A stretch of 64,000 bases of DNA, taken from Synechococcus sp. Cruz-7E5. GTDB taxonomy: Bacteria; Cyanobacteriota; Cyanobacteriia; PCC-6307; Cyanobiaceae. The stretch is from NCBI RefSeq assembly GCF_024345995.1, contig NZ_JAGQCE010000005.1, positions 124,001 through 188,000 on the forward strand. Direction: 5' to 3'. Shown piece after piece: positions 1 through 64,000 of this stretch. Under the pieces are notes generated by a model. It was given only the letters and a program-made list of their open reading frames with translations, was not told the DNA's origin and searched no databases. Positions within the stretch are counted from its first letter, which is position 1, and the number at the start of each line of letters is the position of its first letter. A program made the translations under genes and the position numbers.

Positions 1-28
1 CACCGAGCCCCGCCAGGCCTGGCGCTGG

Positions 29-529
29 ATGACCGCCCCCTGGATCCATCACAGCCATCCAGAAGCGGTTGTGAATGTGGCCCTGCTGCTGCTGATCCTG
101 CGGTCTCCTTCACCGCTGCCTCTGCCCGATGTGGTGCTGCGCTACGTGCTCACCAGCCTGGCGACAATGACCCTGGCGCTGCTGGTGGCGGAACGGCGCA
201 CCAGTGAGCGCCGCTGGGATGGTGCCGCCGGGGCGGTGAGCGCCCTGATCGGCCTGGCTGCCGCCTCCAGCCTGCTGAACTGGCGTGCTCTGAACTTCAG
301 CCTGGGCCCGATCGACATTCCAACCTGGGTGCTGCTGCTGGTGTACGGGGTCCTGCAGCTGGGCTGGCAGCTACCCCGCCAGAGCGAGGACGACGACAGT
401 CGTCCCCTTGATCGCTTGCTCAGCAGCCAGTGGTGGTGGGGCCTGGTGCTGGGGGTGGCCTGGGCGGTGGTCAACCGCTTGGACACACTGGTGCAGCTGG
501 CTCTGAAGTCGAGGGGAGCCGGCGGCTGA
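29..529 (+). CDS. Multi-spanning membrane protein of unknown function, possibly 5'-truncated
   Basis: I do not recognise this protein. It is 166 aa from the first visible ATG, but the frame stays open to the window edge (base 2), so the true start may lie outside. Four or five hydrophobic stretches (about residues 14-27, 38-54, 64-82, 98-113 and 133-155) make it an inner or thylakoid membrane protein. A short acidic loop (EDDDSRPLDR, near residues 120-130) separates the last two. It ends 34 bp before the stop codon of the convergent FHA-PBP gene. The Leu/Ala-rich hydrophobic content fits a real membrane protein, whereas the antisense frame is Ser/Arg-rich. Function cannot be inferred. Confidence 0.6.
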   Translation: MTAPWIHHSHPEAVVNVALLLLILRSPSPLPLPDVVLRYVLTSLATMTLALLVAERRTSERRWDGAAGAVSALIGLAAASSLLNWRALNFSLGPIDIPTWVLLLVYGVLQLGWQLPRQSEDDDSRPLDRLLSSQWWWGLVLGVAWAVVNRLDTLVQLALKSRGAGG

Positions 530-563
530 GCGGGCTGTTGAGGAACAGCCTCAGAGGCTGGTC

Positions 564-2897
564 TCAGGTCTGGCGTCCCGCCCCGATCGCGGCCATGTAC
601 CGCCCCCAGAGCTCGGCCACCAGGGCACCGCTGGCCGCCTGCGCCGGCCGGTTGTCGTCGTTGCCCATCCAGATGGCGGTGAGGATCTCCAGCGCCGGGG
701 AGTAGCCGATGAAGAGCACATCCACGCCGTTGTCGGTGGTGCCGGTCTTGCCGCGGCCATCAGCCACCAGCGCAGCTGCCCGCCCCGTGCCGCTTCGCAC
801 CACCCCCGCCAGCAGATCGTCCATCGCCGCAGCGTCTTCCTCGCGCAGCAGCTGGCGCGGCTGCTCACCGATGGGGGTGGTCACCCCCCGCTCCGGGCAG
901 GTGGCAAGGCTGTAGATCGAACGGCAGATGCCCAGGTCGTAGATCTTGCTGACGCCGTGCATCGGCACGCTGCGGCCCCCATTGGCCACCACGGCATAGG
1001 CCCGGGCCATCTCGTAGAGGAGGGTTTCACGGCCGCCGAGCATGGTGTTGAGATCGGCGTCGAGGGGGGTGCTGATCCCCAGCTGGCGGGCCTTGCGCAG
1101 CACCTGCTTCAGGCCGGCTGTCTCCGCCAGACGCAGGGCCACCACGTTCTCGGAATCGGCGAAGCCCCTGGCCACGCTGACGCTCCCGCCGGCGGCACCG
1201 TGGCGGCAGCCCGCCACGTAGGCCAGGGGGGCACAGGAGATGGGCTGCTCAGGGCTGGTGCCGGCCTCAAGCGCCGCCAGGTAGGGGAAAAGCTTGAAGG
1301 TGGAGCCCGGCTGGCGCATGGCCTGCACCCGGTCGAAGCTGGAGCGGGAGTAATCACCGCCACCCACGTAGGCCAGGATCTTGCCGCTGCGGTAATTGAG
1401 AGAGATCAGGGCCCCCTGGGTGAGCCCCACCCGCGCGGCCGGGCCCTCAAGGAAGCGCTGCAACTGCTGCTGGGCAAGTTGCTGCAACTTCGGATCGATC
1501 GTGCTCACCACGTAGTAGTTGCCGCCTGAAGCTTTCTGCGAAAGGTTGAGGCCGAAGCGGGTACCTTCCAGTTCGCCGAGCACGTAGTCGCTGAAGAAGG
1601 GATAGCTGGAGAAGCTGGATTCGCGGCAGGCCGAGGGATCGATGTTCAGGGGCCGCCGCTGGGCATCGATCAGCTGCTGATCACGCAGATAGCCCTGCTC
1701 ATGCATCAGCTTGAGCACCAGGTCGCGGCGCTCGCGGCCGGCAGTGGGATCCTTGGTATTGCATGGGCTGTAACCATTGGGGCTGGGCAGCAGGCCCACC
1801 AGGAAGGCCGCCTGGCCCACGTCCAGGTCACTGGCCGACTTGCGGAAGTAGAGCCTGGACGCCTGCTCGAAGCCATCGGTGCCGAGACCAAGATGGGCCC
1901 GGTCGAGGTACATCTTCAGGATTTGGTTCTTGCTGTAGCCCACCTCCAGTTGCAGGGCCACCCACAGCTCCCGCAGCTTGCGGCTGAGGCTGTAGTCGGT
2001 GCCCACCTCGGGGTAATAGATGCGGGCCACCTGCTGGGTGAGGCCGCTGCCGCCGCCGCTGCGCAGCAGAACCGAGCGCAGGGTGCCGAACAGATCGACC
2101 CCGCTGTTCCAGCCGAAGCGCGCCTCTTCCGAAGCCATCAGCGCCTGGCGCAGGTGCAGGGGATAGGACTGGAGGGAGGGCAGAGCGGTGGCGGAGCCCT
2201 CCTTGGCGTCGATCTGCTGACCCGAGGCTGAGACGATCTTGACGGGGCCTGAGATCAGGCGAATGCGCGAGCCGCCACCGATGGAGGAGACCAGCAGCAG
2301 CCCCCCCACCAGCAGCCCCGACCCCAGCAGGCTGGCCAGGCCCAGCAGGTGCACCGCCTGCTCCAGCGGACTGCGGGGGTGCAGGTAACGCAGGCGCGGA
2401 GCCGAGCCCTTGAGCGGTGATCCCAGCTGCACCTGATCAGCGTGGCGCAGACGGATGGAGCGAATGCGCCGATCGCGGTGGAACAGGCCGTTGGCGGAAT
2501 TGAAGTCGTCGAGGGCGAAATCACGATCCCTGCAGCGGGGTTTCTCCAGGATGGCGTGCACGCGGCTGAGGCTCTCCGCCTCGATCGGCAGCTCGCAGGC
2601 TGGATCACGGCCGATGCGATAACGACCCTCTGCCAGCACGGTGCGGCTGACCCGCCGCTCCCCCAGCCACAGCTCTGCCACAGCCTGGCGCTCCAGCAGC
2701 TGGCTCCAGGCCGAGCGGATGGCGGCAGGGCGCCCGTGAGGCCCTCCGCTGCTCCAGGCGGCCAGAAAACGCCGCCAGGCCCCGCGACGACCACCGGCCA
2801 GCGGCTGCCCAGCGCTGGAGCGAGAGTCCTGATCGGTGGTGGTGGCGGGGCCAGAGGCCTGCTCGCGGACACCCTCAGGAGAGGACGGCTCGACCAT
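564..2897 (-). CDS. FHA domain-bifunctional penicillin-binding protein (class A PBP)
   Basis: Predicted 777-aa membrane-anchored peptidoglycan glycosyltransferase/transpeptidase with an N-terminal FHA phosphothreonine-binding domain. FHA signature GRYRIGRDPACELPIE and SRVHAIL at about residues 91-117; one membrane segment at about 182-204; GT51 glycosyltransferase about 230-400, with Glu257/Glu258 in the EEARFGWNSGVD region and the later LTQQVARIYYP motif; transpeptidase with SxxK at Ser532-Lys535 (GSTFK), SEN at 582-584 and KTGTT from 717. The ATG at 2897 was chosen because the longer frame upstream reads as low-complexity antisense to the divergent gene. In class A PBPs the N terminus is cytoplasmic, so the FHA domain would face the cytosol, where the neighbouring kinase acts. 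It diverges from the FHA/kinase/vWA/PP2C run, which suggests phosphorylation-dependent control of wall synthesis (inference). Catalytic motifs are intact. Confidence 0.9.
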   Translation of the reverse strand: MVEPSSPEGVREQASGPATTTDQDSRSSAGQPLAGGRRGAWRRFLAAWSSGGPHGRPAAIRSAWSQLLERQAVAELWLGERRVSRTVLAEGRYRIGRDPACELPIEAESLSRVHAILEKPRCRDRDFALDDFNSANGLFHRDRRIRSIRLRHADQVQLGSPLKGSAPRLRYLHPRSPLEQAVHLLGLASLLGSGLLVGGLLLVSSIGGGSRIRLISGPVKIVSASGQQIDAKEGSATALPSLQSYPLHLRQALMASEEARFGWNSGVDLFGTLRSVLLRSGGGSGLTQQVARIYYPEVGTDYSLSRKLRELWVALQLEVGYSKNQILKMYLDRAHLGLGTDGFEQASRLYFRKSASDLDVGQAAFLVGLLPSPNGYSPCNTKDPTAGRERRDLVLKLMHEQGYLRDQQLIDAQRRPLNIDPSACRESSFSSYPFFSDYVLGELEGTRFGLNLSQKASGGNYYVVSTIDPKLQQLAQQQLQRFLEGPAARVGLTQGALISLNYRSGKILAYVGGGDYSRSSFDRVQAMRQPGSTFKLFPYLAALEAGTSPEQPISCAPLAYVAGCRHGAAGGSVSVARGFADSENVVALRLAETAGLKQVLRKARQLGISTPLDADLNTMLGGRETLLYEMARAYAVVANGGRSVPMHGVSKIYDLGICRSIYSLATCPERGVTTPIGEQPRQLLREEDAAAMDDLLAGVVRSGTGRAAALVADGRGKTGTTDNGVDVLFIGYSPALEILTAIWMGNDDNRPAQAASGALVAELWGRYMAAIGAGRQT

Positions 2898-2954
2898 GCG
2901 GAGAATGAACTGGCGTGCCCGGGGATACGCTACGCGCAGCGATCTCCTCGCCCC

Positions 2955-3230
2955 GTGCTGCGCCAGCGCGATCCCTGGGAGCCCTTCAGGCTCTGGCTGG
3001 CCATCACGATCGGGCTTTATGCGATCCGGGCCAGCTTCGCCGCCACCTGGGTGGGGGCCATCCCGGGCTGGGTGCTGCTGGTTCTGGTCCTGGTTGCCCT
3101 GCTGCTGGCCAGCAAGGCCCTGCTCTTTCCCGGCCGTGTCACTGCACACCGCGCCGGCGATGGGGGCTGGTGGAGCGATCTCCAGGACGACAGGCGCCTG
3201 TGGTGGCGGCGGCGCCGCGGAAACCCATGA
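2955..3230 (+). CDS. Small membrane protein opening the FHA/kinase operon
   Basis: Unrecognised 91-aa protein read from a GTG. One long hydrophobic region (roughly residues 10-57, with IPGWVLLVLVLVALLLASKA) suggests two membrane helices. It is followed by a Trp/Arg-rich cytoplasmic tail (WWSDLQDDRRLWWRRRR). Its stop overlaps the start of the next FHA gene as ATGA, which implies translational coupling and is the main support for its reality. The GTG lies 58 bp from the divergent PBP start, so both promoters must fit in that gap or inside the genes. No ATG occurs in frame near the hydrophobic part; the frame is open further upstream but becomes antisense to the PBP gene. Confidence 0.6.
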   Translation: MLRQRDPWEPFRLWLAITIGLYAIRASFAATWVGAIPGWVLLVLVLVALLLASKALLFPGRVTAHRAGDGGWWSDLQDDRRLWWRRRRGNP

Positions 3231-3916
3231 CCCAGCCTCCAGCCCAGCTGCGGTTGCGGGATCAGCCGGGCAAGGTGGCCCGGCTCGATCCAGCCAGGCC
3301 GCTCACGATCGGGCGTGAGCGCAGCAATCGCCTGTGCATGCCAGAGCAGGACGGACTCTCGCCCCACCACGCCGTGGTTCGCCACTCCAGCAGCCATCAG
3401 CGCTGGGTGGTATGCGACTGGCAAAGCACCGATGGCACCTTTCTCCAGGGGGAACGCCTTATGCAGTGCCGGCCCCTGGCCGATGGCGATGAAATCCGGC
3501 TTGGACGCAGCGGACCGGTGCTGATCTTCGAGCTGACCGCTGCTGCTGCGTTGCAGCCAGTGGTCCCGCCCGTGGCGCCTGCCGTCAGCAGCCTCGACAT
3601 CGGTGGCCAGCAGATCGATCTGGATCAGATCCGATCGGCCACTGTGCAGAGCCTGCCACGCCATCCCCACATCTTCAGCTGGTGGTTGCTGGTGTGCCTG
3701 GGGGGCCTGCTGCTGCTGCCGTTCCCGTTCCTGTTCTGGCCGCTGCAAGTGGCGGCCCTGGCCGGCTGGATCCTGCTGGGCTCCCGCAAGGAGCACACCC
3801 TCACCGTGGTGCTGCGTGATGGCCGCGCCCAGCGTCGCAGCTTCGCCAACCGGCTCACGGCTCTCTCCCACCGCAATGGGATCCGCAAGGCCATCGGCCA
3901 GAGTCTGGAGGCCTGA
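3227..3916 (+). CDS. FHA domain membrane protein
   Basis: Protein of 229 aa with an N-terminal FHA fold and a C-terminal membrane hairpin. The FHA signature is LTIGRERSNRLCMPEQ followed by LSPHHAVV, then TDGTFLQGERL and ADGDEIRLG, within about residues 5-105. FHA domains bind phosphothreonine peptides, so it is a likely reader or substrate adaptor for the adjacent Ser/Thr kinase. A hydrophobic double span (about residues 147-185, including WWLLVCLGGLLLLPFPFLFW) anchors it, leaving a short basic C terminus. The ATG overlaps the stop of the upstream small membrane gene; the kinase GTG follows 19 bp after its stop. The partner phosphoprotein is not identifiable from sequence. Confidence 0.85.
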   Translation: MTQPPAQLRLRDQPGKVARLDPARPLTIGRERSNRLCMPEQDGLSPHHAVVRHSSSHQRWVVCDWQSTDGTFLQGERLMQCRPLADGDEIRLGRSGPVLIFELTAAAALQPVVPPVAPAVSSLDIGGQQIDLDQIRSATVQSLPRHPHIFSWWLLVCLGGLLLLPFPFLFWPLQVAALAGWILLGSRKEHTLTVVLRDGRAQRRSFANRLTALSHRNGIRKAIGQSLEA

Positions 3917-3935
3917 GACCCCAAGCCAGCCCTCC

Positions 3936-5270
3936 GTGAACTGGATCCTGCCGGAAGGCGCCAGCCTTGATCTGGAGGGGATCTCCAGCCCCCTGCAGGT
4001 GCTGCGCGGGCTCGGTGGCGGCACCCAGGGCCAGGTGTTCGAGGTGGAGGTGGCCGGCGAACGGCTGGCCCTGAAGTGGTATCTGCCGGCGTGCATTGCC
4101 CGCGATCCCCACCTGGAGCGGCGTCTGGGGGAGAGCATCCGCGCCACGGCCCCCAGCGACGCCTTCCTCTGGCCCCTGGCGCTGGTGAAATCCAGCCAGG
4201 GCGCGGTGCCGTTGCTGCGCCGCGGCGAACCGAGCTTCGGCTACCTGATGGAGCTGCGACCCACGGGTTTTGTGGGGGCCCATGAACACGTGGGCGGCCA
4301 CCTGGCCATCGGCCTGCTCCAGGTCCTGCGGGCCAGCTTTTTCCTGGCTGAGGCCTTCCATGCCCTCCACCTCAAGGGCCTCTGTTACAAGGACATCTCC
4401 CTGGGCAACCTGTTCCTGGAAGCCTCCAGCGGCCGGATCCTGATCTGCGACAACGACAACGTGGATGTGGATGGGCGGGATCTGGGCAGCGTGCTCGGCA
4501 CCCCCGGGTTCATGGCCCCGGAGATCCTGATGGGCCGGGCCCGGCCGGGAGCCAACAGCGATCTCTTCTCCCTGGCGGTACTGATCTTCCGCCTGCTCAC
4601 CCGCCACGACCCCCTGCGGGGCCGCCGCGAACTGGCGATCCGCTGCCTGGATGAGCCCGCCCGACGCCGGCTCTATGGCGAAGAACCGCTGTTCATCTTC
4701 GATCCGGCTGATCCGAGCAACCGACCCGATCCGATCGAGCACGTCGCAGCCCTGATCACCTGGCCGATTTACCCCGAGCCGATCAAGCAGCTGTTCGAGC
4801 AGACCTTCTGCACAGGTCTACAGGCCCCCCAGCGCCGGGCCCTGACCGGCCAGTGGATGGCGGCCCTGGCCGCGGCCCTCGACCAGCGTCAGCTCTGCGC
4901 CAGCTGCGGCCAGGAAACGTTCCCCGCCCCAAGCGATCCGGCCCCCTTGTGCTGGAGCTGCGGCTGCCCCATGCCACCCCCTGGCAGGCTGCTTCTGCCC
5001 CATGGCCAGGTGACGGCGGCGCCCGGTAACGAGCTGCATGCCCACCACTTCGACCGCCTGCTACCTCTGCGGCTGAATCAACCCCTGGCCCGGGTGGAAG
5101 CCCATCCCAGTGATGGCGACCTGCTGGGGCTGCGTAACCTCAGCGGCCAGAGCTGGCAGGCCGAGCTCAGGACCGGCAACCGGCTGATGGTGGAGCCGGG
5201 ACAAGCCTGTAACCTCGCGCCACTGGTGCGGATCACCACACCGGCCGGGGCGGTCGAGCTGCCCTCCTGA
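3936..5270 (+). CDS. Ser/Thr protein kinase with C-terminal zinc ribbon (TerY-P triad type)
   Basis: Predicted 444-aa Hanks-type kinase starting at GTG, chosen because the N terminus then leads straight into the glycine loop; further upstream the frame overlaps the FHA gene. Motifs: glycine loop GLGGGTQGQVFEV (about 26-37), catalytic Lys47 in LALKWY, catalytic loop YKDISLGN with Asp153 and Asn158, a divergent DFG equivalent CDNDN (Asp172), and the P+1/APE motif GTPGFMAPE (188-196). The C terminus carries CASC and CWSC pairs (Cys321, 324, 339, 342), typical of a zinc ribbon. YKDIS replaces the usual HRD and DND replaces DFG; the key Asp and Lys are kept, so activity is expected. Kinases of this type occur beside vWA and PP2C genes, exactly as here. 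No membrane segment is visible, so it is probably cytoplasmic. Confidence 0.88.
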   Translation: MNWILPEGASLDLEGISSPLQVLRGLGGGTQGQVFEVEVAGERLALKWYLPACIARDPHLERRLGESIRATAPSDAFLWPLALVKSSQGAVPLLRRGEPSFGYLMELRPTGFVGAHEHVGGHLAIGLLQVLRASFFLAEAFHALHLKGLCYKDISLGNLFLEASSGRILICDNDNVDVDGRDLGSVLGTPGFMAPEILMGRARPGANSDLFSLAVLIFRLLTRHDPLRGRRELAIRCLDEPARRRLYGEEPLFIFDPADPSNRPDPIEHVAALITWPIYPEPIKQLFEQTFCTGLQAPQRRALTGQWMAALAAALDQRQLCASCGQETFPAPSDPAPLCWSCGCPMPPPGRLLLPHGQVTAAPGNELHAHHFDRLLPLRLNQPLARVEAHPSDGDLLGLRNLSGQSWQAELRTGNRLMVEPGQACNLAPLVRITTPAGAVELPS

Positions 5271-5293
5271 GCCATCTCTCGAGCCCAGATCCG

Positions 5294-6076
5294 ATGCCCT
5301 TTCCCAACGTCAGGCTCGCCAACCGGCCGCTGCATTTCATCTACATCTGCGACTGCTCCGGCTCAATGGCGGCCCAGGGCAAGATCCAGGCCCTCAATCA
5401 GGCGATTCGCCAGTCGTTGCCGGGAATGGCCGAGGTGGCTCGCCAGAACCCGGAGGCGCGGGTGCTGGTGCGGGCCGTGAGCTTTGCTGACAGGGCCATC
5501 TGGCACCTGGAGCAGCCCACGGAGGTGCAGCAGCTGCAGTGGCTGGATCTGCAGGCCGGAGGCATCACGGCCATGGGCGAAGCACTGGAGCTGGTGGCGG
5601 CGGTGCTTCAGTCGCCGCCGATGGAGGAGAGGGCCCTGCCGCCGGTGCTCGTGCTGATCTCCGACGGCCAGCCCACCGACGACTTCGACGCCGGCCTGGC
5701 CAGCCTGATGCGTCAGCCCTGGGCCCAGAAAGCGGTGCGCCTGGCGATCGCCATGGGCCATGACGCCGACACGGAGGTGTTGCAGCAGTTCATCGGCAGT
5801 GACCCCGGCGGTGGGTTGCCCGCTGGTGAAATCCCTGGCGCCAGCGGGCAGACCCCAATGCACCGCTCGGGCCGCTCGCCCCGCCGGCCCCTGCAGGCCA
5901 GCAGCGCCACCTCGCTGGCCCAGTACATCCAGTGGGCATCCACCGCAGTGGTGGGCGCAGCGTCGATGCCCGCCAGCCGCATGGCTGGCTCGGGGCCCCA
6001 GCCCAACATCCCCCTGCCGGATCTGCCCCCCACCCTGATGGATCCCACCGACGACGTCGGTCCCCTGGTGTGGTGA
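5294..6076 (+). CDS. vWA domain protein, TerY-like
   Basis: A 260-aa protein with a von Willebrand A domain in its first ~190 residues. The metal-ion-dependent adhesion site is visible: DCSGSM (Asp20, Ser22, Ser24), the later threonine in GGITAMGEAL, and the acidic loop ISDGQPTDD. TerY-family vWA proteins bind a divalent metal and act as scaffolds in Ter-associated phosphosignalling; here it sits between a kinase and a PP2C phosphatase. The C-terminal ~80 residues are Pro/Ser/Arg-rich and probably disordered, a possible phosphorylation target (inference). Its stop overlaps the GTG of the phosphatase gene (GTGA), supporting coupled translation. No signal peptide is present, so it is cytoplasmic. 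Confidence 0.85.
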   Translation: MPFPNVRLANRPLHFIYICDCSGSMAAQGKIQALNQAIRQSLPGMAEVARQNPEARVLVRAVSFADRAIWHLEQPTEVQQLQWLDLQAGGITAMGEALELVAAVLQSPPMEERALPPVLVLISDGQPTDDFDAGLASLMRQPWAQKAVRLAIAMGHDADTEVLQQFIGSDPGGGLPAGEIPGASGQTPMHRSGRSPRRPLQASSATSLAQYIQWASTAVVGAASMPASRMAGSGPQPNIPLPDLPPTLMDPTDDVGPLVW

Positions 6077-7407
6077 GCGGCTGGAGGCCAGCTCTCCAGG
6101 CCAGGCGCGTCGGCGCGGCCCATCGGCGCCAGGGCCGCCCCTGCCAGGACGCGGTGGCCGTCTGCCGATACCCCAGCCGAGATGGCCAGCCCGTGCAGGT
6201 GATGGCGGTGGCCGATGGCCACGGCGGTGAGCACTATCTCTTCAGCGACGTTGGCAGCGCCCTGGCCTGTGACCTGGCCCTGCAGGTGGCGGGGGAGCAC
6301 CTGGGCCTCTGGGACCTGCAGGGCGCACAGGCACCGGGGCTTGACACATGGGCCCACTGGCTTTCGTCCGAGCTGCCCCAACGGATCCACAGCCGCTGGC
6401 TGGCTCTGGTGCGGGAGCACTGGCAGCGGCACACGGCCCTTTCCTCAGCTCCGGATCAGGCTCCCAGTTCTGAAGTCCCCCTACCCGAGGGCGAGGTGCC
6501 ACGCCTCTACGGCACCACCCTGGGGCTGGTGGTGCTGGCCCCCCGTTGGTGGGGTTACACCGGTTTGGGCGACTGGGACCTGGTGCAGGTGGGCGCCGAT
6601 GGGCAGGCCGCGCTGCTCAGCGAGGAAACGGCGGGGGATGGCGGCGGCGAGGCCACGGGCAGCCTCTGCCTGGAGCAGGCCGCCGGGCTGTTCCGCAGCG
6701 GACTGGAGCCGATCGAGCACCCAGAAGCCACCTTCGGCCTGCTGCTGAGCACCGATGGCATCCGCAAATCGTGCGCCACCGACACGGATTTCCTGTTGCT
6801 CGCCGCTCACCTGATCGCCACACCTGCCGAGGGAGCCAGCGAGGTGCTGGCCACGAACCTGGATCAGATCACCAGCGAAGGCAGCGGCGATGACGTTTCA
6901 GTCGCGATAGCCCAGCACGGCAGCCTCTGCACCCCCAGCCTCCTCACCCGCAGCCAGGTGAACATCAGCGAGGAGAAAGCGCCTGGCGATCTGCCCATTG
7001 AGGCAATGACCATTCGCGCCCAGAAACCCTTGCTGCTCGGGGCCTTACTGGTGGCCACCGCCGGCCTCGGGGCCGGCTGGTACTGGCTGCAGCACTGGAG
7101 CATGGCCCCCGCCCCCCCAAGTGCCGTTCGGCGCCAGATCAACCAGCTCTGCCAGGGCCCCGCCAACGCCATCGCCGGCACCCTCAGCAACCGGCGCAGC
7201 CAGTTCACGGATCTGCGCCAAGGGCGCCTCACAGCCCCGCCCTTACTGGACTCGGCCGATCTGGATCCTCTCGGGGCCCTGATCGCCCGCAGCTTTGATC
7301 CCGCCTCAGGTGGGATGGTGCAGGGGGAGGCCCTCACGGCACTCGGTCTCTGCCCACTCCTCGCTGCTGCCCTGCAGCGTCAATGGCAACCCCCCGACCA
7401 TCCCTGA
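6073..7407 (+). CDS. PP2C-family protein phosphatase with a membrane segment
   Basis: A 444-aa PPM/PP2C-type Ser/Thr phosphatase starting at a GTG that overlaps the preceding stop. Metal-site motifs are visible: CQDAVAV near residue 25, ADGHGG (Asp48), GTTLGLVV and GYTGLGDWDL in the middle, LLSTDGIRKS at about residue 225, and the terminal GSGDDVSVAI at about residue 272. After the catalytic domain comes a single hydrophobic span (about 320-338, LLLGALLVATAGLGAGWYW) and a ~100-aa tail, so the phosphatase is likely membrane-tethered with the tail on the other side. It completes the kinase/vWA/phosphatase triad and would reverse phosphorylation by the neighbouring kinase (inference). Confidence 0.87.
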   Translation: MSGWRPALQARRVGAAHRRQGRPCQDAVAVCRYPSRDGQPVQVMAVADGHGGEHYLFSDVGSALACDLALQVAGEHLGLWDLQGAQAPGLDTWAHWLSSELPQRIHSRWLALVREHWQRHTALSSAPDQAPSSEVPLPEGEVPRLYGTTLGLVVLAPRWWGYTGLGDWDLVQVGADGQAALLSEETAGDGGGEATGSLCLEQAAGLFRSGLEPIEHPEATFGLLLSTDGIRKSCATDTDFLLLAAHLIATPAEGASEVLATNLDQITSEGSGDDVSVAIAQHGSLCTPSLLTRSQVNISEEKAPGDLPIEAMTIRAQKPLLLGALLVATAGLGAGWYWLQHWSMAPAPPSAVRRQINQLCQGPANAIAGTLSNRRSQFTDLRQGRLTAPPLLDSADLDPLGALIARSFDPASGGMVQGEALTALGLCPLLAAALQRQWQPPDHP

Positions 7408-7419
7408 TCCCCCCGACCG

Positions 7420-8472
7420 ATGAACGACCACCAGCTCGGAGCCGCCCTCAGGCAGCAGGTGCTCAGCGACCTCCAGCGCGGCCGCGGCGCCGAGGGCCGT
7501 CGTTTACAGGCGCTGGCCGGAGACCTCTGCGGCGAGGAGCAGATCAAGCTGCTGCCGGCCCTGCGCCATCTGGTGCTCTCAGCCGCCTTCGCCAGTGCGG
7601 CCAGCCAGAGCCCGCCCCTCTCCGATTCGCGGCTGCTGCCCAGGCTGATGCAGGAACTGGAGGAGGTGTTCAACCCAGCCATCTGCCAGCGCATGCAGAG
7701 CGTGGTGGGGGGACTGATCGGCCTGCCGCCCAAGGACGTCTCAAGCTCAGGCTCAAACTCAGCCCCAGCAGCAGCCCCAGCAGCGGCAGCAGAAGGAGCA
7801 ATGCCAAAGGCGGCGGCACGGATTCAGCCAGCGCGCAGATCTGCAGTGCCAGCTCCTGTGACTCCCCTCCAGCCTCCTGCCACTCAACCCCTGCAGGCTC
7901 CGGCCAGGCGAGGCGGGGGCAGCAATGCCGTGCTCGGTGTTCTCGCCTTCCTCACCGGCGGCCTGGCGGTAGCCCTTGTGGGCGCCGTGGTGCTGCTTCA
8001 GAAGTCCCCGCCCAGCAGGGTGGAAAGCCCCTCCACCCCCAGGCCCAGATCGGAATCACCAACGACCGCTGAGAAACCCGCCACACCACCCCAGGAACCG
8101 AGCCTGCCGGAACCGGAGCCAATCACCGCGCCACAGCCGCCGCCGGCCAACACCGACCAGGCGATCGCCAGCGTTCAGGGCCTCTATGCCGCTCTCAGCG
8201 GCAAGACCTACGACCAGGCCCGCCGCTTCTTCGGGGGAGCTGCGGCCGATCAGTTCGATCCCGCCTTCTTCGACCAGTTCGAGCAGGTGAGCGTGTCCGA
8301 TCTGCAGGAAACCAGCCAGGACGGCTCAACCGTCACCCTCCAGGGACTGGTGACCTTCGTCTACCCCGATGGCAGCGTCCAGACCGAGAGCCGCCGTTTC
8401 AGCGTCGACACCGCCACCACTCCCGCCCTCATCACCGCAAGCGACTTCGCGGGGGTGGTCAAGCCCCGCTAG
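7420..8472 (+). CDS. Single-span membrane protein of unknown function at the end of the kinase/phosphatase operon
   Basis: Unrecognised 350-aa protein. Residues 1-110 form a soluble, helical-looking domain containing [19 protein letters not shown]. Residues ~110-165 are a Ser/Ala/Pro linker, ~168-192 a membrane helix (VLGVLAFLTGGLAVALVGAV), and ~195-245 a Pro-rich stretch. The last ~100 residues (AIASVQGLYAALSGKTYDQA onward) form a compact domain that resembles an NTF2-like fold in its pattern of helices and then strands; this is an inference without a search. It follows the phosphatase by 12 bp, so it is probably the last gene of the operon. Such an N-in, C-out layout could carry a phospho-signal across the membrane. 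Confidence 0.75.
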   Translation: MNDHQLGAALRQQVLSDLQRGRGAEGRRLQALAGDLCGEEQIKLLPALRHLVLSAAFASAASQSPPLSDSRLLPRLMQELEEVFNPAICQRMQSVVGGLIGLPPKDVSSSGSNSAPAAAPAAAAEGAMPKAAARIQPARRSAVPAPVTPLQPPATQPLQAPARRGGGSNAVLGVLAFLTGGLAVALVGAVVLLQKSPPSRVESPSTPRPRSESPTTAEKPATPPQEPSLPEPEPITAPQPPPANTDQAIASVQGLYAALSGKTYDQARRFFGGAAADQFDPAFFDQFEQVSVSDLQETSQDGSTVTLQGLVTFVYPDGSVQTESRRFSVDTATTPALITASDFAGVVKPR

Positions 8473-8522
8473 TTGTGGTCCCACAACAGATTGTCGATGC
8501 CGGCAGCTGGGACGCCAGGCAC

Positions 8523-8545
8523 AAAAAAACGCCCCATGCGGGGCG
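8523..8545 (-). terminator. Intrinsic terminator of the PSRP-3 gene
   Basis: On the minus strand a six-base-pair GC stem (CGCCCC/GGGGCG, loop GCAT) is followed directly by seven T residues. It lies 39 bp beyond the stop of the PSRP-3 gene. The plus strand has no T-run after the stem, so it does not look bidirectional. Confidence 0.85.
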
Positions 8546-8583
8546 CCCTGCTGATGGAACACTCAGTCCATCTGTGATACCGA

Positions 8584-9908
<1,325 letters not shown>

Positions 9909-9937
<29 letters not shown>

Positions 9938-11228
9938 GGGCGGCGGCGGTGAGCACCTCATGGCCCACTTCGGTCACGGCCACATCGTCTTCGATGCGGA
10001 TGCCGATTCCCTTCCAGCGCTCTTCGATCTGAGGCTGGCCTTCCGGCACTGCCAGGCGGTCGCTCACGTAGAGCCCGGGCTCCACCGTGAGGACCATGCC
10101 CGGCTCGAGCGGCTGGGGATGTTCCCCGAGGCGGTAGGCGCCAACGTCGTGGACATCGAGGCCCAGCCAGTGGCCGGTCCGGTGCATGTAGAGATGACGG
10201 TAAGAGCCCTGCTCGATCAGCTCGTCGATCGACCCGCTGAGCAGCCCGAGCTCCCGTAAGCCCTCCACCAGCACCCGCAGGGCCGCGCCGTGGACCTGCT
10301 CGGCGTCGGCGCCAGGAGCCACGGTGGCGATCGCCGCCAGCTGGGCCTCGAGCACCAGCTCGTAAAGGGCTCGCTGTTCGCCGCTGAAGCGGCCGCTGAC
10401 CGGGAAGGTGCGGGTGATGTCGCCGTTGTAGTAGTCCGACACGCTGCAGCCGGCGTCGATCAGCAGCAGGTCACCATCCCGCAGCAGGGCATCGTTGCGG
10501 GTGTAGTGCAGCACGCAGGCGTTGTCGCCGCCGGCCACGATCGAGCCATAGGCCGGACCGCGGGCGCCCTGCTCGAGGAAATGCTGCTCGATCACCGCCT
10601 GGATCTGGCGCTCGCTCAGCCCCGGACGGGCCACCTCCCGGGCGCGTTCATGGGCTTCGGCTGAGATCCGCGCGGCCTCCCGCAGCCGATCCATTTCGGC
10701 CGGGCTCTTGCGCAGGCGCATGTCCTGCAGGATCGGGCAAGGAGCCACCAGTCCCAGTGCCGCCCGTCCCGTGCGCGGCGCACGATCGAGTTGCTGGCCC
10801 CAGGCCTGCAGCACCAGGGGCTCCACGGTGGCGTCGCGGCCCACGCGGAAGGCGATCCCTTCAGCGCCCTGGAGGTAGTCGGAGAGGCGGGAGGCCAGCT
10901 CGGCGCGGGGGTGGGCCAGATCGGCACCGAAGTGCTCCACCGCCCCCTCGCAGCCCCAGCGGAAGCCATTCCACACTTCGGCGGAGGGATCCCTGGGCTC
11001 TACGAACAGCACGAAGGGGTTGTCGCTCTGGTGGGGCAGGAAGAGGGCGACGGCCCCCGGCTCATCGAAGCCGGTGAGGTACCAGAAGTCGCTCTGCTGG
11101 CGGAAGGGGTACTCCACATCGGCGTGGTGACGCACAAGCGCTGCCGCCGGAATCACGGCCGCCGCACCCCCCAGGGCCTCCAGGAAACGCACACGACGCT
11201 GGTGGAACTCGGTCTGGGGGATCACCAT
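9909..11228 (-). CDS. pepP: Xaa-Pro aminopeptidase (aminopeptidase P)
   Basis: A 439-aa M24B metallopeptidase that removes N-terminal residues preceding proline. The N-terminal domain contains YPFRQQSDFWYLTGFDEPGA, typical of PepP. The C-terminal pita-bread domain shows the metal ligands: two Asp in LLIDAGCSVSDYYNGDIT, His in HRTGHWLGLDVHD, and Glu in LTVEPGLY and GIRIEDDV. The ATG at 11228 was chosen because the longer open frame upstream is antisense to the CNNM gene and is Gln/His-rich. It is divergent from the CNNM gene with an 84-bp gap. Cytoplasmic, no signal peptide. Confidence 0.95.
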
Positions 11229-11312
11229 GGAGTCAACGCCTCTAGCGAGAAGATGGCATAACCCATTGAATGAACGTGCTCCCATGCCGCGATCGGCCGC
11301 GACGACACCCCG

Positions 11313-12326
11313 ATGAATGAGATTCTGGGTCTGGCGGCCTTGGTGGTGGTCATCCTGATCGGCTCGGCCCTGTGCTCCGGAGTGGAGGCGGCCCTGCTCA
11401 CGGTCAACCCCCTGCGCGTGCACGAACTGGCCAGTCGGCCGAGGCGAGTGCGGGGGGCCAGGGCATTGCTGGCCCTGAAGAACCGCATGGGCCGCGCCCT
11501 GGCCGTGCTGGTGATCCTCAACAACGGCTTCAACATCTTCGGCAGCCTGATGCTGGGCAGCTATGCCGGCTGGGTGTTCTCCAAGCTCGGCGTCGACAGG
11601 GTGGCCCTCCCCCTCTTCTCCGTGGGGCTGACGGTGCTGGTGATCATGCTCGGGGAGATCCTTCCCAAGGCCGTGGGCAGCCGCCTGGCGCTGCCGGTGT
11701 CGCTGGCGAGTGCCGCGCCGGTGAGCATGCTGCTGCGGCTGATGCTGCCTCTGGTGATCCTGCTGGAGCGGATCATGCCGGCGATCACCGCCGAGAGCGA
11801 ACTCACCACCGACGAAGAGGAGATCCGCCTCCTGGCCCGCCTCGGGTCCCAGAAAGGCCAGATCGAAGCCGACGAGGCGGCGATGATCGCCAAGGTGTTT
11901 CAGCTCAACGACCTCACCGCCCGGGATCTGATGGTGCCGCGGGTGGCGGCACCGACGGTGTCGGGCCATGCCCCCCTGGAGAGCGTGCGCGATCTGCTGC
12001 TCACCAACAGCGCTGGCTGGTGGGTGGTGCTCGGTGAAGAGGTGGATGAGGTGCTTGGGGTGGCCAGCCGCGAGAGCCTGCTGGTGGCCCTGGTGGAAGG
12101 CCGCGGCCTCGACAGCGCCCTCAGCCTCACCGAACCGGTGGAGTTCGTGCCTGAAATGATCCGCGCCGATCGGCTGCTCACCGCTTTCCGCCGCAGCAGC
12201 CATTCGGTGCGGGTGGTGGTGGATGAATTCGGGGGGTTCGTGGGCGTGATCGGTGCCGACGCCGTGCTGGCGGTGCTGGCGGGCTGGTGGCGACGTCCCC
12301 AACCCGTCGGGGAGGCTCAGGGATGA
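11313..12326 (+). CDS. CNNM/CorC-type DUF21-CBS membrane protein (hemolysin-like)
   Basis: A 337-aa protein with a DUF21 transmembrane domain (about residues 1-165; helices near 3-22, 60-80, 90-112 and 125-145) and a pair of CBS domains (about 200-330). Diagnostic sequences are ALCSGVEAALLTVNPLRV at the first helix, LGEILPKAVGSRLA, and ARDLMVPR at the start of the CBS region. Family members act in Mg2+/Co2+ transport or efflux, or in membrane ion homeostasis. The substrate here is not determinable. The C-terminal CorC_HlyC domain seen in some members is absent. Its stop overlaps the next gene's start as ATGA, so it is coupled to the GTPase gene. Confidence 0.9.
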   Translation: MNEILGLAALVVVILIGSALCSGVEAALLTVNPLRVHELASRPRRVRGARALLALKNRMGRALAVLVILNNGFNIFGSLMLGSYAGWVFSKLGVDRVALPLFSVGLTVLVIMLGEILPKAVGSRLALPVSLASAAPVSMLLRLMLPLVILLERIMPAITAESELTTDEEEIRLLARLGSQKGQIEADEAAMIAKVFQLNDLTARDLMVPRVAAPTVSGHAPLESVRDLLLTNSAGWWVVLGEEVDEVLGVASRESLLVALVEGRGLDSALSLTEPVEFVPEMIRADRLLTAFRRSSHSVRVVVDEFGGFVGVIGADAVLAVLAGWWRRPQPVGEAQG

Positions 12327-13651
12327 CAGCAACGGCCATGGCTCCGCCGCCGCTCCTCGAGCGCTGTGAGCAGCTGCTGCTGCGCTGGCGCGGCCAACTG
12401 TCTCTGAGCGCCCGGGAGCGCACCAGCCTGGGGCCGGAACTGGCCGCCTTTGATCGCCAGCTGGAGCGGCTGCGTCACCGGGAAGCGCATGTGGCCGTTC
12501 TCGGCCGGGTGGGAGTGGGCAAATCGAGCCTGCTCAATGCCCTGCTGGGGGAGCCCCGTTTCGCCACCGATCTGGCCCATGGCTCCACGAGAGCGCAGCA
12601 GCGGCAACTCTGGTCCGGGGCCATGGCCGGGCTGCTGCAGGTGCAGCTGGTGGATACACCTGGCATCGATGAGGTGGCAGCAGCAGCCCGGCAACGCCTG
12701 GCCGCCCGGGTGGCCCTGGGGGCTGATCTGGTGCTGGTTGTGCTCGACGGCGACCTCAGCCGGGTGGAAGCCGACGCGGTGCAGCTGCTGCTGAGCTCGG
12801 GCAAACCCCTGCTGCTGGTGGTGAACCGAATCGACGGCTGGCCCGAGGGGGAGCGAAAAGCCCTGCTGGCCAGCATCCGCAGCCGGCTTCCCGCAGCCGC
12901 CCGTGAGCTGGAGCTGGTGACCGTTGCCGCGGCGCCCCGGGGCGGGGTGCTGCGCCCCGATGGCAGGGTGCGCAGCGAGCGGCTGCCGCCGCAGGTGGAG
13001 CCCCTGCGCACGAGGCTCAGAGGACTGCTCAAGGCCCATGGGGAGCTGCTGCTGGCCCTCAATGCCCTGGCGGCCGGAGATCGCTTCAACCAGCGTCTCT
13101 CGCACTGGCGACTGCACCAGCACCGCCGCCAGGCCCAGACGTTGATCGGACGTTTCGCAGCCCTCAAGGCCACGGGCGTGGCCGCCAACCCGCTGATTCT
13201 TCTGGACCTGGCCGGTGGGCTGGCCCTGGACACGGCCTTGGTACTGCAGCTCTGCGAGCTCTACGGGCTGCCGCTGAGTGGTCCCCAGGCCAGGGCACTT
13301 CTGGGCCGTCTCTCCAGCCACAGCGCCTTGCTGGGGGGCGCCCAGCTGGCCCTGCAACTGCTGCTTGGAGCCGTGCGCCAACTGCTGCTGCTGGCGGCGC
13401 CGGCCACCGCCGGGCTGTCCCTGGCTCCGGCGGCACCGGTGGCCCTGGCCCAGGCGGCCCTGGCCATCCAGACCACACGCCAGACAGGGAAGCTGGCCGC
13501 CGCCGCCCTGTTGAACGGGGCCCAGCGCGGCCGGGCCCGCCCCGGGGCTCTGCTGCGCCGCCTGGGACGCCATGACCCCCAGGCGCGTCTATGGCTGCAG
13601 CAGTGGCAGCTGGAAGGCCGGGAGGCGGTGAATGCCAGCCTGCTGCCGTGA
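12323..13651 (+). CDS. Era-like GTPase with C-terminal DUF697-type membrane region
   Basis: A 442-aa GTP-binding protein. G1 P-loop GRVGVGKSSLLNALLG at about residues 62-77, G3 VDTPGIDE, and G4 VVNRIDGW, where Arg replaces the usual Lys of NKxD. The C-terminal ~200 residues contain helical, hydrophobic repeats (LLDLAGGLALDTALVLQLCE and LALQLLLGAVRQLLLLAA) like the DUF697 region that associates with membranes. The ATG overlaps the stop of the CNNM gene; the GTG of nadD overlaps its own stop, so the genes are translationally chained. The role is unknown; cyanobacterial homologues are widespread. Confidence 0.88.
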   Translation: MTATAMAPPPLLERCEQLLLRWRGQLSLSARERTSLGPELAAFDRQLERLRHREAHVAVLGRVGVGKSSLLNALLGEPRFATDLAHGSTRAQQRQLWSGAMAGLLQVQLVDTPGIDEVAAAARQRLAARVALGADLVLVVLDGDLSRVEADAVQLLLSSGKPLLLVVNRIDGWPEGERKALLASIRSRLPAAARELELVTVAAAPRGGVLRPDGRVRSERLPPQVEPLRTRLRGLLKAHGELLLALNALAAGDRFNQRLSHWRLHQHRRQAQTLIGRFAALKATGVAANPLILLDLAGGLALDTALVLQLCELYGLPLSGPQARALLGRLSSHSALLGGAQLALQLLLGAVRQLLLLAAPATAGLSLAPAAPVALAQAALAIQTTRQTGKLAAAALLNGAQRGRARPGALLRRLGRHDPQARLWLQQWQLEGREAVNASLLP

Positions 13652-14262
13652 GTGAATCAGCCGGCCAGCCGGCATTGGTGGCCCTGTTCGGTACCAGCGC
13701 CGATCCACCGACCCTCGGCCACCGCACCCTGCTGGCGGGGCTCATCCGGCACTACCCCCTGGTGAGGACCTGGGCCAGCGACAACCCCTTCAAGACCCAT
13801 GGGGCACCCCTGGCCGTGCGGGCGGCCCTGCTGGAGGCTGTGGTGGAGAGCCTGGAGAGTCCCAGGCTGCGCCTCGACCAGAGCCTGAGCAGCCCCAGGG
13901 CCCTGGACACCTTGAAGCGGGCGGCGCAACAGTGGCCCGATGCGGAGCTGGTGTTCGTGGTGGGCAGCGACCTGCTTCCCCAGATCCAACGCTGGTACGC
14001 GGCGGATGAGATCCTGCACCGTTGCCGTCTGGCGGTGGTGCCGAGGCTGGGCTGGCCGCTCGACTCCCTGCAGATCGAGCAGCTGAACCACCGGGGTGGC
14101 CGGGTGGAGGTGCTGCCCCTGGAGATCCCGGCCACAGCCAGCTCCGCTATCCGTCGCCACCCCGACCCGCAACTGGTGCCACCAGAGCTCTGGCCAGTGT
14201 TGCTGGAGCAGAATCTCTATGGTCTGCGCACCTGCCAGGCCAGCCGTCCTCCCCTGCGCTGA
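13648..14262 (+). CDS. nadD: Nicotinate-nucleotide adenylyltransferase
   Basis: A 204-aa nucleotidyltransferase that adenylates nicotinate mononucleotide to deamido-NAD. Motifs: FGTSADPPTLGHRTLL near the N terminus (the GH of the (H/T)xGH motif), VFVVGSDLLPQIQRWY in the middle, and ATASSAIRR near the C terminus, equivalent to the ISSTxIR motif. It starts at GTG, overlapping the GTPase stop (GTGA), and its stop overlaps the ATG of nadE. Placing nadD directly before nadE joins the last two steps of NAD synthesis. Confidence 0.93.
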   Translation: MSESAGQPALVALFGTSADPPTLGHRTLLAGLIRHYPLVRTWASDNPFKTHGAPLAVRAALLEAVVESLESPRLRLDQSLSSPRALDTLKRAAQQWPDAELVFVVGSDLLPQIQRWYAADEILHRCRLAVVPRLGWPLDSLQIEQLNHRGGRVEVLPLEIPATASSAIRRHPDPQLVPPELWPVLLEQNLYGLRTCQASRPPLR

Positions 14263-16001
14263 TGCGTCTTGCCCTGGCTCAGATCAATCCCCTCGTGGGG
14301 GATCTGCGCGGCAACTCCGCCCAGCTGCTGGAGCACAGCCAGCGAGCCGCGGCTGCGGGCGCCGATCTGGTGATCACCCCCGAGCTCTCGCTCTGGGGTT
14401 ACCCCCCGCGAGACCTGCTTCTGCGCCCCTCCCTGCTGCAGGAGCAAGGGCGGGTGCTCGAGGCCCTCGCTGCCGAGCTGCCGCCGGAGCTCGGCCTGCT
14501 GCTGGGGCTGGTGGATCCGATTGCCGGTCGCGAGCTGCCGGGGTTGCACAACGCCGTTGCCCTGGTGCAGCGGGGCAGCTGGCGGATGGTGGCGCGCAAG
14601 CGGCTGCTGCCCAGCTACGACGTCTTCGATGAACGGCGCTACTTCCAGCCCGGTGATCAGGCCTGCCTGCTGGAGTGGCCTGGGGCAGGGCGGGTCTGGC
14701 GCCTGGGGCTCACCATCTGCGAAGACCTCTGGGTGGAGGAGCGGGTGCAGGGGCACCGGCTGGCAGGCGCCGACCCGATCGCGGAGCTGGCGTCCCAGCG
14801 CCCCGATCTGCTGCTGAACCTCTCCGCCTCCCCCTTCGCCCAGGGCAAACCGGAGCTGCGTCTGCAGCTGGCGGCAGCGGCAGCAGCCCGGCTGGGCTGT
14901 CCGGTGGTCTACGTGAACCAGGTGGGGGGCAACGACGAACTGGTCTTCGACGGGGGCAGCTTCGTGATCGATCCCCAGGCCCGGGTGCTGCGCCAGCTGC
15001 CCTGCGCCCAGGTGGCCCTCGACCTCTGGGAGCCCGCACCCCGGGAAACAGCCCCAGCGACCCCAGCCTCCACCGCGCCGCCACCTCTGCCACTGCCGCT
15101 TCTGCCACTGCCGGCGCCCATGGAGCAGCTGTTCCGGGTGCTGGTGCTGGGGGTTCACGACTATGCCCGCAAATGCGGCTTCCAGCAGGTGGTGCTGGGT
15201 TTGAGCGGCGGCATCGATTCGGCCCTCGTGGCCGTGATCGCCGCAGCGGCCCTCGGGCCCGGGCAGGTGCAGGCCATGCTGATGCCCTCCCCGTACAGCT
15301 CGGCTGGGTCGCGCCTCGATGCGATCGCCCTTGCCGACCGGCTGGGACTCCCCCATCAGACCGTGGCAATCGAGTCCTTGATGGGGGCCTTCAACCACAG
15401 CCTGGAGCCAGTTCTGGGAGGTGCTCCCCAGGGGCTGACCGCCGAGAACCTGCAGTCACGCATCCGCGGCACACTGCTGATGGCGGTAGCCAACCAACAG
15501 GGCCGCTTGCTGCTCTCCACCGGCAACAAGTCGGAGCTGGCGGTGGGCTACTGCACCCTGTACGGGGACATGAACGGCGGGCTCTCAGTGATCGGCGATC
15601 TCTACAAGACCACCGTGTTCCGGCTCTGCCACTGGCTCGACAGTGATGCCGCAGCCGATTGCCGACAGGCCCTGGGCCTCCCAGGCAGCGGCGAGCTGAT
15701 CGGCGCCGTCATCCGCACCAAGCCCCCCAGCGCCGAACTGCGGCCCGACCAACTCGACACCGATTCCCTGCCCGACTACGACCAGCTCGATCCACTGCTC
15801 AGGTCCTACATCGAGGAGCTGCGCTCGCCGGAGGAGCTGATTGCCGAAGGACACGTCGATGGGGAGCTGGCACGTCGGGTGTACCGGTTGCTGCGCACGG
15901 CCGAATTCAAACGCCGCCAAGCGGCTCCCCTGCTCAAGGTGAGTGGCCGGGCCTTCGGCGGGGGCTGGCGCATGCCCATCGCCGCCGGACCGCTGACCTG
16001 A
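14262..16001 (+). CDS. nadE: Glutamine-dependent NAD+ synthetase
   Basis: A 579-aa two-domain enzyme converting deamido-NAD to NAD with glutamine as nitrogen donor. The N-terminal nitrilase-type glutaminase domain keeps the catalytic triad: Glu41 (ITPELSLWGYPPRD), Lys113 (VARKRLLPSYD) and Cys153 (LTICEDLWVEE). A Pro/Ala linker around residues 262-285 leads to the synthetase domain with the ATP-pyrophosphatase P-loop LGLSGGIDSALVAV (about 312-325), and LLSTGNKSELAVGY and LYGDMNGG follow. The ATG overlaps the nadD stop. Full length for the cyanobacterial family. Confidence 0.95.
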   Translation: MRLALAQINPLVGDLRGNSAQLLEHSQRAAAAGADLVITPELSLWGYPPRDLLLRPSLLQEQGRVLEALAAELPPELGLLLGLVDPIAGRELPGLHNAVALVQRGSWRMVARKRLLPSYDVFDERRYFQPGDQACLLEWPGAGRVWRLGLTICEDLWVEERVQGHRLAGADPIAELASQRPDLLLNLSASPFAQGKPELRLQLAAAAAARLGCPVVYVNQVGGNDELVFDGGSFVIDPQARVLRQLPCAQVALDLWEPAPRETAPATPASTAPPPLPLPLLPLPAPMEQLFRVLVLGVHDYARKCGFQQVVLGLSGGIDSALVAVIAAAALGPGQVQAMLMPSPYSSAGSRLDAIALADRLGLPHQTVAIESLMGAFNHSLEPVLGGAPQGLTAENLQSRIRGTLLMAVANQQGRLLLSTGNKSELAVGYCTLYGDMNGGLSVIGDLYKTTVFRLCHWLDSDAAADCRQALGLPGSGELIGAVIRTKPPSAELRPDQLDTDSLPDYDQLDPLLRSYIEELRSPEELIAEGHVDGELARRVYRLLRTAEFKRRQAAPLLKVSGRAFGGGWRMPIAAGPLT

Positions 16002-16094
16002 AGGACGCTCATCGAAGCGGTCCGTGCCCAATCCATGGCGAAAGCTGGCGATCGGGCGGCCAGCCCGCCAACCTAGAAGGAGCTTCTCAGTGGC

Positions 16095-17234
16095 ATGGCC
16101 AGCATGGGCCCAGCGGCACCGATCGCGAGCATCGGTGTTCCCAGGGAGATCAAACGGGATGAACAGCGGGTGGCACTCAGCCCCGACGGGGTGAGGGAAC
16201 TGGTCTCTCAGGGCCTTGAGGTGCGCGTTGAGGCCGGAGCAGGCCAGGGGGCCGGCATGGAGGACGCCAGCTACGCCGAGGCGGGAGCACGACTGGTGGA
16301 CCGCGAGGAGGCCTGGGGCGCCCATCTGGTGGTGAAGGTGAAGGAACCCCAGCCGGAGGAATTCCCCTTCCTGCGAGGTGATCAGGTGCTGTTCACCTAC
16401 TTACACCTGGCGGCCTACCCCGAGGTGGGCCGGGCCCTGCTGGAAGCAGGCACCACGGGCGTGGCCTATGAAACAGTCCAGCTCGACAACGGCAACCTGC
16501 CGCTGCTGGCGCCGATGAGCGAAATCGCCGGAAGGCTGGCCGCCCAGGTGGGGGCCCATCTGCTCGAGAAACCCCATGGAGGCAGAGGTGTGCTGATGGG
16601 TGGCTGCGCCGGGGTGCGGCCAGCGAGGGTGATCGTGCTCGGGGCCGGCACCGTCGGCTGGCATGCCGCTCGGGTCGCCGCGGCCATGGATGCGGAGGTG
16701 TTCCTTCTGGATCACACCCCCCAGCGCCTGCGGATGCTGGAGCCCCAGCGGATCGGGCGGATGGTGAGCCTGGTGAGCAGCAACAGCCTGATCGAGCGGC
16801 TGGTGCCCAGTGCCGATCTGGTGGTGGGCGCCGTGCTCACCCCCGGCAGCCGGGCCCCCACCCTGGTGGATGAGGGGGTGGTGAAGCGGATGAAGCCCGG
16901 CTCGGTGATCGTCGATGTGGCGATCGATCAGGGGGGCTGCATCGCCACCAGCCGCGAGACGACCCATACCGATCCCGTGGTGACCATCCACGGTGTGCAG
17001 CACTACGCCGTGGGCAACATGCCCGGCGCTGTGCCCTTCACCTCCACGGAAGCCCTGGTCAGTGTCACCCTGCCCTACATCATGGGCATCGCCGGGCGGG
17101 GACTGGTGGAAGCTGTCACCGAGCGGCCTGAGCTGCTCTCCGGCCTCAACACGGTGGATGGGGCGGTCTGCCATCCCGGAGTGGCCAAGGCCCTGGGAAT
17201 GCCGACCCGCCATCCGATGGCCTGTCTGCGCTGA
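16095..17234 (+). CDS. ald: Alanine dehydrogenase
   Basis: A 379-aa NAD-dependent enzyme interconverting L-alanine and pyruvate plus ammonium. The N-terminal motif is IGVPREIKRDEQRVALSP; the catalytic pair corresponds to Lys83 in VVKVKEPQ and His104 in FTYLHLAAYPE (an offset of 8 from the usual Lys75/His96). The Rossmann fold is IVLGAGTVGWHAARVAA, and VIVDVAIDQGG carries the active-site Asp. It is preceded by 93 bp that contain a short GC hairpin and an AGAAGGAG-like ribosome binding site. The 3' end overlaps the convergent DUF3326 gene by 89 bp. Confidence 0.95.
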   Translation: MASMGPAAPIASIGVPREIKRDEQRVALSPDGVRELVSQGLEVRVEAGAGQGAGMEDASYAEAGARLVDREEAWGAHLVVKVKEPQPEEFPFLRGDQVLFTYLHLAAYPEVGRALLEAGTTGVAYETVQLDNGNLPLLAPMSEIAGRLAAQVGAHLLEKPHGGRGVLMGGCAGVRPARVIVLGAGTVGWHAARVAAAMDAEVFLLDHTPQRLRMLEPQRIGRMVSLVSSNSLIERLVPSADLVVGAVLTPGSRAPTLVDEGVVKRMKPGSVIVDVAIDQGGCIATSRETTHTDPVVTIHGVQHYAVGNMPGAVPFTSTEALVSVTLPYIMGIAGRGLVEAVTERPELLSGLNTVDGAVCHPGVAKALGMPTRHPMACLR

Positions 17235-18300
17235 GCGGCTCCAGGGGCGGTAAGGGACGCCGCAGCGACTCGGGCTGCAGGCCCTCCCGCAGGGCCAGCA
17301 CCATCCCAGCGGCCTCCGCGTAGCTGGCTGCGTCGATCGTCCGCAGACCAAGGAGCTCGGCGCTCACGTTTAGAAGTGAAGGGTTGCCCTCGACGGAGAT
17401 CAGGGGGATGCCCCGCTCTGCGCAGGCCAGGACAGCCTCACCGCCCAGGGCACCGGCGGGGGCCACCACAGCGCCGATCCGGCTGGGATGAATCAGGCCA
17501 TCGCCAAAGAGCTCAAGCCCAGGTGATGGCACGGGCTGCAGCGGGATGAGGTTGGGGGCCCGACTCAGGCCCACCAGCACACAGGGGAGAAAGGTGTGAC
17601 CCAGCTCTTCCGCAGCGGCCAGTGGGTCCAGGCGCGGATCCAGAGGCAGGGGGGCAAGGGCCGGGGCATGGGCGCAGGGGAGGCCCAGCTGGCGGCTGAG
17701 CAGATGGCTGATCACGGCTTCAGCGCCGGCGAGGGCATCCACGCCGCTGCCCTGGCGGTAGGAGGCCAGGGCCTCACTGCAAGGGTCATCGGGGAAGCGG
17801 GCCACCACGGCGATGGCGGTGGCACCGGCCTGGCGCAGGCGTTCCCCCGCCCGGATCAGAGCATCCGGCCGGCCGATCAGTCCGCTGCTAGCCCCGCTGG
17901 GGCCGAGCGAGAGGCTCACTTCCAGGGGAGCGTCGGTACTGACCACAGGGCCGATTGAGAGACCAAGGCTGGCGCGGCAGGCCTCGGCCACCTGCAGGTG
18001 ACGCAGGCGCAGCTCCTCCTCGATACCGGCATCGAGCAGCAGCCCCACCTGCTGGGACGCCACGGGCGCCAGGGCCAGATCACCGGCCGCAAAGCGGTTC
18101 AGAGCCCAGCCCTCCACGTAATGGATACGCGGGTCGCTCCAGTAGAGAGCCGCCGCATTGAGGACATTGGGATGGGTGATCAGGCAGCCGGAAGCGGCCG
18201 CCAACAGCCGGGCTGCCGGCAGGCCATCGCCGGCATAGCCGCCGATGGCACAGCCGATGCCGGTGGGAATCACCAACAAAGTGGGCAGAGGCCGGCTCAA
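17146..18300 (-). CDS. DUF3326 family protein
   Basis: A 384-aa protein of a family widespread in cyanobacteria and plants, with no established function. Characteristic segments include LLVIPTGIGCAIGGYAGD at the N terminus, CLITHPNVLNAAALYW, and GGEAVLACAERGIPLISVE. No catalytic motif is obvious to me. The last ~35 residues are Pro/Arg/Gly-rich and are encoded antisense to the end of ald, so the family domain probably ends near residue 345. The ATG overlaps the stop of the 63-aa gene upstream by 4 bp. It is the most distal gene of the minus-strand block that begins with the atp genes. Confidence 0.85.
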   Translation of the reverse strand: MSRPLPTLLVIPTGIGCAIGGYAGDGLPAARLLAAASGCLITHPNVLNAAALYWSDPRIHYVEGWALNRFAAGDLALAPVASQQVGLLLDAGIEEELRLRHLQVAEACRASLGLSIGPVVSTDAPLEVSLSLGPSGASSGLIGRPDALIRAGERLRQAGATAIAVVARFPDDPCSEALASYRQGSGVDALAGAEAVISHLLSRQLGLPCAHAPALAPLPLDPRLDPLAAAEELGHTFLPCVLVGLSRAPNLIPLQPVPSPGLELFGDGLIHPSRIGAVVAPAGALGGEAVLACAERGIPLISVEGNPSLLNVSAELLGLRTIDAASYAEAAGMVLALREGLQPESLRRPLPPLEPLSADRPSDGGSAFPGPWPLRDGRPPHPPC

Positions 18301-18488
18301 GGGATCTGAAGCAGGACCGCTTCGATCCGCAACCGCCGCCGCGGGCTGGAGCCTTCCGCGGCCGGCAGGACAGCGGTGATGGCCCAGCGCAAGGGGTCTC
18401 CGCGCTCAGCTAGGGCTGAACGCACCTGGGGAAGCAGCAGACCGGGGGCCGCCTCCAACCAGAAGTCCACTGTCTCGAGCCGGGGCAC
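18297..18488 (-). CDS. Conserved-looking small protein
   Basis: A 63-aa soluble protein that I cannot assign. It starts at ATG 11 bp after the ferredoxin stop and its stop overlaps the DUF3326 start, so it fits an operon of small spacing. The sequence is mixed in composition (LETVDFWLEAAPGLLLPQVR and LRWAITAVLP) with a plausible strand-helix-strand pattern, and it does not look like an antisense artefact because no gene lies on the opposite strand. Function unknown. Confidence 0.65.
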   Translation of the reverse strand: MPRLETVDFWLEAAPGLLLPQVRSALAERGDPLRWAITAVLPAAEGSSPRRRLRIEAVLLQIP

Positions 18489-18499
18489 TGCAGGGGGAC

Positions 18500-18823
18500 T
18501 CAGCGCTGGTACTGGCCGAACTGGATCTCGTAGAGCGCATCCTCCTGGCCAGCCACAAGGTTCAGATCACTGCGGGGGTAAGACACACACAGCAGGGCAA
18601 AGCCCTCGGCCTGCAATTCTGCCTTGACACCCATCGCATCGGGCTGGTTCACCTCCCCTTGGCGTAAGCGAGCCGCACAGGTGGTGCACACCCCGGAGCA
18701 GCAAGAGCTGGGCAAGGGAACACCGGCCTCCTCCGCCGCCGCGAGAACCGTCTGATCCGCCCGGCAGGGAAAAGTGTGAGTGACGCCGTTGAGCTCGGCG
18801 ATCACGGTGAAACTGTCACTCAT
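18500..18823 (-). CDS. Plant-type [2Fe-2S] ferredoxin
   Basis: A 107-aa soluble electron carrier. The cluster ligands are Cys41, Cys46, Cys49 and Cys79 in PSSCCSGVCTTCAARL and FALLCVSYPRSD, the CX4CX2C...C pattern of photosynthetic-type ferredoxins; Cys42 is an additional cysteine. The ATG at 18823 was chosen because it starts a normal beta-strand (SFTVIAELNGV). Its C terminus is longer than that of PetF and it is not a standard PetF sequence, so it is more likely a specialised ferredoxin. It lies 74 bp downstream of the 2OG-Fe(II) oxygenase gene, whose partner it could be (inference only). Confidence 0.9.
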   Translation of the reverse strand: MSDSFTVIAELNGVTHTFPCRADQTVLAAAEEAGVPLPSSCCSGVCTTCAARLRQGEVNQPDAMGVKAELQAEGFALLCVSYPRSDLNLVAGQEDALYEIQFGQYQR

Positions 18824-18897
18824 GGCGTGGTGGAAACGCGGCAGGGGCCTGTCGCGGCGCGTGGTCGGTTTCAGGAGGAGACCGCCTTTCCAGCGGA

Positions 18898-19665
18898 TCA
18901 CCCCTCTATCTTCCCGGACGGCGTGGCCCCATCGAGTGGCAGCTCCAGCCACTGGCCGGGATGGGGCGCCAGATATTCCGGCGGCTGGGGCTCACAAGGG
19001 CCGCAGGCTGGAGCCGTGAGGCAGAGGTCAAAACTGATCGAGAGGCGCAGGTCCTCCTCTTCCTCGCTTGGCAACACAGCGTGGTCGGTGCTGGAGGGGA
19101 AGAGAACCAGCAGACCCGCCTGCGGGGCGAGGTCGTGCCAGCCGGCATTGAGTGGATGGCCCGGAGCGAGCGGGCCGTCGTGGCCGACCGCCAGGCCGGG
19201 CACCAGCTCATTGCTGCGGCGTCCATCGAACAGGCGCAGGCAACCGCTGCGGCCGCTGCCATCGCCATTGAGGTAATACACAGCGCTGAGATGGGCATTG
19301 GGATGGTGGTGGCGACCCACCACCTGGCCCGGCTCCGCAACCACGGGCCAGCAACGCTGCAGATGCAGCCTGATGCGCGCGAGATCGAAGCCAAGACCCC
19401 TCAGGTAGTGCTGTGCTTCGCAGCACACCTGCTCCAACAGCCAGGCGAACTCAGGACGCCTATGCAGCTGCCAGACGCCATGAAAATCCCCGGTCCAGGC
19501 GCAACCTGGATCGGGGTTGGCATCCTGCTCGCCGCGCAGGGCAAGCACCTGTTGAAGCATCAGGGCCGAATCGAGCGGATCAGGCCTCAGTTGAGCCCTG
19601 CCAATCGCCAGAGGGAAGAGGCTGAGGATCCCTCGATCCGGCTCAGGCCATGGCTGTTGCACCAC
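18898..19665 (-). CDS. Putative 2OG-Fe(II) oxygenase (TIGR02466-like)
   Basis: A 255-aa protein resembling the putative 2-oxoglutarate/Fe(II)-dependent oxygenase family TIGR02466. The double-stranded beta-helix region contains [20 protein letters not shown], which would hold the first iron ligands, then [14 protein letters not shown] with a distal His and LRLSISFDL with the Arg that would bind the cosubstrate. The substrate is unknown. It starts at GTG 19665 and overlaps the end of atpG by 23 bp, an unusual tail-in overlap suggesting coupling to the ATP synthase operon. A later start is possible because the first ~20 residues overlap atpG. Confidence 0.8.
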
Positions 19666-20596
19666 CCACCACTTCCAGGATCTCCTGGGTGATGGCCGCC
19701 TGGCGGGCCTTGTTGTAGTCGAGGGTGAGGCTCTTGGCGAGAGCTTTGGCGTTGTCGCTGGCGTTGTTCATGGCCGTCATTCGGCTTGCCAGCTCACTGG
19801 CCGACGACTCCTGCAGGGAACGCAGCAGCTGATTCTCCAGATAAAGAGGCAGCAGGGCGTTGAGCAACTGATCAGGACTCTGCTCAAAAACAAAGTCAGA
19901 TTCCAGGGCCGGCTCCTGGTTGGGTGCCGTGGCACGTTCCACCGCCAGACGACCCTCGCGGGTGGTCAGGCGGAAAATCTCGTCGTCAGGGCTGGCGATG
20001 CCCTGGGGATCGAGCGGCAACAGGGTCTGGGAAACAGGAGCACTGCTGACCAGGTTGATGAACTTGGTGTACACCATCTCGACGCGGTCAGTGGAGCCGG
20101 AGAGGAACTCGGCCAGCACCTGATCAGCGATAGAGCGCGCCTCATCGGCATTCGGCACCTGGTCGAGTCCAGTGAACGTGGCCGTGATCGGATACGAGCG
20201 ATTCTGGAAGTAGGTGGTGGCCTTACGGCCGATCAGGACCAGCGAAATCTCGTAGCCCTGTCCCTTCAACTCAGCGAAACGCTGTTCCGTGCGCTTGATG
20301 ATGTTGGCGTTGTAGCCACCACATAGGCCCCGATCGGCACTGACCGCCAACAGGGTGATGTTGCGTAGGGGACGCTCCTGCTCAAGCAGGGGTGTGTTGA
20401 CAACGTCTTCAAAGCGCAGGCGTGATTGCAGGTTCTCGAGCACCCGCGCCAGTCGGTCTGCGAAGGGCCTGGCGCGCAGAACCTGTTCCTGGGCGCGGCG
20501 AACTTTTGCCGCCGCCACCAGGCGCATCGCCTCGGTGATCTTGCGGGTGTTCTTAACGGAACTGATCCGATCTCGGATTTCCTTGAGGTTGGCCAT
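19643..20596 (-). CDS. atpG: ATP synthase gamma subunit
   Basis: A 317-aa central-stalk subunit of F1. The N-terminal coiled coil starts [20 protein letters not shown] and the C-terminal helix includes [17 protein letters not shown]. The middle carries the extra segment found in cyanobacterial gamma subunits but not in other bacteria (about residues 195-230, [20 protein letters not shown]). The chloroplast redox-regulatory cysteine pair is absent. It follows atpA by 12 bp. Couples rotation of the c-ring to catalysis at the thylakoid membrane. Confidence 0.97.
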
Positions 20597-20608
20597 GGTG
20601 GGGGGACC

Positions 20609-22186
<1,578 letters not shown>

Positions 22187-22735
22187 CTAGCCAGCTTTGG
22201 CCAGAGCCAGGCCAAGACGGCGCACCTGGCCAGCGAGGCTCGCGTCGATCACCTGGGAACCGACGCTGACGACGAAGCCACCGATGAGGGCAGGGTCGAT
22301 GTGCAGGTCGAATTCGACCTTGTCGGTGCCGGCAACGGCCTGAACCTTGGTATGCAGGGCCTGCTGCTGCTGCTCACTCAGAGGTGAAGCGGAAGTGACC
22401 CGGGCCAGGGCAATCCCCCGTTGCTCCCGGTAGAGCACCAGGAAGCGATCCAGAACCGCATCAAGCATGGAGATGCGTTGGCGATCCGCGAGCACCTTGA
22501 GCAGTGTCAGGAACGTTGGAGTGATGTCCTTCTCGAACAGCGTGATCAGGGCCTTCTTCTTGGCGTCGGGCTCGAGCACCGGCGAGGCGAAAGCTGCCCG
22601 CAACTCTGGTGAGGCATGCCAGAGCTCAAGGAGCTCCTTGGCCTGCTCGGCCACAAGTTCGGTTTCCTGTCTCTGATCGACCACCTGAAGCAGGGCTTCG
22701 GCGTAAGGGGTGGAGATGGAGTTGAGGAGAGGCAT
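22187..22735 (-). CDS. atpH: ATP synthase delta subunit
   Basis: A 182-aa delta (OSCP-like) subunit linking the peripheral stalk to F1. Recognised by the N-terminal PYAEALLQVVDQRQE, the central ITLFEKDITPTFLTLLKVL, and the C-terminal DKVEFDLHIDPALIGGFVV, all typical of the family. The ATG overlaps the last base of the atpF stop codon, which implies coupled translation. It sits in the usual position between atpF and atpA. Confidence 0.96.
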   Translation of the reverse strand: MPLLNSISTPYAEALLQVVDQRQETELVAEQAKELLELWHASPELRAAFASPVLEPDAKKKALITLFEKDITPTFLTLLKVLADRQRISMLDAVLDRFLVLYREQRGIALARVTSASPLSEQQQQALHTKVQAVAGTDKVEFDLHIDPALIGGFVVSVGSQVIDASLAGQVRRLGLALAKAG

Positions 22736-23265
22736 CAGGCTTGCCCAAGGCTGTTGATGGATTGGTCGATGAAGCGAGCCTGAGCCTCGGCGTCGAGCTT
22801 GCCGGGCAAGGAAGCAAGGGCCCTATCGACAGCGCGTCGGGCGGCCTCGCGGCGCAGCTGTTCGCTGACTCTGGATGCTTCCGTCTGGAGGTCGGCCACT
22901 GCACCCTGCTTGAGACGGGCCATCTCATCGACGGTTCGGCGCTCACTATCTAGGCGCAGGGCATCAGCACGGGCCCTGGCATCACTCCGGATCTTCTCGG
23001 CCTTCATCTGAGCATCGGCCAAGTCCTGCTTGGCTGCCGCCAGGGCCGTGGTGGTCTCGAGGAGACGCTGCTCGGCATCCTGCAGATCAGCAAGGATGGT
23101 AGCTCGCCTGGTCGCGAGAATCCCTCCGAGCACCTTGGGCAAGAACCAGACCAATGCGGCGATTACGATCGCCAGGTTGATGATGTTGGTTTCGAAAAGA
23201 TTCAGGTTGAGGCCGAATCCTCCCTCACTCGCAAGAAAGCTGGGGACTGAAGTGAGGATGTTCAT
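22735..23265 (-). CDS. atpF: ATP synthase b subunit
   Basis: A 176-aa peripheral-stalk subunit. A single membrane helix (about residues 25-45, [20 protein letters not shown]) is followed by a long charged helix ([20 protein letters not shown]) that forms the b/b' coiled coil. The start overlaps the stop of the preceding b' gene by four bases (ATGA). It matches cyanobacterial b subunits in order and length. Confidence 0.95.
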
Positions 23266-23732
23266 TGTGCTGCCAGCAAACGGGTCACGATCAGATCGCC
23301 GAGCCGGTCGGCTTCAACATTAAGAGTTTCTTCAGCCTGCTTCCTCTGGCTGTCGATTTCCCGCCGAGCCGACTCACGGCTGCCATTGGCTTCCGCCTGG
23401 GCCGCTGCGAGTGCACTGCGGTAAAGACGATCCATTTCCTGTTCGGCCTCCACAATCAATGACTGGGCCTGCTGGCGGGCTTCGCGCAGCTGCTGGCGCA
23501 GATCCGCCTCCAGCCGCTCAGTCTGGGCAAGCTGCTGCTTGGCCTCGGCGCGACTGGTGGAGATGTAGCTCTCACGCTCCTCGACGGTCTTGCCGACAGG
23601 GCGGAAAAACAGAGCGTTGAGAATGAAGGTGAGGAGGACGACCTGAACCGCCATCAGCGGCAGGGTGGCATCGAGGTCGAACAGACCTCCCTCGGGAGCA
23701 CCTGCTGCGGCAAGCAGTAGCCAGCTGGTCAT
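23262..23732 (-). CDS. atpF2: ATP synthase b' subunit
   Basis: A 156-aa second peripheral-stalk subunit, the divergent b' duplicate typical of photosynthetic bacteria and chloroplasts (often called atpG in cyanobacteria). One N-terminal membrane helix ([20 protein letters not shown]) precedes a long Ala/Gln/Glu-rich helix ([20 protein letters not shown]). The N terminus starts [16 protein letters not shown]. It forms a heterodimer with the b subunit encoded immediately downstream. Confidence 0.94.
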
Positions 23733-23861
23733 GGGGCGGGGACGCTGGAGGGATCGGGTGGGCCGCCCCGACCTGGAGGAGGAGGGGACGTATAGAAGCT
23801 TTGGGACAACAGAACGGGGACCGAGGCCTCAGCCCCAGTCCCCCGTTCCTGCCGGGAGCGA

Positions 23862-24209
<348 letters not shown>

Positions 24210-24273
24210 CTACGCGCAGAAGATTTAGCAGAACGACCGACCGGACCTGTGGAGGCTGATCAGCCTTGAAGAA

Positions 24274-25002
24274 TCAGTGGTGCTCTTCGTGCACGGCTTC
24301 ACCGATGTAATAAGCGGCGAGGGTTGCAAAAATCAGGGCCTGGATGGCGCTGGTGAAGAGACCCAGGAACATGGCAGGGAGTGGCACAACCAGGGGTACC
24401 AGGAACGCCAGCACCGCCACCACCAGCTCGTCGGCAAGAATGTTGCCGAACAGACGGAAGGAGAGCGACAGGGGCTTGGTGAAATCCTCGACGATCTTGA
24501 ATGGAAGCATGATCGGCGTGGGCTCCACGTAATACTCGAAGTATCGAAAGCCCTTGCGGCTCAGACCTGCATAGAAGTAGGCCAGAGATACCAGCAAAGC
24601 CAGGGCAATGGTGGTGTTGATATCAGCAGTAGGTGCCCCGAGCTCACCACTGGGCAGATGAATCAGTTTCCAGGGAACCAGGGCTCCGCCCCAGTTGCTC
24701 ACGAAAATGAACAGGAAAAGGGTGCCGATGAAAGGAAGCCAGTCACGGTAAGCCTTTTCGCCGATCTGATCACGGGCCAGATCACGCAGATAACCCCAGA
24801 TGAATTCCAGCAGGTTCTGGACACCACGGGGATCGCGCTCGAGGTTTCTGGTACCAGCTACAACCAGAGCCAGCAGCGCGCCGATGACGAGCCAGGAGCT
24901 CAGGAATACCTGGCCATGAATTTGAAAGCCACCGATCTTCCAGTAGAGGTGCTGACCCACCTCCAGCTCGGCGAATGGAAGGGAAAGAGACAACGGAACC
25001 AT
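24274..25002 (-). CDS. atpB: ATP synthase a subunit
   Basis: A 242-aa integral membrane subunit forming the proton half-channels beside the c-ring. It shows [20 protein letters not shown] near the N terminus, [14 protein letters not shown], and the conserved [17 protein letters not shown] segment that contains the essential arginine. The C-terminal part has [20 protein letters not shown]. Length and motifs match the cyanobacterial family. It follows the atpI-like gene by 64 bp. Confidence 0.97.
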
Positions 25003-25066
25003 CGAGGGGTACAGAGGTGCCGCTGAAGCGACGGATTGGGTGATCAGGAAATCGAGGTATCGCTGA

Positions 25067-25603
25067 TCAGGGACGGACGAAGGCCTGAAGGAGAAGGGCC
25101 GGCTTGTAGAGCAGGAACCCGATCAAGGCCGGAAGGATTTCCAGCTGGGGAATCCGGGAGCAACTCAACACGAGCACCACCGGAACCAGCAACTGACCCT
25201 TTCCAACCCCCTTGGAGTCGGGACCGATACGACCCACGCTGCGTGCCAGAAGCCGCAGGTAGAGCATGCCGGAGACCGCTCCAAGCGAGAGGCTCAGGGC
25301 AGTAGTCCAATCGAACAGGAAGGCAGCCGCAGGGACAGCCAGAGCTGAAACCAGCAGAGTGGACAACAACAGACGCCTTTGCAGACGCACGTACTCGTCC
25401 ATGCCGTTATCTGGAATGTCCACCTCTGGAGTGGACTCTGGGGATGGAGCAGGCGGAACAAGAGTGGGAACCGCCAGTTCTCTCCCGGCCAGACCACGCA
25501 GCAAGGAAGCCCGCAGATCAGAAGCCTCCTGAGGGAACGCCTCAGGGGAATCAGGCCCGGTTGTGGTGCCGGATGCGGGGGTGGCCTGCAAGCGCGTCAG
25601 CAA
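25067..25603 (-). CDS. atpI: AtpI-like ATP synthase assembly protein
   Basis: A 178-aa protein at the head of the atp operon. After an ~85-residue Pro/Ser/Glu-rich N-terminal extension it has four hydrophobic segments ([59 protein letters not shown] and [15 protein letters not shown]). AtpI proteins help assemble or insert the c-ring, or affect Mg2+ supply in bacteria; in cyanobacteria the precise role is not settled. The position as first gene before atpB is the main support, together with the hydrophobic pattern. The N-terminal extension is longer than in most bacterial AtpI proteins. Confidence 0.85.
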
Positions 25604-25638
25604 ATCGGAAAAGGCGCGCGGAATCTATCACGAAGCTG

Positions 25639-26883
25639 TTACAACCCAGTCGTGGAGCCCTTGCCGGCAGGAGCCAGCAACAGCAGGCGGCGGCGCCAGA
25701 GAGTGCGCGCCACCGCAGCCTGCAGCTCGGACGACCAGCCCAGGGACAACCTGCCGATCGGAGTCGACTCCGGCGCAGCCTCGATGGTCATCAGCAGGGC
25801 CAGTTGCTGATCATCGAGCTCGATCGGCCTGAGGTCAGGATCGAGCAGTGTGGCCCCCGGCCAGCCCCACAGGCAGGGGTTGCGGCGTCCGCTGGCCGCC
25901 AGCAGCTCTTCGTCGTCGTCCCAGGAGCTGATGCTCAGGGGGCCTCGGCTGAGAAAGAATTCGAAGTGGCTGATGTCGGGGTCGAGGCTTTCCACAAGCG
26001 CCCAGCGCTGGTGATCGGGCAGGGCCCGGGCACGCTCCAACAGCTCTCCCTGCAACAGGCGGGCCGGATCCCAGACCTCGGGATTGGAGAAGCCGGCAAA
26101 CTCAAGCCCTGCGCTGGCCACGAAGCGAAACAGGCCTTCCAGGTCGTAGCTGGTTTCCTGAGGATGGAGATACATGTCGGCGAAATTGGCGTCCGCCGCG
26201 GTGTCGAGAGCCCAGCGCTGCTCGTGGTGGCGGCGCAGGCGGTTCGTTTCCGGCAACTGCTCGAAGAGAGCACGGCCCAGGCGCAGGCCATCACCGTCGC
26301 CGATCACGTCCAGAGCCGTGAGCGCCCGCTGCACCCGGTGGATCTCCCAGCGGCCGCCATCGGCATAAAGAAACAGATGCAACAGGCCGCCGGGGCTTAA
26401 AAGTTCAGCCAGGGCCTGCAGTCCCGCTTCGGGCTCACGCAGGTGGTGCAGCACACCGACCGAATTGATCAGCTCGAACGGGCCTTCTCCTTTGAGGTCC
26501 AGCAGACTGCGCTGCTCGAGGCGCAGGGAAGAGCAGTGCCGGGCGCCACCAGAGCGACGCAGCCGCTCGCGGGCAACCCCCAGGGCGCCTGAGCTGATGT
26601 CGACAGCCAGGATCTCCGCTCCTGGGTTGAGGTGAGCCAGGTAATCGGTGCTGACGCCAGTGCCGCAGCCAGCATCCAGCAGTCGGAGCGGCGAGCCCAC
26701 CTCCGGCAGGCGGCCCGTGCAGGCACTGCTGACGCAGGGATAGCTCCAGCGCCAGTTGTAGCCGGGTGGAGGTCCGTCCTGAAGTGGATCCCCCGGGTAG
26801 GGGAAGCGGTCATAGAAGGCGCTCACCACCGGTGTGGCGGCATCGGCGGAGCCAGGGTTCATCGTCGAGGGGATGGAATCCAT
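25639..26883 (-). CDS. SAM-dependent methyltransferase with long C-terminal region
   Basis: A 414-aa class I methyltransferase-like protein. SAM-binding motif I is LRLLDAGCGTGVSTDYL, motif II region AEILAVDISSGALGVARE, and the later segment is INSVGVLHHLREPEAGLQAL, typical of class I folds. An N-terminal VVSAFYDRFPYPGDP motif and a C-terminal ~190 residues of mixed composition follow; the latter is not a domain I can name and may recognise the substrate. Substrate unknown; a small molecule or protein is possible. ATG at 26883 was chosen; a second ATG 21 bp downstream is possible. The gene lies between the atp operon and apcE, 144 bp from the divergent apcE ATG. Confidence 0.85.
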   Translation of the reverse strand: MDSIPSTMNPGSADAATPVVSAFYDRFPYPGDPLQDGPPPGYNWRWSYPCVSSACTGRLPEVGSPLRLLDAGCGTGVSTDYLAHLNPGAEILAVDISSGALGVARERLRRSGGARHCSSLRLEQRSLLDLKGEGPFELINSVGVLHHLREPEAGLQALAELLSPGGLLHLFLYADGGRWEIHRVQRALTALDVIGDGDGLRLGRALFEQLPETNRLRRHHEQRWALDTAADANFADMYLHPQETSYDLEGLFRFVASAGLEFAGFSNPEVWDPARLLQGELLERARALPDHQRWALVESLDPDISHFEFFLSRGPLSISSWDDDEELLAASGRRNPCLWGWPGATLLDPDLRPIELDDQQLALLMTIEAAPESTPIGRLSLGWSSELQAAVARTLWRRRLLLLAPAGKGSTTGL

Positions 26884-27027
26884 GGGGAGCTTTTCATGGG
26901 CTGGGCCCACCTATGGACCCCGCTGGACGATGGGCGCCGTTGAAGGTCCGCTGCAAACATTTGTTCATGCCGGCCGGGAGGGCAGGACCCCAGCCGTAAC
27001 GTGGCTTTGCCCGGTACACGCCCGTTC

Positions 27028-30000
27028 ATGACCGTGACCGCCAGCAGCGGCAGCACCAGGGTCAGCCCCCAGCTCTACGACACCCTGCCGCTCTCCAGCG
27101 TCCGTCAGGCGGAGCAACAGGATCGCTTTCTCGAGAAGGTGGAGCTGGAAACTCTCCTCAACTTCTACCGAAGCGGTTCAGCTCGAGTTGAAGCGGCTCG
27201 GCTCATCTCCGCCAATGCCGACGCCATCGTCGCCAAGGCCGCCAACCGGATCTTCGCCGGCGGTACGCCGCTGTCCTATCTCGATGCGCCTCTGACCCCC
27301 TTCAACGTGGGTTCTCTTGAGAGCGAGCCGCTGGCCAGCGACCAGGTGGCGGCCGCTATCTCCGTGCGTACATTCGCCCAGGGCAGCGGTGGAACCGGCC
27401 TCCTCGGCCGGATCCTTGAAGGGGTCCAGGCCGATGCCGATGTGCGGGTGGTGCTTCCCCCCGGCTTCAGCCCGATCAGCGTGGCGCGCTACGGCACCGA
27501 GCGGATGCGCAAGTCGCTGCGCGACATGGGCTGGTTCCTGCGATACGTGGGGTATGCCCTGGTGGCCGGTGATCCCAGCATCCTGGCCGTAAACACACGC
27601 GGCCTGCGCGATGTGCTTGAGAGAGCCTGCTCCCTGACAGCCACCAACGTGGCCCTCCAGGAGATGCGCGCAGCCGCCGCCAATCTCTTCCGCAAGGATT
27701 CGGAATCAAGGCGACTGGTGATCGATTGCTTCAACGTGCTGCTCAAGGAGCTGGACGTTCCCACCCCCTCGGCCCGCCAGCGCCTGGGCAGCCCCGAGAA
27801 CCAGGGCCTTCAGCTTCCGGCCATCTACGCCCTGGCCGCCGAATCCCGCCAGCGCTTCGTCATGAAGTCAGGCCTCTCCGGCCGCGAAAAGGCTGAGGTG
27901 ATCCGTGCCGCCTACCGGCAGGTGTTCCAGCGAGACATCGTCAAGGGCTACTCCCAGGTGGTAGCTCCTGTGGAAGCCACCCAGGTGGCGCAGGGTCAAC
28001 TCTCGATGCGGGAGTTCATTCGCGCTCTGGGGCGCAGCAAGGAATACAGGCGTCAGTTCTACGGACGCTTCTCCAACAGCCGGGTCGTGGAACTTGCCTT
28101 CCGTCATTTCCTCGGGCGTGGCGTGAGCACGATCGAAGAATTCCGTCGCTACTTCGCCATCGTCAGCCAGCAGGGACTGCCCGGCTTGGTGGATTCCCTG
28201 ATCAACACGCAGGAGTACGCCCAGACCTTCGGGGAGGAAACTGTCCCTTACCTGCGCAGTCTGGGTGAAGAAGCCCAGGAAAGCGCCGGCTGGGGATCAA
28301 ACCGCAAGTTGTTCCGCTTCAGCGCGCCCTTTGAAGGGGCGCCGCAGTACATCACGCTCTATGCGTCATACCGCCAACCTCTGCCCGATCAGCACCCCTA
28401 CGGCGGTGGCAACGACCCCCTGGGTCTGAACTATGGGGCGATCTTCCCCTCGGGAACGGCTTCAGTGGCCACCCGATCCGCTCCTTTCAACGACGACACC
28501 CGGCGCATCCTGGTGGGCAACGGCATGGCCGAGCCCGGTCAGATGGACAGCCCCCAGTTCCGGGCCTCCACACCCCGGCGTGTCGGTCCGAAGGTGGTGA
28601 GGTTGCAGCAGATCGCCACCGGTGGGGCTTCTGTGCCACGGCGCGGCGGCCAACCCAGCATCCGCGGCACAGAATCCAGCACTCAGGCGGTGATACGGGC
28701 CGTGTACGTGCAGGTGCTCGGCACAACCGGCTACGACGGCGAGCCGCTGAAGGTGGAGGAGATCAAGCTTGAGAACGGTGACATCAGCCTGCGCGAGTTC
28801 ATTCGCCAGGTGGCCCGCTCAACCGCCTTCCGTCGCCGTTACTGGGCCAACCTCTACATCACCAAGGCCATCGAGGTGATGCACCGTCGTCTGCTCGGGC
28901 GTCCCACTTTCGGGAGGCGTGAGATCAACAGCTACTTCGACACGGCGGCGCGCAATGGCTTCTACGGCGTCGTCGACGCCATGCTGAACAGCCCTGAATA
29001 CCTTGCAGCCTTCGGGGAAGACACGGTCCCCTACGAGCGCTTCATCACCCCATCCGACCTCAATGCCCGCAGGATTCCCGCCCTGCGCCGTGTCCTCGAT
29101 CCCTCGACCATCCCAGACCTCACCCCGGTGAGCCGGCCGCAGGTGGCCCCGGTCAGCACCTTCCGCAGCAGTGGCGACATCACGCCTCGCAACCTGCCCG
29201 ACCGCCGCCTCAACCAGGTGGTGGGAGGCTGGAGTGCTCGTTTCGCCCAAGGCGAAGAGACTCCGTCAAGGCCAGCAAGCAGCTCTCCCCAGAGCCTGCG
29301 TCAACCACCCGAGCCCAGCCGCCGCTGGAGCCAGGCCCCGAGCCGGCCCGGCGCCACGTCCAGTGGCTGGAGCGCCAATGCCGGCAGCTCGGCGCGGGTG
29401 GCCAAACCTGTGGACCGCAACCAGATTCCAGGAGGCTGGAGCGCCCAGGTCGCCTCCAATGGATTCCGTGCAGTGGTGGCACCCCAGCCTGGAGCAGCCA
29501 TGGCTAAAGCCCTCGACGGAGCTCGCCCTCAGGGGTTCAGCCGCCGCCGCAGCCTCGGCCAGCCGGTGATGCTGCTGCCCGAGGCCGATGAGGCCATGCT
29601 CCAGCAGGTGATTGAAGCCACCTACCGGCAACTGCTGAACCGGATCCCGCTGGCGGCTGAGCGCCTGAGCGATGCCGAATCGCAACTGCGTGATAGGCGT
29701 CTGTCAGTTTCGGAATTCGTGGCGATGATCGCCGGCTCTGATCTTTTCCAGCAACGGCTCAACCGCATGGCGCCGCTGCGGGCTGCCTCGGCGGCATACC
29801 TCGCCCTGCTGGGCAGAGCTGCCCAGCCCCGTGAGGTGAGCCAGTACCTGGCCACCCGAGGCAAGAAGGGTCAGCTGAGCGCCCTGGACGACATGCTCTC
29901 CGGCAAGGAGTACGCCAACAGCTTCGGCCGCGATACCGTCCCCTACATCAGGGGCATGGCCACCGCCGATGGGATCCCCCTTGCCACTGTGAACCGCACG

Positions 30001-30057
30001 GCCCTGCTCTACTCCGGGAATGCCGGGCTGACTCCTCCACCTCGCGGGGCGATTTGA
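27028..30057 (+). CDS. apcE: Phycobilisome core-membrane linker (LCM, ApcE)
   Basis: A 1009-aa chromophorylated linker that nucleates the allophycocyanin core, anchors the phycobilisome to the thylakoid and acts as terminal emitter. The N-terminal phycobilin-like domain (about 1-230) begins MTVTASSGSTRVSPQLYDTL and carries a Cys201 in LERACSLTATN that fits the phycocyanobilin attachment site. Three PBS-linker (REP) domains follow at roughly 280-420, 555-680 and 855-985, with signatures such as YRQVFQRDI, EFIRALGRSKEYRRQFYG and FRHFLGRGV. Three REP domains fit a tricylindrical core. The Arm between REP2 and REP3 is Pro/Ser-rich with repeated GGWSA motifs. ATG at 27028 was chosen because the N terminus then matches LCM proteins; a GTG 27 bp upstream is disfavoured. 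Confidence 0.98.
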   Translation: MTVTASSGSTRVSPQLYDTLPLSSVRQAEQQDRFLEKVELETLLNFYRSGSARVEAARLISANADAIVAKAANRIFAGGTPLSYLDAPLTPFNVGSLESEPLASDQVAAAISVRTFAQGSGGTGLLGRILEGVQADADVRVVLPPGFSPISVARYGTERMRKSLRDMGWFLRYVGYALVAGDPSILAVNTRGLRDVLERACSLTATNVALQEMRAAAANLFRKDSESRRLVIDCFNVLLKELDVPTPSARQRLGSPENQGLQLPAIYALAAESRQRFVMKSGLSGREKAEVIRAAYRQVFQRDIVKGYSQVVAPVEATQVAQGQLSMREFIRALGRSKEYRRQFYGRFSNSRVVELAFRHFLGRGVSTIEEFRRYFAIVSQQGLPGLVDSLINTQEYAQTFGEETVPYLRSLGEEAQESAGWGSNRKLFRFSAPFEGAPQYITLYASYRQPLPDQHPYGGGNDPLGLNYGAIFPSGTASVATRSAPFNDDTRRILVGNGMAEPGQMDSPQFRASTPRRVGPKVVRLQQIATGGASVPRRGGQPSIRGTESSTQAVIRAVYVQVLGTTGYDGEPLKVEEIKLENGDISLREFIRQVARSTAFRRRYWANLYITKAIEVMHRRLLGRPTFGRREINSYFDTAARNGFYGVVDAMLNSPEYLAAFGEDTVPYERFITPSDLNARRIPALRRVLDPSTIPDLTPVSRPQVAPVSTFRSSGDITPRNLPDRRLNQVVGGWSARFAQGEETPSRPASSSPQSLRQPPEPSRRWSQAPSRPGATSSGWSANAGSSARVAKPVDRNQIPGGWSAQVASNGFRAVVAPQPGAAMAKALDGARPQGFSRRRSLGQPVMLLPEADEAMLQQVIEATYRQLLNRIPLAAERLSDAESQLRDRRLSVSEFVAMIAGSDLFQQRLNRMAPLRAASAAYLALLGRAAQPREVSQYLATRGKKGQLSALDDMLSGKEYANSFGRDTVPYIRGMATADGIPLATVNRTALLYSGNAGLTPPPRGAI

Positions 30058-30495
30058 GCTTCAGCTGAACGCTCGACCAGGGATCAATCCCTTGCTCTCC
30101 CCATGAGCCCCCGGACGGAAGTTCGGGGGATTTCTTCATGGAAAAATGATGTGATCACCACGATCATTGATGTGGAATGAAAATGGGAAGCGCCAGAAGG
30201 CCTGCAAAGTGTTAACAAACTAAGAGGTCTTCCCTTAGGCGCAGAAGAGGTCAGAGTCGCTGCCAGACAAGGGGTTTGACCCAAGCACACCGCCGTGAAG
30301 AACTGTTACCGGCGCCGGGAGGGGTGGCCACCTCTGCCGCAGAATGACTCCGCGGTCAGCAAACCTGATCGACAGCTCACTCTCCCGACCAAACCGTTGG
30401 CGTTCACGTCAACGAAGCGAAGGAGCGAGGGGCATCCCTTACCCACCGGATATCGGTCTCCATTACGGCGACCGCTTGTTTCGAGGCAGAACTGC
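30058..30495 (+). promoter_or_regulatory. 438-bp intergenic region between apcE and apcA
   Basis: No convincing gene lies here. It holds a hairpin after apcE (listed separately), a more AT-rich stretch at about 30135-30220 (including GTGATCACCACGATCAT and GTTAACAAACTAAGAGG), and an untranslated leader ending with the ribosome-binding context of apcA. This is the expected place for the strong apcA promoter and its leader. I could not assign -35/-10 hexamers with confidence. Confidence 0.6.
30108..30136 (+). terminator. Possible weak terminator or attenuator after apcE
   Basis: An eight-base-pair stem (CCCCCGGA with TTCGGGGG, one G-U pair, loop CGGAAG) is followed by ATTTCTTC rather than a clean T-run. 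It lies 51 bp after the apcE stop. Read-through into the apcA leader is possible. Confidence 0.5.
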
Positions 30496-30981
30496 ATGAG
30501 CATCGTCTCCAACTCGATCATCAACGCGGACGCCGAAGCCCGCTACCTCAGCCCTGGCGAACTCGACCAGATCAAGTCCTTCGTCGCCGGCGGTCAACGC
30601 CGTCTGCGGGTGGCTCAGGTCTTGGGCGAAAGCCGCGAGCGCATTGTGAAGCAGGCCGGCGGCGCCCTCTTTCAAAGGCGACCCGACCTGATCTCACCAG
30701 GCGGCAACGCCTACGGCGAGGAAATGACGGCCACCTGTCTTCGTGACGTCGACTACTACCTGCGCCTGGTGACCTACGGCGTTGTAGCGGGTGACGTCAC
30801 CCCGATCGAAGAAATCGGCATTATCGGCGCTCGCGAGATGTATCGCGCGCTCGGCACTCCCCTGGAGGCCATGGCCGAGGTCGTCCGTGAGCTCAAGAAC
30901 GCCTCCCTGGGGCTGCTCACGGGAGCCGACGCCGAAGAGGCAGGCTTCTACTTCGACTACGTCATCGGCGCCCTCTCCTGA
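30496..30981 (+). CDS. apcA: Allophycocyanin alpha subunit
   Basis: A 161-aa phycobiliprotein of the phycobilisome core. The chromophore attaches at Cys81 in [19 protein letters not shown]; the N terminus is [20 protein letters not shown] and the C terminus [15 protein letters not shown], characteristic of ApcA. The ATG at 30496 gives the standard length; the open frame upstream is non-coding leader. It precedes apcB by 40 bp, forming the conserved apcABC operon. Absorbs near 650 nm with its beta partner and transfers energy to ApcE. Confidence 0.98.
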
Positions 30982-31021
30982 GGCTTCGCCTCTCCTTGCC
31001 CACCGCCTCTTCCCAGGACAC

Positions 31022-31510
31022 ATGCAAGACGCGATCACCAACGTCATCAACCAGTCCGACGTTCAGGGTCTCTACCTGGACGACTCCTCAATCGGACGGC
31101 TGGAGCAGTATTTCTCCAGCGGCGAGCTCCGTGTACGCGCAGCGGCCACCGTCGGTGCCAACTCGGCATCGATAATCAAAGAAGCTGTCGCCCAGACTCT
31201 GCTTTATTCGGACATCACCCGTCCGGGCGGCAACATGTACACCACCCGTCGCTATGCGGCCTGCATCCGCGACCTGGACTATTACCTGCGCTACGCCACC
31301 TACGCCATGCTTGCGGGTGACACCTCAATTCTCGACGAGCGTGTCCTGAACGGACTCAAGGAGACCTACAACTCCCTGGGTGTGCCCATCGGCGCCACCG
31401 TCCAGTCGATCCAGGCCATGAAACAAGCGGCTGCTTCGCTGGTGGGCCCCGAGGCTGGCCGTGAACTCGGCACCTACCTGGATTACATCAGCTCCGGCCT
31501 GGGCAACTGA
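31022..31510 (+). CDS. apcB: Allophycocyanin beta subunit
   Basis: A 162-aa phycobiliprotein that pairs with ApcA. Cys81 in [14 protein letters not shown] is the phycocyanobilin site, and Asn71 in PGGNMYTT is the residue methylated to N-methylasparagine in beta subunits of the family. The N terminus [20 protein letters not shown] and C terminus [14 protein letters not shown] match ApcB. Between apcA and apcC with short gaps, so probably one transcript ending at the terminator after apcC. Confidence 0.98.
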
Positions 31511-31545
31511 TCCCGACCCAACGCCCAACCCGCGAGGATCACCAC

Positions 31546-31746
31546 ATGCGCCTGTTCAAGATCACGGCCTGCATTCCCTGCCCTGAAAAAGTCAGGAGCC
31601 AGCGGGAACTGCAGAACACCTTCTTCACAAAGTGGGTGCCCTACGAGAGCTGGTTCGCTGAACAACAGCGGATCATGAAGCAGGGGGGCAAGATTCTCAA
31701 GGTTGAGCTCGTCACGGGTCGCCGCCAGGTCAACGTCGGCAACTGA
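31546..31746 (+). CDS. apcC: Small phycobilisome core linker (LC 7.8)
   Basis: A 66-aa basic linker of the phycobilisome core (CpcD-like fold). MRLFKITACIPCPEKVRSQR at the N terminus and KILKVELVTGRRQVNVGN at the C terminus are diagnostic. It caps the allophycocyanin core cylinders and tunes their energy. It is the last gene of the apcABC operon, 35 bp after apcB, and is followed by a strong terminator. Confidence 0.97.
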   Translation: MRLFKITACIPCPEKVRSQRELQNTFFTKWVPYESWFAEQQRIMKQGGKILKVELVTGRRQVNVGN

Positions 31747-31787
31747 CAGCTGCTCTGAGCTCTGGCTCCTGACTGATCAAACCTGCA

Positions 31788-31815
31788 AAGCCCGGCCCTG
31801 ACCGGGCTTTTTTTT
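31788..31815 (+). terminator. Intrinsic terminator of the apc operon
   Basis: An eight-base-pair perfect stem (AAGCCCGG with CCGGGCTT, loop CCCTGA) runs into an eight-T run. It lies 42 bp after the apcC stop, where termination is expected for a highly expressed operon. Confidence 0.92.
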
Positions 31816-31894
31816 GTCCCAACCCCCTTCCCCCGAAGCTGCGGCCACGGCTGAATGGGGAACGCACTCCTTGCGCCAGTCCTTGCCGGCCACC

Positions 31895-33139
31895 ATGACC
31901 CGACGCCCCAGGAGCCCTGCCAATTCAAGATCGAGCGACCAGTTGACCGTGGCGGAGGCAAATCCAGCTCCGCTGCCTCTGGCCTGGGCCGATTGGCCAG
32001 CAGAAGCCAGACTGCTGCTGGTGATGGTCGGAATCTGGTGCCTGGCCGGACTGCTGATCCTGGGCTCGGCAAGCTGGTGGGTGGCAGCAAGGGAGAACGG
32101 GGATCCCGCCTTCTACCTCAAGCGCCAGGCGATCTGGCTGATAGCCAGCTGGGGACTGCTCTGGCTGGGAATGCGCACCTCCCTGCGGCGTTGGCTGCGG
32201 ATGGCAGGCCCTGCCGTACTGATCGGCGGCGTGCTGATCGCTGCCACCCTGGTGGCGGGGAGCACGGTCAATGGCGCCAGCCGCTGGCTGGTGCTCGGAC
32301 CTATCCAGATCCAACCCTCGGAGCTGGTGAAACCCTTCGTGGTGCTTCAGGGGGCCTCCCTATTTGCCCACTGGAAACGCATCGGCCTGGATCAGAAAAT
32401 GCTTTGGCTGGGCACTTTTGCAGCCCTGCTGCTGCTGATCCTCAAGCAGCCCAACCTCAGCACCGCAGCTCTTACTGGCCTGCTGCTCTGGTTCATGGCC
32501 CTGGCAGCCGGCTTGCCGCTGCTTTCGCTGCTCGGTACTGCTGCCGCCGGAGGGGCCCTGGGCACAGCCAGCATCATGGTGAACGAGTATCAGCGCCTGA
32601 GGGTGGTTTCCTTTCTCAACCCCTGGCGCGACGCCCAGGGTGACGGCTATCAACTTGTGCAGAGCCTGCTGGCGATCGGTTCAGGTGGGGTGCTCGGTGA
32701 GGGATTCGGCCTCTCGACCCAGAAACTGCAATACCTGCCGATCCAGTCGACCGATTTCATCTTCGCGGTCTTCGCTGAAGAGTTCGGCTACGTGGGTTCA
32801 CTGGTGCTGCTGCTGTTCCTGGTGCTGTTCGGTTTTGTGGGACTGCGGGTTGCCCTGGGCTGCCGCAGCAATCAGCAGCGACTGGTGGCCATCGGTGCCA
32901 CCACCCTGCTGGTGGGCCAATCAATCCTGAACATCGCCGTGGCCAGTGGCTCGATGCCCACCACGGGCCTGCCGCTGCCGATGATCAGCTATGGAGGCAA
33001 CTCCCTGCTGGCCAGCCTGCTCACCGCGGGCCTGCTGATCCGCTGTTCCTTGGAATCCCGCGGCTGGGAGAGACGTCCGCTCCGCGGCCGCCGTGACCGC
33101 GGCGGTGGGGCCAGCCCCAACCCCGCCCCGATAGGCTGA
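31895..33139 (+). CDS. ftsW: SEDS-family peptidoglycan polymerase FtsW
   Basis: A 414-aa polytopic membrane glycosyltransferase for septal wall synthesis. Family signatures: LGPIQIQPSELVKPFVVL, FLNPWRDAQGDGYQLVQSLL, GEGFGLSTQKLQYLPIQSTD with the catalytic-site Asp, FIFAVFAEEFGYVGS, and MPTTGLPLPMISYGGNSLL. About ten membrane helices fit the hydrophobic pattern. FtsW rather than RodA is judged from its overall pattern, but the distinction is uncertain. ATG at 31895 was chosen; a TTG further upstream in frame would overlap the apc terminator. ccdA follows. Confidence 0.92.
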   Translation: MTRRPRSPANSRSSDQLTVAEANPAPLPLAWADWPAEARLLLVMVGIWCLAGLLILGSASWWVAARENGDPAFYLKRQAIWLIASWGLLWLGMRTSLRRWLRMAGPAVLIGGVLIAATLVAGSTVNGASRWLVLGPIQIQPSELVKPFVVLQGASLFAHWKRIGLDQKMLWLGTFAALLLLILKQPNLSTAALTGLLLWFMALAAGLPLLSLLGTAAAGGALGTASIMVNEYQRLRVVSFLNPWRDAQGDGYQLVQSLLAIGSGGVLGEGFGLSTQKLQYLPIQSTDFIFAVFAEEFGYVGSLVLLLFLVLFGFVGLRVALGCRSNQQRLVAIGATTLLVGQSILNIAVASGSMPTTGLPLPMISYGGNSLLASLLTAGLLIRCSLESRGWERRPLRGRRDRGGGASPNPAPIG

Positions 33140-33176
33140 GTTCCCCTCCGGATTGACAGGCCTGCCGCCGTTCCGG

Positions 33177-33920
33177 ATGACCAGGACACGGATGAACGGC
33201 TTCGGCCTGCCCCTCTCGGATCTAGCCCTCTGGAGTGAGCAGCTGCTTCAGCGCTCCCTCTCAACGCCAGGGCCTCTCACCTTCACGGTGGTGTTCAGCG
33301 CCGGCCTGGTCACCAGCCTGGGTCCCTGCTCACTCTCGCTACTGCCGATCACAGTGGCCTACATGGCCGGATTCTCCAGACCGGAAGCGCCTGGGCGCCC
33401 CTGGCAGCGCAGCCTCAGTTTTGCGGCGGGAATCGTGGCGGCCCTGGTACTTCTGGGGGGCACCACCTCCCTGCTCGGGAAGCTCTATGGCCAGGTGCCC
33501 GGGGTGGTTCCCACCGTGGTGGCTTTGCTGGCGGTGGTGATGGGCCTGAACCTGCTGGGGCTGGTGCGTTTGCCCCTGCCGGCCGGCCCCGATCCCGAGT
33601 TCTGGCGCCAGCGAGTACCCACCCCCCTGGCACCCCTGGCGGCCGGAGCCGCCTTCGGCCTGGCGGCCAGTCCCTGTACAACGCCTGTATTGGCAGTGTT
33701 GCTGGCCTGGATCGCCCAGCAGGGACACCCTGTGGTGGGCATGCTTCTGCTCACCTGCTTCGGAGCCGGCCAGGTGATTCCCCTGATGTTGGCGGGCACG
33801 GCGGCCGCAGCGATGCCCAGGCTCCTCGCCCTGCGCGAACGCAGCCGATGGATCCCGCCGATCAGTGGCGTGGTGCTGCTCGCCAGCGGCGGCCTGACCC
33901 TGCTGGCCCAGCTGCCATGA
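33177..33920 (+). CDS. ccdA: Cytochrome c biogenesis protein CcdA
   Basis: A ~247-aa membrane thiol:disulfide transporter. Both reactive cysteines are visible: [16 protein letters not shown] in the first helix and [13 protein letters not shown] near the fourth. Six membrane helices fit the hydrophobicity. It passes reducing equivalents from the cytoplasm across the membrane for cytochrome c maturation (System II). Start is uncertain: ATG at 33177 or 33192 (TTG at 33153 also in frame). Its stop overlaps the start of ccs1 (ATGA), as in other cyanobacteria where ccdA and ccs1 are paired. Confidence 0.94.
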
Positions 33921-35239
33921 GGTCCCTCAGCCGCCTCGCCGCCTGGATCTCGGATCTGCGCCTCGCCATAGGTCTGCTGCTTGTGATCGCCCTGGCCAGC
34001 GGTCTGGGCACAATCATTCCCCAGCAGGAAACGGCGGATGCCTACCACCAGGCTTACGACGCCAAGCCCTGGCTGGGGCTGCTTGATGGCGACTGGATCC
34101 TGAAGCTCGAACTTGACCACGTCTATGCAAGCAACTGGTTCCTGGCCCTGCTCGCCTGGCTGGGGCTCTCGCTGGTGCTCTGCAGCTGGCGGCGCCAGTG
34201 GCCCGCTCTACAGGCTGCCCTGCGTTGGATCGACTACCGCTCCCCACGCCAGCTCAGCAAATTGAGCCTGGCCGAATCCCTGCCCACGGCCCAGCCAAGG
34301 ACCGACCTCGACGCCCTGGCCCAGCTGTTGCGAAACCAGCGCTGGCAGCTGAAGATCCAGGGTGATCGGCTGGCGGCCCGGCGCGGCATTCTCGGTCGGG
34401 TGGGACCCCTGCTGGTTCATGCCGGCCTGGTGGTGCTGATGGTGGGGGCCTCGTGGGGGGCTCTGGCGGGGCAGCGGCTCGAACGCTTCCTGGCCCCGGG
34501 CCATGACCTGCAACTGCTGAACCAGCGAGGTGTGAACCAGATGACCCTGGCGGTCGACTCGTTCCGGATCGATCGGGATCCAGCCGGACGTCCAGAGCAG
34601 TTCCGCTCCGAGCTGCGCCTGCTCGATGCTGAGGGGAAACCGCTGCAGCGCAGCCAGATCAGCGTCAACCATCCCCTGCGCTTCCGGGGGATGACTGTCT
34701 ACCAAGCCGACTGGTCGCTGGCGGCTATCACTGTGCAACTGGGGCGCAGTCCCCTGCTGCAGCTGCCTCTGCGCAGCCTCCCTGAGCTGGGAGAGCAGGT
34801 ATGGGGACTGGCCCTGCCCACACGGCCTGACGGATCGGAACCGGTGCTGCTGGCCCTCAGCAGCGAGATGGGACCCATCGATGTGTACTCGGCCCAGGCC
34901 CAGCTGATCGGCCAGATCACCCCTGGTGGAGAGCCCTTGGAGATAGGTGGCCTGCCCCTGAAGGTGGTTGAGGTGATGCCCGCCAGCGGACTGCTGCTGA
35001 AGCGTGATCCGGGGGTCCCCCTGGTGTACGGCGGTTTCGCCATTGCCCTGCTGGGCGGTGGCCTGAGCCTGATCGCTACGCGCCAGCTCTGGGCCATTGC
35101 AGATGACGATCAGGGCCAGCTGCACGTCGGCGGGCTCTGTAACCGCAGCCTCACGGCCCTGGCCAACGAATTGCCGCTGCTGCTGGAGCAACTGAAAGCG
35201 GCATCCGAGCTCAGCAGTCCTGTCGCTGGCCGTGGCTGA
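33917..35239 (+). CDS. ccs1: Cytochrome c biogenesis protein Ccs1 (ResB-like)
   Basis: A 440-aa System II protein that, with CcsA, forms the heme delivery and ligation complex for c-type cytochromes on the lumenal side. N-terminal helices around [20 protein letters not shown] and [17 protein letters not shown], a helix [14 protein letters not shown], a large lumenal domain and a C-terminal helix ([17 protein letters not shown]) match the family. [19 protein letters not shown] is a typical ResB segment. The ATG overlaps the ccdA stop; its 3' end overlaps the convergent queF by 29 bp. Confidence 0.94.
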
Positions 35240-35696
35240 CACGGATCACCGTGTGCACATTGCCGCGCGGATTGAAATCGGCTTCTAGCTGCATCCAGAC
35301 AGGCTCAGCAGCGGCCACCAGATCATCGAGAATGCGGTTGGCCACCTCTTCGTGTGAAATGCTCCGATCGCGCCAGCCGTTCACGTAGAGCTTGAGAGCC
35401 TTGAGTTCAAGCACGCTGGGGCCGGGTTGATAGATCAGGCGCAGCACAGCGAAATCGGGATAACCGGAGAAGGGGCACTTGCAGGTGAACTCCGGCAGCT
35501 CAATCGCCACCTCGTAGGCGCGCCCACGGCGGGGGTTGTCGAAGCAGATCAGCGGCGCTTCCTCGCTGATCTGCCGCTCGCCGTAGTGCGGGCTGACGGT
35601 GCCCTCCTGGAGCTCCTCGTTGGCCGCAGCGGTGGTGGCGGCTGGAGTGGCTGCTGTGGTGGCAGCTGGAGTGGAGGTGGTGAATGGGGACGGCAT
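35211..35696 (-). CDS. queF: NADPH-dependent 7-cyano-7-deazaguanine reductase
   Basis: A 161-aa unimodular (YkvM-type) QueF, reducing preQ0 to preQ1 in queuosine tRNA modification. The active-site segment is [20 protein letters not shown], with the catalytic Cys in CP and the Asp in [17 protein letters not shown] and [12 protein letters not shown] follow. The first ~30 residues are a Thr/Ala/Pro repeat ([18 protein letters not shown]) absent from most QueF proteins, encoded by a short DNA tandem repeat, so the true start may be downstream. It converges with ccs1. Confidence 0.95.
35629..35684. repeat. Short tandem repeat inside the 5' end of queF
   Basis: Two imperfect copies of a roughly 24-bp unit (GGTGGCGGCTGGAGTGGCTG and GGTGGCAGCTGGAGTGGAGG) lie side by side. 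They encode the Thr/Ala/Pro-rich N terminus of QueF on the minus strand. Slippage could vary the length of this leader without touching the enzyme core. Confidence 0.75.
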
Positions 35697-35917
35697 CAGC
35701 GGTCGCAGGAGGAGAAAAGACGTTCTGCCGATCGTAGGAACGGCAAATCAGTAAAGATTACTGAAGCAGACTCAACCTTTGTTCGCCATGAACAGCCGTT
35801 TTCGCTAGAAATGATCCGAAGGACAAAACGTTGGACGTTACGGAGAGCCTCCGGGCCCTCCTGTCGGAAGTAGCCCCCCGCGAGGCGAAGCAACGCTCCT
35901 TCCCACGAAGCGGCACC

Positions 35918-35931
35918 GACCCCAGGGGGTC
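35918..35931. promoter_or_regulatory. Palindrome GACCCC-AG-GGGGTC upstream of DUF4278
   Basis: Perfect six-base inverted repeat with a two-base spacer. It could be a protein-binding site for the promoter of the DUF4278 gene or simply a hairpin. The rest of the 266-bp gap between queF and this gene shows nothing else that I can name. Confidence 0.4.
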
Positions 35932-35962
35932 AGTGATCTGAATCCCTTCGAGGCTCCAAACC

Positions 35963-36157
35963 ATGACCGCAGGCCAACTTGTCTACCGGGGTGTCCCATA
36001 CACCACCCACCACTCCCTCCCCAGCCTCGAACCAGTGGAGCATGTGTACAGAGGCGTTCACTACCGCATGCCGCTGAAGCATGAGCCCCGGCTGGTGGAT
36101 GAAAACCTTGATCTTCACTACCGCGGGCACATCTATCACCACCGCCAGCAGCAGTAG
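35963..36157 (+). CDS. DUF4278 small protein with repeated YRG motifs
   Basis: A 64-aa protein of the cyanobacterial DUF4278 type. Three copies of a YRGxxY-like motif are visible: LVYRGVPYTTHH, HVYRGVHYRMPL and LHYRGHIYHHR, spaced about 25 residues apart. It has no signal peptide or membrane segment. Function is unknown; homologues are common and often stress-responsive, but that is not shown by the sequence. A perfect GACCCC-AG-GGGGTC palindrome lies at 35918-35931, 31 bp upstream, and may be an operator. Confidence 0.75.
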   Translation: MTAGQLVYRGVPYTTHHSLPSLEPVEHVYRGVHYRMPLKHEPRLVDENLDLHYRGHIYHHRQQQ

Positions 36158-36180
36158 AACCAACTGCACCTTGAGGATGA

Positions 36181-36219
36181 CTGAGTTGCGTCAGCCTCAC
36201 GGCTGAGTTGCGTCAGCCT
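36181..36219. repeat. Direct repeat of 17 bp, two copies
   Basis: CTGAGTTGCGTCAGCCT occurs at 36181-36197 and again at 36203-36219 with five intervening bases. It lies between the DUF4278 gene and the hairpin before the next gene. Could be paired binding sites or a local duplication. Confidence 0.9.
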
Positions 36220-36248
36220 GCCGCCCCGTAGCAACAGCTACGCCGAAG

Positions 36249-36294
36249 CCCTGCGCACTCAGGCCTAATGGCCCCAGTGCGCAGGGTCTTCCTT
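36249..36294 (+). promoter_or_regulatory. Strong hairpin at the start of the 77-aa gene (terminator or RBS-sequestering element)
   Basis: Perfect 11-bp arms CCCTGCGCACT (36249-36259) and AGTGCGCAGGG (36276-36286), with an inner GGCC/GGCC stem and TAAT loop. It is followed by TCTTCCTT and then directly by the ATG at 36295. The only Shine-Dalgarno-like bases (CAGGG) are in the 3' arm. It may be a terminator of the DUF4278 gene or an RNA element controlling the downstream gene. Confidence 0.6.
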
Positions 36295-36528
36295 ATGGAC
36301 CTCCTCCTCGCCAGCAGTCACGGCGGCTTTCGCCTCAAGCCCCAGTCGGCCCTGGGGATGGTCTGGCTCCAGACCCATTTCGACGATGCCGTTTGGTCCC
36401 ACCTGGCCACCGGCAGGGTTCAGGTGAGTCCAAGCTCCGCCGATCGGCTTTGTCAGGATGCCCTGTCCGCAGGGCTCCGAGTCAACCGCATCCCCAACCT
36501 TTCCCTTCCTCTCAGCGATCACTCCTGA
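36295..36528 (+). CDS. Conserved-looking small protein upstream of glnB
   Basis: A 77-aa protein starting MDLLLASSHGGFRLKPQSAL; I recall similar small proteins in picocyanobacteria but cannot name a family. It has a compact mixed composition (LGMVWLQTHFDDAVWSHLAT and SADRLCQDALSAGLRVN), suggesting a small alpha/beta fold. An in-frame ATG 27 bp upstream exists but lies inside a strong hairpin. It ends 30 bp before glnB, so the two are likely co-transcribed. Confidence 0.75.
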   Translation: MDLLLASSHGGFRLKPQSALGMVWLQTHFDDAVWSHLATGRVQVSPSSADRLCQDALSAGLRVNRIPNLSLPLSDHS

Positions 36529-36537
36529 GAGACTTAA

Positions 36538-36897
<360 letters not shown>

Positions 36898-36931
36898 CGC
36901 CAGCACTCAGAGACAGGCTCAGCACCTTCAG

Positions 36932-36961
36932 CCGGGGATCGATCAGATCTCCGGTTTTTTT
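36932..36961 (+). terminator. Intrinsic terminator of glnB
   Basis: Stem CCGGGGAT with ATCTCCGG (one G-U pair) followed by a seven-T run, 35 bp after the glnB stop and a few bases before the stop of the convergent tlyA gene. Confidence 0.88.
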
Positions 36962-36965
36962 GTGG

Positions 36966-37787
36966 TCAGCCAGTGGAGAGAGTGCGGTGCACCAGGGCGC
37001 GGATCGAGTCGGGCGTCACCGGCTCGCCTGCGGGCTCCTGCTTGGACCGCAGCCAGAGCAGGTATTCGTGGTTGCCGGCGGGGCCGGTGAGCGGTGAGGC
37101 GATCAGGCCCCAGGGCCACAAGCCATGCGTTGCAGCCGCTCGGATCACGGCCGTGATGGCATCGGCATGGGCGCCAGGCTCACGTACCACACCGCCTTTG
37201 CCCACCCGCTCGCGACCCACCTCGAACTGGGGTTTCACCAGCAGCACGGCCTCGACGGCGGCTGGCTTGAGCAGAGCCCGCAGGGCCGGAAGCACCAGGG
37301 CCAGGGAGATGAACGACACGTCGGCCACGGCCAGGTCGGGCCAGGGGTCATCGGGGCCATAGAGCTCCTCGGGTGTGAGGCGGCGCAGGTTGGTGCGCTC
37401 GCGCAGCACCAACCTGGGGTCGGTGCGCAGGCTCCAGGCGGTCTGGCCGTAGCCCACATCAATGCCGTACACCCGCTCGGCCCCATGCTGAAGCAGGCAG
37501 TCGCTGAAGCCGCCGGTGGAGATGCCACCATCTAGGCAGATGCGTCCCGGCAGCTGCAGGGGAAAGGCCTCCAGGGCCGCCACCAGCTTCTCACCGCCAC
37601 GGGAGACAAAGCGGGGTGGGTGGCTCACCTCGGGTCTCAGCTCAGCCGGCACCTCCTGGCCGGGCTTGTCGAGCACCCGATCACCACTGCGCACCCGTCC
37701 GGCACGGATCAACTGCTGCGCCTGCTGACGGCTCGCGGCCAGCCCAAGCGCCACCAGGTGCTGATCGAGTCGCTGCTTGCCTGCCAT
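36966..37787 (-). CDS. tlyA: TlyA-family rRNA (cytidine-2'-O)-methyltransferase
   Basis: A 273-aa protein with an N-terminal S4 RNA-binding domain (KQRLDQHLVALGLAASRQQA) and a FtsJ-like methyltransferase domain. SAM motif I region is CLDGGISTGGFSDCLLQHGA (usually DVGASTGGF), followed by VYGIDVGYGQTAWSLR and DLAVADVSFISLALVLPAL. TlyA proteins methylate 16S and/or 23S rRNA; the name 'hemolysin' for them is historical. ATG at 37787 chosen; purB is divergent with a TTG 56 bp away. Confidence 0.93.
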   Translation of the reverse strand: MAGKQRLDQHLVALGLAASRQQAQQLIRAGRVRSGDRVLDKPGQEVPAELRPEVSHPPRFVSRGGEKLVAALEAFPLQLPGRICLDGGISTGGFSDCLLQHGAERVYGIDVGYGQTAWSLRTDPRLVLRERTNLRRLTPEELYGPDDPWPDLAVADVSFISLALVLPALRALLKPAAVEAVLLVKPQFEVGRERVGKGGVVREPGAHADAITAVIRAAATHGLWPWGLIASPLTGPAGNHEYLLWLRSKQEPAGEPVTPDSIRALVHRTLSTG

Positions 37788-37843
37788 AGGGATCCCGTTG
37801 GGGTCGACCCATAGATTGACCAGGACGTTGCCACGCGCTGGCC

Positions 37844-39139
37844 TTGATCGAGCGTTACACCCTGCCCGAGATGGGCAACCTCTGGAGCGAAGAGGCCAAA
37901 TTCCAGAGCTGGCTGGATGTGGAGATCGCTGCCACCGGCGCAAACTGCCAGCTGGGCCGGGTGCCAAAGGAGGCCATGGCCGCGATCCGCGAGCGGGCCC
38001 GCTTCGATGTGCCTCGCATTCTGGAGATCGAGGCGGAGGTGCGCCACGACGTGATCGCTTTTCTGACCAACGTCAATGAGCACGTGGGCGATGCGGGCCG
38101 CTACATCCACGTGGGTATGACCAGCTCCGATGTGCTCGACACGGGCCTGGCCCTGCAGCTGAAAGCGTCGGTGGCGTTGTTGCGCCAAGAGCTCGATCAG
38201 CTGGCCGCCGCACTGCGGACCCTGGCGGCGGAGCATAAGGACACGGTGATGATCGGCCGCTCCCATGCGATCCATGGCGAGCCGATCACCTTCGGCTTCA
38301 AGGTGGCTGGCTGGCTGGCGGAGACGGAGCGGAACCGGGAGCGACTGGAACGACTGGCCCAGGTGGTGGCGGTGGGTCAGGTGAGCGGGGCCATGGGCAC
38401 CTACGCCAACACCGACCCCCAGGTTGAGGCCCTCACCTGCGCCAGCCTCGGCCTGGAGCCCGACACCGCCAGCACCCAGGTGATCGGCCGCGATCGCCAT
38501 GCGGAATACGTGCAGACCCTGGCACTGGTGGGCACCTCCCTGGAACGGTTCTCCACCGAGATCCGCAACCTGCAACGCACGGATGTTCTGGAAGTGGAGG
38601 AGAACTTCGCCAAGGGACAGAAAGGCAGCTCGGCCATGCCCCACAAGCGCAATCCGATCCGCAGCGAGCGAATCAGCGGTCTGGCTCGAGTGCTGCGCAG
38701 CTACACGATCGCGGCCCTGGAGAACGTGGCCCTCTGGCACGAGCGCGACATCAGCCACAGCTCCGTAGAGCGGATGATGCTGCCTGATTGCTCCTGCACG
38801 CTGCACTTCATGCTGCGGGAGATGACGGAGGTGGTGAAGGGCCTCGGGGTCTACCCCGAGAACATGAGCCGCAACCTCAATGTCTATGGCGGGGTGGTGT
38901 TCAGCCAACGGGTGCTGCTGGCCCTGGTGGAGAGCGGTCTCAGCCGGGAGGATGCCTACCGGATAGTGCAGCGCCATGCCCACGAAGCATGGAACCGCGA
39001 AGGCGGTGACTTCCGCGCCAATCTGTCCGCTGACCCCGAGGTGAGCGCACGGCTCAACGCCGCTCAGCTCGACGCCTGTTTCTCCACCGAGCTGCACCGG
39101 GCCCAGCTGGATGTGATCTGGGAGCGGCTGGGAATCTGA
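37844..39139 (+). CDS. purB: Adenylosuccinate lyase
   Basis: A 431-aa fumarase-superfamily enzyme acting twice in purine synthesis (SAICAR to AICAR and adenylosuccinate to AMP). It begins IERYTLPEMGNLWSEEAKF, normal for the family, at a TTG codon, since no ATG or GTG lies at the right place. Signature SSAMPHKRNPIRSER at about residues 264-278; the catalytic His lies in GRSHAIHGEPITFGFK. Full length. Divergent from tlyA, 45 bp from the convergent helicase. Confidence 0.96.
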   Translation: MIERYTLPEMGNLWSEEAKFQSWLDVEIAATGANCQLGRVPKEAMAAIRERARFDVPRILEIEAEVRHDVIAFLTNVNEHVGDAGRYIHVGMTSSDVLDTGLALQLKASVALLRQELDQLAAALRTLAAEHKDTVMIGRSHAIHGEPITFGFKVAGWLAETERNRERLERLAQVVAVGQVSGAMGTYANTDPQVEALTCASLGLEPDTASTQVIGRDRHAEYVQTLALVGTSLERFSTEIRNLQRTDVLEVEENFAKGQKGSSAMPHKRNPIRSERISGLARVLRSYTIAALENVALWHERDISHSSVERMMLPDCSCTLHFMLREMTEVVKGLGVYPENMSRNLNVYGGVVFSQRVLLALVESGLSREDAYRIVQRHAHEAWNREGGDFRANLSADPEVSARLNAAQLDACFSTELHRAQLDVIWERLGI

Positions 39140-39184
39140 GCCTGCTGGGTTGGCAATCCCCCCGTTCTGCTGAGGGTTCTGCGA

Positions 39185-42055
39185 TCAGGCCGTTTGAGGG
39201 GCTGGGCGTTCTGTTGCAGGGGTTGCCGGAACAAGGGAGGGGACAGGTACGACCTGGTTACCCAGGTCGATGAATTCACACACCGGAAAACGGTTGATCG
39301 CCTGGAGCGCTTTGCGGGAGGTGGTGCGGAGCTGCTCGCTGATCGCTTCGGCGTAGGGGACCTGGGCCAGCAGATCGACGGTGCGGCGCAGGATGCGCAC
39401 GATGTCGCCTTCATCGAGGGAGGTGTTGGCGATCACGTCGTTCCAGCTGCTGCCACGGGCCCAGGCATGAACCAACCCCATCAGCTCAGGCTCCCACCAG
39501 GCCGGCACCACCACCTGGGCCCGCTCCTGGTGACGAAGCAGTTCACGGCGCAGGCCACCGAGATCGTGCAGGGCCTCCTCTGACCGTGGCGGCGGCGGAA
39601 AGCCGCTCCAGAGATCCGGACGATTCACTTCGGTGCTGATCGCCTCGAGAACGGCAGCCAGCTCAGCAGGGTTGAGCTCGTCGAGATGACCGCTCATCAG
39701 GGCCAGGCCCAGCCACAGCTCGTTGTCGCCGCGCAGGACCGCCACGGTGCGGCCCACCTCAGTGGGCTCCAGGCCCTCGGCCCCGGCCAGCGCCCCGAAG
39801 GCACGCAGGATCTCGATCAGGGCCAGGAACGTATCCCAGTGACGGTTGGCGCGGTGGTGCAGCAGCCTCTGGCGCTCCTCGATCTCCTCGCCGAGTTCCT
39901 CCATACGCCGCCGCTGCTTCTTGAGCTGGCGGCGGTCGCCCCAGTGGTGGGCGGGATGCTGCTCCAGCTCCTCCTCCAGCTGCTGCACAAGCTGCGCCTG
40001 GCTGCGCACCTCTCCCGCCAGGTCGTACTGGGGGGTATGCATGTCGTGGCGGCGGGCCATCGAGGCGACCACCAAGGCCAGTCCACCACTGACGTTATCG
40101 CCATGGCGCAGCTCACCGGCATGGTCAAGGCGAGGTGCCGGGATCGAATCAACCTGAAGGCAGCTCAGCTCGGCATGGAGGCTCACCACCCCATGACATG
40201 GAACCAGGATCCAGACATTCTCATCGGTGAGGCAGAGAAGCAGCGGGAACTGGCCGGAGCCCTGCTGCTTGGCCACGATCACTGCTGGGGTCACCCGGGC
40301 CCGCAGCTGGGGGGCTTTCAGGCTCACCAGGGTGCCTTCGCTGGCGAACTGAAGCGCCAGGGTGAGCTCGTGGGCCAGGGTTTCTTCCGCCTGCTGCTGC
40401 AGGATGCGCTGGATCCGCCGCTCCTCGCGCAGGCGCTCGCGCTGCTTCTCGTAGGCCTCGAATTCCTCCCAGGGGATGTCGGCGGTGGGCCCCGCCAGCT
40501 GCGCCAGCTGGGCGCGCAGGGAGGCGATCCTGGATTCATCCTCCGCCAGATCCAGAGTGGCCAGGTAGCGCCCGAAACTGCGCTCCACCAGCTGCTGGGC
40601 CTTGGCCAGGTCGTAGCGCTGCAGCAGATTCAGCACCATGCCGTAGCTGGGGGTGAACTGGCTCACCAGCGGATCGGCGGGGCTGGTGGCCAGTTCTCCT
40701 GCCTCGCGCACACCCTCGAAACGGCTCTGCACCGTGACGACATAGCCCTGCACATCCAGCCCGCGCCGTCCGGCCCGGCCAGCCATCTGCAGGAACTCGC
40801 TGCCCATCAGCGGGCGATGGCCCCGCTCGGTGCGTTTGGAGAGGGCCGAGATCACCGTGGTACGTGCCGGCATGTTGATGCCTGCCGCCAGGGTTTCAGT
40901 GGCGAAGACCACCTTGATCAGCCCCTGCTGGAACAGCTCCTCGATCAGTTCCTTCCATGCCGGCAGCACGCCGGCATGGTGGGCGGCGATGCCTCGGGTG
41001 AGAGCTTCGGCGTGGCCCCCCTCCCGCACCGCTTCGGGTGTGGCGGCCACGAAGGCGTCTAGCCGGGCCACGATCCGGGCCTGCTCCGGCTCGCTCACCA
41101 GACAGACGCGTCCCAGATCGCGCACCGCCTTGTCGCAGGCGCGGCGGCTGAAAATGAAATAGATCGCCGGCAGCATGTCGCGCTCGGCCATCTGGGCCAC
41201 CACGAAGGGCAGCGGCGCCGCCTCCGGCTGGGGCGGTTTCGGACTCCTGCCCTTGCGCCGCTCCCCCTTGGGGGCCCGCCACACCTTGCAGTTGGGGTGC
41301 AGGCCCGTGCCCTGCTCGTTGAGCAGGGGGTGCAGGCCCTTGGCGCTGCAGAAACTGAAGGCCAGCGGCACCGGCCGGTGGTCGCTCACCACCAGGGTGG
41401 TGGGGCCATGCACCCGCTCGATCCAGTCGGTGAGCTGCCCGGCATTGGCCACCGTGGCCGAGAGGGCCACCAGCTGCACCGGCGGCGGGCAATGGATGAT
41501 CGATTCCTCCCACACCGTGCCGCGCTGGGAGTCGTTCATGTAGTGGCACTCATCAAGCACCACCGCCTCCACATCGGCGAGGGGATCGTCACCCCGGTCC
41601 ACCTCCGCGTAGAGCATGTTGCGGAAGATCTCGGTGGTCATCACCACGATCGGCGCCTCGCGGTTCACGCTCAGATCGCCGGTCATGAGCCCCACCCGAT
41701 CCGCCCCGAACTGCTCCCGGAAATCGCGCAGCTTCTGGTTCGAGAGGGCCTTGAGGGGCGTGGTGTAAAAGACTTTCTGCCCATGGGCAAGGGCACGGTG
41801 GATGGCGTACTCCCCAACCAGCGTTTTGCCGGAGCCGGTGGGTGCACTCACCACCACCGAATGTCCCTGATTGAGAGCGTCGATCGCCTCCAGCTGGAAG
41901 GGATCAAGAGGGAAGGGGAAGAGCTGATCGAGGGGCGGAATCTCGGCTGGATCGGCGGGCAGTCCCTTCACCGCCTCCTGAGTGCTGTTGTCGGCTGAAC
42001 GTTCTCGGGCCGCCGCCGGATCAGGTGGAGCGTCGGAACCGGCGGTTTGCATCAT
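39185..42055 (-). CDS. Ski2-like DExH-box RNA helicase
   Basis: A 956-aa superfamily 2 helicase of the Ski2/Mtr4 type found in all cyanobacteria. Walker A SAPTGSGKTLVGEYA with Lys77, Walker B VLDECHYMND (DECH, residues 168-171), motif III VALSATVAN, and motif VI EFLQMAGRAGRRGLD. The C terminus contains DSH/rRNA-processing-like sequence (WARGSSWNDVIANTSLDEGD). Probable role in RNA processing or decay with RNases, not shown directly. Its start lies 66 bp from divergent bioF. Confidence 0.93.
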   Translation of the reverse strand: MMQTAGSDAPPDPAAARERSADNSTQEAVKGLPADPAEIPPLDQLFPFPLDPFQLEAIDALNQGHSVVVSAPTGSGKTLVGEYAIHRALAHGQKVFYTTPLKALSNQKLRDFREQFGADRVGLMTGDLSVNREAPIVVMTTEIFRNMLYAEVDRGDDPLADVEAVVLDECHYMNDSQRGTVWEESIIHCPPPVQLVALSATVANAGQLTDWIERVHGPTTLVVSDHRPVPLAFSFCSAKGLHPLLNEQGTGLHPNCKVWRAPKGERRKGRSPKPPQPEAAPLPFVVAQMAERDMLPAIYFIFSRRACDKAVRDLGRVCLVSEPEQARIVARLDAFVAATPEAVREGGHAEALTRGIAAHHAGVLPAWKELIEELFQQGLIKVVFATETLAAGINMPARTTVISALSKRTERGHRPLMGSEFLQMAGRAGRRGLDVQGYVVTVQSRFEGVREAGELATSPADPLVSQFTPSYGMVLNLLQRYDLAKAQQLVERSFGRYLATLDLAEDESRIASLRAQLAQLAGPTADIPWEEFEAYEKQRERLREERRIQRILQQQAEETLAHELTLALQFASEGTLVSLKAPQLRARVTPAVIVAKQQGSGQFPLLLCLTDENVWILVPCHGVVSLHAELSCLQVDSIPAPRLDHAGELRHGDNVSGGLALVVASMARRHDMHTPQYDLAGEVRSQAQLVQQLEEELEQHPAHHWGDRRQLKKQRRRMEELGEEIEERQRLLHHRANRHWDTFLALIEILRAFGALAGAEGLEPTEVGRTVAVLRGDNELWLGLALMSGHLDELNPAELAAVLEAISTEVNRPDLWSGFPPPPRSEEALHDLGGLRRELLRHQERAQVVVPAWWEPELMGLVHAWARGSSWNDVIANTSLDEGDIVRILRRTVDLLAQVPYAEAISEQLRTTSRKALQAINRFPVCEFIDLGNQVVPVPSLVPATPATERPAPQTA

Positions 42056-42121
42056 CCAATCTTATGGGCTGTCCAGCAAGCAGAGTGGGGTTAGTGCAAC
42101 TGCCCTGGCGTTGACTTCCGC

Positions 42122-43312
42122 GTGGCCCGTGATCCGCTCGATTCCATCCAGCAGGCCCTTAGCCGGGTTCCCGCGGAGCGGCAACGGCGGCTGCGCACAT
42201 TCCGCCCCGGCCCGGACGCCACCCTCCTGCCGGGCGAAGCCGGCCCGTCCCAGGGGCCCCTGCTCGATCTGGCCAGCAACGACTATCTCGGACTCAGCGC
42301 CCACCCCAGCCTGAAGGCGGCGGCCATGGCCGCGATCCAGAGCGACGGGGTGGGCTGCGGCGGATCACGGCTGGTGAGCGGCACGCGACCCTGCCATAAC
42401 AACCTCGAGACGGCTCTGGCCGAGTGGCTGGGGCGCGAGCGGGTACTGCTCTTCCCCAGCGGCTTTCAGGCCAACCTGGCCGCGGTGCTGGCCCTGGCCG
42501 ACCGCCACAGCGAGGTAATCGCCGACCGGCTGATCCACCACTCCCTGCTGGTGGGGATCCAGGCCAGCGGCGCCCAGCTGCGGCGCTTTCGCCACAACGA
42601 TCTGAGTGACCTGCGCCACCTGCTGGAGCGCGGGGCCCAGAACGAGCCGGGCCGGCGCCGGCTGGTGGTGAGCGAAAGCCTGTTCAGCATGGAAGGAACC
42701 TCCCCCGATCTGGCTGGCATCGCCGCGGCCTGCCAGGAGTTCGGCGCCCTGTTGCTGGTGGACGAAGCCCATGCCCTGGGACTGCTTGGCCCCGGCGGCC
42801 GCGGGTTGGCCTGGGGCCTGGCGGGAGTGAGCCTGATCAGCGGCACATTCGGCAAAGCCTTCGGTGCTGGCGGGGCCTTCCTCGCGTCCGATGGAGTCGT
42901 GGGCCAATGGCTGCTGCAGGGCTCCGGCGCCTTCCGCTACACCACCGCCCTGGCTCCGCCACTGGCGGCCGCAGCCCTGGCGGCCCTGGAGCGGCTCCAA
43001 GCCGATGCTGACCAGGGCATCGCCCTGCTGCGGCGAGCGCAGCGTTGGCGGGATGGCCTCGAAGCCGCCCACTGGCGGCGCCCCCCAGGCGAGGGTCCGG
43101 TCCTGCCGCTGCACGTCGGCGATGATGCCCTCGCCCTCGACCTCCAGCGCCACCTCGAGCAGGCCGGGCTGCTGACGGTGGCGATCCGCCCGCCCACGGT
43201 GCCGGCTGGAACGGCTCGCCTGCGGCTGGTGCTGCGCCGCGACCTGCCCCACGGGAGCCTTGATCGCCTGCTCCACGCCCTGGCCGCCTGGCCTCACGCA
43301 CCCGTCCCATGA
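42122..43312 (+). CDS. bioF: 8-amino-7-oxononanoate synthase
   Basis: A 396-aa PLP enzyme condensing pimeloyl-ACP and alanine, the first step of biotin ring formation. Signatures: LLDLASNDYLGLSAHPSLK near the N terminus, GCGGSRLVSGT, VDEAHALGLLGPGGRG, and the PLP lysine in SGTFGKAFGAGGAFL (about residue 244). It starts at GTG; there is no ATG nearby. The stop overlaps the next gene's ATG by four bases. First gene of a six-gene biotin operon on the plus strand. Confidence 0.96.
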   Translation: MARDPLDSIQQALSRVPAERQRRLRTFRPGPDATLLPGEAGPSQGPLLDLASNDYLGLSAHPSLKAAAMAAIQSDGVGCGGSRLVSGTRPCHNNLETALAEWLGRERVLLFPSGFQANLAAVLALADRHSEVIADRLIHHSLLVGIQASGAQLRRFRHNDLSDLRHLLERGAQNEPGRRRLVVSESLFSMEGTSPDLAGIAAACQEFGALLLVDEAHALGLLGPGGRGLAWGLAGVSLISGTFGKAFGAGGAFLASDGVVGQWLLQGSGAFRYTTALAPPLAAAALAALERLQADADQGIALLRRAQRWRDGLEAAHWRRPPGEGPVLPLHVGDDALALDLQRHLEQAGLLTVAIRPPTVPAGTARLRLVLRRDLPHGSLDRLLHALAAWPHAPVP

Positions 43313-44007
43313 GTCGTCCTGCCCTGGACCTGATCGCCATGCACGGCTGGGCCGGCGACAGCCGTGCATGGCGTCCCTGGCAGGAGGCCGCGGCCAGCCG
43401 GGGCTGGAGCTGGCAGAGCGGTGAGCGAGGCTACGGCCAGCTGGTCCCCAGCACCCCCCACTGGCCGGAGCAGAGCGGCCCCAGGGCTGTGATCGTGCAT
43501 TCCCTCGGGCTGCATCTGCTGCCGGCGCCGGTGCTGGCGGCAGCGGAGGTGGTGGTGTTGCTGGCCAGCTTCGGGGGTTTCGTGCCCGCCGGGCCCAACG
43601 GCCGGCGCTGGCGGCAGGCCCTTCGCGGCATGGGCCAGCGCCTCGAGGCCGGCGACAGCGCCGCCATGCTCAACGACTTCCTGCGCGAAGCCGCCGCTCC
43701 CGCGCCGGTGGAGCTGCTGCCGGCTGGACCCTCCTCCGGGGCCATACCGGCCGAGGGAGTGGAGCGGCTGCGCCAGGATCTGCTCCTGCTGGAGCAGTGC
43801 ACCGCTGTGCCCCCCGCTTTCCCCGCCGGCGCCCGCAGCCTGATCGTCGAGGCCGGTGCCGATCGCATCGTGGCCCCCGAAAGCCGCGCAGCCCTGGTCC
43901 AGGCCCTGCCGACCGCAGAGTGCTGGTCCCTGGCCGGCGTTGGCCACAGCCTGCTGGGCAGCGATCTGGTGGGTCCCGTCCTGAACTGGCTGGAGGCCTG
44001 CCGCTGA
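43309..44007 (+). CDS. bioK: Pimeloyl-ACP methyl ester esterase, BioK type
   Basis: A 232-aa alpha/beta hydrolase standing in the place of BioH/BioG. The nucleophile is in AVIVHSLGLHLL (Ser in HSLG), the acid in VEAGADRIVAPESR, and the His in LAGVGHSLLGSD. Picocyanobacteria are known to use BioK to demethylate pimeloyl-ACP methyl ester. Position between bioF and bioC fits this exactly. ATG overlaps the bioF stop and its own stop overlaps the bioC ATG. The sequence alone does not exclude another esterase. Confidence 0.87.
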   Translation: MSRPALDLIAMHGWAGDSRAWRPWQEAAASRGWSWQSGERGYGQLVPSTPHWPEQSGPRAVIVHSLGLHLLPAPVLAAAEVVVLLASFGGFVPAGPNGRRWRQALRGMGQRLEAGDSAAMLNDFLREAAAPAPVELLPAGPSSGAIPAEGVERLRQDLLLLEQCTAVPPAFPAGARSLIVEAGADRIVAPESRAALVQALPTAECWSLAGVGHSLLGSDLVGPVLNWLEACR

Positions 44008-44831
44008 TGGTCCTGCTCCAGTCAGCCCCCTCGATGGCCCAGCGCGTACGGCAGGCCTTCAGTCGCCGTGCCCGCCACTACGACGCAGCCGCCAGCCTGC
44101 AACGGGCCGTGGCCTGGCGGCTGGCCCGTCACTGCCGCGACCTGGCTCTCCCGCCGGGGCCGAGGGCGGATCTGGGGGCCGGCACCGGGCTGCTCAGCAA
44201 GGCCCTGGAGCAACAGCGTCCCGGCTGCACCCTGCTGCGGCTCGATGCCTGCGAGGCCCTGCTGAAGCAGGGAGCCCGCCAAGACTGCGCCGGGGTTGCC
44301 GCGCCGCTGGCTTCAGCGCCCCAGCGTGTCTGGGACCTCAACGACGGATTGCCCGAGGGTCTGGGCGGGGCGGCACTGCTGGTTTCGAGCTTCGCGCTGC
44401 ATTGGCTGGAGGATCCCGCCGCCAGCCTGCGCCAGTGGTGCGATGCCCTGGCGCCTGGCGGCTGGCTGGGACTGGCCGTCCCCACCGCCGGCAGCTTCCC
44501 CCAATGGCGCCAGGCAGCGGCCGCCGCCGGCGTGCCATGCACCGCCCTGGCCCTGCCCGAACTGCCCCGCTTGCTGGCCGTGGCCGCCCCGCGCCTGGAA
44601 CTGCGGCTGTGCGCGCCCCTGCGCTACAGCCGCAGCGGCCCCAGGGGCGGGGCCCTGCTGCGGCCCATGGGGGCGATGGGGGCCGGCACCACCGACGCAG
44701 CCCCACTGGGGGTCGGGGACTGGCGGAAGCTGGAGGCCCACTGGCCCCAGGACCGTGTCGGCCACAAGCACCTGAGCTGGGAGGTGTTGCTGCTGATCGG
44801 CCGCCAACCCCCGAAGGAGCCGAAGCGATGA
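44007..44831 (+). CDS. bioC: Malonyl-ACP O-methyltransferase
   Basis: A 274-aa class I SAM methyltransferase that starts pimelate synthesis by methylating malonyl-ACP. N-terminal VRQAFSRRARHYDAAASLQR is typical of BioC; SAM motif I is RADLGAGTGLLSKALEQ, then LLRLDACEALLKQG, LVSSFALHWLEDPAAS and LAPGGWLGLAVPT. It directly follows BioK, whose product completes the BioC-started cycle. The ATG shares its first base with the bioK stop codon; bioD overlaps its end. Confidence 0.94.
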   Translation: MVLLQSAPSMAQRVRQAFSRRARHYDAAASLQRAVAWRLARHCRDLALPPGPRADLGAGTGLLSKALEQQRPGCTLLRLDACEALLKQGARQDCAGVAAPLASAPQRVWDLNDGLPEGLGGAALLVSSFALHWLEDPAASLRQWCDALAPGGWLGLAVPTAGSFPQWRQAAAAAGVPCTALALPELPRLLAVAAPRLELRLCAPLRYSRSGPRGGALLRPMGAMGAGTTDAAPLGVGDWRKLEAHWPQDRVGHKHLSWEVLLLIGRQPPKEPKR

Positions 44832-45466
44832 CGAGCCTGGTGGTCTGCGGCACCGACACCGATGTGGGCAAGACCGTGGTAAGTGCTCTGCTGGTGGAGG
44901 GAATCGGGGCCCACTACTGGAAGCCGGTGCAATGCGGCCTCGAGGAGGGGGGCGACACCGCCAGGGTCGCGGCCATGCTCGGCCTCACTCCCAGCGAAGC
45001 CGCCCAGCGTCTCCTCCCCGAGGCTTACCGCTACAACCATCCGGTTTCACCCCACTGGGCCGGGGAGCTGGAGCAGCGGCCCATCGAGCTGGAGCGGCTG
45101 GCGCTGCCCCCTGTGAAGGGTCCTCTGGTGGTTGAGACCGCCGGCGGCCTGCTGGTACCCCTGCGCATCGACAGCCTCCAGATCGATCAGATCCAGCGCT
45201 GGGGCCTGCCGGTGCTGCTGGTTGCCCGCAGCGGCCTGGGCACCCTCAACCACACCCTGCTCTCGGTGGAAGCCCTGCGCAACAGAGCGATTCCCCTGCT
45301 GGGTCTGGTGCTCAACGGCCCCACCCACCCCGACAACCCCCGCACCCTGGAGGCCCTGAGCGGGGCGCCGGTACTGGCCTGTCTACCCCCCCTGCCCCGG
45401 CTTGATCGCAAAGCCCTGGCCGAGCAATGGCAGGCCAGTGGTCTGGCCCGTAACCTGGCCCGATGA
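44828..45466 (+). CDS. bioD: Dethiobiotin synthetase
   Basis: A 212-aa ATP-dependent carboxylase forming the ureido ring. P-loop VCGTDTDVGKTVVSALL at the N terminus, YWKPVQCGLEEGGDT, and VVETAGGLLVPL are diagnostic. ATG overlaps the bioC stop (ATGA) and its own stop overlaps the start of a 51-aa gene. Confidence 0.95.
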   Translation: MTSLVVCGTDTDVGKTVVSALLVEGIGAHYWKPVQCGLEEGGDTARVAAMLGLTPSEAAQRLLPEAYRYNHPVSPHWAGELEQRPIELERLALPPVKGPLVVETAGGLLVPLRIDSLQIDQIQRWGLPVLLVARSGLGTLNHTLLSVEALRNRAIPLLGLVLNGPTHPDNPRTLEALSGAPVLACLPPLPRLDRKALAEQWQASGLARNLAR

Positions 45467-45618
45467 CACGAGGCAATCTGCTGGTCAGCGCGTCAGTAGC
45501 CCTGCTCTGCACGGGCATCCTGGTGCTGTTCACCGATGTGGAAATCGGGATGGTGCGTTGGTTCAACTGCGGACCGTGGGCCTCGGAATCGGCCCGTCTG
45601 GAGAAGCGGTGCCGCTGA
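45463..45618 (+). CDS. 51-aa membrane peptide between bioD and bioA
   Basis: A small protein of 51 residues with one membrane helix (about residues 6-23, LLVSASVALLCTGILVLF) and a polar tail with two cysteines. Its ATG overlaps the bioD stop by four bases, the same pattern as the other operon junctions, which is good support. It ends 19 bp before the likely bioA start. I do not recognise it; possibly a small accessory of the operon or a conserved picocyanobacterial protein of unrelated role. Confidence 0.6.
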   Translation: MTRGNLLVSASVALLCTGILVLFTDVEIGMVRWFNCGPWASESARLEKRCR

Positions 45619-45637
45619 AGCTGCTGCAGCCCAACCC

Positions 45638-46906
45638 TTGAGCTGGCATCCCCATCTCTGGCACCCCACCACCCAGGTGGCCCAAGCCGATCCCCCCCTC
45701 CGGGCGGTGGCCGGCCGCGGCGCCATGCTCGAACTCGACGACGGCCGTCAGCTGATCGACGCCATCAGCAGCTGGTGGGTGACCCTGCACGGCCATGGCG
45801 AACCCAGCATCGCCGCGGCGGTGGCGGAGCAGGCCCTGCGGCTGGAGCAGGTGATCTTCGCCAACTTCCGCCATCCCCCCGCTGAGCGCCTGGCCGAGCG
45901 GCTCAGCGCCGCCACCGGTCTGGAGCGGCTGTTCTTCTCCGACGACGGATCCACCGCCGTGGAGGTGGCCCTGAAGATGGCCTGGCAGTGGTGGCGCAAC
46001 CAGGGCTCCGAACGGCGTCAGCTGATCGCCTTCGAGGGGGCATACCACGGCGACACCTTCGGGGCCATGGCCCTGGGGGAGCGCTCCCTGTTTTCTGCTC
46101 CGTTCGAGCCCCTGCTCTCGCCGGTGGCCCGGGCCCCCTGGCCCGCAACCTGGTGGGACGATCAGGACGTGGAGGGCAAGGAAGCTGAGGCGCTGGCGAC
46201 GCTGGAGCGGCTGCTGGAGGTACCCACGGCCGCGGTGATCCTCGAGCCCCTGGTGCAGGGCGCCAGCGGTATGGCGATGGTGCGGGAGTGCTTCCTGCGG
46301 AAGCTGGAGCAACTGGTGCGTCAGGCCGGTGCCCTGCTGATCGCCGATGAGGTGATGACGGGGTTCGGACGCACCGGTGCCCTCTTCGCCTGCGATCGTG
46401 CGGGGATCCACCCCGATCTGGTGGCCCTGTCCAAGGGCCTCACCGGCGGCTTCCTGCCGATGGGCGTCACCCTGGCGAGCGAGCGGATCTACCGGGGCTT
46501 CATCAGCGACGACCCAAGCCACACCCTGTACCACGGCCACAGCTTCACGGCCAATCCACTCGGCTGCGCCGCCGCCAACGCCAGCCTGGATCTGCTGCTT
46601 CATCAGCCCGCGCTCCACGAAGGCTTCGAGGCCCGTCACAGGCCCCATCTCCAGGCCCTGGCTGTCCATCCCCTGGTGCAGCGGCCACGGTTGTGCGGCA
46701 CCATCGCCGCCTTCGATCTGGCGGTGGAGCGGCCGGGCTATCTACATCCCGCCGGCCGCCAGCTGCAGCGCCATGCCCTCAAGGCCGGGGTGTTCCTGCG
46801 GCCCCTGGGCCATGTGGTCTACCTGTTGCCGCCGCTTTGCCTCAGCGACCAGCAGCTGCAGGACTGCTACACCGTGATCCGCTCAGGTCTCGACCAGCTG
46901 AATTGA
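45638..46906 (+). CDS. bioA: Adenosylmethionine-8-amino-7-oxononanoate aminotransferase
   Basis: A 422-aa PLP aminotransferase using SAM as amino donor to make diaminopelargonate. LSWHPHLWHPTTQV at the start, SSWWVTLHGHGEPSIAAAV, EGAYHGDTFGAMAL, and the PLP lysine in ALSKGLTGGFLPMGVTL. The start is TTG at 45638, chosen because BioA proteins begin with this motif and the frame upstream overlaps the 51-aa gene; no ATG or GTG is suitably placed. Last gene of the bio cluster; bioB is not in this window. Confidence 0.95.
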   Translation: MSWHPHLWHPTTQVAQADPPLRAVAGRGAMLELDDGRQLIDAISSWWVTLHGHGEPSIAAAVAEQALRLEQVIFANFRHPPAERLAERLSAATGLERLFFSDDGSTAVEVALKMAWQWWRNQGSERRQLIAFEGAYHGDTFGAMALGERSLFSAPFEPLLSPVARAPWPATWWDDQDVEGKEAEALATLERLLEVPTAAVILEPLVQGASGMAMVRECFLRKLEQLVRQAGALLIADEVMTGFGRTGALFACDRAGIHPDLVALSKGLTGGFLPMGVTLASERIYRGFISDDPSHTLYHGHSFTANPLGCAAANASLDLLLHQPALHEGFEARHRPHLQALAVHPLVQRPRLCGTIAAFDLAVERPGYLHPAGRQLQRHALKAGVFLRPLGHVVYLLPPLCLSDQQLQDCYTVIRSGLDQLN

Positions 46907-46910
46907 GGCC

Positions 46911-47177
46911 TCAGGGGCCGGCCAGGATCGCCGATTCCACGTCGGCGCGGCTGAGGCCATAGGGGAACAGGCGCACCGTGACTCTGCCCCCGTGCTCCCA
47001 GCTCACTTTGAGCTCCTCGACTTCCAGCTCGATGCGGGCACTCCATAACGGTTGTCTCAGATCCCAAAGGCAGGGCTCGGCGTGGTCCCGGCAGGCGCCC
47101 AGATCACTCAGCCACTGCTCAAGAGCCGGAAGTGGGTGGTTGTAAAGCGGAGTCTGCAGGGGGGGTAAGGAGATCAT
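46911..47177 (-). CDS. DUF3143 family protein
   Basis: An 88-aa protein of the cyanobacterial DUF3143 family. PLYNHPLPALEQWLSDLGA and a final VRLFPYGLSRADVESAIL are typical. No motif indicates activity. The start at 47177 overlaps the end of the J-domain gene (same strand) by 59 bp; an alternative ATG at 47195 overlaps more. It ends 5 bp from the convergent bioA stop. Pairing with a J-domain gene is seen in related cyanobacteria by my recollection, not verified. Confidence 0.8.
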   Translation of the reverse strand: MISLPPLQTPLYNHPLPALEQWLSDLGACRDHAEPCLWDLRQPLWSARIELEVEELKVSWEHGGRVTVRLFPYGLSRADVESAILAGP

Positions 47178-47721
47178 CCCCAGGCAAGCGTGCAATCGAG
47201 CCTTCAGTCTGCCGCTCGATCGGGTCAGCGGCAGGGCCGCTGCCCGGGGGCTGGGTGACCAGTTCCACCCCGCGCCACCAGGCCAGGCCCAGGCCGAGCA
47301 CCAGACTGAAGAGCAGGGCCAGGGCCAGCAGCACCAGGGCGAACCATTCCCCCCCCGAGAAGGCCCGCCGGACTGAGAGGGGGCGACGCGGCGAGAGCGG
47401 CCCTGGTAGCATCGGCCCCGGCCCAGGAGCAGGAGTGGCGGTCGGTGGGCTGAGAGCCTGAACGCGCTGCAGCAGGGCCAGACGCAGCTGGCTGTCGTAG
47501 GCGGAGCGACGCTGGGGGTCCCCCAGCACCAGGTAGGCCTCCTGCAGCAGCCGGAACTGGTCCCGGGCCTCGGCCAGCGGCAGGGTGGTGGTGTCGGGGT
47601 GGTAGAGCTTGCTGAGGGAACGAAAAGCCTGCCTCAGGTCCTGGGCCGTGGCAGTGCTCGGCAGACCAAGCAGGGCATAAAGAGATGGGCCCGTGACCGG
47701 GTGCTCGCCGCCTGCCACCAA
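47119..47721 (-). CDS. J-domain protein with C-terminal membrane helix
   Basis: A 200-aa DnaJ-type co-chaperone. The J domain at about residues 12-76 has the HPD motif at 41-43 (LSKLYHPDTTTLPLA) and LYALLGLPSTATAQDLRQAF. A Pro-rich linker leads to a membrane helix at about 125-148 (FALVLLALALLFSLVLGLGL), so the J domain is tethered with its N terminus in the cytoplasm. No Gly/Phe or zinc-finger region exists. Starts at TTG 47721 (or GTG 47718); no ATG is in frame. It would recruit Hsp70 to the membrane (inference). Confidence 0.85.
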   Translation of the reverse strand: MVAGGEHPVTGPSLYALLGLPSTATAQDLRQAFRSLSKLYHPDTTTLPLAEARDQFRLLQEAYLVLGDPQRRSAYDSQLRLALLQRVQALSPPTATPAPGPGPMLPGPLSPRRPLSVRRAFSGGEWFALVLLALALLFSLVLGLGLAWWRGVELVTQPPGSGPAADPIERQTEGSIARLPGDDLLTPPADSALQPPTSGS

Positions 47722-47774
47722 CCACGCGCCATGGTTGCGAGATCCTAGAGAGCTTCTCCATTTCTGCTGCAGTG

Positions 47775-48509
47775 ATGACGGCTCCTGCCGATCCGGTTCC
47801 AGCTGGCCTCTGGGACAGCCTGGGCTGGGAGCCGACCCCAGAGCAGCTGCAGCTGTTGATGGCGTTGCAGCAGCACCTGCGCCAATGGAACACTCGCCTC
47901 AACCTCACCCGTCTGGTCGATGGCGACGACTACTGGATCGCCCAGGTGTACGACAGCCTCTGGCCCTGGCGCGACCAGCTCCAAACCCCATCGCAGCCCC
48001 TGCGCTGCATCGATGTGGGCACCGGTGGCGGCTTCCCCGGCCTGGCGTTGGCGATCGCCCTCCCGGCCGCACGCCTCACTCTGGTGGATTCCGTCGGGCG
48101 CAAGGCTGAAGCGGTGAAGGCCATGGCCGCCAGCCTGGGCATGGGCGAACGGGTGGAGGTGCGCTGGGAGCGGGCGGAGACCACCGGCCACAGCCGAGCC
48201 TGCCGCGGCCGCCAGGACTGGGCCATGGCGCGGGCCGTGGCCTCCGCCCCGGTGGTGGCGGAGTATCTGGTCCCCTTGCTGAATGCCAGCGGCAGGGCCC
48301 TGCTCTACCGCGGCCACTGGAGCCGAGAGGATCTGGCCGACCTGGAGCGGGCCGCCTCCAGCCTGTGCGCCGAAGTGGAGAGGGTGGAGCGGATCGACCT
48401 GCCGGGCGGGCGGGGCGTGCGCCATGCGGTTGTACTGAGACCAATCGCCCCCTGCCCCGTCAACTATCCCAGGGCCGTGGGTCTGCCCGCGAAGCAACCC
48501 CTGGCCTGA
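47775..48509 (+). CDS. rsmG: 16S rRNA (guanine527-N7)-methyltransferase
   Basis: A 244-aa SAM methyltransferase. The motif CIDVGTGGGFPGLALAIALP is diagnostic of RsmG, with LTLVDSVGRKAEAVKAMA and DWAMARAVASAPVVAEYL following. It methylates the 530 loop of 16S rRNA. GTG at 47772 and ATG at 47775 are adjacent in frame; ATG is used. It is divergent from the J-domain gene and convergent with the aldo/keto reductase gene. Confidence 0.94.
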   Translation: MTAPADPVPAGLWDSLGWEPTPEQLQLLMALQQHLRQWNTRLNLTRLVDGDDYWIAQVYDSLWPWRDQLQTPSQPLRCIDVGTGGGFPGLALAIALPAARLTLVDSVGRKAEAVKAMAASLGMGERVEVRWERAETTGHSRACRGRQDWAMARAVASAPVVAEYLVPLLNASGRALLYRGHWSREDLADLERAASSLCAEVERVERIDLPGGRGVRHAVVLRPIAPCPVNYPRAVGLPAKQPLA

Positions 48510-48523
48510 ACCAGATCAGCTGA

Positions 48524-49774
48524 TCAGTCGTCGGCCATCAGCCGGCGGACGCTGGTACCCCCCAGGCGCTCGCGCAGGCCGCGAAGCAGGGACGGAATGC
48601 GCTGGGCCCAGGGGCTGGCCCCCAGCACCGCCAGGAGATCAGCTTCGCTCACCTCCTGGTCAAGGGCATCGGCATTGGCGCCGGGAAACCAGTGCCCCCC
48701 CTGGCCCAGCAGGCCGTAGCGGGCGCGGGCAAATCCCTCCAACTCCCAGGCCGCCAGCAGGTTGTGCAGCCAGAGCAGTACAGGCAGGTTGAGCCCTCCG
48801 GGTGTGGCCTCCCAGCTGGGCAGACCATCGCTCCAACTCTCGAGCCAATCGGCGCCGAGGGCCTCGAGCCGGGCGCGCTCCAGCCGCTCCTGCACTGGGG
48901 CCAGCCAGCGCTCGGCCTCGGGCAACCGCGCCACGGCCTGCAGGTGCAGGTCGAGATCAGCCGGACCAGCGGCGCCCACGCTGAGCGTATGGATCGCCTC
49001 CTCCCGCAGGCAGAACAGGTCGTTGAATTCGATCGGGTGCAGTGGCGCGCACAGCCCGCGGATCCGGGCGGAGGGGCTGTGCAGGTGGCCACCCTTGTCG
49101 GTGGGGCTGATCACGAAGACACCCATGTCGTGGTGGCGGGCAGCCTCAAGGGCCGGGCGGTTGTCCTGGCGGATGTAGTACCAATGCAGATTGATGTAAT
49201 CGAAGGCATCGCTGGCAATCGCTTCCAGGATCAGCGGCAGTGGCGCGTGGGTGGAGAAGCCCACATGGCCGATGCGGCCTTGCTCCCGCCAGCGCCGCAC
49301 CACGTCCAGGCAGCCGCCCGGTCTCAGGGTCTGCTCCAGATGCTCGGGCAGGTTGAGGCCATGGATGCCGAGCAGATCAAGCCGCTCGATGCGCAGCCGC
49401 TCGAAGCTCAGCTCCAACTCCGCTTCGAACTGGCTGGGATCCTCATGGGGCGGCACCTTGGTCTGCAGGATGCGCTGGGGATCGGGCACCTCCCGCAGCA
49501 GATCACCCAGTTGCCGCTCAGAGGTTCCGTAATGGCGGGCGGTTTCGATGTGATGAAATCCGCCTGCCACGGCCTTCTCGAGAGTGGCGCGCAGGTTGGC
49601 CTGGCTCTCTGCAGTGATCTCTCCGGCCGGAAGGTCGTTCCAGCTCTGCTGGTAGCGCATCCCCCCAAGCGACAGCACCGGCATGGCCAGTTCCGTCCGT
49701 CCGAAGCGCCGGGTGGGCAGGGGCGAATCCAGGGACAACGTCGAGCGAAGCCCAGCGCTATCCAGCGACTTCAT
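48524..49774 (-). CDS. Aldo/keto reductase
   Basis: A 416-aa TIM-barrel oxidoreductase of the cyanobacterial type that is longer than ordinary AKRs. The active-site tetrad is recognisable: ETARHYGTSERQLGDLLR (Tyr), ILQTKVPPHEDP (Lys) and LLGIHGLNLPEHL (His). The C-terminal ~100 residues (from about 300) are an extra helical domain (NLPVLLWLHNLLAAWELEGF). There are no iron-sulfur cysteine motifs in that domain, though some relatives carry them. ATG overlaps the stop of the ferredoxin gene (ATGA), which hints at ferredoxin as electron partner (inference). Confidence 0.9.
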   Translation of the reverse strand: MKSLDSAGLRSTLSLDSPLPTRRFGRTELAMPVLSLGGMRYQQSWNDLPAGEITAESQANLRATLEKAVAGGFHHIETARHYGTSERQLGDLLREVPDPQRILQTKVPPHEDPSQFEAELELSFERLRIERLDLLGIHGLNLPEHLEQTLRPGGCLDVVRRWREQGRIGHVGFSTHAPLPLILEAIASDAFDYINLHWYYIRQDNRPALEAARHHDMGVFVISPTDKGGHLHSPSARIRGLCAPLHPIEFNDLFCLREEAIHTLSVGAAGPADLDLHLQAVARLPEAERWLAPVQERLERARLEALGADWLESWSDGLPSWEATPGGLNLPVLLWLHNLLAAWELEGFARARYGLLGQGGHWFPGANADALDQEVSEADLLAVLGASPWAQRIPSLLRGLRERLGGTSVRRLMADD

Positions 49775-50205
49775 CGGCGCGGCAAGGTGCGCTGAACCCG
49801 GGATTGGCTGGGATAACCCAACGGCAGCAGCTCCTGTGAGCGCAACCGATCCTCCAACTGGGGAACATCTTCGTAGGACACCCAATGGATGCAATCCACG
49901 GGACAGGTGTCGATCGCCTCCTGGATGGTTTCGGTGCTGTCTCCGTCCTGGCGGATCGCCCGGGAGCGCCCCCATAACGTCTCCACCAGAAAGGTGTTGC
50001 CGGCCACATGGGCGCAGTAGCGGCAGCCGATGCAGACGGCCTCATCAACCCAGACGGCCTGCTGTCGCAGATTCCCACCGAGCAGTGGCTCATGACCGCT
50101 GGGTTGCTCCTGGGAGCGGGCGGGTGCCGCAAAAGCCAGGGATGGATCCACCTCGCGCTGGGTCTGAGTGTGGGCGGCAATGGCGGGGCAGCTGGCCTCA
50201 GCCAT
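49771..50205 (-). CDS. Ferredoxin with one [4Fe-4S] cluster
   Basis: A 144-aa bacterial-type ferredoxin of the cyanobacterial/plastid DnaJ-associated kind. Ligands are Cys58, Cys61 and Cys64 in VCIGCRYCAHVAGNTF and Cys101 in DTCPVDCIHWVS, i.e. one cluster. The N-terminal ~45 residues are low complexity. The gene overlaps the start of the aldo/keto reductase (ATGA) and its own start region overlaps the Ycf35 gene end by 8 bp, making a dense minus-strand cluster. Confidence 0.9.
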   Translation of the reverse strand: MAEASCPAIAAHTQTQREVDPSLAFAAPARSQEQPSGHEPLLGGNLRQQAVWVDEAVCIGCRYCAHVAGNTFLVETLWGRSRAIRQDGDSTETIQEAIDTCPVDCIHWVSYEDVPQLEDRLRSQELLPLGYPSQSRVQRTLPRR

Positions 50206-50590
50206 CCCAGCGAGTCACCACCAGTTCAATCGAACCGTCGAGACTGGAGGTCTGCTCGCTCACCTGGAAGCCCTCCTGAGCAGATGCCGCCAGGACCTTG
50301 CGCAGGGCATAGCGCTGAGTGATCTGGGCGAGGAACCGCTCCACAGGGATCGGCTGCTTCCAGATCTCCAGATCGGTGACGAGCTCATAGCTACCGGATT
50401 CGGCATTCCAGCGGAAGCCGATATCGCAGCCGTCGTCGCGGGTAAGTGCAAGATCGGCGAGCACGGTCTGGCCGCGGTATCCGCGAACTGGACGCTCCCC
50501 CAGCTCGGGTTCATGGCCGAGATCCCGGAGAGCCTCCAGAAGGGCCGCACGATCGCGAAGTTCTGTTTTGACGATGCTGAAGTGGGACAT
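50198..50590 (-). CDS. ycf35: Ycf35/DUF1257 protein
   Basis: A 130-aa member of the Ycf35 (DUF1257) family, encoded in red-algal plastids and cyanobacteria. MSHFSIVKTELRDRAALLEA and GHEPELGERPVRGYRGQTV are typical. The biochemical role is unknown. ATG at 50590 gives the family N terminus; four upstream residues in frame are unlikely. It follows the DUF2997 gene by 27 bp; the two families are commonly neighbours. Confidence 0.93.
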   Translation of the reverse strand: MSHFSIVKTELRDRAALLEALRDLGHEPELGERPVRGYRGQTVLADLALTRDDGCDIGFRWNAESGSYELVTDLEIWKQPIPVERFLAQITQRYALRKVLAASAQEGFQVSEQTSSLDGSIELVVTRWDG

Positions 50591-50617
50591 CGGAGCGACC
50601 AAAGAAACGGGTGAAAC

Positions 50618-50830
50618 TCAGGTGGAGCGCTGGTGCACGCTCAAAGAGGTGGTCAAGGACTGCGCTGCGGCCTGAAAGGCCTCGGAGGTGGAGCGGCGCT
50701 GCTGCAACGAACCGAGTTGATGCTCGATCCGCTCGGTGAGCTGTTGGCAGGCTGCACCCTGGATACCTTCCACAAGCTCTTCGACTCGCCCATCGGGGCG
50801 AATACGGAAGCGAATGGTGGTCTGGGCCAT
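50618..50830 (-). CDS. DUF2997 small protein
   Basis: A 70-aa protein of the DUF2997 family: TTIRFRIRPDGRVEELVEG, then CQQLTERIEHQLG. Short beta-strand followed by helix; no catalytic residues can be named. It lies directly upstream of ycf35 on the same strand and is separated from the HEAT-repeat gene's end by 60 bp. DUF2997 and Ycf35 recurring side by side suggests a shared process, still unknown. Confidence 0.9.
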   Translation of the reverse strand: MAQTTIRFRIRPDGRVEELVEGIQGAACQQLTERIEHQLGSLQQRRSTSEAFQAAAQSLTTSLSVHQRST

Positions 50831-50890
50831 CCAGGCTCACTCAAGTGCGCAAATGTTAACCACGTTCCCCTGCCGCTGCCGGTGGCCGAA

Positions 50891-51715
50891 TCAGTGGATC
50901 AAGCCGTCCTCCACAAGGGTCTGCAGCCGCTCCAGCACCGCCGGACGCTCCAACTGCTCCAAAGCCACCCGCGCCTCGTCCCGCACCGTGGAATCACCGT
51001 CCTGAAGCATCACCGCCACCAGCGTTTCCACCAGTTCCGCCTGGCGTGGATCCACCAGGTGATCGAAGAGGCGTCCGAGCGACCAGGCGCTGTTGCTGCG
51101 CACCACGGGCTCGGAATCGATGCGCAGGCTCACGAGCAACTGGGCGGCGGCCTGATCGGCCTTGGCCGCCCCTGTGCCCCCTACATCCGCGAGCGACCCC
51201 GCCGCCCACAGTCTCACTGCGGCGATGTCGGTCTGGAGGGAGCGGATCAGGGGGTTGAGCACGGGCGACTCGGGGTAGTTGCCCAGGCTCCAGGCCACCG
51301 CCTTGCGCACATAGCCGTTGCTGTCGTCCTGCAGCAAGGCCAGCAGCGGCGCCACGGCACGGGGATCCGGATTGCGGCCCAGGGCATAGACCGCGCTCAT
51401 GCGCAGGATTGGACAGGTGGCCTCCAGCAGGGGCAGCAACAGCGGAATCGCCCGGGGATCGCGGTGTTCACAGAAGATGCGCAACCCCTGCATGCGCTGG
51501 TCATGGCCGCCCTTGAGCCACTCCAGCCCCAGGTCACATTCCGCGGCGATATCCGACTCGGCGGGCTCGAGTGCATCAAGGTCTTCGAGCGGATCGCCCA
51601 GCAGCTCCTGGGCGAGTTCGCCGGCCAGCAACTCCGGGTCGAAGGCCAGCTCAGCTGGACCGTAGGAGTAGGGGGGCGGGGAAACCCCGGGATCAGGATT
51701 GGCTTGGTCGGTCAT
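50891..51715 (-). CDS. HEAT-repeat protein
   Basis: A 274-aa protein made of about five HEAT repeats after a ~75-residue acidic N terminus. Repeats such as ILRMSAVYALGRNPDPRAVA, GYVRKAVAWSLGNYPES, AVRLWAAGSLADVGGTG and VVRSNSAWSLGRLFDHL are clear. HEAT proteins are protein-binding scaffolds; in cyanobacteria some are bilin lyases, but no such assignment is justified here. It stands at the head of the minus-strand group with DUF2997, Ycf35, ferredoxin and aldo/keto reductase genes. Confidence 0.85.
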   Translation of the reverse strand: MTDQANPDPGVSPPPYSYGPAELAFDPELLAGELAQELLGDPLEDLDALEPAESDIAAECDLGLEWLKGGHDQRMQGLRIFCEHRDPRAIPLLLPLLEATCPILRMSAVYALGRNPDPRAVAPLLALLQDDSNGYVRKAVAWSLGNYPESPVLNPLIRSLQTDIAAVRLWAAGSLADVGGTGAAKADQAAAQLLVSLRIDSEPVVRSNSAWSLGRLFDHLVDPRQAELVETLVAVMLQDGDSTVRDEARVALEQLERPAVLERLQTLVEDGLIH

Positions 51716-51720
51716 GGCCC

Positions 51721-51870
51721 TCAGCCGATCGGAGCGGGGGCGGCCATGTCACCCGGCAACCAGATCCTGGCACTCACCGCGAACAGCGCCAGGGCAAACA
51801 GGGCCACGATCACCAACGGCAGCAGGACGGAGCGGAAGAACGACACAGCTGGACCACATTTCCAGGTCAT
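51721..51870 (-). CDS. Small single-span membrane protein
   Basis: A 49-aa (or 41-aa, from an internal GTG at codon 9) peptide: SFFRSVLLPLVIVALFALAL forms one helix, followed by FAVSARIWLPGDMAAPAPIG. It ends 5 bp before the HEAT-repeat start on the same strand, so they may form one transcript. Small proteins with this SARIWLPGD ending seem familiar from picocyanobacteria, but I cannot name a family. The frame upstream of 51870 runs into the MFS gene and is rejected. Confidence 0.5.
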   Translation of the reverse strand: MTWKCGPAVSFFRSVLLPLVIVALFALALFAVSARIWLPGDMAAPAPIG

Positions 51871-51946
51871 TCTGAAGGCAGGCCGCGGCCTGCCGGCTTG
51901 ACCCCGGCGGGTCGCTCCGTAGGGTTCGGCCAACCGTGCCGCTGCT

Positions 51947-53245
51947 GTGCCGTCTGATTCCAGTCCTGGATCCTTCCCAGAGGCCGCAGGTCCCACCTGG
52001 CAGCGGCTGATGGCCGTCGCTGCCCAGGGCGTGGCCAGCGGCACCCCCTACATGGTTGGCAGTCGGCTGCTTCAGGGCTGGCTGAGCGCCAGCCAGGTGC
52101 CGCTGGCTCTGATCGGGCTGATCCCGCTGGCGGAGCTGCCTTACACCCTGAAGCTGTTCTGGGCGCCGCTGCTCGACCGCTGGCCGATCCCCTGGCCGGA
52201 CCGCCGCCGCGGCTGGCTGCTGCTGCTGCAGCTCACCTTGGTGGTCGTGATCGGCAGCATGGCCCTGCTGCGCCCAAGCCTTGATCCGGCCAGTCTTGCC
52301 GCGATCGGGCTGATGGCCCTGGTGCTGGCGGTCTGCAGCGCCACCCAGGACATCGCCGTGGACGCCTACCGCACCGACCTGCTGCCAGAACTGGAGCGCG
52401 GTCCGGGGGCAGCGGCGGCCTCGCTTGGCTACCGCAGCGCCATGCTCGCGATCGGAGCAGGAGGCTTCCTCCTGGCGGGGCGGTTCGGTTGGCCGGTGGC
52501 CTTTCTCGGCGCAGCCGCACTGATGGCGGCGGTGGTGCCGTTCACACTCGCGGCGCCACGGCTGACCCCGATCCAGCACCCGGTAACCAGCCTGAGGCAG
52601 GCGGTCCTTGGCCCAGCACGGGAATTCCTGCGCCGCAGCGGCCCGAACCGGGCATGGCAGCTGCTTCTGCTGGTGCTGCTCTACCGCTGGCCCGACGGTC
52701 TGCTCAGTGCAATGGCCATCCCCTTCCTCACCGCCAAGGGGTTCAGCGCGGCCGACATCGGCCTGGTGCAGGGAGGCTGGGCGATCGGCGCCACCATCGC
52801 CGGCACGGTGCTGGGTGGATGGCTGTTCAGTCGCCTGGGGATGAACCGCTCGCTCTGGTTGTTCGCCGCCGCAGGAGCAATCGGCAACCTCAGCTATTGG
52901 GCTCTGGCCAGCTTCAGCAGCGGGCTGGCGGGTCTGATCACGGCCGTGAGCATCGAGAACCTCTCCGGCGGCATGGTGGGCGCGGTGTTCGTGGCTCTGC
53001 TGATGAGCCTCTGCAATCCCCGCTTCTCCGCCACTCAATATGCCTTGCTCTCAGGCGTCTACGCGATGAGCCGCTCGGTGCTGGCAGCGCCCGCCGGGGT
53101 GGTGGCCGAGCGGGTGGGCTGGCCGAGCTTCTTCCTGTTCACCGCCGCTGCTTCCCTGCCGGCGTTTCTGCTGATGACGCGGCTCACGCCCTGGAACGGC
53201 AGCGGCGCCAAGGGCGCCTTCGACCCGAAGCGGGATCCCACATGA
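51947..53245 (+). CDS. MFS transporter, AmpG-like
   Basis: A 432-aa polytopic membrane transporter with about 12 helices. AQGVASGTPYMVGSRLLQGW, AELPYTLKLFWAPLLDRWPI and VCSATQDIAVDAYRTDLLP are characteristic of AmpG/PAT-type permeases. AmpG proteins import peptidoglycan muropeptides; whether this one does so or carries another substrate is not determinable, since cyanobacterial relatives are diverse. Starts at GTG 51947. Convergent with rlmN, 16 bp apart. Confidence 0.88.
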   Translation: MPSDSSPGSFPEAAGPTWQRLMAVAAQGVASGTPYMVGSRLLQGWLSASQVPLALIGLIPLAELPYTLKLFWAPLLDRWPIPWPDRRRGWLLLLQLTLVVVIGSMALLRPSLDPASLAAIGLMALVLAVCSATQDIAVDAYRTDLLPELERGPGAAAASLGYRSAMLAIGAGGFLLAGRFGWPVAFLGAAALMAAVVPFTLAAPRLTPIQHPVTSLRQAVLGPAREFLRRSGPNRAWQLLLLVLLYRWPDGLLSAMAIPFLTAKGFSAADIGLVQGGWAIGATIAGTVLGGWLFSRLGMNRSLWLFAAAGAIGNLSYWALASFSSGLAGLITAVSIENLSGGMVGAVFVALLMSLCNPRFSATQYALLSGVYAMSRSVLAAPAGVVAERVGWPSFFLFTAAASLPAFLLMTRLTPWNGSGAKGAFDPKRDPT

Positions 53246-53261
53246 GCAAGCTCCCCTCCGA

Positions 53262-58602
<5,341 letters not shown>

Positions 58603-58641
58603 TCACCAGGTGAAGTCGAAGACGTGCTGAAGCAGGTCAGA

Positions 58642-60546
<1,905 letters not shown>

Positions 60547-60598
60547 GGCCGAAGGGCGCGCGGACGTCGAATGAAACAGTGAAGCTCAGGGCGTGGAT

Positions 60599-63889
<3,291 letters not shown>

Positions 63890-64000
63890 GCGGGGACCTG
63901 CAAGAACGGATGAAAAAGTGGATATGCTGCGCAGGCGGGAACACGCCTGACATTGCGGACTGCCCTGAGGACAGCCAAAGACATGACAGGGCATCCCCCG

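Follow-up and report, generated by a model that had tools for sequence, protein, structure and literature searches.

A conserved TerY-P-type block with a dedicated FHA-fused class A PBP in freshwater Synechococcus and Cyanobium

Does a compact kinase/phosphatase locus in a picocyanobacterium control the cell-wall synthase encoded beside it? The best-known cases of direct phosphosignal control over peptidoglycan synthases come from actinobacteria and firmicutes, and we know of few cellular targets of TerY-P triads. The window analysed here, a 64,000-nt stretch of the genome of Synechococcus sp. Cruz-7E5, contains a locus that pairs a kinase, a phosphatase and putative FHA readers with a dedicated PBP in a single block (Table 1), and that would give the TerY-P triad a concrete non-defence output. 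The reading we favour, at somewhat better than even confidence, is that of a self-contained kinase/phosphatase-FHA-PBP phosphosignalling module controlling a dedicated cell-wall synthase; conservation of the block suggests that phosphorylation directly controls wall building in freshwater Synechococcus/Cyanobium.

Table 1 Features of the locus, in window coordinates
Feature	Position	Strand	Evidence or detail
FHA-fused class A PBP paralogue	564..2897	-	Pfam matches, hydropathy, motif conservation, restriction to kinase-bearing genomes
FHA domain of PBP	2421..2621	-	phosphothreonine-pocket R, S, H, N
Small membrane protein of 91 aa, GTG as start codon (its exact position uncertain)	2955..3230	+	open frame; same position across family loci
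FHA membrane protein	3227..3916	+	Pfam FHA E=3e-14; hydropathy
FHA domain of FHA membrane protein	3305-3505	+	N-terminal
TerY-P-type Ser/Thr kinase, start GTG 3936	3936..5270	+	Pkinase E=2e-13
Zinc ribbon of kinase	4896..4961	+	CxxC-x14-CxxC: C321, C324, C339, C342
TerY-like vWA protein, intact MIDAS	5294..6076	+	Pfam match; residue conservation
Conserved C-terminal tail of vWA (NIPLPDLPPTLMDPTDDVGPLVW)	6005..6073	+	DLPPT 42/42, T-x-x-D 37/42 in family
PP2C phosphatase	6073..7407	+	PP2C_2 E=3e-25
350-aa membrane protein, accessory, absent from some loci	7420..8472	+	

All seven genes lie where the initial annotation had placed them, with the triad flanked, as it described, by an FHA membrane protein, a small membrane protein, a further membrane protein and a divergent FHA-PBP. 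Its description of the triad junctions as overlapping holds for vWA/PP2C (6073-6076), whereas kinase and vWA are separated by a short gap; the only other overlap joins the small membrane protein to the FHA protein (3227-3230), and the remaining junctions of the locus are short gaps of 12-23 nt. Identification of the genes as a TerY-P triad, defined by a vWA protein, a PP2C and a zinc-ribbon kinase (PMC11090510, PMC4978471, after Anantharaman et al. 2012), is borne out by domains, catalytic residues and adjacency. The kinase carries K47, YKD(153)...N158, DND(172-174) and APE, followed by the zinc ribbon, whose four cysteines are invariant in 64 relatives, and a beta domain; the predicted structure of the kinase has pLDDT 93. 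The MIDAS of the vWA protein (DCSGS...T...D) is intact, and the metal-binding residues of the PP2C, which is the only PP2C_2 of the genome and extends C-terminally into a possible TM segment unflagged by the hydropathy scan, are invariant. Beyond these shared features the locus differs from described triads in its FHA membrane protein and dedicated FHA-PBP, its mostly fixed chromosomal site and its freedom from restriction modules.

The FHA membrane protein has a hydrophobic region at residues ~152-170, likely a hairpin, before its C-terminal tail, and a pocket less strict than that of the PBP (R or K in 40/42, S in 31/42). Only three FHA domains occur in the genome, two at this locus and the third in the core PBP. 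The small membrane protein has no Pfam match. For the 350-aa protein, which comprises a helical N-terminal domain, a Pro/Ala linker, a TM helix and a C-terminal domain, sequence searches of Pfam and PDB returned nothing convincing, and the assignment of its C-terminus (8152-8463) as NTF2-like comes from the fold search only (best E=2.5e-3).

By domain content the divergent synthase is still a class A PBP (Pfam FHA E=1e-12, Transgly 4e-41, Transpeptidase 4e-22), with a predicted cytoplasmic FHA domain, one TM helix (residues 185-203 by hydropathy), a GT51 transglycosylase and a transpeptidase. In all 39 paralogues the R/S/H/N pocket of the FHA domain is invariant, and the transpeptidase motifs SxxK, SxN and KTG are intact. 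The GT51 motifs, compared with a solved PBP1a, are non-canonical in the same 39/39: against ED..F..H.G, GGST.TQQ and YLN, the paralogue has H to N, T to G and N to D, with the catalytic Glu retained. A literature search on GT51 mutagenesis yielded nothing usable. Given the altered transglycosylase site, the switch of peptidoglycan synthesis that was initially proposed may concern cross-linking or recruitment and not polymerisation.

An ordinary core FHA-PBP sits elsewhere in the same genome, and one is found in almost every other sampled cyanobacterium whether or not the kinase is present. The two proteins share domain order, 41% identity and a conserved phosphothreonine pocket, whereas the core copy has canonical transglycosylase motifs and occurs without the kinase. 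Because FHA-fused class A PBPs are general in cyanobacteria, also without this kinase, the fusion alone is not special, and the idea that it is unique to the locus was rejected. Our literature search on cyanobacterial FHA-PBPs gave nothing usable and no paper explaining their input signal. Rooted on FHA-less PBPs, the tree places the paralogue beside the core copies of the family (96 SH-aLRT, though the long stem leaves room for an artefact), indicating a fast-evolving second copy that arose by duplication within the picocyanobacterial family. An ancient paralogue predating cyanobacterial diversification is compatible with the midpoint tree and disfavoured by this rooting, subject to the same long-stem caveat.

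What does distinguish the paralogue is its distribution. Among 201 family genomes it was present in 34, each of which also carries the kinase, and in none of the 165 kinase-negative ones, a co-occurrence that, the genes being linked, is not independent evidence; the FHA membrane protein occurs in the same 34. Gene order and strands are identical in 41/41 PBP-bearing family loci and in the window, and the order PBP(-), small membrane protein, FHA protein, kinase, vWA, PP2C, which constitutes the conserved six-gene block of freshwater Synechococcus/Cyanobium, is shared by all family loci but two from Prochlorococcus (two further loci are interrupted by contig ends). Since this order recurs and active-site residues are invariant across 42-45 family members, the arrangement is not due to chance. 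Distance matrices of the locus genes correlate with one another, but that of the flanking rhomboid-like gene correlates equally well, which makes the comparison uninformative. Most loci occupy one fixed site, between the rhomboid-like gene and PSRP-3, and the block contains no DNA-processing or restriction modules. In genome G241, from a genus otherwise negative in our sample, the block PBP and the kinase both group with those of locus L061 whereas the core PBP falls with the rest of that genus, which indicates that the block moved together; from these trees it appears to move as a unit. The refuting outcome named in the initial annotation, a PBP that does not co-occur with the kinase cluster in relatives, was looked for and is not what these genomes show. 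The initial proposal that the triad is wired to the PBP thus stands as regards a dedicated, co-inherited paralogue restricted to kinase-bearing genomes, and is tempered by the general occurrence of the fusion and by the altered transglycosylase site.

Anti-phage TerY-P triads have been reported and triads are found in restriction islands, which raises the possibility that the block is a defence or stress system with the PBP as an incidental neighbour. The stand-alone defence form (Gao et al. 2020) has a kinase with a C-terminal OB-fold (PMC11090510), whereas the window kinase has the zinc ribbon and beta domain instead. Weak resemblance to PADLOC defence kinases amounts to generic kinase matches and one weak TerY match (E=1e-3), and this reading was set aside. 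TerD linkage is frequent in TerY-P systems and not required; a whole-genome TerD search was empty, extending the earlier observation of no Ter genes in the window, and a Ter-linked stress reading was rejected. The mostly fixed site, the lack of DNA-processing genes in the block and the co-transfer of a dedicated PBP paralogue likewise count against defence, so that an anti-phage role is unlikely and an incidental PBP beside such a system very unlikely.

In a quite improbable alternative, the PBP rides along as a linked passenger, reading falls to the FHA membrane protein alone and the output lies elsewhere. Divergent transcription of the PBP fits such an arrangement, as do triads of other phyla without this PBP and the triad that Prochlorococcus retains without it. 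Against it, the whole block moves together, the FHA pocket is invariant although the PBP evolves fast, and the Prochlorococcus loci without the PBP are also without the FHA and small membrane proteins. Alternatively, general kinases could make the phosphorylation that the FHA domain of the paralogue reads, as they would for core FHA-PBPs, and the triad would share only regulation or localisation with it. FHA-PBPs are indeed pan-cyanobacterial and independent of the triad, the genome holds two other Hanks kinases, and the pocket of core FHA-PBPs is kept even where this kinase is absent, so that FHA-PBPs may be served by other kinases. A second FHA-PBP would then, however, have no need to be confined to triad genomes, and we regard this explanation as improbable.

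Under the favoured module, the kinase would phosphorylate threonines on its partners, a good candidate being the DLPPTxxD tail of the vWA protein, whose Thr with Asp at +3 is a candidate phospho-acceptor (this threonine is also present in Prochlorococcus, where the PBP is lacking), and the PP2C would remove those phosphates. At the inner membrane, this mark would be recognised by the FHA domains of the membrane protein and of the PBP's cytoplasmic N-terminus, which would thereby recruit or switch the paralogue, and the extracytoplasmic NTF2-like domain of the 350-aa protein probably feeds in an envelope signal. Because the block supplies kinase, phosphatase, putative readers and PBP, the question of FHA-PBP input can be put to the test in strains that grow in culture, Synechococcus sp. 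WH 5701 among them.

In actinobacteria, pstP belongs to the pknA/pknB-pstP-rodA-pbpA-fhaA/fhaB cluster. Kinases, a PBP and FHA proteins are encoded together there (PMC3989709), and both loci combine kinase, PP2C, PBP and FHA proteins in a cell-wall-linked setting. The actinobacterial kinase is a transmembrane PASTA kinase, whereas the Pfam search found no PASTA domain in the zinc-ribbon TerY-P kinase and hydropathy offered no more than a single borderline TM segment, which lies inside the kinase fold; the FHA-class A PBP fusion and the vWA protein are further differences. We see the locus as a putative functional analogue of the pknB-pstP-pbpA-fha cluster, not a homologous locus. E. coli encodes a homologous kinase, PP2C and vWA near one another (YegI, PphC (YegK) and YegL); the 10 kb viewed there contain neither an FHA nor a PBP gene, and the YegI profile match to the locus kinase ends before the zinc-ribbon and beta-domain part.

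A more speculative extension, which we hold only tentatively and rather doubt, is that the duplicated PBP is kinase-gated, with reduced or altered transglycosylase and intact transpeptidase, and FHA-tethered to the phosphorylated DLPPTxxD tail, TerY-P triads being general switches whose FHA effector is exchanged by lineage (the PBP here, an ABC transporter in Prochlorococcus and Arthrospira, a cyclase in some alphaproteobacteria). Elsewhere, triads do have other FHA effectors close by (FHA-FHA-ABC transporter, cyclase-FHA), though for triads without the PBP such effectors turned up at only 5 loci.

All seven genes that the initial annotation placed at 564-8472 were found there, and its identification of the vWA protein, PP2C phosphatase and zinc-ribbon kinase as a TerY-P triad holds by architecture. 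Its overlapping junctions were confirmed at two places (4 nt each), the remaining junctions being short gaps. The kinase catalytic residues (K47, D153, N158, D172), the vWA MIDAS and the PP2C D and GDD motifs are all intact, with little or no variation across relatives; within the kinase, YKD replaces the usual HRD and DND the usual DFG. Its predicted structure (mean pLDDT 93) matched protein kinases in the PDB, including M. tuberculosis PknA and PknB. The beta domain beyond the zinc ribbon is also C-terminal in other proteins or ORFs near distant triads, and a vWA membrane protein (L082:16408-18198; L numbers denote loci around related kinases) ends in the same domain.

Genes of the TerY-P-type locus
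Feature	Coordinates	Strand
Class A penicillin-binding protein (PBP; N-terminal FHA, one TM helix, GT51 transglycosylase, transpeptidase)	564-2897	minus
Small membrane protein	2955-3230	plus
FHA membrane protein	3227-3916	plus
Ser/Thr kinase, four-cysteine zinc ribbon	3936-5270	plus
vWA protein	5294-6076	plus
PP2C phosphatase	6073-7407	plus
350-aa membrane protein	7420-8472	plus

Among the other oxygenic cyanobacteria sampled, nearly all have an FHA-fused class A PBP whose alignment spans the FHA region, whether or not they carry the kinase. The fusion seems to belong to the core gene set of cyanobacteria, with an invariant phosphothreonine pocket, the copy of the source genome (G000:C1:470356-472452) included; this core copy lies away from the locus and is 41% identical to the window PBP, which belongs to a separate clade. 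The kinase is present in 36 of the 201 Cyanobiaceae genomes sampled, and its proposed association with the PBP extends to relatives, the paralogue occurring in 34 family genomes, all kinase-positive, and in 0 of 165 kinase-negative ones. The FHA membrane protein occupies exactly the same 34 genomes, and the two kinase-positive genomes lacking the paralogue (G141, the Prochlorococcus sp. MIT 0701 locus, and G260) are from a single genus. Since these genes are neighbours, their co-occurrence cannot count as independent support for function; what it does show is that, among the family genomes sampled, the paralogue is not kept where the triad is missing. A tree with FHA-less PBPs as outgroup places the paralogue as sister group of the core copies of the family (SH-aLRT 96). 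Its stem measures 1.35 changes per site and that of the core 0.59, which points to a duplication with rapid change thereafter.

R, S, H and N of the FHA pocket are retained in 39/39 paralogues, as are SxxK, SxN and KTG of the transpeptidase. By alignment with solved PBP1a, all 39 also carry replacements in transglycosylase motifs 1 (His to Asn, the catalytic Glu being retained), 2 (GGS[T/S] to GGSG) and 4 (YLN to YLD), positions at which 27-31 of 31 core PBPs have the usual residues. In E. coli PBP1b, the His of motif 1 and the Thr of motif 2 are important to activity. The paralogue thus looks constrained in its FHA and cross-linking functions, with polymerisation possibly altered.

Gene order from the divergent PBP through the small membrane protein, FHA protein, kinase and vWA protein to PP2C is identical in the window and in 41/41 PBP-bearing family loci, two of them truncated at contig ends; the source picocyanobacterium is a near relative of Synechococcus sp. 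J7-Johnson and WH 5701. Most loci lie between a rhomboid-like gene and PSRP-3/Ycf65, and two Prochlorococcus loci hold the triad without the rest of the block. In G241, the sole kinase-positive genome sampled from its genus, the paralogue and kinase group with those of L061 (support 99 and 95), the core PBP groups with that of G139 from the same genus (support 100), and the block has other neighbours than usual; transfer of the entire six-gene block would be the simplest account. In the phylum sample, close matches to the kinase were absent from the other cyanobacterial families; more distantly related triad kinases (~40% identity) come from other cyanobacteria, Chloroflexi, Methylococcales and alphaproteobacteria, among others, with no PBP next to the triad in the loci examined outside the family.

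By analogy, the locus most likely works like the actinobacterial kinase-PBP-FHA cluster, and its dedicated FHA-PBP paralogue sets it apart both from that cluster and from TerY-P triads; we infer phosphorylation, FHA binding and a wall effect. Anti-phage defence is possible but poorly supported, because the kinase carries a zinc ribbon, whereas the reported stand-alone anti-phage TerY-P systems have an OB-fold kinase (PMC11090510), and the block contains no DNA-processing genes of its own.

Domain searches place the genome's three FHA domains in the core PBP, the window PBP and the FHA membrane protein, which suggests, so far as such searches reach, that FHA signalling of the source organism converges on class A PBPs; three Hanks kinases exceed the cut-off, and the locus copy is the only PP2C_2 phosphatase. 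Triads elsewhere have other FHA effectors nearby, namely double-FHA ABC-2 transporters in Prochlorococcus (L062:2858-5209) and Arthrospira (L098:578-2410, identified by sequence) and alphaproteobacterial genes divergent from the kinase (L101:8856-10061; L103:8856-9779, a guanylate cyclase with FHA by Pfam; L113:7399-8349), and these five loci suggest that FHA outputs are exchangeable between lineages. A further tie to the cell wall may be the beta-lactamase-like gene of PBP-A type (L098:4208-5482) close to the triad of Arthrospira.

The vWA tail in the family reads NIPLPDLPPT(L/V)xDP..DVGPLVW (window 6005-6073), with DLPPT in 42/42 members and Thr plus Asp at +3 in 37/42. Some FHA domains favour Asp at +3, and this Thr is a candidate phosphosite; Prochlorococcus retains it although it lacks the PBP. 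In the vWA proteins compared (window and L041-L119), the tail ends in Trp in 42/42 family members and about 36/38 from other phyla, and may be a docking motif.

The 350-aa protein comprises a helical N-terminal domain, a linker, a TM helix and a C-terminal domain (pLDDT >90; overall pTM 0.37) whose modelled fold resembles NTF2-like folds. It is probably a sensor or binding protein, and accessory, since it went undetected in a good share of loci. Proteins similar to its N-terminal half but differing in the C-terminal part are encoded near triads at L062:6148-6891, L082:19844-20923 and L171:8128-9300.
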